The notes beneath the pieces were generated by a model. It was not told where the DNA came from, made no database searches, and worked only from the letters and a program-made list of their open reading frames with translations. A stretch of DNA of 40,129 nt, taken from an uncultured Candidatus Poseidoniales archaeon (lineage in GTDB: Archaea > Thermoplasmatota > Poseidoniia > Poseidoniales > Thalassarchaeaceae). Position 1 is the first letter of the stretch; each line of letters begins with the position of its first letter. Positions 1 through 40,129 of the stretch are shown here, piece by piece. The stretch spans positions 107,571-147,699 of the forward strand of contig CACKMK010000002.1 in assembly GCA_902601345.1 (NCBI GenBank), given 5' to 3'. The position numbers and the translations under genes were made by a program.

Positions 1-979
1 CCATAGCCTCTACAGGCGTCAAGCCGAAGGCCTCCCCATGCGAGAAGCCGACAACTGCCCTCGCGTTTCTGAAGATGGCGCACATCTCTATTGAGTTCAA
101 ATTGGAAAGAATCTGTACATCCACTCCCAGGGAGTTTGCCTTTTTTCGGAATAGTTGGTTTTGCTCCGAAGAGCCCCCGCCAATTACTACCAGATCGAGG
201 TCGCACCCTGAAACATGCTCGAGCGCTTCAAAAACCCCCTTGAACCGACTCATGTTGCCAACAGTAACCAAGTAAGGAATACCTTGACTCCTAAATTTTC
301 TCAGAGCCTCCTTTTCTTCATTTGTCGGGTTTGAGTTGAATTCTGAAATATCGACTACAGGATATAGGACTCCTCCCTCTATCTGGTATTCCTTCCACAG
401 CCGAGAGGCGGAGAACTTGGAATTAGCATTTATAATCCAAGATTTGTTTTTCTTGAACCTTTGAAATGAGGAAATTATTCTTCTTCTATGATAGAATTGC
501 AGCATATGAACCAATTTTGCCCTCCAAAATCCGGTCCCATCCGAATTAAGATGATTGACATCGTCAAAAATCCCTGGTTTGGACTCAAGGAAATGGAGGT
601 GTAGTGGCTTGCTATTAGGAACTAATGAGGCGAAATCCATAGAACCCGCTCCTGTTGTTAAGTGGATAGCATCGGCCCATTCTACAGCCCGGCGGATTCC
701 ATCCAATCCTTCCCATGCTCTCTTAGAGCTACGATCCTGCTTAGCCGAAATCTCATTCCAAAGACCACCCTCTATTTCCCATTGGTTGTCTGGACAAAGA
801 ACTTCAACACCTAGCGATTCGATCGATTTCCTCTGGCTCTCCAGGATGTTAAGACATGCGAATTTAGTCTCAAATTTTCTACTGATTTCAGGAAGGTTGC
901 GCATTATGTCCCTCGCCGCGCCACCATTACTAACCATTGCAGCCTTTACCACAAGAAGGCGTGTCTGTGGCTCACTCAT
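1..979 (-). CDS. Glycosyltransferase family 4 (GT4), truncated by the window edge
   Basis: Reverse-strand translation from the ATG at 979 gives 326 codons with no stop before the window edge, so the C-terminus lies outside. The N-terminus (LLVVKAAMVSNGGAARD) resembles the first beta strand and glycine-rich loop of GT-B enzymes. Around residues 235-260 the protein reads YLVTVGNMSRFKGVFEALE, a typical start of the second Rossmann domain. The last visible residues, HGEAFGLTPVEAM, hold the E-x7-E motif that binds the nucleotide-sugar donor in GT4 enzymes. It probably transfers a sugar onto a surface glycan or glycolipid in the cytoplasm. It lies 42 bases downstream of a sulfotransferase on the same strand, which suggests a sulfated glycan pathway. 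The acceptor and sugar cannot be told from sequence. Confidence 0.85.
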   Translation of the reverse strand, partial: MSEPQTRLLVVKAAMVSNGGAARDIMRNLPEISRKFETKFACLNILESQRKSIESLGVEVLCPDNQWEIEGGLWNEISAKQDRSSKRAWEGLDGIRRAVEWADAIHLTTGAGSMDFASLVPNSKPLHLHFLESKPGIFDDVNHLNSDGTGFWRAKLVHMLQFYHRRRIISSFQRFKKNKSWIINANSKFSASRLWKEYQIEGGVLYPVVDISEFNSNPTNEEKEALRKFRSQGIPYLVTVGNMSRFKGVFEALEHVSGCDLDLVVIGGGSSEQNQLFRKKANSLGVDVQILSNLNSIEMCAIFRNARAVVGFSHGEAFGLTPVEAM

Positions 980-1021
980 GGCTCTTCGAGAATCTAACCG
1001 GATTTTTCTCTGTCGGTCGGA

Positions 1022-1912
1022 TTAGTTTTGTTTTTCCATCCATCCCTTGGATTCGAAACCAGTTAATTTCGATAGCAGTTGTACCTCTTCGGATACAGTT
1101 TTCTCGCAAATCCTGTAATGCTCCTCTTGCGCTTTTAACAGGGGGACAGCACTACTGAGAATTGGAGCGTTGTAGATATTCAAATCTCTCTTCTGAAGTA
1201 CTCTAACAACAGGCCCCTTGATCATTTGTGGGACAAGTGAGAAGACGAGTCTGATGGCCTTTCCAATGGCCGAAATGGGCCTACGACGAGAGGCAGAATT
1301 AGAGTTCCTTGACATGTCGATGTTGTAGTCATGCTGAGGAAGTCCGAGAAACTGTTCCAATTCCTCCAGAACCTCGACTGGCCTGGTTCTCAAATCGGAA
1401 CTATCTATGATGTAGAACCTGTCTAATGGGAATTTCTGTAACCATCTTTCCATTGAGCTGCCATACCTTGAGTCGCATCTTAGCCTCTCGTCCTCCCAAG
1501 CTGATTCGAACTCCGACCAATCTACACCGTTCTTTTTTGCTTCTCCACTGTCTAACACCATTCTCCAATGACTGAAGACCCTGGACACTGGTTCACGAAA
1601 AGATAAGACGAATCTTGGATCATCGAATCTATCGGAAATCCTACCTGGTGCCTCCGGGCACGAGAAGGCATGAATCGAAGCATCCAGTCTTATTCCGCCT
1701 CCATCGAAGAACGATTCGTATAGTTCCCAGTCGGGTTCCTCTACACTACGTGAGAAGGTTCCCTTGTGGGTGGCGATGATGTTTGGCTCCTTGGGGTTTG
1801 AGACACAAATATTGGGGTTTTGAGAGAGAGTTGCGGCTAGCCAGGTTGTTCCTGACTTTGGAGTTCCAATTAGGAAAGCATGTGTCTCGGAAACCCTCTC
1901 TGAGTCGCCCAT
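1022..1912 (-). CDS. Sulfotransferase family protein (PAPS-dependent)
   Basis: This 296-residue protein has the 5'-phosphosulfate-binding loop near its N-terminus (FLIGTPKSGTTW, residues about 14-25) and a 3'-phosphate-binding segment further on (RFVLSFREPVSRVFSHWRM), where the Arg and Ser of the RxPxxRxxS-type motif are visible. These two elements define PAPS-dependent sulfotransferases, which move sulfate from PAPS to hydroxyl or amino groups of glycans and lipids. Length fits the family. No membrane segment is evident, so it is probably cytosolic or peripheral. It is followed on the same strand by a GT4 glycosyltransferase, consistent with surface-glycan sulfation. The ATG at 1912 sits 33 bases from the divergent kinase gene. 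The substrate is not predictable. Confidence 0.85.
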   Translation of the reverse strand: MGDSERVSETHAFLIGTPKSGTTWLAATLSQNPNICVSNPKEPNIIATHKGTFSRSVEEPDWELYESFFDGGGIRLDASIHAFSCPEAPGRISDRFDDPRFVLSFREPVSRVFSHWRMVLDSGEAKKNGVDWSEFESAWEDERLRCDSRYGSSMERWLQKFPLDRFYIIDSSDLRTRPVEVLEELEQFLGLPQHDYNIDMSRNSNSASRRRPISAIGKAIRLVFSLVPQMIKGPVVRVLQKRDLNIYNAPILSSAVPLLKAQEEHYRICEKTVSEEVQLLSKLTGFESKGWMEKQN

Positions 1913-1945
1913 GACACGTCGTAACCATACGAATGTTAAGTCCTA

Positions 1946-2899
1946 ATGGAGAGAAGAAGCAATATGTGTCTAAGTACAGGGATGTCCGTGACAAACGAGG
2001 TACGGCTGGAAGACGCAAATTGGCTACTGTCTCTAGCCGGGCTCCCGCACTCCGAGAATATGGCCCCTCTTGAAGGAGGCTGGGACAACAAGAACTTCCT
2101 CGTTGATTTGGCTGATGGTAGTAAGGTCGTGCTAAAGGCATGGTTTGCAAATAAGATAGAAGAGGTCGATAGGGTAATTCTCAGACACATCCACCTTGAT
2201 AGTCACGGAATTCCAACTACAGTTCCAATTAAGCTTGCTGACAACAGTAGTTTTGCTGAGAAGAACGGAGTCGCTTGGACTCTACTTCCGTATATCCGAG
2301 GAGGTCATCTTGGGAATGATTCTGAATCCCTAATCGACCTGGGCAAGGTATTGGCTCAAATGCACGAGATACCCAATTCGGATTGTTTTCCTACAGAATA
2401 TCGGATGGGTTTTTCGCTTTTCGAAGAGGTTTCTTCTCTATCGAAGGATGGGGGTCCTGATTCCTCTTTTGTAGAGCTTCTCGCTATTGAGGCCAGTGCT
2501 ATCAAGGAAGGTCTAGTCGAAGAAATCCCCGTTGGAATCCTTCACGGAGATCTGTTTCCGGACAATGTCATCGGGAAGGGGGAGGTTGGTGCGATTCTTG
2601 ACTTAGAGGAGGCTTGGATAGGTCCGAAGATTTTCGATTTGGCCATGGCATTCGTTGGATTTGGCTGGGATGGTACACAGCCAGTATTGGACAGGTGGCA
2701 GTCTCTGGTTGAGGGTTATCAAAGCGTCAGACTTCTTGAGGACAAGGAGATTGAGTCACTCCCAATGATGCACAGATACGCAACTCTTGCTATTGCTTCT
2801 TGGAGGTATTGGAAGCATAATCTGGTTGACCCAGGCGAAGGGCTGTCCGAGAGGTATGTAGAAATGGTAGATAGGCTGGAGATTGAATTCGAATTCTAG
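1946..2899 (+). CDS. APH-fold kinase, probably homoserine kinase type II (ThrB-like)
   Basis: The protein has the aminoglycoside-phosphotransferase/ThrB2 fold. An N-terminal lobe holds GGWDNKNFLVDL (nucleotide-loop region, about residues 44-55) and VVLKAW with the ATP-binding Lys. The catalytic loop is HGDLFPDNV (about residue 200) and the Mg-binding segment is ILDLEEAW. HGDLFPDN is the form usual in type II homoserine kinases, which make O-phosphohomoserine for threonine synthase. A thrC-like and a cystathionine gamma-synthase-like gene lie about 4 kb away on the other strand, which supports this role without proving it. Other APH-fold small-molecule kinases are possible. In-frame ATGs at 1964 and 1982 are alternative starts; conserved sequence begins after the last one. 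A MOSC gene follows after 9 bases. Confidence 0.65.
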   Translation: MERRSNMCLSTGMSVTNEVRLEDANWLLSLAGLPHSENMAPLEGGWDNKNFLVDLADGSKVVLKAWFANKIEEVDRVILRHIHLDSHGIPTTVPIKLADNSSFAEKNGVAWTLLPYIRGGHLGNDSESLIDLGKVLAQMHEIPNSDCFPTEYRMGFSLFEEVSSLSKDGGPDSSFVELLAIEASAIKEGLVEEIPVGILHGDLFPDNVIGKGEVGAILDLEEAWIGPKIFDLAMAFVGFGWDGTQPVLDRWQSLVEGYQSVRLLEDKEIESLPMMHRYATLAIASWRYWKHNLVDPGEGLSERYVEMVDRLEIEFEF

Positions 2900-2908
2900 A
2901 GGGTTACC

Positions 2909-3385
2909 ATGAGAGGCGAAGTTCACTCGATCAACGTTAGCGACGGAGGCGTACCCAAGTCCATGGTTGAGTCCGCGGATATCATGAACAGTGGGGTTGA
3001 GGGGGATTTCAACAGATTTCGATCGAACAATGGCGGGGATGCAGATAGAGCAGTCTGTATCTTCTCTCTAGAGCTAATCCAGCGACTGAAGAATGAGGGT
3101 CACCCGATAGAGATCGGGTCTACGGGTGAGAATCTGACAATTCGAGGAGTGGATTGGGATTCACTTTCTGAGGGGACGCGCTTGGAGATTGGCGACGTAG
3201 TGCTTGAGCTTAGCGAACCTTGCGCCCCCTGCTCTAAGATTGGCGGGTCGTTCATAGGGAGGCGATTTGACAGAGTCGACCACGATCAGGAGTACGGTTG
3301 GTCGAGGTGGCTAGCACGTGTTTTGCGAGAAGGTAGGGTCTCCGTTGGGGATTCCGTGAATATCGTTATTACTCCTGACCAGTAG
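2909..3385 (+). CDS. MOSC domain protein
   Basis: At 158 residues it is close to a single MOSC domain, the C-terminal domain of molybdenum cofactor sulfurases. Visible landmarks are GEVHSINVS at the N-terminus, a GVEGD segment (about 30-34), the STGENLTIRGVDW region (about 71-83), and the conserved Cys in ELSEPCAPCSKI (about 105-116), proposed to carry sulfur in the family. Stand-alone MOSC proteins are thought to handle sulfur transfer or, as in YiiM and YcbX, reduction of N-hydroxylated compounds with Mo cofactor. The gene starts 9 bases after the APH-kinase stop and is probably cotranscribed with it. The molecular partner is unknown. Confidence 0.85.
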   Translation: MRGEVHSINVSDGGVPKSMVESADIMNSGVEGDFNRFRSNNGGDADRAVCIFSLELIQRLKNEGHPIEIGSTGENLTIRGVDWDSLSEGTRLEIGDVVLELSEPCAPCSKIGGSFIGRRFDRVDHDQEYGWSRWLARVLREGRVSVGDSVNIVITPDQ

Positions 3386-3418
3386 AACTCTGCCGTGGTT
3401 ACCACAGGCGATTCTTGG

Positions 3419-4312
3419 ATGATTCGCAGAGAAGGGCAAAGAATCGGGATAGGGCAGAGGATCTCTCGAGGTTGGAAGATGACAAAACTGGGAATTGCAG
3501 TGGTTTGGTCCGACCCAGAGTTACTCGTGTACACATTCCTGTCGGCTATATTCTCTCTCGTAGCAATAGGGGCAGCGATATCCGGCTCGGTCGGACTGGA
3601 TGCTATCGCCTCCAACCCGGAGTGCGTCGGCGACGAATGTGGCGGTGAGCTGGTATTCGCACACATGGCAATTTGGTTCGTCTTCTACATGTTAGTATCT
3701 GTAATCACCGTCTTCTGGAACGCGGCTATAGTAGCAAGCGCGTATGAGCGCCTCAGCTCGGGAACTAATCCAAGTTTCTCGTACGGCATTGGGCAAGCGG
3801 TGAGGTGTCTACCACAGATTCTGGTTTGGGGACTGATTGCAGGAACTGTCGGGCTTTTCATACAGGTACTCGAGGGGCTTTCTCATAGCGAAGACTCCCC
3901 GGTTCCACTAAGGATAGTGGCGGGCTTGGCTAGTTTCATCATTGGAATGGCTTGGTGGATCGTCACATTCTTCATGATCCCCATGATTGTCCTGGAGAGG
4001 GCCGGGATACTAGATAGCATGGGCAGAAGTGCAGACTTGTTCAAGAGGACCTGGGGAGAGGATGTTACATCTCACATCGGAACCGGGCTTCTGATGATTC
4101 TATGCATATTCGTTCTGATTGGAATTTCCATTCCACTGATGTACTTAGGTGATTTGGGAGTAATCTTAGGAATCGTAGTCCTTGCTGTGGGACTATTGTT
4201 CACAGTCCTCTTCTTCTCGACAGTTGATGCTGTGAATAGGGCATCTCTGTTCTATTATGCGAAGACCGGTGAGGCGCCTCCCATGGCCGCCAAAGTAGGA
4301 ATTAGGTTCTGA
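3419..4312 (+). CDS. Polytopic membrane protein, DUF6159-like
   Basis: The protein is about 297 residues from the ATG at 3419; a GTG at 3395 would add eight residues. It opens with a short basic segment, GQRISRGWKMTKLGIAVV, typical of DUF6159 proteins, followed by about six hydrophobic segments. An extracytoplasmic loop between the first two contains a Cys pair (CVGDECGG). The segment AGILDSMGRSADLFKRTWGED is amphipathic and resembles the stretch seen between membrane helices in this family. Function is unknown. It lies 33 bases after the MOSC gene and is followed, 8 bases after its stop, by a 58-residue protein, so all four genes probably form one transcript. Confidence 0.75.
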   Translation: MIRREGQRIGIGQRISRGWKMTKLGIAVVWSDPELLVYTFLSAIFSLVAIGAAISGSVGLDAIASNPECVGDECGGELVFAHMAIWFVFYMLVSVITVFWNAAIVASAYERLSSGTNPSFSYGIGQAVRCLPQILVWGLIAGTVGLFIQVLEGLSHSEDSPVPLRIVAGLASFIIGMAWWIVTFFMIPMIVLERAGILDSMGRSADLFKRTWGEDVTSHIGTGLLMILCIFVLIGISIPLMYLGDLGVILGIVVLAVGLLFTVLFFSTVDAVNRASLFYYAKTGEAPPMAAKVGIRF

Positions 4313-4320
4313 GGTGGAAT

Positions 4321-4497
4321 ATGACAAGCATTAGTCCCGGAGCGGACATAATTGAGGAATTGGTTGTAGCTGCAGCGGATAGCATCCCAGAAGGAAAGGA
4401 AGACGGACTGTGGAGAGCCTTCAGGAGAGCGTTTGCGGTTTGCTTGCCCCTAGCTCCCATCATTTACTTGTCAATGTGGAAGCTAGGATACCTCTGA
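4321..4497 (+). CDS. Small protein of 58 residues with a hydrophobic C-terminal segment, unknown function
   Basis: ATG at 4321 opens a 58-codon frame ending TGA at 4497. The start follows the upstream stop by 8 bases, and GAGGTGG just before it is a good ribosome-binding site for the ATG, which supports translation. The N-terminal half is acidic (DIIEELVVAAADSIPEGKED). The C-terminal part is basic then hydrophobic (FRRAFAVCLPLAPIIYLSMW), which could be one short membrane helix. Its close coupling to the DUF6159-like membrane protein suggests an accessory subunit. I do not recognise a family. It ends 31 bases before the tRNA-Leu gene. Confidence 0.6.
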   Translation: MTSISPGADIIEELVVAAADSIPEGKEDGLWRAFRRAFAVCLPLAPIIYLSMWKLGYL

Positions 4498-4528
4498 AAT
4501 ATGCAGGCGTAAGCCCACCGACTCACAA

Positions 4529-4613
4529 GCAGAGGTACCCGAGCGGTCAAAGGGGCTGGGATGAGGTCCCAGTGCGTAGTGCTTCGCAGGTTCGAATCCT
4601 GCCCTCTGCACCA
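4529..4613 (+). tRNA. tRNA-Leu (anticodon GAG)
   Basis: The 85-base class II tRNA folds by eye. The acceptor stem GCAGAGG pairs with CCTCTGC, discriminator A is at 4610, and CCA is encoded at 4611-4613. The anticodon stem CTGGG/CCCAG (4556-4560 and 4568-4572) encloses the loop ATGAGGT, so the anticodon is GAG at 4563-4565 (reads CUC and CUU). The T arm GCAGG-TTCGAAT-CCTGC is perfect. The D arm region CCCGAGCGGTCAAAGGGG and the long variable arm are typical of archaeal leucine tRNAs. No intron is present. The 3' end lies 5 bases from the end of the convergent exporter gene. Confidence 0.95.
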
Positions 4614-4618
4614 AAAAT

Positions 4619-5242
4619 TCAACCCAGAAGAGTACTGTAATAGTCTGGAGGTATCACTATCCAAAGTGCTACGACAAACAAGGACACACCCATACCTCGG
4701 TTTAGGAAGGTAGCCGAACGAGGAGAAGTGAAGGCTCTGCGTAGGATCGTGCCGAATGCAGCCCAAGTCATGACTGCTGGGAGTCCGAACATCACATTCA
4801 GTATCACTAGCATTGCCTTTCCAGAGAATCCAGTCCCAAAGAGGGAGCCGAATGTAGTCATGAGGACCAAAAAGTGAATCCACGCCTTTCCGTTAACAAA
4901 CTGAATGGCAACCCCGGTCGAGAATCCAAGACGCTCTTCCTCGATAGAACCGTCCTCGAGAGAGTTTGAAGTCGCGATCTTGAACGAGAGGTATGCAATG
5001 TAACCGGCTCCGACGTAGGTCAATATCTCGAAGAACTCCTGGTTGTTCTCGATGAAAACAGTAGCCCCTCCGACGAACAAGCCCAGAGCTGACCAACCTA
5101 CTGCCATTCCTGAGATCAGTGTAAGAGTTGCCTTGAACCCGTGCTGTGAGCCGTGAGCAGCACAGAGCACATTGTTTGGCCCAGGGCTGAAGCACATCGG
5201 TATGATGAACACAAGAGTGGCGAGCAGGAGGGTTTGGTCCAT
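4619..5242 (-). CDS. LysE/RhtB family amino-acid exporter
   Basis: The 207-residue protein has about six hydrophobic segments and the family signature near the N-terminus (FSPGPNNVLCAAHGSQHGFKATL, in two parts around residues 18-40), where the SPGPN motif is typical of LysE/RhtB exporters. These carriers export lysine, homoserine, threonine or related amino acids using the proton gradient. The gene starts 11 bases after the stop of a cystathionine gamma-synthase-like gene and belongs to a minus-strand run with threonine synthase, so homoserine, threonine or a methionine-pathway intermediate is a reasonable guess for the substrate. The specific substrate is inference. Confidence 0.85.
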   Translation of the reverse strand: MDQTLLLATLVFIIPMCFSPGPNNVLCAAHGSQHGFKATLTLISGMAVGWSALGLFVGGATVFIENNQEFFEILTYVGAGYIAYLSFKIATSNSLEDGSIEEERLGFSTGVAIQFVNGKAWIHFLVLMTTFGSLFGTGFSGKAMLVILNVMFGLPAVMTWAAFGTILRRAFTSPRSATFLNRGMGVSLFVVALWIVIPPDYYSTLLG

Positions 5243-5253
5243 CTTTCCACCTG

Positions 5254-6438
5254 TCAGGATTGGCTGGCCAACAGGGCCTGTTCAATGTCCGACCATAGGT
5301 CGTCAACATCCTCTATGCCAACGCTCATCCTCACGAAACCTGGGACGATCCCCGCCTCCAGCCGATCCTCCTCGGGAACGAAAATATCGCTCGTGTTGAA
5401 TGGACAAGAAACTAGGCTCTCGATCCCTCCTAGGCTTGTCGCTTCGAAGATGATTTCGAGCGCTCTGACGAAGCGCATTGCTCTCTCATCCCCGCCCCTT
5501 ACAACAAATGATAGCATTCCCGTCCCATTCGGTACGATTCGTTTGGCCACCTCGTAGTCAGCATAGCTCTCCAGAGAGGGATGGTTGACAGCGCTGATTT
5601 CTGGGTGTTCTTGCATTCTTCTAGCCAGTTCAGAAGAGTTTGATGCGTGTATTGGCATCCTAGCATGAAGGGTTCTCATGCCCCTCTCCAGAAGATAACA
5701 CATGAAGGCGTCAGCGGTCCCCCCTAGCCTGGTTTTGGTCTTGAAAACCCCCTTGATTAGATCGGATCTTCCGACAACAATTCCTGCTGTCAAATCGCTG
5801 TGTCCGTTGAGAAACTTAGTTCCTGAGTGAATGACGACATCGAACCCCATTGAAATTGGTTGACAGGCCCACGGAGTAGCGAATGTGTTATCGACAACCG
5901 AAATCAGGCCATGCTCCTTCGCTATTGATGCCATAGCCTCCAAATCACACACCTTCAGTACGGGATTGGTAATTGTCTCGACATAGAGGACCTTGGTGTT
6001 CTCGTTTATTGCGGCCTCAAACGAAGAGGGGTCTCTGATATCTGCCATAGTTACGTCTATTCCGAATCTGGGGAAATCTGAGGTTAGTAGGCCATATGTC
6101 CCCCCATAGATATCTGGGGATGTGACCATGTGATCGCCCTTCGAAAGCATGGAAAGAAGGGTGGAAGAGATCGCGGCCATTCCACTTGCAAGTGTCTCTC
6201 CGTCCTCGGCTCCCTCCAAAGAGGCTACCTTCGAAGCCACGGCCTCGGAGTTCACACTCGACCAGCGACTGTAGATCAGCGAGTGCTGGCCGCCATCGGC
6301 CCAATCTCGATACCTGTCGTCATTGAGCTGATAGGTAGAGGTGGTGAATATAGGGGTGACTGCGGACCCCTCCAAGTGGTTGGTTCCGGACCAGACGGCT
6401 CTAGTGGAGAATGCGCGGTCTGAAAAGTCGTCATCCAT
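5254..6438 (-). CDS. Cystathionine gamma-synthase/lyase-like PLP enzyme (Cys/Met metabolism family)
   Basis: The 394-residue protein (ATG at 6438; a TTG at 6462 is a less likely start) shows the Cys/Met PLP fold. YSRWSSVNSEAV near residue 57 holds the Tyr-Arg pair that binds the neighbouring subunit's cofactor. LASGMAAI lies near 83-90, YGGTYGLL near 111, and VVDNTFATPW near 181 holds the Asp that contacts the pyridine nitrogen. The Schiff-base Lys is in HSGTKFLNGH (about K208). Members either condense activated homoserine with cysteine, cleave cystathionine, or degrade methionine; these cannot be separated here. Placement between thrC and an RhtB-type exporter favours a role at the homoserine branch of methionine synthesis. 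The substrate might be O-phosphohomoserine, as in plants (inference). Confidence 0.85.
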   Translation of the reverse strand: MDDDFSDRAFSTRAVWSGTNHLEGSAVTPIFTTSTYQLNDDRYRDWADGGQHSLIYSRWSSVNSEAVASKVASLEGAEDGETLASGMAAISSTLLSMLSKGDHMVTSPDIYGGTYGLLTSDFPRFGIDVTMADIRDPSSFEAAINENTKVLYVETITNPVLKVCDLEAMASIAKEHGLISVVDNTFATPWACQPISMGFDVVIHSGTKFLNGHSDLTAGIVVGRSDLIKGVFKTKTRLGGTADAFMCYLLERGMRTLHARMPIHASNSSELARRMQEHPEISAVNHPSLESYADYEVAKRIVPNGTGMLSFVVRGGDERAMRFVRALEIIFEATSLGGIESLVSCPFNTSDIFVPEEDRLEAGIVPGFVRMSVGIEDVDDLWSDIEQALLASQS

Positions 6439-6471
6439 GACGTGGGATTGGCAAGACAGCAATAACCATAC

Positions 6472-7533
6472 TCATTGAATTCCGATTGCATCCAGGACTG
6501 ATTCGAGGTCTGGATCGACAACTACAGACTTGGCGGCGGAGTTCTCGATAGCGATAGCCGGGTCCTTCAGTCCGTGGCCGGTTACCGTGACAACTAATGT
6601 GGAGTTTTTTGGTATATCTCCCCTCGCGTTGCTCTTCACAATACCCGCGATCCCCGCAGCAGATGCCGGTTCGACGAATATGCCCTCAGTCCTCGCGAGC
6701 ATCCTGTGGGCATCGAGTATTTCTTCATCTGTGACGGAGTCTATTGTCCCTGAGGACTCCTCCGAGGCCTCTATGGCTAGTTGCCAGCTAGCAGGATTCC
6801 CTATCCTGATGGCTGTAGCCACTGTCTCGGGTGCATCAACGACCTCCCCTCTGACAATCGGTGCCGCGCCCTCTGCCTGCCATCCCATCATCATGGGCAG
6901 CGACTCTATCTTCCCAGCATCCCTGTACTCCTTGTAGCCCATCCAATAGGAAGTGATGTTGCCAGCGTTCCCAACCGGCAAGAAGTGCATGTCTGGACAA
7001 TTCCCTAGTTGGTCGCAGACCTCGAATGCACCAGTCTTCTGGCCCTGAATTCTGAATGGATTGATGCTGTTGACGATTTCAATATCGTCCCTGAGCCCCA
7101 ATTCCCTGACCAACTCCAGAGCTTCATCGAAGTTCCCTCTGACTTCAATTGTCTTCGCACCATGAATGAGAGCCTGGGCCATCTTTCCATAGGAGATCTT
7201 GCCCTCTGGAATTAGGACCACGCAAGTTAGTCCCGCGCGAGAGGCATAGGCCGCTGCTGAGGCGCTCGTGTTGCCTGTGCTGGCACAAACGATTGCGCTA
7301 ACGCCCCTTTCTACTGCCTTGGTTACCGCAAGGGTCATCCCTCGATCTTTGAAGGATGCCGTGGGATTAAGCCCCTCATATTTGATAAAAAGCCGGAAGC
7401 CTCCACCCAGTGCCTGTACCAGATTGTGTGATTCTATAAGTGGCGTGTTCCCCTCATTAAGAGAAATGATGCAGGTATCCTGAGAAACTGGCAGGAACTC
7501 ACGATATCGTTGAATGACTCCGTGTCCCCCCAT
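6472..7533 (-). CDS. thrC: Threonine synthase
   Basis: The 353-residue PLP enzyme converts O-phosphohomoserine to threonine. From the ATG at 7533 it begins GVIQRYREFLPV, the usual N-terminus of archaeal and plant-type ThrC. It continues with NEGNTPLIES (about 26-35), the cofactor Lys in NPTASFKDRG (about K62), the phosphate-loop region STGNTSASAAAYA, and a C-terminal EPASAAGIAG and VVTVTGHGLKDP. The frame stays open upstream to a TTG at 7611, but that would overlap the preceding gene by 20 bases and adds unconserved sequence. It ends 33 bases before the cystathionine gamma-synthase-like gene. The two enzymes may share O-phosphohomoserine. Confidence 0.9.
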   Translation of the reverse strand: MGGHGVIQRYREFLPVSQDTCIISLNEGNTPLIESHNLVQALGGGFRLFIKYEGLNPTASFKDRGMTLAVTKAVERGVSAIVCASTGNTSASAAAYASRAGLTCVVLIPEGKISYGKMAQALIHGAKTIEVRGNFDEALELVRELGLRDDIEIVNSINPFRIQGQKTGAFEVCDQLGNCPDMHFLPVGNAGNITSYWMGYKEYRDAGKIESLPMMMGWQAEGAAPIVRGEVVDAPETVATAIRIGNPASWQLAIEASEESSGTIDSVTDEEILDAHRMLARTEGIFVEPASAAGIAGIVKSNARGDIPKNSTLVVTVTGHGLKDPAIAIENSAAKSVVVDPDLESVLDAIGIQ

Positions 7534-7591
7534 GATTAAGCCTGTCTGCAATACTCCATGAACCTCCCGATTGGGTTGTTGACTTGGGTAG

Positions 7592-8266
7592 TCATCCGGT
7601 AGTGGAGTCAATCCTACTGGCTATCGACAGGCAGGATGCTACAACGGGGCCAATGGTTACCGCGAAGAGAATAGTGCCAATTCCAAATGTACCACCTAGT
7701 ACTATGCCAATAACTAGGACTGAGGCTTCTATGGCAATTCTAACTCTCCCAATCGGAATGCCAGTGGTTCTCTGAAGTCCAGTCATCCAGCCATCCCTTG
7801 GGCCTGGCCCTAGATTTGCAGTCAAGTACATGCAACTACCTATTCCGACGAGCACGATCCCTAAGGAAGCCATCAGAATGGAGACCAAGGGGTTCTCCGG
7901 CTGGGGAAGTATTGGTACCATCACATGAATCGTGAGAGCTATAATGATGATATTCAGAATGGTTCCAATGCCAGGAGTCTCCTTTATTGGAATCCACAGA
8001 AACATTACTGCAACACTGACTAGAAAGGTTGCCTCTCCTATTGTCCACACTTCTGTAGTATCGGCTATACCTTCCGCCAAAACAGTCCATGGCGTATTCC
8101 CTACACCTGCTGCGATGAGAAGTGAGTCACCTAGTCCGAAGATGAACTCGCCGATTACCAGAATGGCCATTGTAAATCTGTTTGGCTTCAATGACATCGG
8201 ATTTGGGGAGCTCCACCAGACAGTGGGGACCTTCTTAGCGGGCCTTAGGGTTCCAGCCTTTCCCAT
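7592..8266 (-). CDS. YczE/YitT-like polytopic membrane protein
   Basis: About 224 residues from the ATG at 8266 (a TTG at 8299 is possible). Five or so hydrophobic segments are evident. The stretch LGPGPRDGWMTGLQRTTGIPI followed by GRVRIAIE and VLGGTFGIGTILFAVTIGP is the signature of YczE-type membrane proteins (COG2364). The role of this family is not established; some members affect secretion or lipopeptide production in Bacillus. It starts 17 bases after the cutA stop and precedes thrC by 58 bases, so it sits inside the amino-acid run, but a functional link is not evident. Confidence 0.8.
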   Translation of the reverse strand: MGKAGTLRPAKKVPTVWWSSPNPMSLKPNRFTMAILVIGEFIFGLGDSLLIAAGVGNTPWTVLAEGIADTTEVWTIGEATFLVSVAVMFLWIPIKETPGIGTILNIIIIALTIHVMVPILPQPENPLVSILMASLGIVLVGIGSCMYLTANLGPGPRDGWMTGLQRTTGIPIGRVRIAIEASVLVIGIVLGGTFGIGTILFAVTIGPVVASCLSIASRIDSTTG

Positions 8267-8283
8267 GACGTACGAAGAGCGTG

Positions 8284-8598
8284 TTACCCTTGAACCCAAT
8301 TGTAGTATTCTACTGTAGACTCAACCGACCACCAGACAATCTGTGGAAGGTCGTAGGAATGTTCTGATTTTATTTTGGATATCAATCCGTTTTTACTGGA
8401 TTCATGGGTCTTAATTTGGATATCCCATTCGGAGGCGTTCTGAATCTCTCCCTCCCATCGAAAAACTGAGTTTATTCTCTTCATATCTACACAGACTGCC
8501 AAATTCGATTCTATTATTGATTGGCACCACATGCCCACTTCAGCTTCATTCATTTCACCGGGAAGGGTTGTCTTGACTATCCACAAGGTTCTGCTCAT
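8284..8598 (-). CDS. cutA: CutA1 divalent-cation tolerance family protein
   Basis: From the ATG at 8598 the product is 104 residues, the usual length of CutA. Landmarks in order: LWIVKTTLP (first beta strand), ESNLAVCVDMKRINSVFRWEGEIQ (the conserved LAaCV...SiYrWeGei core), IQIKTHESS, and IKSEHSYDLPQIVWWSVE (normally ikelHPYevPeii..pv). The usual HPYEVP is HSYDLP here. CutA1 forms trimers with a ferredoxin-like fold and was named from copper tolerance in E. coli; its molecular role remains unclear. The frame is open upstream to 8742, but that extension overlaps the divergent reductase gene and is unconserved. Confidence 0.88.
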   Translation of the reverse strand: MSRTLWIVKTTLPGEMNEAEVGMWCQSIIESNLAVCVDMKRINSVFRWEGEIQNASEWDIQIKTHESSKNGLISKIKSEHSYDLPQIVWWSVESTVEYYNWVQG

Positions 8599-8674
8599 AG
8601 CGGTGCGTGGCACGGAACGCAGAAGAACCCCATGGCATAGTTTGAATGTTGATGCCCCTCCCACTGGGACTAGT

Positions 8675-10033
8675 ATGGATGATTGGGAAGGTCCGATAGA
8701 TACTGGCAGCATCCCGAAAGATGGGAGCTCCTTCGATGTCATAGTAGTCGGTGGGGGCCCTAGCGGGTCCGCTGCAGCATCCTATAATGCGTTGAATGGA
8801 TGCAAGGTTCTCCTAATCGAGAAAGATGTGTGGCCTAGGGACAAGATCTGCGGAGATGCCGTCGGCGGCAAATCGCTCTCGCACGTGAAGGAGTTAGGTG
8901 TCAAGGAGATGATTGAGAAAACTCCCCACTTCATGGTTGACTCCATAGTGTTCGGTTCTGCAAACGGTAACACTGTCAAGGTTATGCTCCCACAGGACGA
9001 GTTCGAGAAGAAGATGGCTGGTTACTCCCTTCCCAGGAAGCAGTTCGACTACATGATGTTCAAAAGGGCAACTGAGATTGTCATTGAAGCGGGCGGCTCT
9101 GTAATTCAGGGATTCGACGTTAGGGAGGTTCTGGAGGAGGATGGTGCGATAGTCGGAGTATCCGGGAGCTTTGGAAAGAGATCTTCCGATTCTCCGACAT
9201 TTAGCTTCGTCGCCCCACTCACTATCGGTGCTGGGGGATACAGGTGCCCTGTAGCCACCAAGCTTGTTGAGGGGATTCACAAAGAGCCAATGAGAGATGA
9301 TGAACACTATTGCGGGGGTTACAGAGAGTATTGGGAAGACGTCGGAGGCTTTGATGGAAGTCAGGGACCAATTGAGATTCATTTCATCGATGAGGTCATT
9401 CCAGGATACTTCTGGCTGTTCCCGGTGAAGGAAGGAGTCGTGAACGTTGGAATCGGGATGGTAATCTCTGAACAGCGTAAGCAGAAAGGAATGGACAAAT
9501 CGCTGAAGAAGAAACAGAGGTGGGTCATCGAGAATCATCCCGTTTTCAAGGAGCGTTTCAAAGATGCGAGAATAGTTGAAGGATCCCAGAAGGGATGGCA
9601 ACTTCCATTCGGCTCCCCGAGGAAAAAACCCCCCTCCTATCAGCCCAGAAGGAACGGGGGCGCAGGTGTGATGTGCGTTGGGGATGCAGCCAGCCTGGTT
9701 GACCCATTTAGCGGTGAGGGGATAGGGAACGGATTGGTCTCTGCAAAGATGACATCTAGGCACTTCGACAAGGATGAGCACTCAGAGGGTTTTCCCGAGG
9801 AGAATGCGATTGAATACATGGAGGAGCTTTGGAGCACCCTTGGCAAGGAGCTGACGAACTCCCACAGATTACAGAAGGTTGTCAAGTGGAAGAAGTTGAT
9901 GAATTGGTTCGTTGGAAAGGCCTCTAGGAAGGAAGAGATGGGCGATATGCTGACGGGTATGATTGCAGATAAAGAGGCTCAGAAAGCCCTTTGGAGCCCC
10001 TGGTTCCTATTCAAGACTATATTGCTGCCATGA
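8675..10033 (+). CDS. Geranylgeranyl reductase family FAD enzyme (archaeal lipid chain saturation)
   Basis: The 452-residue flavoprotein has the dinucleotide fold VIVVGGGPSGSAAASY (about 23-37) and LLIEKDVWPRDKICGDAVGGKS just after it, the hallmark of geranylgeranyl and digeranylgeranylglycerophospholipid reductases. A second FAD segment, CVGDAASLVDPFSGEGIGNGL, lies around 345-365. The PGYFWLFPVKEGVVNVGIG segment is also family-typical. In archaea these enzymes saturate the isoprenoid chains of membrane lipids and sometimes quinone tails. The ATG at 8675 was chosen because conserved sequence starts just after it and the longer frame (from 8531) would overlap cutA. A HAD phosphatase starts 11 bases downstream. 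Confidence 0.88.
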   Translation: MDDWEGPIDTGSIPKDGSSFDVIVVGGGPSGSAAASYNALNGCKVLLIEKDVWPRDKICGDAVGGKSLSHVKELGVKEMIEKTPHFMVDSIVFGSANGNTVKVMLPQDEFEKKMAGYSLPRKQFDYMMFKRATEIVIEAGGSVIQGFDVREVLEEDGAIVGVSGSFGKRSSDSPTFSFVAPLTIGAGGYRCPVATKLVEGIHKEPMRDDEHYCGGYREYWEDVGGFDGSQGPIEIHFIDEVIPGYFWLFPVKEGVVNVGIGMVISEQRKQKGMDKSLKKKQRWVIENHPVFKERFKDARIVEGSQKGWQLPFGSPRKKPPSYQPRRNGGAGVMCVGDAASLVDPFSGEGIGNGLVSAKMTSRHFDKDEHSEGFPEENAIEYMEELWSTLGKELTNSHRLQKVVKWKKLMNWFVGKASRKEEMGDMLTGMIADKEAQKALWSPWFLFKTILLP

Positions 10034-10044
10034 TGTGATGGGAC

Positions 10045-10834
10045 GTGGAAGGAGAAATCAGTCAGTCTCTGGATGGAATTAAAGCCGTCTTCTTGGATCT
10101 AGACGGCACCATATACCTCGGAGATAGTCTGATAGATGGAGCCTTGGATTTCCTCGGAAGGTTGGAAACAAGAGGCATCAAGAGATACTTCCTGTCAAAC
10201 AACTCAAGCAAGTCTGTGGAGCAATACCTTGGGAAACTGAGGGACCTAGGTATCGATGCTGACAAAGATGAGATTTTACTTTCAACCCACGACCTGATTT
10301 CATGGCTAAGTAAGAAGGGAGTCACTAGCACCTTTCTGGTCGGAACAGAAGGGATGCGCAGTATGTTAGAAGAGGAGGGTATTGAAACCTCTTCAGAGCG
10401 GCCCGAATTCGTGGTTCTGGGGTACGATACAGAAATTAGTTACGAGAAACTTGCTACTGCATCAATACATCTTCACGAAGGTGTCCAGTTGGTCGCAAGC
10501 CATCCAGACATGGTCTGCCCGTCCCCTAGGGGGGGGGCTTCCCGACACCGGCGCTTACATGTCCTTGTTCAAGGCGACTACGGGAGTGAGTCCCGCCCAC
10601 GTTTGTGGTAAGCCTAACAAAGGAATGATTCTACACAAGATAGAGGATTTAGGGCTGAAACCTTCTGAATGCTGCATGGTTGGGGATAGGCTATACACAG
10701 ACATTGAGATGGCAGATAGAGCGGGCGTTCATGGTATTCTGGTGCTTTCAGGGGAGGCTTCGGTAGATGACGTGGAGGAAGGCGAGTTGCGTCCTTCTCT
10801 TGTAGTGGATTCTGTTGCCGAATTATTAGATTAA
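10045..10834 (+). pseudogene. NagD/PGP-like HAD phosphatase, frameshifted at a nine-G run
   Basis: The gene starts with GTG at 10045 and encodes a HAD hydrolase of the NagD/phosphoglycolate-phosphatase type: VFLDLDGTIY (nucleophile and acid Asp, about 18 and 20), FLSNNSS (motif II), CGKPNKGM (motif III Lys), and MVGDRLYTDIEMA (motif IV). As given the frame breaks: residues up to HPDMVCPSP are in one frame and LPDTGAYMSLFKATTG onward are in the next. The break coincides with nine consecutive G at 10529-10537. Removing one G restores a continuous 262-residue protein of normal family length. Either a sequencing or assembly error or a real inactivating/phase-variable slip is possible; an error seems more likely because both halves look well preserved. 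Substrate unknown. Confidence 0.85.
10529..10537 (+). repeat. Homopolymer run of nine G
   Basis: Nine consecutive G lie inside the HAD phosphatase coding region. Eight would keep the reading frame; nine breaks it. Runs of this length are prone both to base-calling error and to replication slippage. Confidence 0.95.
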
Positions 10835-10877
10835 TAACAATACAGAAATAGATAAGCGAAAGTAGTGGCGGGGGTTT

Positions 10878-13205
10878 GTGGAAGGAGCGACCGACCCTTC
10901 TGCTTTGGAAGGAAGGCTGTATTACAAGATAGGACTCTTTGTTCACGACTACGCACGAGCGGTTTTGATATGCTCTTTGCTGCTCTGCGCCGGACTCGGA
11001 TACATGATTTCACTGGAGCCACGCTACATCGAAGGATACGGTGAGGGGGATCTTGAGTCGGTTGATGGGTGGTCAGCGGCGGGAGAAGGATTCTCGGACC
11101 CTAACGAAACTGCCTTCGAGTCTTTCCACGTACTATTCCACCATCCTGGTCACTCATATGACGACCCCGAGGTAGTGTCCGCTATTCAGTCGACTATCGA
11201 GGTACTTTCGACAAACGATGATATCGATCTGGATGTTCCCTGGGAGACCAACGAAGCAAATCGGTCCTCCCTTGTGAGCAGTGTTGATCCCTCGTGGTCC
11301 AGAGTCTACGTGAAGGTCAATATGAACAGAGAGGATTCGAAGATCCTACTGAAGGAGATATACGAGGATATTGTGTTGCCAAACAGCTCTCCTCAAGGTA
11401 TGGAAAAGTACCTCACCGATAATTTAGCAATTGACATTACTTTCGATTTAGTTCTGAAGGAGGAGCTCCTAAGGGCCGAGTTGATTTCTGCCCCACTAAC
11501 AATACTAATTCTGTTGTTTGTTTTCGGTACTGTTGTATCGGCGAGCCTACCGGCATTATCAGGAATCTACACTGTTATAGCCGCGGTTGGTATCATTCAT
11601 GGGCTCACATACATTGTTGACGATCTAACTGTTTATGCTGTCAATATCGTATCCTTACTGGGTATCGGTCTCAGCGTTGACTATTCCTTGTTCATAGTGA
11701 ATCGATTTAGAGAGGAGTTGGGGAGAGGACATGACAAGAGGACTGCGATTGCGATGACCAGCGCTACCGCTGGTAGAGCGATTCTGTTCTCAGGCCTGAC
11801 AGTGATCGCAGGCTTAACCGGCATGCTATTCTTCGAGAACACGGGATTGCCATCACTGGGATGGGGCGGAATTTGTGCTACTCTAGTAGCTCTTACATCG
11901 TCGGTAATACTGCTTCCATCAATATTGGCAATACTCGGAGACAAGATTAACTCTGGCAGAGTTCCATTGGGCCTCAGCACAGAGGTGGCGGATGATGGTT
12001 TCTGGTCTGATTTGGCTAAGAGGGTTATGAGCAAGCCCCTTTCGTTTCTGGTCCCCTCCGTGCTTATTCTGCTTGTGGCGGGAGCACCGTTCCTTCAGGC
12101 CGAATGGGGCATTACCTCTTGGAAGGCATTGAGCCCCGATAATGAAGCTAGGAGCGGTATGGAATTGACGGACGAAAACTGGCCACAGGAGGTCTCCAAT
12201 ACCGCTCTAATTGTTTACGAAATCCAGGAAGGAACAGACGTATTTTCAGAGGAAAATATCAGAAGTCTCCACGCTTTTTCCAAGGAAATGCTGTCGATTG
12301 AAGGTGCTAGTTTTGTGTTTAATTACGCTCACTTCAACGCTACCTGGACCGAGGACGAGGTTGTTGAATTCTGGGACGATTCAGATGATGGCGAGTTGTC
12401 GCCATCAAAAGCTGAGGCCTTGAGATTGGAGAGGGGATTTTATGCTGATTCGTCTGTTGGGGACGGCGTAGTTCTCGTTCAAGTTGCGATTGAAGGAGAC
12501 CAGAGCAGTGCGGCATCTAGGAAGGTGGTAAGGGAAATCCGGAATCTTGATTCGAAAAATGAGCAGTTCGGGGGTGGCTCGGAGGTCAATGTGGCAGGCT
12601 TTGCCGCTTACAACCAAGACGTTCTAGATGCTGTGAAGGAGAACTTACCGATCGCGCTGGCGTTCATTCTGACCTCTAGCTATGTACTTATTTTCCTACA
12701 GGTGAGATCAGTTATCCTGCCCCTGAAGGCTTTGATCATGAACATACTATCAGTCAGTGCTTCGTTTGGAATACTCGTATGGGTTTTCCAGGAAGGGAAT
12801 GGAGCAGAGTTGCTCAACTTCACCCCCCAGCCGATAGACCCAACAACTCCTGTGATGATTTTTGCTATTTTGTTCGGACTTAGCATGGACTACGAAGTGC
12901 TGATGCTCTCCAGGATCCATGAGGAATGGGAAAGAACGGAGGACAACACATTGGCCGTAGCGACAGGACTGCAGAAGAGCGGACGAATAATCACTTCCGC
13001 CGCCCTCGTAATGGTAACTGTGTTCTCGGCCTTTGGGTTCTCATCAGTATCGCTCATGATGCAGTTCGGGTTCATGTTGGCCTTGGGAGTGGCTGTCGAT
13101 GCTACGATAGTGAGGGCACTAGTTGTCCCGTCAACAATGAGGCTGATGGGGGACTTGAATTGGTGGGCGCCCGCTTGGATGTCTGGCAAATCTGGCTCAG
13201 AATGA
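10878..13205 (+). CDS. MMPL/RND-superfamily transporter
   Basis: The 775-residue protein has the two-fold RND layout: one helix (about 27-45), a large extracytoplasmic domain (about 50-190), a helix bundle, then the same again (helix near 390-410, loop to about 585, final bundle to about 760). The two repeat-specific motifs are GIGLSVDYSLFIVNRFREEL (first half) and FGLSMDYEVLMLSRIHEEW (second half); the Asp-Tyr in each is the pattern of MMPL and HpnN-type lipid exporters, which use the proton gradient. It starts with GTG at 10878, 43 bases after the HAD gene and downstream of a lipid-chain reductase, so transport of an isoprenoid lipid or other hydrophobic compound is a possible role (inference). 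Confidence 0.9.
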   Translation: MEGATDPSALEGRLYYKIGLFVHDYARAVLICSLLLCAGLGYMISLEPRYIEGYGEGDLESVDGWSAAGEGFSDPNETAFESFHVLFHHPGHSYDDPEVVSAIQSTIEVLSTNDDIDLDVPWETNEANRSSLVSSVDPSWSRVYVKVNMNREDSKILLKEIYEDIVLPNSSPQGMEKYLTDNLAIDITFDLVLKEELLRAELISAPLTILILLFVFGTVVSASLPALSGIYTVIAAVGIIHGLTYIVDDLTVYAVNIVSLLGIGLSVDYSLFIVNRFREELGRGHDKRTAIAMTSATAGRAILFSGLTVIAGLTGMLFFENTGLPSLGWGGICATLVALTSSVILLPSILAILGDKINSGRVPLGLSTEVADDGFWSDLAKRVMSKPLSFLVPSVLILLVAGAPFLQAEWGITSWKALSPDNEARSGMELTDENWPQEVSNTALIVYEIQEGTDVFSEENIRSLHAFSKEMLSIEGASFVFNYAHFNATWTEDEVVEFWDDSDDGELSPSKAEALRLERGFYADSSVGDGVVLVQVAIEGDQSSAASRKVVREIRNLDSKNEQFGGGSEVNVAGFAAYNQDVLDAVKENLPIALAFILTSSYVLIFLQVRSVILPLKALIMNILSVSASFGILVWVFQEGNGAELLNFTPQPIDPTTPVMIFAILFGLSMDYEVLMLSRIHEEWERTEDNTLAVATGLQKSGRIITSAALVMVTVFSAFGFSSVSLMMQFGFMLALGVAVDATIVRALVVPSTMRLMGDLNWWAPAWMSGKSGSE

Positions 13206-13245
13206 TGGGCGATAGTCTCTTTTCGGCGGAGCCCTTCGTAGGACT

Positions 13246-14262
13246 ATGACGGTGCTGATTACTGGTGCTAGTGGTTTCATAGGTAGTCACATAGTAGCTA
13301 ACCTGCTTTCCAAAGGTGCACAGGTCAGAGCGACGGTGACGGACTCTTCGGATCCTGAAAGGGTCGATCATCTGCTATCTCTGCCTGTTTCTGATGGGGG
13401 GAGCTTGGATATCGTAGAGATGGATCTTCTAGATGCTGAATCGGTACGAAAAGCCGTGGCCGATTGCGAATCTGTGATTCACACCGCGGCAGTTGTCGTC
13501 CTAAAGTCAAAGCGGGCGCAGGAGAAGATTGTCGATCCGAGTGTGGTGGGAACCAGGAACGTGCTTGATGCAATAGATTCGTCAGGAACGGTTAGGTGTC
13601 TAATCCACACCTCCTCTACGGCTGCGATTAGACCGAGTTCATGGGAGGATGGTCAGACCCTTACGACGGATACATGGGCAGAGGACGCAACGATTGAGGA
13701 GAATCCGTATGGTCTGGCAAAATACAGCGCTGAGAGGTTAGTCAGAGACTGGCATTCATCGAAGGAGAAATCCATCAGGATGGTGACTATCAACCCCTGC
13801 GTTGTTCTCGGGCCCCCTCTATCGAAGAGGCACCTGAATGGTAGTCCCTCGATCCTGATGATGTTGCTAAGGAGAGAAATTCCCTTCGTAATACCGATGC
13901 ATATCAGCATCGTGGACGTGAGAGACGTAGCCGAGGCCCATGTCAGGGCCATGACTCGGGGACATAATGCTGGGAGATATCTGGTCGTATCCGGTCAGAT
14001 GTGGTGGAAGGATATCTCCAAGGCGATAAGATCTGAAAATCCGTCACTTAGGGTGCCCACTCGGCAGATTCCATACTTCCTATCCCTCATAGTATCGATA
14101 TTCCATCCACGGGTGAGTCTCTCTTGGGCGAGGATGCACCTGGGTAAGAGGCTGTTCTGGGATGCTTCCCCGGCCCAGAGAGATCTTGGGATGAAGTGGA
14201 AGAACCCGAAGGATTCAGTGCTGGAAACCATACCCCCTATTCTGGAGAATGGCTGGAAGTGA
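13246..14262 (+). CDS. NAD(P)-dependent epimerase/dehydratase, extended SDR
   Basis: The 338-residue protein begins with the extended-SDR nucleotide motif TGASGFIGSH (about 6-15). HTAAVVV lies near residue 85, a Ser-rich IHTSSTAAI segment near 121-129, and the catalytic pair is in NPYGLAKYSAE (Tyr-x3-Lys, about 158-162). INPCVVLGPP follows, as in dihydroflavonol-reductase and 3-beta-hydroxysteroid-dehydrogenase-like members. The gene begins 40 bases after the MMPL transporter on the same strand. Substrate is unknown; DFR-like extended SDRs act on sugars, sterols, flavonoids and other isoprenoid or ketone substrates. It ends 9 bases before the convergent subtilisin gene. Confidence 0.85.
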   Translation: MTVLITGASGFIGSHIVANLLSKGAQVRATVTDSSDPERVDHLLSLPVSDGGSLDIVEMDLLDAESVRKAVADCESVIHTAAVVVLKSKRAQEKIVDPSVVGTRNVLDAIDSSGTVRCLIHTSSTAAIRPSSWEDGQTLTTDTWAEDATIEENPYGLAKYSAERLVRDWHSSKEKSIRMVTINPCVVLGPPLSKRHLNGSPSILMMLLRREIPFVIPMHISIVDVRDVAEAHVRAMTRGHNAGRYLVVSGQMWWKDISKAIRSENPSLRVPTRQIPYFLSLIVSIFHPRVSLSWARMHLGKRLFWDASPAQRDLGMKWKNPKDSVLETIPPILENGWK

Positions 14263-14271
14263 GATCTGTTC

Positions 14272-16728
14272 CTACTGGTCTTGAGCGTCGTCTTCCAGGC
14301 TCTCGTCCTCGTACATTGCCCTTTCCTTCATCCAGAAAAGGGATCCTGCGAATAATGCCAGTAACATCAGAGAGGATCCGAAAACGACCAATGGAAGAAG
14401 AGCGGATTTGGCCTTAGCAGATAGCGCTGGTTGCTCTTCGTAATCGGGTATCAGGCTCTCATCATAGACAGGTCTCACCATCAGGAGATCGAAAGCTGAT
14501 TCGGGATCATACAGATCGGATGGTTGTGCTGGATCTAGATCTGAATATCCGTCATACCTTAGTGGGACGTCCACCGTCTGCTGCTCCGATACGTCCAATG
14601 TTAGCAGGACGTCAAATGTGTACGGGACTCGAGGTTCCATGAACTCCGAACCAGATATTATTCCAGTTACGGGGAGGGAAATTGCAGTTCCTGTTACATC
14701 AAACTCGGTCCACTCGCCCCAGTGCTCTGGTTCGACATCCAGTGCTATGTATATGGTATCGCCTACTACAGTTCCCTGCCCCTGTGCATCATCATTACCA
14801 TCAGAGCCTAGGTCAACGTTCGGTCTGATTTGAGCGATTTGAGCAGTGTTGGAGTCCCAATCCAGAGAGCTGAAGGCTATCTGCATCTCATAGGTGCCGT
14901 TCGGAACCCAAACGTAGTGCCTGTCCTCGGTTGCATAGGTTCCAAAGGTGCTCGTAGGACCATTGTTGAAGTGACTCCATTCACCCTTCCATGCGTGCCT
15001 AAGCTGATCTGTCTGCAATGGAAGTTCCCTTGTATCCATTATCTTCTCGAAGTGGTTGTATGCATCCCAGACCGTGACCTGGGGATAGTCTAGGAAACCA
15101 TCCTCGTTGGGATCCCTCATCACTTGCAATGTCCGAGATAGTGCTAATGCTTTGTCAGTGTCGACTAAACCATGGCCTACTCTCCAATCATGACACCGAT
15201 TGGTCTCCTCTGAGATGTAGCATTCATCAGGAATATCATTGCAGGGATCGTCGTCATTACCCTCCTCGCAAGAGTTCCTCAGAAGTTCGTAGTGAGAAGT
15301 CAATTCCAAGATCAACTCGATCTCATGCACCCTCGATTCATTCCTATCTTTCCAGTCATCGAATTGGATACCCTTTGCGGTCTCGTTGAAGTATAGGCTC
15401 TCCAGGTGATCATGGTCCTCGGTTTGGTAGTCTGCGGCCCCCAGAGATGGTGCGGCTGCCAGCAAGAGGGTGGCTATCCCCCCTATGTGCGGTGTGGCCA
15501 TGCTCGTTCCCGAGATAGCCATGTAATACAGGTCCCCTTGGGTTCTCGTAGATGCGTCGATTGCCGTGGCTCGTGGAGCCGTGGCCCATATGTTCCTACC
15601 TGGTGCTCCGATATCCGGCCAAGTGTGCTGTTGGGTCGACCACCCTCTGCTGGAAAAGGAGGTGACGGCATTTCCCTCGTGTACCAGTGCAGCGACCGAG
15701 ATTGCCGAGGGCGTGTTTGCATACATGTTGGTCCTGAGATCATTCTCTGACTCCCCTCCGCTACCACCACTGTTGGAAGCTGCGAAAATTACCGCTACAT
15801 CATTGTCATAAGTCAGCATATCGGTCAATATCGTGACTGCGTTTGAGGGATTATAATCGCCGTTAGTTCCCCATGAATTCGACACTACTCTGATGTTGAA
15901 CTCGTTTAGTCCTGGCCTGCTGTGTTCGTAAGTCCACTCTAAGCCCTCGACAGCAGCAAAGATAGAGGCTCCATCGCCTGTTCCCAAGGCAACTATTGTC
16001 GCTCCTTTCGCAGTACCTAGGCGTCTGCCCCCAGAAGCATCACCGTTTCCTGCGATAGTTCCCCCAACATGTGTCCCATGACCGCTGGATGTATCGGAGT
16101 TGCAATTTGGGGCGTCCACCCAAGCCACTCCCGTCCACTTGGCTGACCAAATCAGTTTCTCCCCGCTCCAAGGCTCCCCGCAATCGAAATCCGGATGTTC
16201 TCCGTCTATCCCGGTATCAAGATCGACTGCGGTAGCTCCTTTTCCATCGTACTCAGAAAGGGAGAGATCGCTTTCAGTCTTCAATACCCCGTCGGTTCCA
16301 ATAATTGCCCTGTGCCAGGCCAGACTAGCGTTTACCCATCTTACTGTCTCGTGCATCATTGATTCGTAGTCGTCCTGATCACCGGGCAGGTAGAAATGCT
16401 CTATTGGGACGTTTGCCTCCATGTGGCTAACGTAAGACTTGGTTGAGAGTTCTGAGATTTCTTCGTTAGTACCAGAGATTAGAGCACCATGCAGGACGCT
16501 CATCTTCGAGATGACTTCCGCACCGGTGGATTCAACGCTATCCCATGTCATTTCACTTGGTGAGTCGTAGAATTGTACTATTGCCTCAATCTTCTCTTCA
16601 GAATCGAGTATTGATACCAATTCCGAGCTCATCTTCGTTGTGTCTATTGTGCGTGATTGTTCGACAACTCCTACTGACCCAGGAGCGCTGAGTACCAGTA
16701 TAACGAGAAAAAGGGATGTGCATCTCAC
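14272..16728 (-). CDS. Secreted, membrane-anchored S8 family serine peptidase (subtilisin-like)
   Basis: The 818-residue protein has an N-terminal signal sequence (TSLFLVILVLSAPGSVGV) and an I9-like propeptide region up to about 120. The peptidase domain carries the full catalytic set: Asp171 in VDLDTGID, His217 in SGHGTHVGG, oxyanion Asn near 319 in FAASNSGG, and Ser409 in SGTSMATPH. A beta-rich C-terminal region precedes one membrane helix (about 770-795) and a short acidic cytoplasmic tail. This is a cell-surface protease facing outside, fitting protein degradation by planktonic heterotrophic archaea. A Cys-rich insert (about residues 482-510) within or after the peptidase domain may form disulfides. 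It is divergent from a lipoprotein gene, with 122 bases between. Confidence 0.92.
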   Translation of the reverse strand: MRCTSLFLVILVLSAPGSVGVVEQSRTIDTTKMSSELVSILDSEEKIEAIVQFYDSPSEMTWDSVESTGAEVISKMSVLHGALISGTNEEISELSTKSYVSHMEANVPIEHFYLPGDQDDYESMMHETVRWVNASLAWHRAIIGTDGVLKTESDLSLSEYDGKGATAVDLDTGIDGEHPDFDCGEPWSGEKLIWSAKWTGVAWVDAPNCNSDTSSGHGTHVGGTIAGNGDASGGRRLGTAKGATIVALGTGDGASIFAAVEGLEWTYEHSRPGLNEFNIRVVSNSWGTNGDYNPSNAVTILTDMLTYDNDVAVIFAASNSGGSGGESENDLRTNMYANTPSAISVAALVHEGNAVTSFSSRGWSTQQHTWPDIGAPGRNIWATAPRATAIDASTRTQGDLYYMAISGTSMATPHIGGIATLLLAAAPSLGAADYQTEDHDHLESLYFNETAKGIQFDDWKDRNESRVHEIELILELTSHYELLRNSCEEGNDDDPCNDIPDECYISEETNRCHDWRVGHGLVDTDKALALSRTLQVMRDPNEDGFLDYPQVTVWDAYNHFEKIMDTRELPLQTDQLRHAWKGEWSHFNNGPTSTFGTYATEDRHYVWVPNGTYEMQIAFSSLDWDSNTAQIAQIRPNVDLGSDGNDDAQGQGTVVGDTIYIALDVEPEHWGEWTEFDVTGTAISLPVTGIISGSEFMEPRVPYTFDVLLTLDVSEQQTVDVPLRYDGYSDLDPAQPSDLYDPESAFDLLMVRPVYDESLIPDYEEQPALSAKAKSALLPLVVFGSSLMLLALFAGSLFWMKERAMYEDESLEDDAQDQ

Positions 16729-16850
16729 GAATTATCCGTTCATGCGGTGTGATTTCAACAAACCCCCTTGTCGCCTCTCGATTTCTTCGATGTCATTACA
16801 GAAACCAATAATCCGTTTAACTGATGTAGGGAGGGCTAGGCCGCTAGAGC

Positions 16851-18311
16851 GTGCGTGCAGCCGCTCTAAGTATTGTTTCTCTCCTGATTATGGCCTCCCT
16901 AGGGGGTTGTTTCGGCGAGGAGAAGGAGGTCATTGAGGAGATTGATCTCTTTGGCTCCCTTTGCTCCGAAAACGGGGGATCTATCAGCAACACCACGTGG
17001 TATCACTATGGCAATGCCACGGATGCTACGAAGGTCTCTGACTTATTCAACGGGACCTCCGTGCTAGTCGGAGACAACGCTCCTGTGTGCGCCGTTGGTA
17101 CATACTATGGCATTGGAATGACCACATTCGAGCCTACTATCGGAGTCACGTCGCTGGACAACCTGTACATGACTAGCTGGGGGAATGGCCCGGCTGGTTC
17201 GACCGCAATAGTCAGATGCTCTGGTCTGATTGGTATGTCGAATGTGGGCGAGTACTCCTGTGAAGACGTCTACAGTGCCCTATTACCCGTTCCGAACAGC
17301 AACGACCCCTATGTGTACGTCGACCCCTGGACCGACCGGATCATGAAGTTCGATATGCACGCCTTGTTGGGAATGACCGTGGAATGGTCTGATAATGAGG
17401 GCCAGAGCTGGATGGGGCCTTCTGTGGCTACGGGTTGGTCCGTGCAGGATCACCAAACCATAGCCTCCTCGCCATATCCAGCAGCCTTCCACCAAACTAC
17501 ATGGGTTTTCTGCGTCAATGGCAACTACCCCTACCCTGTTTGCTCTGCAAGCAACGACGGAGGTCTGACATGGGGCCCCGAGTTGCCTGGAACTCCCTCG
17601 GGCTGCGAGAGCGGTGGACTCACGGGACACATCACGGGTAGTGAGAACGGGAACTTCTACAGAGGCAATAGGGGGTGCAACGGGGGCGAGGGATACTCCA
17701 TCTACAGGAGCACTAATGGCGGCCTGACTTGGACAGAGCACCCACTTCCCACTGAGGCCAGCGGAACAGCCGAGACTTGGAACTTCGAGGAGGCCCAGGT
17801 GGCCACCGACTCAGAGGACAACGTCCACGCGTTCTGGATGGGCTTCGACAACATGCCCTACTACTCGTACTCTTTGAACGAGGGAGATACGTGGAGTTCC
17901 CCGATCATGATAGCGCCTCCGATTGGTCTGAACGGTACAGGATTCCCAGTCATCACCGCGGGAAGCGCTGGAAAGGTAGCCCTAGCTTACCTTGGAGACT
18001 CAGGGGGAGATACTTGGAACGGTTACATCACAGTGATAACTGACGCTTTCAGCGATGTCCCATTGCTCACCACTGTACAGGTAAACGAGTGGGGGGACCC
18101 ATTGGACACCTCCTCGGGATGCGGTTACAACAGGTGTGGCGGCTTTGGGGACTTCAATGACATAGCAATCGACCAGCACGGAAGAGTCTGGTTCGGGCAT
18201 GCCCACAATGTTGGAGGGGAGATCGGAATCTACGGAACCATGGCAGTAGGGCCCACTCTCAGAGACGAGCCCCTCACCCCTATGCCACTTGGTGGATCAG
18301 CCACTCTGTAG
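16851..18311 (+). CDS. Lipoprotein with BNR/Asp-box repeats (sialidase-like beta-propeller)
   Basis: The 486-residue protein starts with GTG at 16851, has a signal peptide and a lipobox (ASLGGC, Cys about 20), so it is probably lipid-anchored outside. Asp-box/BNR repeats are visible as SDNEGQSWMG, SNDGGLTWGP, STNGGLTWTE and SLNEGDTWSS, the spacing expected in a six-bladed propeller. The end (DFNDIAIDQHGRVWFGHAHN) matches the end of a second lipoprotein in this window (36727-38232). I cannot see the Arg triad and Tyr nucleophile of true sialidases, so glycan binding or an unknown surface role is as likely as hydrolysis. Several Cys pairs may form disulfides. Confidence 0.8.
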   Translation: MRAAALSIVSLLIMASLGGCFGEEKEVIEEIDLFGSLCSENGGSISNTTWYHYGNATDATKVSDLFNGTSVLVGDNAPVCAVGTYYGIGMTTFEPTIGVTSLDNLYMTSWGNGPAGSTAIVRCSGLIGMSNVGEYSCEDVYSALLPVPNSNDPYVYVDPWTDRIMKFDMHALLGMTVEWSDNEGQSWMGPSVATGWSVQDHQTIASSPYPAAFHQTTWVFCVNGNYPYPVCSASNDGGLTWGPELPGTPSGCESGGLTGHITGSENGNFYRGNRGCNGGEGYSIYRSTNGGLTWTEHPLPTEASGTAETWNFEEAQVATDSEDNVHAFWMGFDNMPYYSYSLNEGDTWSSPIMIAPPIGLNGTGFPVITAGSAGKVALAYLGDSGGDTWNGYITVITDAFSDVPLLTTVQVNEWGDPLDTSSGCGYNRCGGFGDFNDIAIDQHGRVWFGHAHNVGGEIGIYGTMAVGPTLRDEPLTPMPLGGSATL

Positions 18312-18482
18312 CACCAATGCCCTTCTCTCTATTCCACTGGAAGATATGGAAGAAAAATTGGTCATCCTCTGTAATCTTGAACAGGATAGTTAATCACCCT
18401 AATTGAGGCGCATTAATTAATGGTAAATGAGTACATGAATCTGGAAAATGGTGGTGAGTGAAATGGATTGGAATACTGAGGA

Positions 18483-18860
18483 ATGCCCGTGTTAAGTAAT
18501 GTATTGGATCACAAGAATGTGGCAATTGCCAATATTGCATGGGCTGTTTTTCACGTTTGGATTGCCATTGAGATCGAGGAAAGTATGGAATTTCTGGCAA
18601 TAGTAGTATTAATTGGTGGCATATTCGGATTTGCGATGATTTCTGAGGAGATGCTTGGCCGTAGAGTCATGCTTCTGCCATCATTACTGTACCTGCTTCT
18701 ACTTCCAGCGGTAGTGGGGTCCTTGACCGGAGATATGGAATCAAGTGGATATGAGTGGCTGGATATAATTGGTCCAATCATTTGGTTCGTGATAATTCCA
18801 GTCACCCTACTAGCTTCAACCCAAGAGTGGACAGGCATCGGTACCTCTGCGAATGAGTGA
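18483..18860 (+). CDS. Small four-helix membrane protein, unknown function
   Basis: The 125-residue frame has four hydrophobic segments: about 12-31, 37-54, 63-82 and 92-111. Its flanks and much of its coding sequence look more AT-rich than neighbouring genes. I do not recognise a family. ATG at 18483 is the first start; it overlaps the end of a ten-codon frame beginning at 18462, of unknown meaning. The 171 bases upstream (18312-18482) hold no other gene, but contain an AT-rich TTAATTAA at 18413-18420 that could be part of a promoter. The Vsr-type gene follows after 23 bases. Confidence 0.6.
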   Translation: MPVLSNVLDHKNVAIANIAWAVFHVWIAIEIEESMEFLAIVVLIGGIFGFAMISEEMLGRRVMLLPSLLYLLLLPAVVGSLTGDMESSGYEWLDIIGPIIWFVIIPVTLLASTQEWTGIGTSANE

Positions 18861-18883
18861 TTTAACACGCCAAGGACTTAACA

Positions 18884-19312
18884 ATGACTCTAGAGGTTCC
18901 TCCTGCATCATCACCCGCCGTTCACAATGTGATGATTGCGAACAAATCTACGAATACCAAGCCCGAGCTATTGGTTAGGAGATTCCTAAGAGACTCTGGT
19001 TTTCCCGGTTATCGTCTCCATTGGAGGATAGATGGAGAAGATGGGCGATACATCTGCAGGCCGGATATCACCTTCCCAGGTAGGAAATTGGCGATATTCG
19101 TCCATGGTTGCTTCTGGCATCGGTGTCCTACGTGTAATCTCAGTCTCCCGAAATCAAATGTAGACTATTGGAGCCAGAAGTTCGAGAAGAACGTAGAGAG
19201 AGATAGAAGGAAGGAGGAGAGGTTGATTGGACTCGGATGGAATGTGCATACAATCTGGGAGTGCGAAATAGAAGCTGGAGCTTCCAGTCTTCTCTCGATT
19301 CTGACGGTTTAG
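18884..19312 (+). CDS. Very-short-patch-repair (Vsr) type endonuclease
   Basis: The 142-residue protein has the Vsr core. TKPELLVRRFLRDSGF (about 26-42) is the N-terminal helix. YRLHWRI and CRPDITFPGRKLAIFVHGCFWHRC hold the catalytic Asp of the PD-type nuclease fold and the HGCFWH segment with the aromatic residues that intercalate at the mismatch. LPKSNVDYW and ERDRRKEERLIGLGWNVHTIWECE complete the family pattern. Cys in FWHRCPTC may bind the structural zinc. Vsr nicks next to T:G mismatches that arise by deamination of 5-methylcytosine. No cytosine methyltransferase is visible nearby, so it is an orphan here. Confidence 0.85.
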   Translation: MTLEVPPASSPAVHNVMIANKSTNTKPELLVRRFLRDSGFPGYRLHWRIDGEDGRYICRPDITFPGRKLAIFVHGCFWHRCPTCNLSLPKSNVDYWSQKFEKNVERDRRKEERLIGLGWNVHTIWECEIEAGASSLLSILTV

Positions 19313-19353
19313 AGTATACAGCATTTGAAAGGGGAGAAGGTCACCGTGAACAT

Positions 19354-20577
19354 GTGCGACTTCTTACTTTCCTGAGATTCTACAGAGAGATCCGAAAGGA
19401 AGGCCCTGCCGACTTGGACTGGATACAGAATCAGGGCCTTCTAGCGGTGAAGCTGTCCCAAATCTTCGCCCTCAGGCCAGATATGCTCAGTATTGAGAAA
19501 TGCAGACAACTACAGAATATGTACAGAAACGCATCGACCATCCCCACAGAGGACGTCGAGCGGATTCTCAAAGAGAAAGCTCCTAGCGGCTTCTACGATT
19601 CCTTGGCTTGGTTTGATGAGGAGCCGTTAGCCGCTGCTTCTGTAGGTCAGGTACACAGAGCAACACTAACCAACGGAGAGGAGGTCGTAATCAAGGTGGT
19701 CAAGGCGGATCACAAGGAGAGGTTCCGCAGGGACGTGAAAAGGATGATGAGGATGATGAGATTGGCCATTTCACTGTCACCAAAACTCAGGAGGGTGGGA
19801 AACCCTCTGGCACTTCTCAGACACGTTGAGGACTACACAACTAGAGAGTTGGACCTGCGTAATGAGATCAAGGGAGGATCGGAGTTAGAGTCCATTCAAG
19901 GTAGTTTATCCGGGGATTTCCCGATGCCCAAGCTCAGATTCCCGAAGTATTATCCTGAGATGTCTAACGAACATGTATTGGTCTCCGAATTTGTGAGAGG
20001 CAAGACGCTGGAAGAGTGCATCAATGACGAGAGCCTGCCTTGGGATTACTTAATCGAGCTATTCAGAATACACGGGGCCTACATGTTCGGAATAGGGACG
20101 TTCCATGGGGATCTCCATCCTGGTAACTGTATAATCGACGAGGATGGATGCTTTGTTTTCATCGACAATGGAGCTATATGCGAAGCTCCACGGAATGTTA
20201 GTCTGTCACTATTCAATTTCTTCGAGGAATTGTCGAAGAGTAATCATGATGCTGCATTCGAAGCTCTGTTAGGCATAGCAGGCCAGAGGCCTAATGAAGA
20301 CAGGGTGAGGAGGTTCAAGAACAGGATGGCGGAAATCTACGAAGGTTTCGGAGAAAAGAGCGTGGGCGAACAGAGCCTTACTGATCTAATGATGAGAACT
20401 GTGAGAACTGCAGTAGAGGATGCTGGTGCGGATTTCGGTGAGGAGGGTTTTCCAATCATTCGGTCTCTGATGTACATGGATGGTTTAGTAATCAGAACCC
20501 ATCCACAGGTCAAGTTGATTGCAGAGATGGGTCCGTCGCTGGCTGAGTTCAGAGACGGTCTGGACATGGAGTGGTGA
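19354..20577 (+). CDS. UbiB/ABC1-family atypical kinase with altered motifs
   Basis: About 407 residues from a GTG at 19354. The frame stays open to an ATG at 19237, but that start would overlap the Vsr-type gene by 76 bases. ABC1/UbiB signatures: LLAVKLSQIFALRPDML in place of the usual KxGQ motif, EPLAAASVGQVHRA (the Ala-rich loop replacing the P-loop), VVIKVVKADHKERF (ATP-binding Lys), LVSEFVRGKTLEE, and FHGDLHPGNCII as catalytic loop. The Mg-binding motif reads IDNGAI instead of DFG. UbiB proteins act in quinone and isoprenoid lipid metabolism in bacteria, mitochondria and plastids. The next gene, a phytoene desaturase, starts 2 bases after the stop, so an isoprenoid role is plausible. Confidence 0.82.
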   Translation: MRLLTFLRFYREIRKEGPADLDWIQNQGLLAVKLSQIFALRPDMLSIEKCRQLQNMYRNASTIPTEDVERILKEKAPSGFYDSLAWFDEEPLAAASVGQVHRATLTNGEEVVIKVVKADHKERFRRDVKRMMRMMRLAISLSPKLRRVGNPLALLRHVEDYTTRELDLRNEIKGGSELESIQGSLSGDFPMPKLRFPKYYPEMSNEHVLVSEFVRGKTLEECINDESLPWDYLIELFRIHGAYMFGIGTFHGDLHPGNCIIDEDGCFVFIDNGAICEAPRNVSLSLFNFFEELSKSNHDAAFEALLGIAGQRPNEDRVRRFKNRMAEIYEGFGEKSVGEQSLTDLMMRTVRTAVEDAGADFGEEGFPIIRSLMYMDGLVIRTHPQVKLIAEMGPSLAEFRDGLDMEW

Positions 20578-20579
20578 TA

Positions 20580-22136
20580 ATGAGCGAACACAGTGACGTG
20601 ATCATAGTCGGAGCCGGTCCTGGTGGCCTTTCTTGCGCTATGCTCCTTGCCAAAGCCGGAGTTAAGGTCACCATTCTGGAGAAAACAGGAGAGGTTGGCG
20701 GGAGGACGAAGGTCTTCGAGAAGGATGGTTACAAGTTCGATAATGGTCCGACGTTCTTCCACTACCCAGAAATCGCAGAGGAGATCTTTGACTGCCTTGG
20801 TCTAGATGCGCATGAAGAGTTAGGTCTGATCCCTCTTGATCCCAACTACAGACTAGTGTTCGGAGCAGGAGGGAGCCTGAATGCTAACACCGACTTGGAT
20901 GATATGACTGAACAAATCAGAAATCTCTGTGGAGAGAAGAACGCATCTGGCTTCAGAAGGTATATCGAAGATAACCGAACGAAGATGACGCTGTCTAAGA
21001 ATTGCCTCAATGCTCCATGGAGGGGTCCGATGGACTTGATGAACAGGCGTGCTTTGCGAGTAGCGAGAGTCCTGAGGCCGTGGAGGAGCGTTGCCTCTGA
21101 TCTATCTAGATTGTTTCCTGACGAGAGGATGCAACTTGCTATGTCCTTCCAAACCAAGTACTTGGGAATGAGTCCGTTCCATGCTCCCAGTCTTTTCACA
21201 ATCCTCGCATATTTGGAGTATGAACATGGGGTTTTCCACACCAAGGGAGGGTTGGGGAGCATTACACATAGGATGGGTGAGATTGCAAGAGATTTAGGGG
21301 TGGAAATCCGACTGAACGAGCCAGTTAGCGAGTTCTTGTTCGAGGGTAAGACAGTAGTGGGTGCCAAGACTGAGATGGGGTCGTACACAGCCGAAAGGTT
21401 CGTCATGAACGTTGACTTTGCAACCGGAATGAAGGGTTTAGTACCTGACGAACTACGAAAGAAGTGGTCCAACAATAAGTTGGACAAGAAATCGTATTCA
21501 TGCTCGACTTACATGCTTTATCTGGGAGTAGACAAGGTGTATGACACCCCACATCATCAGATTTACGCGGCTAAGGACTACCAGAAAAACCTCCGAGAGG
21601 TCACAGAGAACAAGGTGGCTTGGGAGGACCCCTCCGTCTACGTCCAGAATGCGTGCGTCACGGATCCATCAATGGCGCCCGAGGGGCATTCGACAATCTA
21701 TGTTCTAGTGCCAGCCAGTACACGTCATCCCGACATAGATTGGGATGAAATAAAACACGAGTACATGGACGTTATTCTCCAGCAAATGGAGAAGTTGGGT
21801 TTCTCGAATCTGAAGGATCACATTGTCTCACAGACTATTGTTACTCCCGATGATTGGGCATCTCGAGACATCTACAAGGGTGCTGTATTCAATCTTGCTC
21901 ATGGTCTGGATCAGATGCTTTGGCGAAGGCCCCAGAACAAGTTCGAGGAACTAGAAAGGCTCTACCTAGTTGGTGGGGGGACCCATCCCGGAAGCGGTTT
22001 GCCTACTATCCTGGAAAGTGGTAGAATTTCTGCGAAGATGATCTGCGCTGACATGGGAGTCGTACCTGACTGGAACGGTGCTGATCCATGGTTCGAAGAC
22101 CTCAGGAGGCCGAAACTCAAAGTGAGAAACGCCTGA
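20580..22136 (+). CDS. crtI: Phytoene desaturase-type FAD oxidoreductase (CrtI family)
   Basis: The 518-residue protein (ATG at 20580 with GGAG 8 bases before; a GTG at 20571 would overlap the previous stop) shows the CrtI layout. The FAD motif is VIIVGAGPGGLSCAMLL (about 7-23) with EVGGRTKVFEKDGYKFDNGP after it. The conserved middle has SPFHAPSLFTILAYLEYEHGVF and a GG at HTKGGLGS. The C-terminal FAD signature is LYLVGGGTHPGSGLPTILES. CrtI enzymes introduce double bonds into phytoene; relatives saturate, isomerise or ketolate carotenoids. Neighbours (UbiB-like kinase, ABA4-like protein) support an isoprenoid or carotenoid function, possibly chromophore supply for a rhodopsin encoded elsewhere, which is inference. 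The exact reaction is not determined. Confidence 0.87.
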   Translation: MSEHSDVIIVGAGPGGLSCAMLLAKAGVKVTILEKTGEVGGRTKVFEKDGYKFDNGPTFFHYPEIAEEIFDCLGLDAHEELGLIPLDPNYRLVFGAGGSLNANTDLDDMTEQIRNLCGEKNASGFRRYIEDNRTKMTLSKNCLNAPWRGPMDLMNRRALRVARVLRPWRSVASDLSRLFPDERMQLAMSFQTKYLGMSPFHAPSLFTILAYLEYEHGVFHTKGGLGSITHRMGEIARDLGVEIRLNEPVSEFLFEGKTVVGAKTEMGSYTAERFVMNVDFATGMKGLVPDELRKKWSNNKLDKKSYSCSTYMLYLGVDKVYDTPHHQIYAAKDYQKNLREVTENKVAWEDPSVYVQNACVTDPSMAPEGHSTIYVLVPASTRHPDIDWDEIKHEYMDVILQQMEKLGFSNLKDHIVSQTIVTPDDWASRDIYKGAVFNLAHGLDQMLWRRPQNKFEELERLYLVGGGTHPGSGLPTILESGRISAKMICADMGVVPDWNGADPWFEDLRRPKLKVRNA

Positions 22137-22145
22137 GGAAGACCC

Positions 22146-22583
22146 ATGGACCTGTATGATCTCTCGTTCTTCCTATCGACAATGTGGGTTGGACCCTTCT
22201 GGCTCGCGATGCTAGTTTACCCTGAACACGAAAGGACAAAGGAGATTCTCAGAGGGCCCTGGTTCTTCATTGGACCTATTGCCATTTGGTGGGTCGTGAT
22301 TGCTTCCGACCCCGAGGGTCTAATCGAGCTCTCAGAGGGCTTCACAGACCCGCTGAACGTTTTGGATAGTTTGGTGGGTATTCTCGGAACCCGTGCTGGG
22401 GCTTCCGCAGCATGGGCCCATATGGTGGCAGGTGACATTTTCATCACTAGATGGATGTGGAATAGATGTATCAAAAAAGAAAGTGAAAGGTGGATATCCG
22501 CAGTTTCCGTATTTTTCGGCGTGATGCTTATGCCAGTTGGAGTGGCCATACACCTAGCCCTAGTTCGTGAAGATTCGGACTGA
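22146..22583 (+). CDS. ABA4-like membrane protein (DUF4281)
   Basis: The 145-residue protein has about four hydrophobic segments. It matches the ABA4 pattern: an early VGPFWLAMLVYPEHERTK, and then RAGASAAWAHMVAGDIFITRWMW (residues about 83-106), where the Ala-Trp-x-His and the Asp-x-Phe-x-x-x-Arg-Trp order is characteristic. Plant ABA4 is needed for neoxanthin formation from violaxanthin. The gene begins 9 bases after the phytoene desaturase stop, so an involvement in carotenoid or isoprenoid modification is suggested by both family and context. The actual substrate in an archaeon is unknown. Confidence 0.78.
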   Translation: MDLYDLSFFLSTMWVGPFWLAMLVYPEHERTKEILRGPWFFIGPIAIWWVVIASDPEGLIELSEGFTDPLNVLDSLVGILGTRAGASAAWAHMVAGDIFITRWMWNRCIKKESERWISAVSVFFGVMLMPVGVAIHLALVREDSD

Positions 22584-22587
22584 TCAG

Positions 22588-22998
22588 ATGTCTAGTTGGC
22601 TGGTCAACCTGGTTGCAGTCCCGTATGGTCTGTGGATTGCATGGGTTGGAGTCCAGCACTTCCGTGACCCATCATGGTTCGAACCCATAGTCCCAGACGC
22701 CATTGGCAATGCAAGGTTCTGGGTCTATGCCAGCGGTGCCTTCGAGATTGTCCTAGGAATCGGGGTTGCTTTGCCTTGGTTCAGAAAGGAGGCGGCACTT
22801 GGCCTAACATTGTTGCTGATAGTGCTGTATTGGGCCAATCTGAATATGTGGATAAATGACATACCACTCAACGGGCGAGTCTACGAAACACACTGGCACA
22901 TTCTCAGAGGATCGGGGCAAATCGCACTTATTCTGATAGCCCTATGGTTGGGAGGCTGGCAAACCGGACAAAGGCTGATCGAGTTTGTGAGAAGCTAG
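22588..22998 (+). CDS. DoxX-like four-helix membrane protein
   Basis: The 136-residue protein (ATG at 22588, 4 bases after the ABA4-like stop; a GTG at 22567 is possible) has four predicted helices. It carries the DoxX-type start, VPYGLWIAWVGVQHFRDPSWF, followed by GNARFWVYASGAFEIVLGIG. DoxX-like proteins include subunits of thiosulfate:quinone oxidoreductase and a wide set of small membrane proteins with unknown roles near redox genes. A conserved His-Phe pair and the segment YETHWHILRGSGQ are visible. It ends the tightly spaced part of the UbiB-CrtI-ABA4 run. Function here is unknown. Confidence 0.75.
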   Translation: MSSWLVNLVAVPYGLWIAWVGVQHFRDPSWFEPIVPDAIGNARFWVYASGAFEIVLGIGVALPWFRKEAALGLTLLLIVLYWANLNMWINDIPLNGRVYETHWHILRGSGQIALILIALWLGGWQTGQRLIEFVRS

Positions 22999-23028
22999 TA
23001 TCTATTGTCCGAGTCTATGAAACTACTG

Positions 23029-23035
23029 TATATAT
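23029..23035 (+). promoter_or_regulatory. TATA box for a possible leaderless transcript
   Basis: The sequence TATATAT at 23029-23035, in an AT-rich context, is the clearest archaeal TATA box in the window. Its centre lies 26 bases before the ATG at 23058, the distance expected between a TATA box and the transcription start in archaea, so transcription may begin at that ATG. It would also drive the downstream SDR and Rieske genes. Confidence 0.6.
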
Positions 23036-23057
23036 GCAACAGTGATTATCTAGTTTT

Positions 23058-23126
23058 ATGAACGAAGCACTTTGGAGCAGATTGGAAGCGCAATTGAATG
23101 ACTGGATCAAAGAGCAGGAATCATAG
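23058..23126 (+). CDS. Possible micro-protein of 22 residues, leaderless
   Basis: The frame at 23058 reads MNEALWSRLEAQLNDWIKEQ plus two residues before TAG. Its start lies exactly where transcription should begin from the upstream TATA box. The peptide has a regular amphipathic pattern (Leu and Trp spaced three to four apart), as expected of a short helix that binds a membrane or a protein. It lies in the 143-base gap between the DoxX-like and SDR genes. It could instead be a leader sequence without a protein product. There is no homology evidence. Confidence 0.35.
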   Translation: MNEALWSRLEAQLNDWIKEQES

Positions 23127-23141
23127 TTCTGAGGCGAGAAT

Positions 23142-23870
23142 ATGGGCTCTTACCTGTTGGTTGGTGGGAGCAGTGACATAGCAATTATACTCACGAAGAA
23201 GCTCGTAGACGAGGGAAACAAGGTTACACTGGTTTTGAGGGACGAGTCCAGGGTGTCTGATTTCCCAAACGAAATGGTACAGAGATTTGTCGGAGATGCA
23301 AACGACGAGAGTCTGGTCCTAGAGGCGGTTCAGTCCTGTCTCTCTTCAGGTGGAGGGTCAATGGACGGAGTAGCCCATCTCGTCGGTTCCTTCTCTGTGA
23401 GGCCCCCACATGCAATGAATAGAGAGTCTTTCGAGGAAGTTCTGTCGACTAACCTTACCAGCGCGTTCGTAACCCTTTCAGTGGCATGTAAGCAGATGCT
23501 CAGAACTGGGGGTGGACGGGTCGTTTTCACGTCCAGCGTAGCAGGAAGTCTAGGCTTGGTGAATCACGAGGCGATATCTGCGGCCAAGGGAGGCGTAGAG
23601 TCAATGGTCAGATCGGCTGCTGCCACCTACAGCAAAAGAGGAATCAGGGTCAACGCAGTCGCTCCCGGACTTACTGAAACCAGACTATCCTCTCCCATAA
23701 CCTCATCAGAGGCCTCCAAGGATGCGGCAGTCAATATGATTCCTCTAAACAGGATTAACAGAGCAGAGGAAGTTGCAGCAACGATGCACTGGCTGCTCAC
23801 GGAAGCTCCAGACAACATCACTGGCCAGGTCTTCCATCTTGATGGCGGGATGTCAAACGTGAGGAGTTAG
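23142..23870 (+). CDS. SDR-family protein lacking the catalytic tyrosine
   Basis: The 242-residue protein has the classical SDR fold: LLVGGSSDIAIIL (nucleotide loop, with GGSSDIA instead of TGxxxGIG), GDANDE at the adenine-binding position, LSTNLTSAF (structural Asn), and the active-site Ser at about 132 in FTSSVAG. The catalytic Tyr position of YxxxK is Ile145 (codon ATA), while Lys149 is kept. The C-terminal AAATYSKRGIRVNAVAPGLTET is normal. Without Tyr, ordinary oxidoreductase chemistry is doubtful; the protein may use another residue (His142 is close) or bind its cofactor without turnover. Its stop is directly followed by the Rieske gene start, with no bases between, which suggests linked function. 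Confidence 0.85.
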   Translation: MGSYLLVGGSSDIAIILTKKLVDEGNKVTLVLRDESRVSDFPNEMVQRFVGDANDESLVLEAVQSCLSSGGGSMDGVAHLVGSFSVRPPHAMNRESFEEVLSTNLTSAFVTLSVACKQMLRTGGGRVVFTSSVAGSLGLVNHEAISAAKGGVESMVRSAAATYSKRGIRVNAVAPGLTETRLSSPITSSEASKDAAVNMIPLNRINRAEEVAATMHWLLTEAPDNITGQVFHLDGGMSNVRS

Positions 23871-24227
23871 ATGCAGTGGAAAAATGCCATTCGACTTTCT
23901 AAGCTGAAGCCAGAGAAGCCCAAAATGGTGAATCTAGGGCTGAAGACCCTGATGATTGTAGAATATGGTGGGAAGTACCACGCTACTGAAGGGCTTTGTA
24001 GACACATGAGGTGGCCTCTAGGACTGGGTGGAAAGGTGAAAGATGGATGTATAACTTGCCCTCTCCACCAAACGCGTCACCGACTTGATGATGGTTGTCT
24101 TGAGGAGTGGTCTCCATTCCCTTTGTTCCCGCCCTATGGAAAGCTAGTGGGAAAGATGTCCAAGAAGAAGGATCTACCACTTTATGAGACCAGGGTAGAA
24201 GGTGATTACGTTCAAGTTAGGATCTGA
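23871..24227 (+). CDS. Small Rieske [2Fe-2S] protein
   Basis: The 118-residue protein is one soluble Rieske domain. The cluster ligands are Cys43-x-His45 (GLCRHMRW) and Cys63-x2-His66 (TCPLHQTRH), separated by 17 residues, as in ferredoxin-type Rieske proteins of oxygenase systems. No signal or membrane segment is present. Such proteins carry electrons to a terminal oxygenase or act with a reductase. Its ATG immediately follows the stop of an SDR-like protein, and a phytoene-desaturase and ABA4-like gene lie upstream, so it may serve isoprenoid oxidation (inference). No oxygenase alpha subunit is seen in the window. Confidence 0.87.
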   Translation: MQWKNAIRLSKLKPEKPKMVNLGLKTLMIVEYGGKYHATEGLCRHMRWPLGLGGKVKDGCITCPLHQTRHRLDDGCLEEWSPFPLFPPYGKLVGKMSKKKDLPLYETRVEGDYVQVRI

Positions 24228-24283
24228 TTGGTCCTTTCTACTACTTCTGTTCTCCCCGTGCTTATTTCGTATGCGGGGGCATC

Positions 24284-24700
24284 CTATTCCTCTTCATCCG
24301 AAATTCTCTGGCCCGATGGTAAAATCATGAGCGCGATTAGAAGTATCGGGACTAGTAAGAAGATGGTTCCAAGGGCGCCTCCTAGTGTTCCTTCTGGACG
24401 TGGTATCATCGGCTCGATCAGGATGCCGATGATGAACATCGCCAACATCAATGCAGTGATTGGAAGTTTTGCTCTGGGTTGCTTCATGCCAGTGCCAGAC
24501 TTGTTCGCCATCAGGACCATCAGAGACGCGACAAGAACCATCATTGGGATCGTCATTAGAAGGATTTCTCCTTGGGGCCCTCTACCCTCCTCGAGTGAGT
24601 TCTCCATCGATATGAGGCTGCGAAGAGAAATCGCAAGAATCACCACGGCTAGGCCTACGATGAATGGCATCAGTCGATCTCTTTCGGCCTCTGAAGTCAA
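24284..24700 (-). CDS. Four-helix membrane protein, unknown function
   Basis: The 138-residue protein has four hydrophobic segments (about 12-32, 46-64, 77-95 and 108-128) with basic or charged linkers and a short acidic C-terminus. Its TTG start overlaps the TGA stop of the upstream membrane-anchored regulator (TTGA). The strong ribosome-binding site AGGAGGTG, five bases before the TTG, supports this start over an ATG at 24670. I do not recognise the family. Its coupling to a membrane-bound winged-helix protein suggests that the pair senses something at the membrane, which is inference. Confidence 0.7.
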   Translation of the reverse strand: MTSEAERDRLMPFIVGLAVVILAISLRSLISMENSLEEGRGPQGEILLMTIPMMVLVASLMVLMANKSGTGMKQPRAKLPITALMLAMFIIGILIEPMIPRPEGTLGGALGTIFLLVPILLIALMILPSGQRISDEEE

Positions 24701-25173
24701 ATTTCCACCTCCTTTAGCTCTACTCTCTTCCCCATTCCGTCCCTAATCCTCCTAATGTGACCTTCTGCCTCCATGCGAGATAGCAGCCTGCTAGCCTTCG
24801 AATTCGTGAATCCCGTATCGCGAACCAGTTCTGCCTGCCACATCGAGTTGCCTTTTGAGGACAGGATGTCAACCACCTTCTGCTGATCCTCTGAAAGCAT
24901 GGGACTACTAGTTTCGCGGATCCTCCTCTCTCGTTCAGGCTTTCTTCTGGGGTCATTGAGCCACATAAGGGAGACACCGATGATAACACCGATGCTAGTC
25001 AGGAATAGAGAATAAATCACGTATGAGGCCAGGTATCCTGATGAGTCAGTATCGAATGTGAATGGAGCGGCAATGAGCAGTAGGAGCATGAAGCCGCCTA
25101 GAGACAGTGTGATTCTGGCGACCCTATCCATAGAGCCTGCGATTTCTCCCCCGGTGGCTTTGCTCATAGACAT
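24697..25173 (-). CDS. Membrane-anchored winged-helix regulator
   Basis: The 158-residue protein has two hydrophobic helices (about 21-41 and 47-72) and then a basic linker (DPRRKPERERRIRE). A winged helix-turn-helix domain follows (about 90-158): LSEDQQKVVDILSSKGNSMWQAELV, a recognition helix FTNSKASRLLSRMEAEGHI, and the wing RRIRDGMGKRVEL. This MarR/DUF7343-like domain at the C-terminus of a membrane anchor is common in archaea and indicates a membrane-bound transcription factor. It overlaps the start of a four-helix membrane protein. Targets and signal are not known. Confidence 0.8.
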   Translation of the reverse strand: MSMSKATGGEIAGSMDRVARITLSLGGFMLLLLIAAPFTFDTDSSGYLASYVIYSLFLTSIGVIIGVSLMWLNDPRRKPERERRIRETSSPMLSEDQQKVVDILSSKGNSMWQAELVRDTGFTNSKASRLLSRMEAEGHIRRIRDGMGKRVELKEVEI

Positions 25174-25230
25174 CCTGAGCTAGGCACAGATGTGAATGTT
25201 GGCGCGTCCGTTCAGTTCAGTTAGTTCTGG

Positions 25231-26331
25231 TCACTCTGTATGGCAATACTGCCTGTCCTCGTACCACGTTCCACCGTTAGCCTCGCAGTCCTCTTGGTTA
25301 TCGGAGGTCTCCTGCCCTTCGTCGCCTCTGTCATCCTCGCGGTCATCGGTCCATTCGCAGTAGAATACCCCTTCACCGCGATCAGCCGCCTCTGTCCACA
25401 CTCCCATCCTGGATTCACACATCTCCTGAGTAATCTCTACTTGAGGAGGTGCTGGAATGGGCTGGCCTCGATCCTCGCACCTGTCTAGCATCTTGCAGAA
25501 AACGCCTCCGATTCTGTCTCGGAATCCCTTCCTCCTGTCATGATCGCGGTCGCACCTCTGGTCATCTGAGCAGTCACTGTGGTGGTTCTCTCTAGAAGTC
25601 ATGTGCTCCAGTACAGTCCCTAGAGTCTCTTGATCAGCCGAGCAGTCTTGGCTGGAGATGCAGAAGGATATTGCTTGCTGGGCCGCTCTCAGCTGGATTG
25701 ACTTCTCCTCGGAAAACTCCATTCTCTTCTCCTCGTCCCAGTCCTTCCTCTCGTCCCAGTCCTTGTATTCATCGGCGAAGGCACAATACTCACCCTTTCG
25801 ATCGTCGTTAGTCCAAGTTCCGCCCTTTTCCTCGCATTCTTCCTGGGTTCCGTCCTCGAAGTCTTCCTTGTCGACTAAGGAGTCTTCGCCGTCCAGTTTG
25901 GCCTGCATACCATCCACAGCCGAGGATAGTTTGCCGATCATCTCGGAAAGTGATTCGGCATCTGCTGTGCAATCCGCGTTATCTTGACAGAATTGGAAGG
26001 CTACGATTAGGTTGGAATCGATCTGTATCCTCTTCTCGAGGTGCTCGGCCCTGTCCTCCATCCTATCGTCCATACGACTCTTCATCGCCTTCCTGATGTG
26101 CTTACCAAATGGCTTGTTTTCCGTTTCCTTGGCCTCCCATGTGTCCTCCCCGGTCACATCATCTACTGCTCCCTCGAAAGGGTCCTCCTCCGCGTACACA
26201 GGCGAAGCGTAGTCCTCTAGGGTTGCTGAGACTGATGCCCCGGCCAGCAGGGATACCATTGCGAGTGTGATTACTCCAATCGTGGCTCTGCTTCTGTTCT
26301 GCTCCGTTCTGACGCTTCTCTTTGGGTTCAT
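25231..26331 (-). CDS. Secreted charge-rich protein with two kinds of Cys repeat
   Basis: The 366-residue protein has a signal sequence (ATIGVITLAMVSLLAGASVSA) after a basic N-terminus and is then extremely rich in Asp, Glu, Lys and Arg. Two repeat types are visible. FCxxxxDCxADxExL occurs at about 114-128 and 223-237, each in a predicted helix. C-E-x-x-G/M-G-x-W...YC occurs three times, at about 166-183, 305-325 and 349-363. Cys are paired, suggesting disulfides outside the cell. A segment KDWDERKDWDEEK is a short direct repeat. No family is recognised. It is divergent from a membrane-anchored cupredoxin gene. Metal or charge-based binding at the surface is a possibility only. Confidence 0.75.
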   Translation of the reverse strand: MNPKRSVRTEQNRSRATIGVITLAMVSLLAGASVSATLEDYASPVYAEEDPFEGAVDDVTGEDTWEAKETENKPFGKHIRKAMKSRMDDRMEDRAEHLEKRIQIDSNLIVAFQFCQDNADCTADAESLSEMIGKLSSAVDGMQAKLDGEDSLVDKEDFEDGTQEECEEKGGTWTNDDRKGEYCAFADEYKDWDERKDWDEEKRMEFSEEKSIQLRAAQQAISFCISSQDCSADQETLGTVLEHMTSRENHHSDCSDDQRCDRDHDRRKGFRDRIGGVFCKMLDRCEDRGQPIPAPPQVEITQEMCESRMGVWTEAADRGEGVFYCEWTDDREDDRGDEGQETSDNQEDCEANGGTWYEDRQYCHTE

Positions 26332-26420
26332 CCTTCTTCACCTTAACAATTCACTAGTTGCAATACCATATCATAATCTGCAGCAAATGCTCGTTATTTC
26401 ATGCAAAAAGCCGCAAAAGG

Positions 26421-26428
26421 TGTATACC
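26421..26428 (+). promoter_or_regulatory. Weak TATA-like box upstream of the cupredoxin gene
   Basis: TGTATACC lies about 26 bases before the ATG at 26450, the spacing of a leaderless archaeal promoter. The match to a TATA box is short, so this is a suggestion. The 118-base gap 26332-26449 is shared with the divergent Cys-repeat gene. Confidence 0.35.
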
Positions 26429-26449
26429 AAATTCGCCCTGATTGGTTCG

Positions 26450-26998
26450 ATGAGGCGTATCCTATTGGTTGTAGTTTTTCTACTCGGAGCTATAGTTCCC
26501 GGGTCCCTCATGGAAGTCTCAACATCCGAAGAGGTCGTGGTAACAGTGGATAGCACGAATCTGAGGTTCTCTCCTTCATCAGTCACCATTACTGAGGGCG
26601 ACTCTGTGAGGTTTTTCTGGAGTGGCGAGCTACTCGCACATAACGCAGTTGCCGAGGACGGTTTGTTTGATTCGGGTGATACCTCCAGGAACGTGGACTA
26701 TACATTCACGTTCGAAGCGGGAACAAACGGGACGCACCAGTATGTTTGCGAGCCGCATGAGAGCGTAGGGATGGTAGGGACGGTTATCGTGGAGCCCATG
26801 CAAGAGCCGGTTTCTCCAGAGCCAGTCAATGATACGAGCGATCCCGCTCTATCAGAATCAGGGGAGTCATGGATACCCTTCTTCGGGTTGGAGATAGTGG
26901 TCCTTGTAATGGTGGCCGCGCTTATCTTCCAGTTGGGTAGGGCACAGGGCATCGGAGACGTTCGTCTATTCAGGGAACTTGAACGGGAAGAGGAATAG
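26450..26998 (+). CDS. Membrane-anchored type 1 copper protein (plastocyanin-like)
   Basis: The 182-residue protein has a signal sequence (RRILLVVVFLLGAIVPGS) and a cupredoxin domain (about 28-115). A C-terminal membrane helix (about 143-162) follows a Pro/Glu-rich linker. Copper ligands are all present: His64 in LLAHNAV, Cys100 and His103 in YVCEPH, and Met108 in VGMVG. This is the order and spacing of plastocyanin and halocyanin, which carry electrons outside the membrane to terminal oxidases or other acceptors. The frame extends upstream to 26267, but ATG at 26450 gives a clean signal peptide and fits a TATA-like box 26 bases upstream. It is convergent with a DUF805 gene. Confidence 0.88.
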   Translation: MRRILLVVVFLLGAIVPGSLMEVSTSEEVVVTVDSTNLRFSPSSVTITEGDSVRFFWSGELLAHNAVAEDGLFDSGDTSRNVDYTFTFEAGTNGTHQYVCEPHESVGMVGTVIVEPMQEPVSPEPVNDTSDPALSESGESWIPFFGLEIVVLVMVAALIFQLGRAQGIGDVRLFRELEREEE

Positions 26999-27008
26999 AA
27001 AGTCTAAC

Positions 27009-27482
27009 TCATTCCATCAAGTTCGTAGGAACCGGCCCATATGCGTTAGCATGTGCGTGTCCGTCCTCGATCATCCAAACTAACCAGAGTATGAATCCAA
27101 TGCACGGAATGAGGAGTATTAGTAGCATCCAACCGCTCTTACCAGTATCGTGAAGTCTCCTAACGTTGACGGACAGGGTAGGGATCAAGAGTGCGAAAAG
27201 ACTGGCGAACGCGACCAAGGCAAATAGTAATCCAAGGCTCTCGTTGAGGGTTCCAAGAGCGATTCCACCTACAATTCCAATAATCTGTAAGGCCATAGAT
27301 ATCACAGCTATGCCCAGATATGACCACCAATATTCCGATCTCGATGCCCTCCCTGAAAAAGTAGAATACTTGTCCCTAAATACTGTCGTTAGTGCATCCA
27401 TGAACCCCATCATCTGCTGTGGTCGAGGGCTGAATTCTGGCGTTCCTAGTAGCTGAGGCACGGGTTGTCCATCTTGTTCCAT
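27009..27482 (-). CDS. DUF805 family membrane protein
   Basis: The 157-residue protein shows the DUF805 pattern: FSGRASRSEYWWSYL (about 42-56), about four membrane helices, and VNVRRLHDTGKSGWMLLILLIPCIGFILWLVWM (about 105-137), where the RRLHDTGxSGW motif is diagnostic. The N-terminal 30 residues before the domain are polar and rich in Gln and Pro. DUF805 proteins are small inner-membrane proteins of unknown function. The gene is in a convergent pair with the cupredoxin gene (10 bases apart) and is 40 bases downstream of nothing on its own strand except the start of its gap to 27522. Confidence 0.88.
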   Translation of the reverse strand: MEQDGQPVPQLLGTPEFSPRPQQMMGFMDALTTVFRDKYSTFSGRASRSEYWWSYLGIAVISMALQIIGIVGGIALGTLNESLGLLFALVAFASLFALLIPTLSVNVRRLHDTGKSGWMLLILLIPCIGFILWLVWMIEDGHAHANAYGPVPTNLME

Positions 27483-27521
27483 GCCGGACTTTTGACCTGA
27501 TGGGAATTAACTCTTGTTACG

Positions 27522-28778
27522 TCACACCGCGGAAAGACAGTTTTCGAGTTTGGAAAGCGTTCTGTCCACGTCGTCATGGTTTAGGACCATTGGTGGCTTT
27601 ATTTTGATAACATTGTGAAGGGGGCCATCCGTGCTCAGAAGCACTCCCTGATCTCGCATCGAATCTACTAATGCGGAGGCCTCTGCAGCTGCCGGTTCGA
27701 GCGTACTTCTGTCCGTCACCATCTCGACTCCAATGAAGAGTCCCCGGCCACGGACGTCGCCAATCAGCTCGTGCTCCTGCATCAGAGAATTCAAACCATC
27801 CTTGAAGCGTTCTCCTAGGATACGGGCTCGATTCATCAGGTCCTCTTTCTCAATGACGTCCATCACTGCCATTCCAATAGCACAGGAGACTGGGTTCCCG
27901 CCGAACGTGCTGAAGAACTCCATGTCCCCGAACGAAGAGGCGATTTCCGGTGTCGTGAAGACCGCTGCCATGGGGTGCCCATTTCCGATCGGCTTACCCA
28001 TCACCACGATGTCTGGGATTACACCGCCCTGCTGGAAAGCCCACATGTGCGTCCCCACTCTACCGAACCCTACTTGCACCTCGTCTGCAATCAGCAGCCC
28101 CCCTTGGTTCCTGACTGCCGAGGCGACCTCTGAGAAGTAGTGCGGAGGTAGGGGTATCTGCCCCGCACAGGATAGCATGGACTCTATCAGAAGACCTGCC
28201 AATGGGCCCGCGTGTTTCATTGCCTCCCTAGCCTCTGCCGAGTAGTCAATACCGGGGCGACGGTATGTGTCGGGGATGGGAAACACATGCACCCATTCCT
28301 CTGGCGAGCCTCTGCCCCCAGGCCCTCGAAACTTGTATGGACTCAGATCGATCAACATTCCCGTGTGACCGTGGTAAGCACCCTCAATCACAGCCATGTC
28401 GTGATTTCCTGTGAATGATCGTGCCAGCCTGACCGCGAGTTCATTGGCTTCAGAACCTGAGTTTACCAAGAATCCCACGGCCAAGGACTCGGGCAGGGTA
28501 GAGGTTAGTCGGCCCAAATACTCGGTTAGTTCCTCGTAAACGTACCTGCTGTTTGTGTTCAAAATGGCCATCTGTCTCTGTCCGGCTTCAACAACATGGG
28601 GGTTACAGTGACCTACATGGGAGACATTGTTCACGAGATCCAGATACTTGATACCATCCGAGGCGTGTAGGTACTGCATCTCTCCCCTCACTATGTGTAG
28701 GGGCTTCCCATGCGCAATTGAGAGGGCTTCGCTGATGTGCCGATTCCTCGCTTCTAGGAGATTTCTCAGTTCCTCCAT
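27522..28778 (-). CDS. Class III aminotransferase-fold PLP enzyme (AGXT2/ETNPPL-like)
   Basis: The product is 418 residues from the ATG at 28778, chosen because AGGTG lies five bases before it; an ATG at 28820 adds 14 residues without such a site. Landmarks: IVRGEMQYLHASDG and DLVNNVSHVGHCNP (N-terminal), NSGSEANELA (phosphate loop), GAYHGHTGMLIDLSPYKF, LLIADEVQVGFGR (Asp to the pyridine ring), and VVMGKPIGNGHPMAAV with the Schiff-base Lys (about 262). The AYHGH...SPYKF and HVFPIPDTYR stretches resemble AGXT2-like and ethanolamine-phosphate phospho-lyase enzymes more than ornithine or GABA transaminases. It is divergent from a dimethylargininase-like gene. Exact substrate undetermined. Confidence 0.85.
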   Translation of the reverse strand: MEELRNLLEARNRHISEALSIAHGKPLHIVRGEMQYLHASDGIKYLDLVNNVSHVGHCNPHVVEAGQRQMAILNTNSRYVYEELTEYLGRLTSTLPESLAVGFLVNSGSEANELAVRLARSFTGNHDMAVIEGAYHGHTGMLIDLSPYKFRGPGGRGSPEEWVHVFPIPDTYRRPGIDYSAEAREAMKHAGPLAGLLIESMLSCAGQIPLPPHYFSEVASAVRNQGGLLIADEVQVGFGRVGTHMWAFQQGGVIPDIVVMGKPIGNGHPMAAVFTTPEIASSFGDMEFFSTFGGNPVSCAIGMAVMDVIEKEDLMNRARILGERFKDGLNSLMQEHELIGDVRGRGLFIGVEMVTDRSTLEPAAAEASALVDSMRDQGVLLSTDGPLHNVIKIKPPMVLNHDDVDRTLSKLENCLSAV

Positions 28779-28904
28779 AATGACACCTGCGACAGTCAAC
28801 CCACTCCCGTCTCCGTCCATAATGGATGGGTCAGAGACTTCCGGAATCAGGAAAACTGGTTCCGTTCTCCTAATCGTTATCAATGGCTGTGCAGAGGGGG
28901 GTTC

Positions 28905-29696
28905 GTGCCGGGAACGTTTGACAGAACAAGAGGTCGGGCTCTGACCAGAGAAGTCTCTCCAAGTTACGCGGAAGCCGTCTCCAGCTACCTCGGTACTAGA
29001 GTACCAGACTATGAGGCTGCCAGACGCGCGCAAGAGGTTTATTTCGCAGCACTTAGGGCACATGGCACCGAGGTCATCACCCTACCTACGTTGGAAGATT
29101 ACCCAGACTGCTGCTTCGTAGAGGATGCGGCAGTGATTCTGGATGACGTAGCCATGATACCAAATCTTGGCCATCCTAGCAGAGATGGGGAGAAGGAGTC
29201 GGTGGCAGAACGTCTTGCAGATGATTTTGAAGTTATCAGGATGCCTGATGGGGCGACTCTAGACGGTGGAGACGTCGTCTTCTACGACGATCGTTTTCTC
29301 GTTGGTATTTCTACCAGAACCAACAGGCAGGGTGCCGACTTTCTAGCTAAGTATGCCAAGGGTGCGGGTATTGATGTTCAGTTGTTCGATGTCCCGAAGA
29401 GCACTTTGCACCTAACAACGGTCTGCTCAAGTCCGAGGTCAGGCACCATGATTGCTGCGATGGGGCATCTGAAGGAGAGCGATCTTTCCTTCGCTGAAGA
29501 GGTCATCTGGATTCCCGAGGAGGAGGGGTACGCAGCCAACACCATCGCATATGGCGATCGGATAATCATGGCAGAGGGCTACAAAAAAGCGAGGCACTTG
29601 TTGATGGATGCGGGCTTCTCAATTACCTCGATTGAAATGACCGAGTTCAGGGAGGTCGATGCGAGTCTGACCTGTCTCTCGGTATTCATCGGATAG
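28905..29696 (+). CDS. Dimethylargininase-like amidinohydrolase (DDAH family)
   Basis: The 263-residue protein starts with GTG at 28905. It matches DDAH: FVEDAAVI (about 71-78), ATLDGGDVVF (about 117-126), GISTRTNRQG, catalytic His169 in LHLTTVC, IPEEEGYAANTIAYGDRIIMAEGY, and the nucleophile Cys257 in LTCLSVF. DDAH hydrolyses methylated arginine to citrulline and methylamines. The usual Asp-Gly-Gly before the Cys strand reads Asp-Ala-Ser. Related arginine-modifying enzymes share most of these motifs, so the substrate is not certain. The neighbouring class III aminotransferase recalls AGXT2, which transaminates asymmetric dimethylarginine in mammals. Confidence 0.83.
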   Translation: MPGTFDRTRGRALTREVSPSYAEAVSSYLGTRVPDYEAARRAQEVYFAALRAHGTEVITLPTLEDYPDCCFVEDAAVILDDVAMIPNLGHPSRDGEKESVAERLADDFEVIRMPDGATLDGGDVVFYDDRFLVGISTRTNRQGADFLAKYAKGAGIDVQLFDVPKSTLHLTTVCSSPRSGTMIAAMGHLKESDLSFAEEVIWIPEEEGYAANTIAYGDRIIMAEGYKKARHLLMDAGFSITSIEMTEFREVDASLTCLSVFIG

Positions 29697-29725
29697 TTTG
29701 TTAGCAACTACAGCCTCGGTGAGTC

Positions 29726-30436
29726 ATGCACGTCGCAGCGAAAGTGACTCTCGGAATCGGGGTAGGAATGCTCGCGTTGGGAATCCTTCTCGGGGTGCTG
29801 GGTGCCAGAGGGGTTGGTTCGGCAACAGATTGGTCGGTTGAAGAAGAAGCGGTCTGGTCCGGAAGCACTGGAGTCCACGACCACACCGATGCACGAGATG
29901 GAGTGCTCTACATCTTCGTTAGCGATGAAGTTAGGTGCGACGAATTTACCCTTAATGTGAGTGTGATCGAAGGAGATAGTGATGAGAAGGTTTGGTACAC
30001 CGCAGATTGGTGCACTGAAGACGGAAGACTGCCAATAGGGTATGAAGATGACCCAGATGGTTGGCTGCATATGGGGGCCGTGCGGGGCCTTGAAAGCGGC
30101 GGGTCTTACGAGTTTGTTTCAGAGGACAATCTTATTGCGGTTCCGGAGGGAGTCATCATCGATCTAATTGAGAGTGTAATGGGGGGCATCTTTGGAGCGC
30201 TAGGCGGAGGATCGTGTGCTTGCTGCGGACTACTGATACTGCTTCTCGGACTCATCCTGGCATTTACAATGAAGGAGGAGGTTCCAACAAGTTACAAGGT
30301 AGACGCGGAGGGTAAGATTATCCTCGACCATTCCGGAACCGGGGGCAGCGCGGAATCCATGCAGAACTCGGATGGTCCTGATGGGCCTGGAGTAGGGTCG
30401 TCGGAAGACACGGATGCTTGGTACAAGGAGAACTAG
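29726..30436 (+). CDS. Two-helix membrane protein with an external Cys-containing domain
   Basis: The 236-residue protein has an N-terminal helix (about 5-29), an acidic external domain (about 30-155) with paired Cys (VRCDEFTLN and TADWCTED), and a second helix (about 163-182) preceded by GGGSCACCGLL. A flexible Gly/Ser/Asp-rich cytoplasmic tail follows. I do not recognise a family. Similar short-domain two-helix proteins are frequent in marine archaea. It lies 29 bases after the DDAH-like gene and 75 bases before the 1035-residue protein on the same strand. ATG at 29726 is the only sensible start. Confidence 0.65.
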   Translation: MHVAAKVTLGIGVGMLALGILLGVLGARGVGSATDWSVEEEAVWSGSTGVHDHTDARDGVLYIFVSDEVRCDEFTLNVSVIEGDSDEKVWYTADWCTEDGRLPIGYEDDPDGWLHMGAVRGLESGGSYEFVSEDNLIAVPEGVIIDLIESVMGGIFGALGGGSCACCGLLILLLGLILAFTMKEEVPTSYKVDAEGKIILDHSGTGGSAESMQNSDGPDGPGVGSSEDTDAWYKEN

Positions 30437-30486
30437 AATGGAGAGAGTTTGGTGTCAATCCTGATACCCCTCACCGAATCCATTAA

Positions 30487-30517
30487 CAATGACTCGTAGA
30501 GTCATTGCGCAATGACT
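30487..30517 (+). promoter_or_regulatory. Overlapping palindromes spanning a start codon (candidate operator or leader hairpin)
   Basis: CAATGACTC-GTA-GAGTCATTG (30487-30507) is a perfect 9-base inverted repeat. Its right arm is reused in a second, perfect 18-base palindrome AGTCATTGC-GCAATGACT (30500-30517) that covers the ATG at 30512. The unit CAATGACT therefore appears three times in alternating orientation. This could be an operator for a dimeric repressor or an RNA hairpin around the initiation codon. Confidence 0.6.
30489..30515 (+). other. Upstream ORF of eight codons overlapping the next start codon
   Basis: ATG at 30489 opens MTRRVIAQ and stops at TGA 30513-30515, which overlaps the ATG (30512-30514) of the 1035-residue gene as ATGA. 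This geometry is typical of translational coupling. The uORF lies inside the palindromic array and might be a leader peptide or chance. Confidence 0.4.
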
Positions 30518-33500
30518 GAGCGGCACGCTAAGAGTTCAACCCAATACGGTTGGGGAAGAGCTGCCGTTCTACTATCCGTGATTTTCCTAGTCCAGGCAGT
30601 GGCTCCAGCGGCTGTTTCGGAGGACACGTTCGATGAGATGACCCTCTGCCAGCCCTCTCCAGGACTAGACGGGGTTTGTGACAGCAGGTTCGATGCCAAT
30701 GATGCGACGCAAGACATCACTAGCTGGGTTGAGGGAATGTTTCACTTCAATATGACAAGCCCTACTGAGATTCAATTCCAAGCCTCGTGGGCAATCAGGG
30801 AGTGGGATAAGTCAGGGATGGATCTGTTCACATCCAGTTCGATGGTAGCAGCACTTAGTAGTGACAATATCAATGCAAACGATGGTCTGCCCGCAGACGT
30901 ACTCAGGTCCGCCTTCGACGAAAATACAGACCCGAACGACGTCACATCGCCAACCATACAAGAGTCCCTCCTAGGGGAGATTGATGGATCGATAAGCGCC
31001 TTCTTAGCCAACTGGGGCGGCTCTACATCTCCTGAAACCACATGGGAGGATAGGGTGTTCCTACCTGATGACTCCGGGGTGGTTTCTGCGGTCGATTGTA
31101 CGATTGATCCTGCTTCTGACAGCGATGGCAATGCCTTCGAGCCCCCCATCTGCATTTCCACTAACGTCAACATAACTCTGCCTATTTCCTCGACTTATGG
31201 GCTAAACGGGGTATCTGAGTCCAATCTGAATACTGCCCTGGAGGGTTTACTTGTGATGGGATCAGAAATCACAACGAAGTTCGACGTCAGGGTTGAGCCT
31301 GGTCACAAGGGGACCTATTCCATCCAACCACCATCATATGCCACAGTTATCGACGCGACAGGATGGGGAGTCAACGAGGAGGTCTCCGAAGACGGTGGGG
31401 CGTACTCTTCTGGTCTTTGGATCGTGGACAACCGTGACGACCCCAATGGACTGTCTCCCAGCAGCCAACCCGCTGACTTGGACATGACTATCGGGATGAG
31501 AGACAAGAGTACCACAAGCAAGGTCGAGGTCTCGCCTGATGACAGGAGCCTGGATCTCAGGGTTTCGATCGATCTTTCCGACGAGAGCAATGCCTTCGTG
31601 GAGGTAATAGCAGGGATATACCAGATACAATCCAGTAGCCTGAGTAGTTGGGGCGTCCCCGATTTGATGCCTAGAGACAAGGCGACCATCCCGGTAATAA
31701 CTTCCGACGGGATAAGGATGGCATATCATACTGGGCTTCTGGACCTGAACGATCTCTCCAAGAACATCCCGATCTCAGGGATAGGTCAGGCACTAACCGA
31801 CTCAGGTGGGGGATCGAGCGTGAAGATGGGCGATTTCCAATGGATCCACGTGTCCAGTGCTCCCCTGGACCAGGGCGGTCTGAACTACACCCATTCTTCC
31901 ACACAATGCGAAAGGGGAGTGTATTACTGTATGGAGGGATCCGTAGCCATGGATGACACCTACCCCGTATACATGAGGTCGGTAAGTCACACTTTCCCAT
32001 TTAGCCTCGCTGACCTGCTGGGCGGGAACCTCGGTGACTCTGGCTTCATGAACTCGGTTTCTGGGGACGATCTTAGCAAGCTTCTCAACTCAGGGCTGGA
32101 GTTCTCAACGGTCCTAAGCGATGATACCATGGAGACGTTCGTGGGAAGCTTGCTTCCTAGCGGAATCAGCGCGGATTTGACGATGGAGATCGTTCTGCCT
32201 ACCTGGGCTTCTACTCCACAGGGTGGTGACTCTATCGTGTTGAATTACAGGGCTTCCGGAGACCACAGCGGGGTCATCGACCTTACCGGTTCTGACTCCT
32301 TCTTCTGGAACCACGCGATATGCAGGGACACGGTTCCGAGCGCTTGCTTCGATGGGGGAGGGGACACAGTGTGTCCCTCGACCTCGAAGAGTTGCGCATA
32401 CATGGATGTGGACATGGACGTAGGGGAGGTGTCGTTTGCAAGCCTCCCACTGACCAAGGGCGTGACGGTCGAATTCGCCCTATCAGTTGACATGGTCGTT
32501 CACAGGATTGCGGTCCCCGATGAGTTGTTCGATTCACTGAACACCGATTCCACCAGCATGAGTCTGGACGTTCTTCCCTCAGACCTGCTCAGGGCGCTAT
32601 TGGACATAGGTTCCAGAGGAGACCCTCTCGAGGTGGAGTTCTCGTTGTGCGACAATGGGAAGTCGTACTGCGAGCAGAGCATGCCCATATCGTCCAGCCA
32701 GACCTCAGGACTTCCGTGGTACGTAAATGAGTTGGAGAGGGACATAAAGTCCCTGATAGAGGACACTGCCATGGAGTTGACAGAGGAGGATGGGAACGGT
32801 GTCGGGGATATCGACATGTCTGGCTTTACCATCGATATAGAGTTCCCTCACGAGATGATCACGGACAATGACGACGTCATCGGCGACGAGAGGGGCATAG
32901 TCCTAAGCATCGATATTCCGAAGGTGAGTATGACTGCTGGCATCACCAACTCCTGGGTTGAGTTGATCGGAATTCTCAGGGGCAATGGGCAGAGCCCTGA
33001 GTTCGGCCTTGCCACCGAAGACGTCTCAATGAACACTCTAGCTGCCCCTTTCATCACTCCTATGGTTGCAGCGATGGGTAGTTTGACCGGCGCCCTTTCA
33101 TCTAGCATGGTTGCCCCCTCACCCGAGGGAGTCAGGGTCAACGACGCTAGTGCTGATTTGCCCACTTCGAAGCTGGCCAATATAGGCGATGATTCTCTCG
33201 GCCTGAGTTTTGCGGGCACGTACACGATAACGATGCCTCTGGGCATGGAGCTAGAGAATCTTACATCAGAGGAGGGTAGGATCACCTCTGTAATTAACAA
33301 CGATTCAAAGCGACAAGTCATATCTTACACCATAAGTCAGGGAATGGGGGATGATAGTGTGGGTTTTACCCTTCTTTTGACCCCATTTTGGGTTATCAAG
33401 CAAGTCCAGTACTACATCATAGGGCTGTTGGCGTTCATGCTTTGGAGAGTGAGGCGTAGGATGACAAGAAGGAAGCGAAAGAAGAGGGCCAGGGCGCTAG

Positions 33501-33619
33501 AGGCCCTTGAAGAGATGGCCTCCTCGCCGATAGGATACATCACTCCTCAGCCCACCGTCGAGGTTGTACAGGTTACCGACAATGGAATAGTGATCAAGAG
33601 AAGGCTGACCGCCACCTAG
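30512..33619 (+). CDS. Large surface protein with C-terminal membrane anchor, unknown function
   Basis: The 1035-residue protein has a signal sequence (about 14-36) and a long external region rich in Ser, Asp and Gly. Scattered Cys pairs occur, for example CQPSPGLDGVC near 47-57 and a Cys cluster near 610-630. A membrane helix lies at about 958-982, followed by a strongly basic cytoplasmic stretch (RVRRRMTRRKRKKRARALEAL) and a short C-terminal tail. The external part seems beta-rich. No known domain is recognised. It could be an S-layer, receptor or polymer-binding protein. The M28 peptidase lipoprotein follows after 10 bases, and a palindromic array covers its start codon. Confidence 0.75.
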   Translation: MTERHAKSSTQYGWGRAAVLLSVIFLVQAVAPAAVSEDTFDEMTLCQPSPGLDGVCDSRFDANDATQDITSWVEGMFHFNMTSPTEIQFQASWAIREWDKSGMDLFTSSSMVAALSSDNINANDGLPADVLRSAFDENTDPNDVTSPTIQESLLGEIDGSISAFLANWGGSTSPETTWEDRVFLPDDSGVVSAVDCTIDPASDSDGNAFEPPICISTNVNITLPISSTYGLNGVSESNLNTALEGLLVMGSEITTKFDVRVEPGHKGTYSIQPPSYATVIDATGWGVNEEVSEDGGAYSSGLWIVDNRDDPNGLSPSSQPADLDMTIGMRDKSTTSKVEVSPDDRSLDLRVSIDLSDESNAFVEVIAGIYQIQSSSLSSWGVPDLMPRDKATIPVITSDGIRMAYHTGLLDLNDLSKNIPISGIGQALTDSGGGSSVKMGDFQWIHVSSAPLDQGGLNYTHSSTQCERGVYYCMEGSVAMDDTYPVYMRSVSHTFPFSLADLLGGNLGDSGFMNSVSGDDLSKLLNSGLEFSTVLSDDTMETFVGSLLPSGISADLTMEIVLPTWASTPQGGDSIVLNYRASGDHSGVIDLTGSDSFFWNHAICRDTVPSACFDGGGDTVCPSTSKSCAYMDVDMDVGEVSFASLPLTKGVTVEFALSVDMVVHRIAVPDELFDSLNTDSTSMSLDVLPSDLLRALLDIGSRGDPLEVEFSLCDNGKSYCEQSMPISSSQTSGLPWYVNELERDIKSLIEDTAMELTEEDGNGVGDIDMSGFTIDIEFPHEMITDNDDVIGDERGIVLSIDIPKVSMTAGITNSWVELIGILRGNGQSPEFGLATEDVSMNTLAAPFITPMVAAMGSLTGALSSSMVAPSPEGVRVNDASADLPTSKLANIGDDSLGLSFAGTYTITMPLGMELENLTSEEGRITSVINNDSKRQVISYTISQGMGDDSVGFTLLLTPFWVIKQVQYYIIGLLAFMLWRVRRRMTRRKRKKRARALEALEEMASSPIGYITPQPTVEVVQVTDNGIVIKRRLTAT

Positions 33620-33629
33620 TGGAGATACC

Positions 33630-35330
33630 ATGAGAGCAGCCCTGATGGTCTTCGTGGTTATGTCCGCGCCGCTAAGCGGATGTATGAGCGGGCAAGGCGA
33701 TTCCCTATCCGAAGAAGATTTGGATGTCGGTCCCGGTGAGTTGGTATCCGGGCATTTCCAGAGCGTCTCATTGGAATCCAGGCACGACATGTCTGTATAC
33801 GTGCCTTACCTGGTCAGGGACCCCATCACTGGGTTCATTCAGAACTCGACCGTTATCGATATCGAAAGGGGGGGTTCCTTCAGTCTGGATTTGCTGTCCC
33901 CACCGAGGGTATCGATGCTGTTTATGCTGGTGGGGGAGCATGGGAGGACCAATTGGCCGGTAAGGGAGGAGAATCAGTCGTGGGGGTCTTGGTTGGAAAA
34001 CGGAGGGGACTCCGGTGATTGGGGTTCCGCCGTTGCTAGGGTGTACGGCAATGGCTCATTGGACACTCTCAACAGTAGCGAAGATCGCGGTGGCCCTGTC
34101 TTGGTTAAAACCGTGCAGACAGTGCGAGATAGCACCACTTCGGTGGATGATGGTGGATTTCACTCGTCAGGAATAGTCCATGGCAGAGAGGTCTACGAGC
34201 GGCTCTACCGGATAACCGACCCGACCAACTCCCTCGACCCATTCGACGGGAAGGAGGGCTACTGGGACCGGTGGGCAGGCCAGGGCAACGCTGCCTACGA
34301 GGATGCTGCCCAATACCTGATAGCAGAATTTTCCTCATTCGGCCTTGAGGTGATGTCTCACAGGTACGAGTACACCGATATGCTTGGAGCTCAAAATCCT
34401 GAAGCGTACAACGTTTGTGCTTACAAGTGGGGCAGCCTTTACATCGACGAGTGGTTGGTTTTCGGAGCACACTTCGACGTCGCTCCTCCTGCCAATCTAG
34501 CAGTCTTAGACCCTCACATAACAGGTATCAGGACCTACGGGACGAGAGTTGGGGCGTATGACAACTCTGCGGGAACGTCGATGGTGCTGGAAACCGCACG
34601 GGCTCTGTCGGAGTTCGAAAGCAGGCGCACCATGGTATTCTGTCTATGGTCCGGGGAGGAGGGCGGCAAGCGGGGTTCGGACTACTGGACGGACTACTAC
34701 GTCAAGGAGGACAACCCGGATGTGACCGTTACCAGCTACATCAACCTGGATATGGCGGGAGTCAACTGGCCGGGCGGAGGAGGGGCTCCCCACGGAGATC
34801 CCGACCCACAGATCGACGAGGACGGTTATCCCAAGGACTCGGAGGTCTGGCCGCTTCGGGTCTACATCGGTCCTGGCCCGAATCACGATCGTCTGGACCA
34901 GCCGGGCATGGTGGGTCTGTCGAACTGGATTGGCTCCGACGCGCTGGGTCTGGAGGAGCAGATGGGTACCCTTGTGGGTGCGAATTACCCCGAGGAAACC
35001 TGGAAAACCGATGTTTGGCTAGACATGGACAGGCCCGAAGTCATCGTTTACGAAGACACTACTGCAAGGAGCGACCACGCCAGCTTCCAAGACAACTTGG
35101 GGACCGTCACCGTTGGGTTCGGTGGCCTTGTAGACGGCTACTGGTGCTATCACCAGACGTGCGATACCCTGGAAGAGATGGAGCAGTGGATGGACACCAC
35201 TGGCAAGGACTACGGGGAGGAGAACAGTGGTGTAGCGAACGTGGTGAACAGCCTAGATATGATCACATGGTGGGCTCTCATGACATTCTTCCACTGTGAC
35301 GAGGACCCTGTGGTGAACGGACTCATATAG
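33630..35330 (+). CDS. M28 family zinc peptidase, lipoprotein
   Basis: The 566-residue protein has a signal peptide ending in a lipobox (PLSGC, Cys18). The M28 domain (from about 200) holds the co-catalytic zinc ligands: His281 and Asp283 in FGAHFDV, Asp in AYDNSAGTS, the Glu-Glu pair in WSGEEGG (general base and ligand), Asp in INLDMAG, and His in ARSDHASFQ. All are intact, so an active aminopeptidase is expected, anchored outside the membrane. It would trim peptides produced by the secreted subtilisin. It forms an operon with the 1035-residue protein and overlaps the end of the convergent M50 gene by 8 bases. Confidence 0.9.
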   Translation: MRAALMVFVVMSAPLSGCMSGQGDSLSEEDLDVGPGELVSGHFQSVSLESRHDMSVYVPYLVRDPITGFIQNSTVIDIERGGSFSLDLLSPPRVSMLFMLVGEHGRTNWPVREENQSWGSWLENGGDSGDWGSAVARVYGNGSLDTLNSSEDRGGPVLVKTVQTVRDSTTSVDDGGFHSSGIVHGREVYERLYRITDPTNSLDPFDGKEGYWDRWAGQGNAAYEDAAQYLIAEFSSFGLEVMSHRYEYTDMLGAQNPEAYNVCAYKWGSLYIDEWLVFGAHFDVAPPANLAVLDPHITGIRTYGTRVGAYDNSAGTSMVLETARALSEFESRRTMVFCLWSGEEGGKRGSDYWTDYYVKEDNPDVTVTSYINLDMAGVNWPGGGGAPHGDPDPQIDEDGYPKDSEVWPLRVYIGPGPNHDRLDQPGMVGLSNWIGSDALGLEEQMGTLVGANYPEETWKTDVWLDMDRPEVIVYEDTTARSDHASFQDNLGTVTVGFGGLVDGYWCYHQTCDTLEEMEQWMDTTGKDYGEENSGVANVVNSLDMITWWALMTFFHCDEDPVVNGLI

Positions 35331-36156
35331 CCCGGGGATTATCTATTTGCAATGTGATGTAGACTAGTGTCACTGCAATGCTAACGCATAGGTAGAAAAT
35401 GGGCTCTGACCATGATTTGATCTTCTTACCATCAAGAGGTCCAAAAGGCAGCATATTGAAAGCGCAGAGAATAGAGTTGCCAATCAGCCAGAAATAATTG
35501 ACCCCTCTTATTAGGCCACTCTCAATTCCCAACATTTCTAGGAATATCCAGTTCATGTAGCCGATGAGCCAGAGGACCATATTGGAAACCGGACCTGCAA
35601 CTGCAATTTTCCCGAACTGACTTCTGGTCGCATTACCAGCCACAACCACCGCACCGGGTGCCATGAACACTATACCAACTACGGCAGCGAGTATTATTCC
35701 GAATCTAAGACCGCCTGGGTCAGCTCTGAATTCAGCCCAACAACCGTAGTATCTTGCAACAAACTTGTGTGCGAACTCATGCAATAGAAAGGCGGGGCCA
35801 AAAGAAAAGAGCGCAAAAATGCATATGATAGGGAAATCGAGGCCGATGCCCCCCCATATACCACCATTAAACATCAGTGCTAGAGCTAGAGTGAACGCGC
35901 CTGTCGCAAGCATCAGTTGACGTATCTCTGTACCAGAAAAGTGCCAGATTGAGCCTTTGTGAAGTGAGACCCCTCCTGTTCTTACATCTGCGAAGAGGTT
36001 GGAAAACACCCTTCCCTCTGAGCCTACTTGCACATGGATTCGGCGTTGCCTCCAGTTGCCATCATCTCTGGCCGCCTGATGGCTTGTGGCCCTGTGGTGA
36101 GCCTCGAGAGGGTCGTCGTCTACCTTCCACCATCTGGGGTCTCTCTCCGCTGCCAT
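35323..36156 (-). CDS. M50 family membrane metalloprotease (site-2 protease-like)
   Basis: About 277 residues from the ATG at 36156 (a TTG at 36186 is also possible). After a polar N-terminal region (about 80 residues, Arg-rich) come about five to six membrane helices. The zinc motif HEFAH (HExxH, about residue 126-130) lies in the second helix region, and FNMLPFGPLDGKKI is the second M50 motif, with the Asp ligand. M50 proteases cut substrates within the membrane, often releasing transcription factors. The gene begins 41 bases after a zinc-finger-like gene on the same strand and ends convergent with the M28 gene. Its substrate is not known. Confidence 0.87.
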   Translation of the reverse strand: MAAERDPRWWKVDDDPLEAHHRATSHQAARDDGNWRQRRIHVQVGSEGRVFSNLFADVRTGGVSLHKGSIWHFSGTEIRQLMLATGAFTLALALMFNGGIWGGIGLDFPIICIFALFSFGPAFLLHEFAHKFVARYYGCWAEFRADPGGLRFGIILAAVVGIVFMAPGAVVVAGNATRSQFGKIAVAGPVSNMVLWLIGYMNWIFLEMLGIESGLIRGVNYFWLIGNSILCAFNMLPFGPLDGKKIKSWSEPIFYLCVSIAVTLVYITLQIDNPRAI

Positions 36157-36197
36157 GGATTGTTGGTCCACATTGTCTCCTATCAATGCTATTCAGT

Positions 36198-36695
36198 TCA
36201 GTCATCCAGCATGTCCTCAATCTCTCTGATCAGTTCGTCCCAGGTCAGGGGAGGCCGCGCATCACCATCCCTGAGTATTTCCCGCATCTCCTCTATCTGG
36301 TCCTCGTCCGGCGGTTTATCGAGCCACCTGTTCTCGTTTGCCACCTCCCTGATCAATGAGGTCTTTCTGGATAGTCGCTGGCTTCTTTCCCGCCTTGGCG
36401 TGGGCTTATCTGGGTCCTGCTGGTGCTCACGGATGACTTCAGAGTAGTATTGCATCGATTCTCCGTGTATTTCATCATCGATATGGCTGAATGGATCGGA
36501 GAGCATCGTTACGAGTTCTCTTGCTAGTCTTTGTGCCTTGGTCCTAGCCTTCCCAGAGGTAAGTCTGTCTCTGGCTCTGGTGTGACCCTTGATACAGGCC
36601 TTGCATCTCTCCGAGCCTGCAACATCAGGGGCGTCGCACATGAGGCAGCAGACCGAGAAGCCCATCTGCTCCATGGCCCTTCTGGGGAGTGACAT
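36198..36695 (-). CDS. Zinc-finger-like basic protein, unknown function
   Basis: The 165-residue protein (ATG at 36695; a longer frame to 36782 would overlap the upstream gene by 56 bases) has a Cys cluster near its N-terminus: CCLMC and then CKAC, spaced like a four-Cys zinc ribbon. An Arg/Lys-rich region (HTRARDRLTSGKARTKAQRLARE) and a charged C-terminus follow. No family is recognised. Its basic patch could bind nucleic acid. It lies between the BNR lipoprotein and the M50 protease on the minus strand, possibly in one transcript, which would be consistent with a link to membrane proteolysis. Confidence 0.65.
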   Translation of the reverse strand: MSLPRRAMEQMGFSVCCLMCDAPDVAGSERCKACIKGHTRARDRLTSGKARTKAQRLARELVTMLSDPFSHIDDEIHGESMQYYSEVIREHQQDPDKPTPRRERSQRLSRKTSLIREVANENRWLDKPPDEDQIEEMREILRDGDARPPLTWDELIREIEDMLDD

Positions 36696-36726
36696 GTCGG
36701 ATGCTATTCGCAGGAGGTTAAGAGGG

Positions 36727-38232
36727 TCACTGGGATTCGAATGCTGATAGCGTGCCGAATCCCTCCAATAGGCTCGGTCCACTTCCTAGGTAGCATAGTA
36801 TCCCACGTCTGCTTCTGGAGTCCTCAGGCCCCGAGTTGTTCCCAGACGCGCATTCCCCGATGCAACCGTCAGCGAAGGCGATATACACTCTTCCTTCCCT
36901 GTCTATGTGGAGATCGTTGAAATCCAGGAGGTTCCTGTTGGAGCCCCCGATATCCCTGCAGTCACCGCTATTCAGGCATATGCTGCCAATCTGGACTGGA
37001 TCTGCTGAGGCTCGGACAGTGTGGAAGACAGGATTGGGGTCAAGGGCGTTCAGGCTGTAAGTCACGTACAGATAATAACTGACGTTGGCATTGGCGTAGT
37101 GAGCGTTCCCATCCCAGGGCTCTCCGTCTATGTTTGACTGGTTTAGCTCGCTGGCGTTCTCGCTTCCCAGATATGTAATGGCTATTCTGCCTGGGTCACC
37201 GGCGTCGACTTGGGGGAATGCCGTTGAAACTACCTCGTTCGGACTGATCCTGACACTCGTTTGGGTCCAGGATTGCCCGGAATCTGTACTTGTAGCCATA
37301 TAGACCCCTTCGTCTGCCCCGGTCCATATGTGGTACGCGTTTGACTGGGTGTCTGTGGCTACCTCCGAGTTCTTTCTCGGGTAAGGCGTTCCTTCGTCCT
37401 CGCCCATGGTTCTATCGAACCAAGTAAGACCATTGTCCTTCGAAACTATGACCGTAGGAGTCTCCACCCGTGGAGTGACGTATACCGTGCCGTCGGGGGC
37501 AGAAGTAATTGCACCGTGCAATCCGCCGTTAGTCGTCGCGAGGCCGAACAGTTGTCCCCCTGCCTCAAATGTGGCCCCTCCATCGAAGCTAGTGAAGCAG
37601 AATATCCCTGCAAGTTTATTGTAACAGTAGTAGACGGCCTGATCGTAGAATGTCTGGGAAAACTGGCCTCCGATCCCGTACCCACTGTTCGTCCATGGGC
37701 CAGAAGCGAGTTTTATGTGGTCATTGAGGGGTGTTGTCCCAGAGTCATGGGGATTGCCAATCCAGGTTTCACCGTCATCGTCGCTCCAGCAGATCCATGA
37801 GGTTTGGAGCCCCTGCATCTGGACATTGAAAATTCGATCCGTAACTGGGTCGACCCAACCATATGGGTCGTTTGTCTGGAATGCGCATAACGGTCCGGTT
37901 ACGTCTTCCCAAGATGCGCCGTGATCGCATGACCGCATCACTTTCTCGAATGCAATGAAGAAAATGCACCCACTAGATGTCACTCCGATGCTTGGTTCGG
38001 CACCGTCCTCACCCACATCGCTGAAGTTGAACACCAGTGGCAATGGAGGCTCGTCCACCGGAGAGCCATCTGCTCCCGTCACAAATATCCCTGCTGGAAG
38101 GAGTTCTTTCTCAATCTCATCGATGGGGGAATCGTCCTGTAGGCACCCGGAGAGAGGCACTAGGAGAAGCATCAAGATCGTAACGAGTGCAGTTCCAGTA
38201 CCTCTCATCGCCCCTACCCGAAAGGTAGTCAT
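36727..38232 (-). CDS. Lipoprotein with BNR/Asp-box repeats, paralog of 16851-18311
   Basis: The 501-residue protein has a signal peptide with lipobox (VPLSGC, Cys about 30). The ATG at 38232 is used; ATG at 38208 is an alternative. Asp-box repeats are visible: SDDDGETWIG, SFDGGATFEA, SKDNGLTWFD and STDSGQSWTQ. The ending DFNDLHIDREGRVYIAFADG resembles the end of the plus-strand lipoprotein. Both are probably beta-propellers facing outside the membrane. Sialidase catalytic residues are not evident. Another Cys pair in CIGEC is close to the end. It is divergent from the sugar nucleotidyltransferase gene. Confidence 0.8.
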   Translation of the reverse strand: MTTFRVGAMRGTGTALVTILMLLLVPLSGCLQDDSPIDEIEKELLPAGIFVTGADGSPVDEPPLPLVFNFSDVGEDGAEPSIGVTSSGCIFFIAFEKVMRSCDHGASWEDVTGPLCAFQTNDPYGWVDPVTDRIFNVQMQGLQTSWICWSDDDGETWIGNPHDSGTTPLNDHIKLASGPWTNSGYGIGGQFSQTFYDQAVYYCYNKLAGIFCFTSFDGGATFEAGGQLFGLATTNGGLHGAITSAPDGTVYVTPRVETPTVIVSKDNGLTWFDRTMGEDEGTPYPRKNSEVATDTQSNAYHIWTGADEGVYMATSTDSGQSWTQTSVRISPNEVVSTAFPQVDAGDPGRIAITYLGSENASELNQSNIDGEPWDGNAHYANANVSYYLYVTYSLNALDPNPVFHTVRASADPVQIGSICLNSGDCRDIGGSNRNLLDFNDLHIDREGRVYIAFADGCIGECASGNNSGPEDSRSRRGILCYLGSGPSLLEGFGTLSAFESQ

Positions 38233-38290
38233 CTTGAAACCTGCTGATTATTAGTCCCTCCAGATTCCACGTGCTGTGGACCGAGAGACG

Positions 38291-38968
38291 ATGCCGCAGG
38301 TAGTGGTGCTGGCAGGGGGTCTTGGGACTAGGCTTGGTAGCCTTTCGGAGAGAGTCCCCAAATCCTTGATTGAGGTGGTAGGACAGCCTATCCTATCACA
38401 CATTCTAGATTGGGTTGCTGCTCAGGGTTGCACTGGGGCGCTGGTATTGATCGGTCATCTTGGAGAGCGATTCGAAGATTTTGACCATGAGGGAGTAGAT
38501 CTCGTGTTCCACAAGGAGAAGTCTCCTCTGGGGACCGGGGGGGCTCTATGGGGCGCCAGAGACCTCATCGAAGATAGGTTCATCCTCCTGTGGGGGGATG
38601 ATTTGCATATGATTGACTACTCTTCTCTCCTACAGACGCACAATTCTTCGGGCTGCGCTCTGACTATGACCGTGACCACCAGCCATTCATCGTTCAATCT
38701 CGAACATACGGGCGGTCGTGTAATTCGGTATGACAAGCGTCTTGATAACCCAGAAGGGTTGAACGGCTATGAGGCAGGAACCAGTATAGTGGAGAAATCC
38801 GTTCTAAATAATCTCGGGAGAGGCGGAGCTTGGAGTTGGGAGGAGGAGGTTTACTCCGCCATGTCCGGATTGATTGCGGCGCACTTAGACGAGACTCCGT
38901 TCTGGGACATGGGGACTCCCGAACGACTGAGAATGCTAGAGAGTTTCCTGAAGGAAGGCAGAGCGTGA
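38291..38968 (+). CDS. Sugar-1-phosphate nucleotidyltransferase
   Basis: From ATG 38291 the product is 225 residues (a GTG at 38276 adds five). It has the nucleotidyltransferase signature VVVLAGGLGTRLGSLSERVPKSLIEVVGQPIL (N-terminal, in parts), with the GGxGTRL loop and the Lys of the PKxL motif. IEDRFILLWGDDLH holds the Asp that binds Mg, and FWDMGTPERL is the usual C-terminal end. It activates a sugar phosphate as an NDP-sugar for glycan synthesis. The 3' end overlaps the convergent galactokinase-like gene by 33 bases. The sugar is unknown; pairing with a GHMP kinase suggests salvage and activation of one sugar (inference). Confidence 0.87.
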   Translation: MPQVVVLAGGLGTRLGSLSERVPKSLIEVVGQPILSHILDWVAAQGCTGALVLIGHLGERFEDFDHEGVDLVFHKEKSPLGTGGALWGARDLIEDRFILLWGDDLHMIDYSSLLQTHNSSGCALTMTVTTSHSSFNLEHTGGRVIRYDKRLDNPEGLNGYEAGTSIVEKSVLNNLGRGGAWSWEEEVYSAMSGLIAAHLDETPFWDMGTPERLRMLESFLKEGRA

Positions 38969-39844
38969 AGAAACCAGAAGCTCGCCCGGAAGCACGTCTT
39001 CCTCTTCGATTAGAGCAAGTATCATCCCTCCGAATCCGCCTCCCATTAGCCTAGCACCCAATACTCCCGTAGTGTTTTGAATCTCCTTGACGATGTTGTC
39101 TATTTCCGGTGTGCTGGCACGAATAATGTTGCTTATCGACGCATGGGACTCGTTTAGGATAGTGCCCAGTGCCCTTGCATCGCTGGACAGTGCGGCCCTG
39201 ACCCTCGCGCTTTCGTCCTTAGCGTGTATCCGTCTCGTTCCTATTTTGATCTCAGAGCTGCTGTAGTTGGTCTCGCTGAGGCTCCTCCTGATTCCAGTAT
39301 CTACCAGTTTGAATCTCCAATCGTCTGGAATTCTGAAATCCTCTATGCTCATTCTGGAAAAGTCCAACAGGGTTGCTATCCCTTCCTTAGAGTGCGTAAT
39401 GGATATCTGATCCATGAGACCACAGTTCGAGCGAAGCACTTGGTTCTCAATCCTCTGGGCCTCTAAAGATGTCTCCATTGGGTCAATACTGTTCTGAGAG
39501 CACATTACGATCGCGACGCAGAGGGCTGCGGATGAAGACAGTCCTGCTCCTATCGGAATGTTCGAATCTACATCTAGGTCTGCGCTCCAACCGCCCGAAG
39601 CCTCCCAGAGACTGATTACCGTTTGATTCCCTCTAATCCCATCCTCTCTCTTTGATGCCGTAAGTTTGAGGCGATGTTGGCTAGAGAACGTTAGGGATAG
39701 CCCCCCGAAGTGATCCGTGTGTTCACCGATAATGTTGATTCTAGCCGGGACTGATGCGCTTACTTTCACGGTGATTCCCCGGTATTCGATGGTTTCCTCG
39801 TAACTGGAACCATGAATGGGATTAGAAGCCCACCTGGTCTTCAT
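38936..39844 (-). CDS. Galactokinase-like GHMP sugar kinase
   Basis: From the ATG at 39844 the product is about 302 residues. GHMP landmarks in order: VPARINIIGEHTDHFGG (galactokinase signature), IPIGAGLSSSAALCVAI (ATP-binding motif), CGLMDQISITHSKEG (catalytic Asp in MDQ), and GARLMGGGFGGMILALI near the C-terminus. The length is shorter than typical galactokinase (about 380), so the sugar may differ. A GTG at 39865 would extend it by seven residues. The start overlaps the end of the upstream zinc-ribbon gene by 23 bases in another frame. The convergent nucleotidyltransferase shares 33 bases at the 3' ends. Confidence 0.87.
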   Translation of the reverse strand: MKTRWASNPIHGSSYEETIEYRGITVKVSASVPARINIIGEHTDHFGGLSLTFSSQHRLKLTASKREDGIRGNQTVISLWEASGGWSADLDVDSNIPIGAGLSSSAALCVAIVMCSQNSIDPMETSLEAQRIENQVLRSNCGLMDQISITHSKEGIATLLDFSRMSIEDFRIPDDWRFKLVDTGIRRSLSETNYSSSEIKIGTRRIHAKDESARVRAALSSDARALGTILNESHASISNIIRASTPEIDNIVKEIQNTTGVLGARLMGGGFGGMILALIEEEDVLPGELLVSSRSAFLQETL

Positions 39845-40129
39845 GGCCGCATTCAGGATAGGCACACACGACCTTGTATCTCTCTCGGGTAGGTCTTGGG
39901 ATTTGCATCCTAATACCGCACATGGAGCAGTGGTGGGTGATTGTCTCTGGCTCCTTCTTCTCCTCTATCTCCTCTACGCTCTTGAGATCGCTCAGGACGG
40001 TCTCCGAGCCGGATGTGGTCCATCCGATTTGATCGGTGTAAGAATCTGTATCCTCAGAAATCTTCTTGGCTCTGAGTCCGAGCTTAATTTTGATTCGTCC
40101 ACCTTTCTTCTTACCGATTGGGGGCTGGC
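39822..40129 (-). CDS. C-terminal part of a zinc-ribbon protein, truncated by the window edge
   Basis: Reverse-strand frame open from the right edge to a TAA at 39822-39824. About 101 codons are visible. The N-terminal visible part is basic (GKKKGGRIKIKLGLRAKKI), then acidic (SVEEIEEKKEPE). It ends in a zinc-ribbon-like segment: HHCSMCGIRMQIPR followed about 13 residues later by VVCAYPECGHEDQ, giving two Cys pairs. No family is recognised. It overlaps the galactokinase-like start by 23 bases in another frame, so the two genes are probably cotranscribed. Nucleic-acid binding is possible. Confidence 0.7.
   Translation of the reverse strand, partial: QPPIGKKKGGRIKIKLGLRAKKISEDTDSYTDQIGWTTSGSETVLSDLKSVEEIEEKKEPETITHHCSMCGIRMQIPRPTRERYKVVCAYPECGHEDQVGF

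Follow-up and report, generated by a model that had tools for sequence, protein, structure and literature searches.

A genus-wide conserved inverted repeat as a probable DNA operator of a predicted surface-protein gene in Poseidoniales archaea

In the present study, a near-invariant 60-bp block was revealed at the start of a single gene throughout a genus of Candidatus Poseidoniales (Marine Group II) archaea (genus g1 of the 11 genera of the family, g1 to g11). This genus-wide, gene-specific element is real and regulatory, and a DNA operator is its most likely nature. The inverted repeat just upstream of the start codon represents real biology, and the 18-bp palindrome overlapping it does not (Table 1). 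We hypothesize that the repeat is probably the operator of a dedicated, presumably dimeric DNA-binding regulator of this one gene, with repression as the likely direction. The genus-wide conservation and the position of the repeat support the original prediction that a palindromic operator, to which a protein would bind, covers the core promoter of an mRNA that is probably leaderless. All positions refer to the window, the whole stretch of 40,129 nucleotides that was analysed (positions 107571-147699 of contig C2, from a genome of 1.18 Mb that is 64% complete).

Table 1. Positions of the promoter and gene features in the window
Feature	Position	Strand	Remarks
Entire 60-bp block (-39 to +21, counted from the ATG)	30473..30532	+	gap-free alignment of 22 species; 90% upstream identity
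BRE-like box ACCGAAT	30473..30479	+	invariant in 22 genus members; same spacing in g7; putative BRE role, from position
TATA-like box ATTAACAA	30482..30489	+	-30 to -23; from the alignment; similar distance in other genera
Inverted repeat CAATGACTC-GTA-GAGTCATTG, proposed operator	30487..30507	.	-25 to -5 relative to the ATG; single copy in the genome
18-bp palindrome, regarded as incidental and not conserved	30500..30517	.	only G000, G003 and G004 of 22
Gene proposed to be regulated, 1035-residue predicted surface protein	30512..33619	+	no Pfam or NCBIfam family
First seven codons, nucleotide-level constraint	30512..30532	+	269/269 same-residue codon pairs identical
Small inverted repeat AGCG-GMA-CGCT in the coding start	30519..30529	.	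centred on +13; four pairs invariant in g1

The features originally described at the start codon, a 9-base repeat overlapping an 18-base palindrome, are all present in the window. The repeat has two perfect arms of 9 nt (30487-30495 and 30499-30507) separated by 3 nt, the two halves of the palindrome (30500-30508 and 30509-30517) match perfectly over 18 bp, and an 8-base unit, CAATGACT, occurs three times in alternating orientation, at 30487 (+), 30500 (-) and 30510 (+). The TTAA of the proposed upstream box was located at 30483-30486, and the 1035-codon open reading frame begins with the ATG at 30512. The rarity attributed to this arrangement is weaker than had been claimed. Of 60 dinucleotide-shuffled versions of the window, 22% contained an 18-bp palindrome and 7% a repeat with 9-bp arms and a 3-nt loop, and approximately 1.9 repeats with 9-bp arms and loops of 0-10 are expected per window. 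However, when 54 promoter regions of 50 nt each on the same 147.7-kb contig were compared, the 9-bp repeat clearly stood out as the longest, the runner-up having arms of 6. The real evidence for the repeat is its conservation across species, not its scarcity inside the window.

Loss of the palindromes upstream of orthologs with a conserved coding region had been named beforehand as the refuting observation, and the repeat, on the contrary, precedes the gene in all 22 genus members with an available gene start (one of them a UBA623 record, with its matching contig binned in G140). Throughout these species, the block from -39 to +21 is near-invariant, with the consensus ACCGAATcC..TAACAATGAcTC...GAGTCATt...c.ATG..tgAGCGG.ACGCTAAg. 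When the window was compared with nine divergent genus members, the 40 nt upstream of the gene showed 90% identity. Control genes of the region that have a true upstream region of their own reached 20-68%; two further control genes scored 74% and 81%, and their starts sit inside a neighbouring gene. The 9-nt arms are perfect in 15 of the 22 species, and the remaining seven carry one or two changes in the arms, chiefly at the outer end of the right arm. Both half-sites are kept with at most two arm changes in every member, as in a two-fold-symmetric site, and the 3-nt spacer varies freely among six forms. Fixed half-sites around a free spacer are as expected of a site bound by a dimer. The idea that the two palindromes form one overlapping unit was not borne out: the longer palindrome depends on CGCA before the ATG together with ATGACT in the three species that carry it, and the usual form is ATGGCT. 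Methylation by a GANTC enzyme was also considered, given the GANTC in both arms, and was rejected as a general explanation because the motif is absent here in G085, G090 and G091.

The earlier account captured the repeat and overlooked that the constraint runs on into the first seven codons. When codon pairs encoding the same residue were compared, all 269 in codons 1-7 were identical, versus 44% gene-wide and a median of 43% for windows of seven codons. The small AGCG-GMA-CGCT repeat in this segment is unpaired in g7.

The mRNA of the surface-protein gene is probably leaderless, the transcript beginning at or near the ATG, because the promoter shows a TATA-like box from -30 to -23, preceded by a BRE-like box. 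The TATA-like box reads TATAACAA in G002, G007, G013 and G022. Both the start codon and the TATA-like box are predictions from the sequence, and the promoter profile of 54 genes shows a weak rise in A+T near -33 to -25, which counts against the proposed model. In Haloferax, 72% of protein-coding transcripts have been reported to be leaderless (PMC4983044). Given a leaderless start, the repeat would lie upstream of the transcript in untranscribed DNA, between the TATA-like box and the start codon, a position from which a bound protein could hinder or help the pre-initiation complex. Herein, we propose that the BRE/TATA pair at -39 to -23 would direct a transcript most likely starting at the ATG, and that the operator would occupy the gap between TATA box and start and reach into the TATA box at its 3' edge. 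Binding of a dimer there would obstruct TBP/TFB or RNA polymerase, and therefore repression is the likely direction of control. The conserved DNA extending to +21, with its small inverted repeat, could serve as an accessory contact or belong to the footprint of the polymerase.

The 1035-residue protein carries one hydrophobic stretch at each terminus, with a basic tail after the C-terminal one, and because of this layout it is labelled a putative surface protein. Searches of Pfam and NCBIfam returned zero matches, and the predicted structure was unusable (pLDDT 28). Relatives were found in 131 of 148 genomes of the family, covering all 11 genera. The gene is split over two adjacent reading frames in G002 (L022/L023, G002:C21), and G007 (L025/L026, G007:C101) has an extra diverged copy with 32-33% identity. 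A g1-type gene (L040, G140:C65; 76% and 56% identity) was observed in a bin assigned to g11 that also holds its own g11-type copy, and the contig is probable binning contamination.

The promoter of this gene was also compared in other genera. In g7, a related genus with approximately 40% protein identity, the repeat takes the form of the arrangement TACCGAAT-N8-AATGACTC-TTTA-GAGTCATT-GGAT-ATG in six of nine species, with a spacer of 4. Two observations here count against the operator: in the other three species the palindrome has decayed and the gene is kept, and the 1-bp difference in spacer between g1 and g7 is unusual for a rigid dimer site. Outside these two genera, BRE/TATA-like boxes are retained in g4-g6 and g8-g11, in most cases at a distance of 29-32 nt from the start codon. 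The box is GGATTCAGACTTATGGTA in g5, g6, g8 and g11, GGGAACTGCATTATAGGA in g4, CACTACCCAATTAAACC in g9 and GGGGAACCAAATTAAATGA in g10, in which several likely starts sit further downstream. The GGATTCAGACTTATGGTA box is near-invariant approximately 30 nt before the start at orthologous promoters in g6 (L092, L097, L098, L156-L165) and at most g5, g8 and g11 loci, and each g6 genome has a single copy of it. In g5 and some g11 bins, the start codon forms the centre of a different palindrome, CGCGCGGC-ATGN-GCCGCGCG, with one covarying pair in G067, and five g8 species have CGCACGCCC-CCNA-GGGCGTGCG or a near variant. Among the remaining sequences, no palindrome above chance was detected at this promoter, and the several genera without one also count against the operator. 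We raise, as a speculative possibility, that this promoter has repeatedly gained sequence-unrelated palindromes across the family (the TGACTC type in g1 and g7, others in g5 and part of g8), such that a dedicated one-gene switch would persist while operator and regulator turn over and the core promoter box stays frozen within lineages.

Several other explanations were weighed. First, the block might be a strong core promoter of a highly expressed gene, in which the whole footprint of the pre-initiation complex (BRE, TATA, melting region and downstream DNA) has been optimised and the palindrome is incidental or contacts basal factors. A footprint of this kind would be about as long as the block, and every resolved genus retains the BRE/TATA-like box, including those in which the palindrome is missing. 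However, this explanation, which we regard as unlikely, accounts neither for the exact 8-9-bp symmetry around a free spacer in g1 and g7 nor for the differing palindromes in g5 and part of g8, and the other genes of the region have no comparable block. Second, an RNA element would require an upstream transcript start, so that a hairpin by the ATG governs ribosome access, perhaps together with another small one in codons 3-6. In favour of this, the minimum-energy fold is the hairpin (-14.1 kcal/mol, z -2.1), a second hairpin could form next to it, and there is nucleotide-level constraint on codons 1-7. Nevertheless, the position of the TATA-like boxes, approximately 30 nt before the start, implies a leaderless start, arm mismatches comprise no compensatory and seven disruptive cells over 16 distinct sequences, the second hairpin is absent in g7, and no match was found in Rfam. 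Hence, the hairpin masking the start codon, offered originally as the alternative, is quite improbable, and a DNA operator is favoured because the repeat is probably untranscribed and its arm mismatches are never compensated. Third, a small conserved upstream open reading frame coupled to the surface-protein gene, from the ATG in the left arm (30489), has eight codons in the window genome and a stop overlapping the start codon (ATGA), but it is contradicted by the alignment of 22 species and can practically be dismissed, since in G013 and G015, whose spacer ends in T, it is cut short after three sense codons, in the ATGGCT species it reads past the ATG, and the spacer varies without a codon pattern.

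A search for the site upstream of other genes had been suggested with the original prediction. In genome-wide searches with the full repeat, the BRE/TATA block and the relaxed pattern TGACTC-N3-GAGTCA, the known site alone stands out, with one site per genome. The relaxed pattern gave 55-92 matches per genome versus 42-75 for reversed-pattern controls, which is near to modestly above the controls and no clear enrichment. These results suggest a regulator without a detectable second site, its own gene included, within an incomplete assembly that has gaps. Viral copies of the element were absent from IMG/VR. One gene approximately 5 kb upstream of the surface-protein gene in g1, P0002 (24697-25173, -), encodes two hydrophobic stretches, as in a two-helix membrane protein, and a C-terminal DUF7343 winged helix, and is present in g1, g7 and some g5. 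Beside it, a 366-aa protein without a Pfam match (25231-26331, -) has a similar patchy distribution, so that the two resemble a two-gene module. P0002 is kept as a weak candidate for the regulator: its neighbour is similarly distributed, in two g7 genomes approximately 75 kb separate it from the surface-protein gene, and g5, with a different palindrome, has the same recognition-helix region in this protein. Elsewhere in the window, a gene with a Vsr-type mismatch endonuclease domain (Pfam PF03852; 18884-19312, +) lies upstream of FAD amine-oxidase and ABA4-like genes (20571-22583).

The Marine Group II archaea are an abundant, uncultured group, and a search of open-access papers found no operator described for them. 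With its silent sites frozen into the coding region, the 60-bp element at this one surface-protein gene provides a concrete bait for a dedicated regulator, and could also reveal under which condition a large exposed protein is switched. The palindromes of unrelated sequence found at this promoter across the family would give a test case for operator turnover. The kind of operator is already known in archaea. What is new, as far as our searches could show, is the instance, its specificity for a single gene, the freezing of the first codons and the occurrence of unrelated palindromes at this promoter in other genera.

Promoter-occluding repressors in archaea, e.g. of the TrmB and Lrp families, are bacterial-type regulators acting on a TBP/TFB promoter, and the majority of those studied control several targets or their own gene. 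In contrast, the site described herein is present in a single copy and was seen at no regulator gene. The nearest characterised precedent is YtrASa, a GntR-family regulator of Sulfolobus acidocaldarius that represses just two membrane-protein loci via a palindrome covering the start site (PMC6746942). The YtrASa site has a 14-bp core over the start site, and YtrASa regulates its own operon (PMC6746942). Here, the 21-bp repeat lies between TATA and start, and the one site per genome is found solely at the surface-protein gene, unlike a YtrA-type site. Despite these differences, the two systems share a palindromic site by the known or predicted transcription start, a link to membrane-protein genes, a very narrow regulon and, as in the YtrASa operators, flanking secondary half-sites, and YtrASa represses by steric hindrance (PMC6746942).
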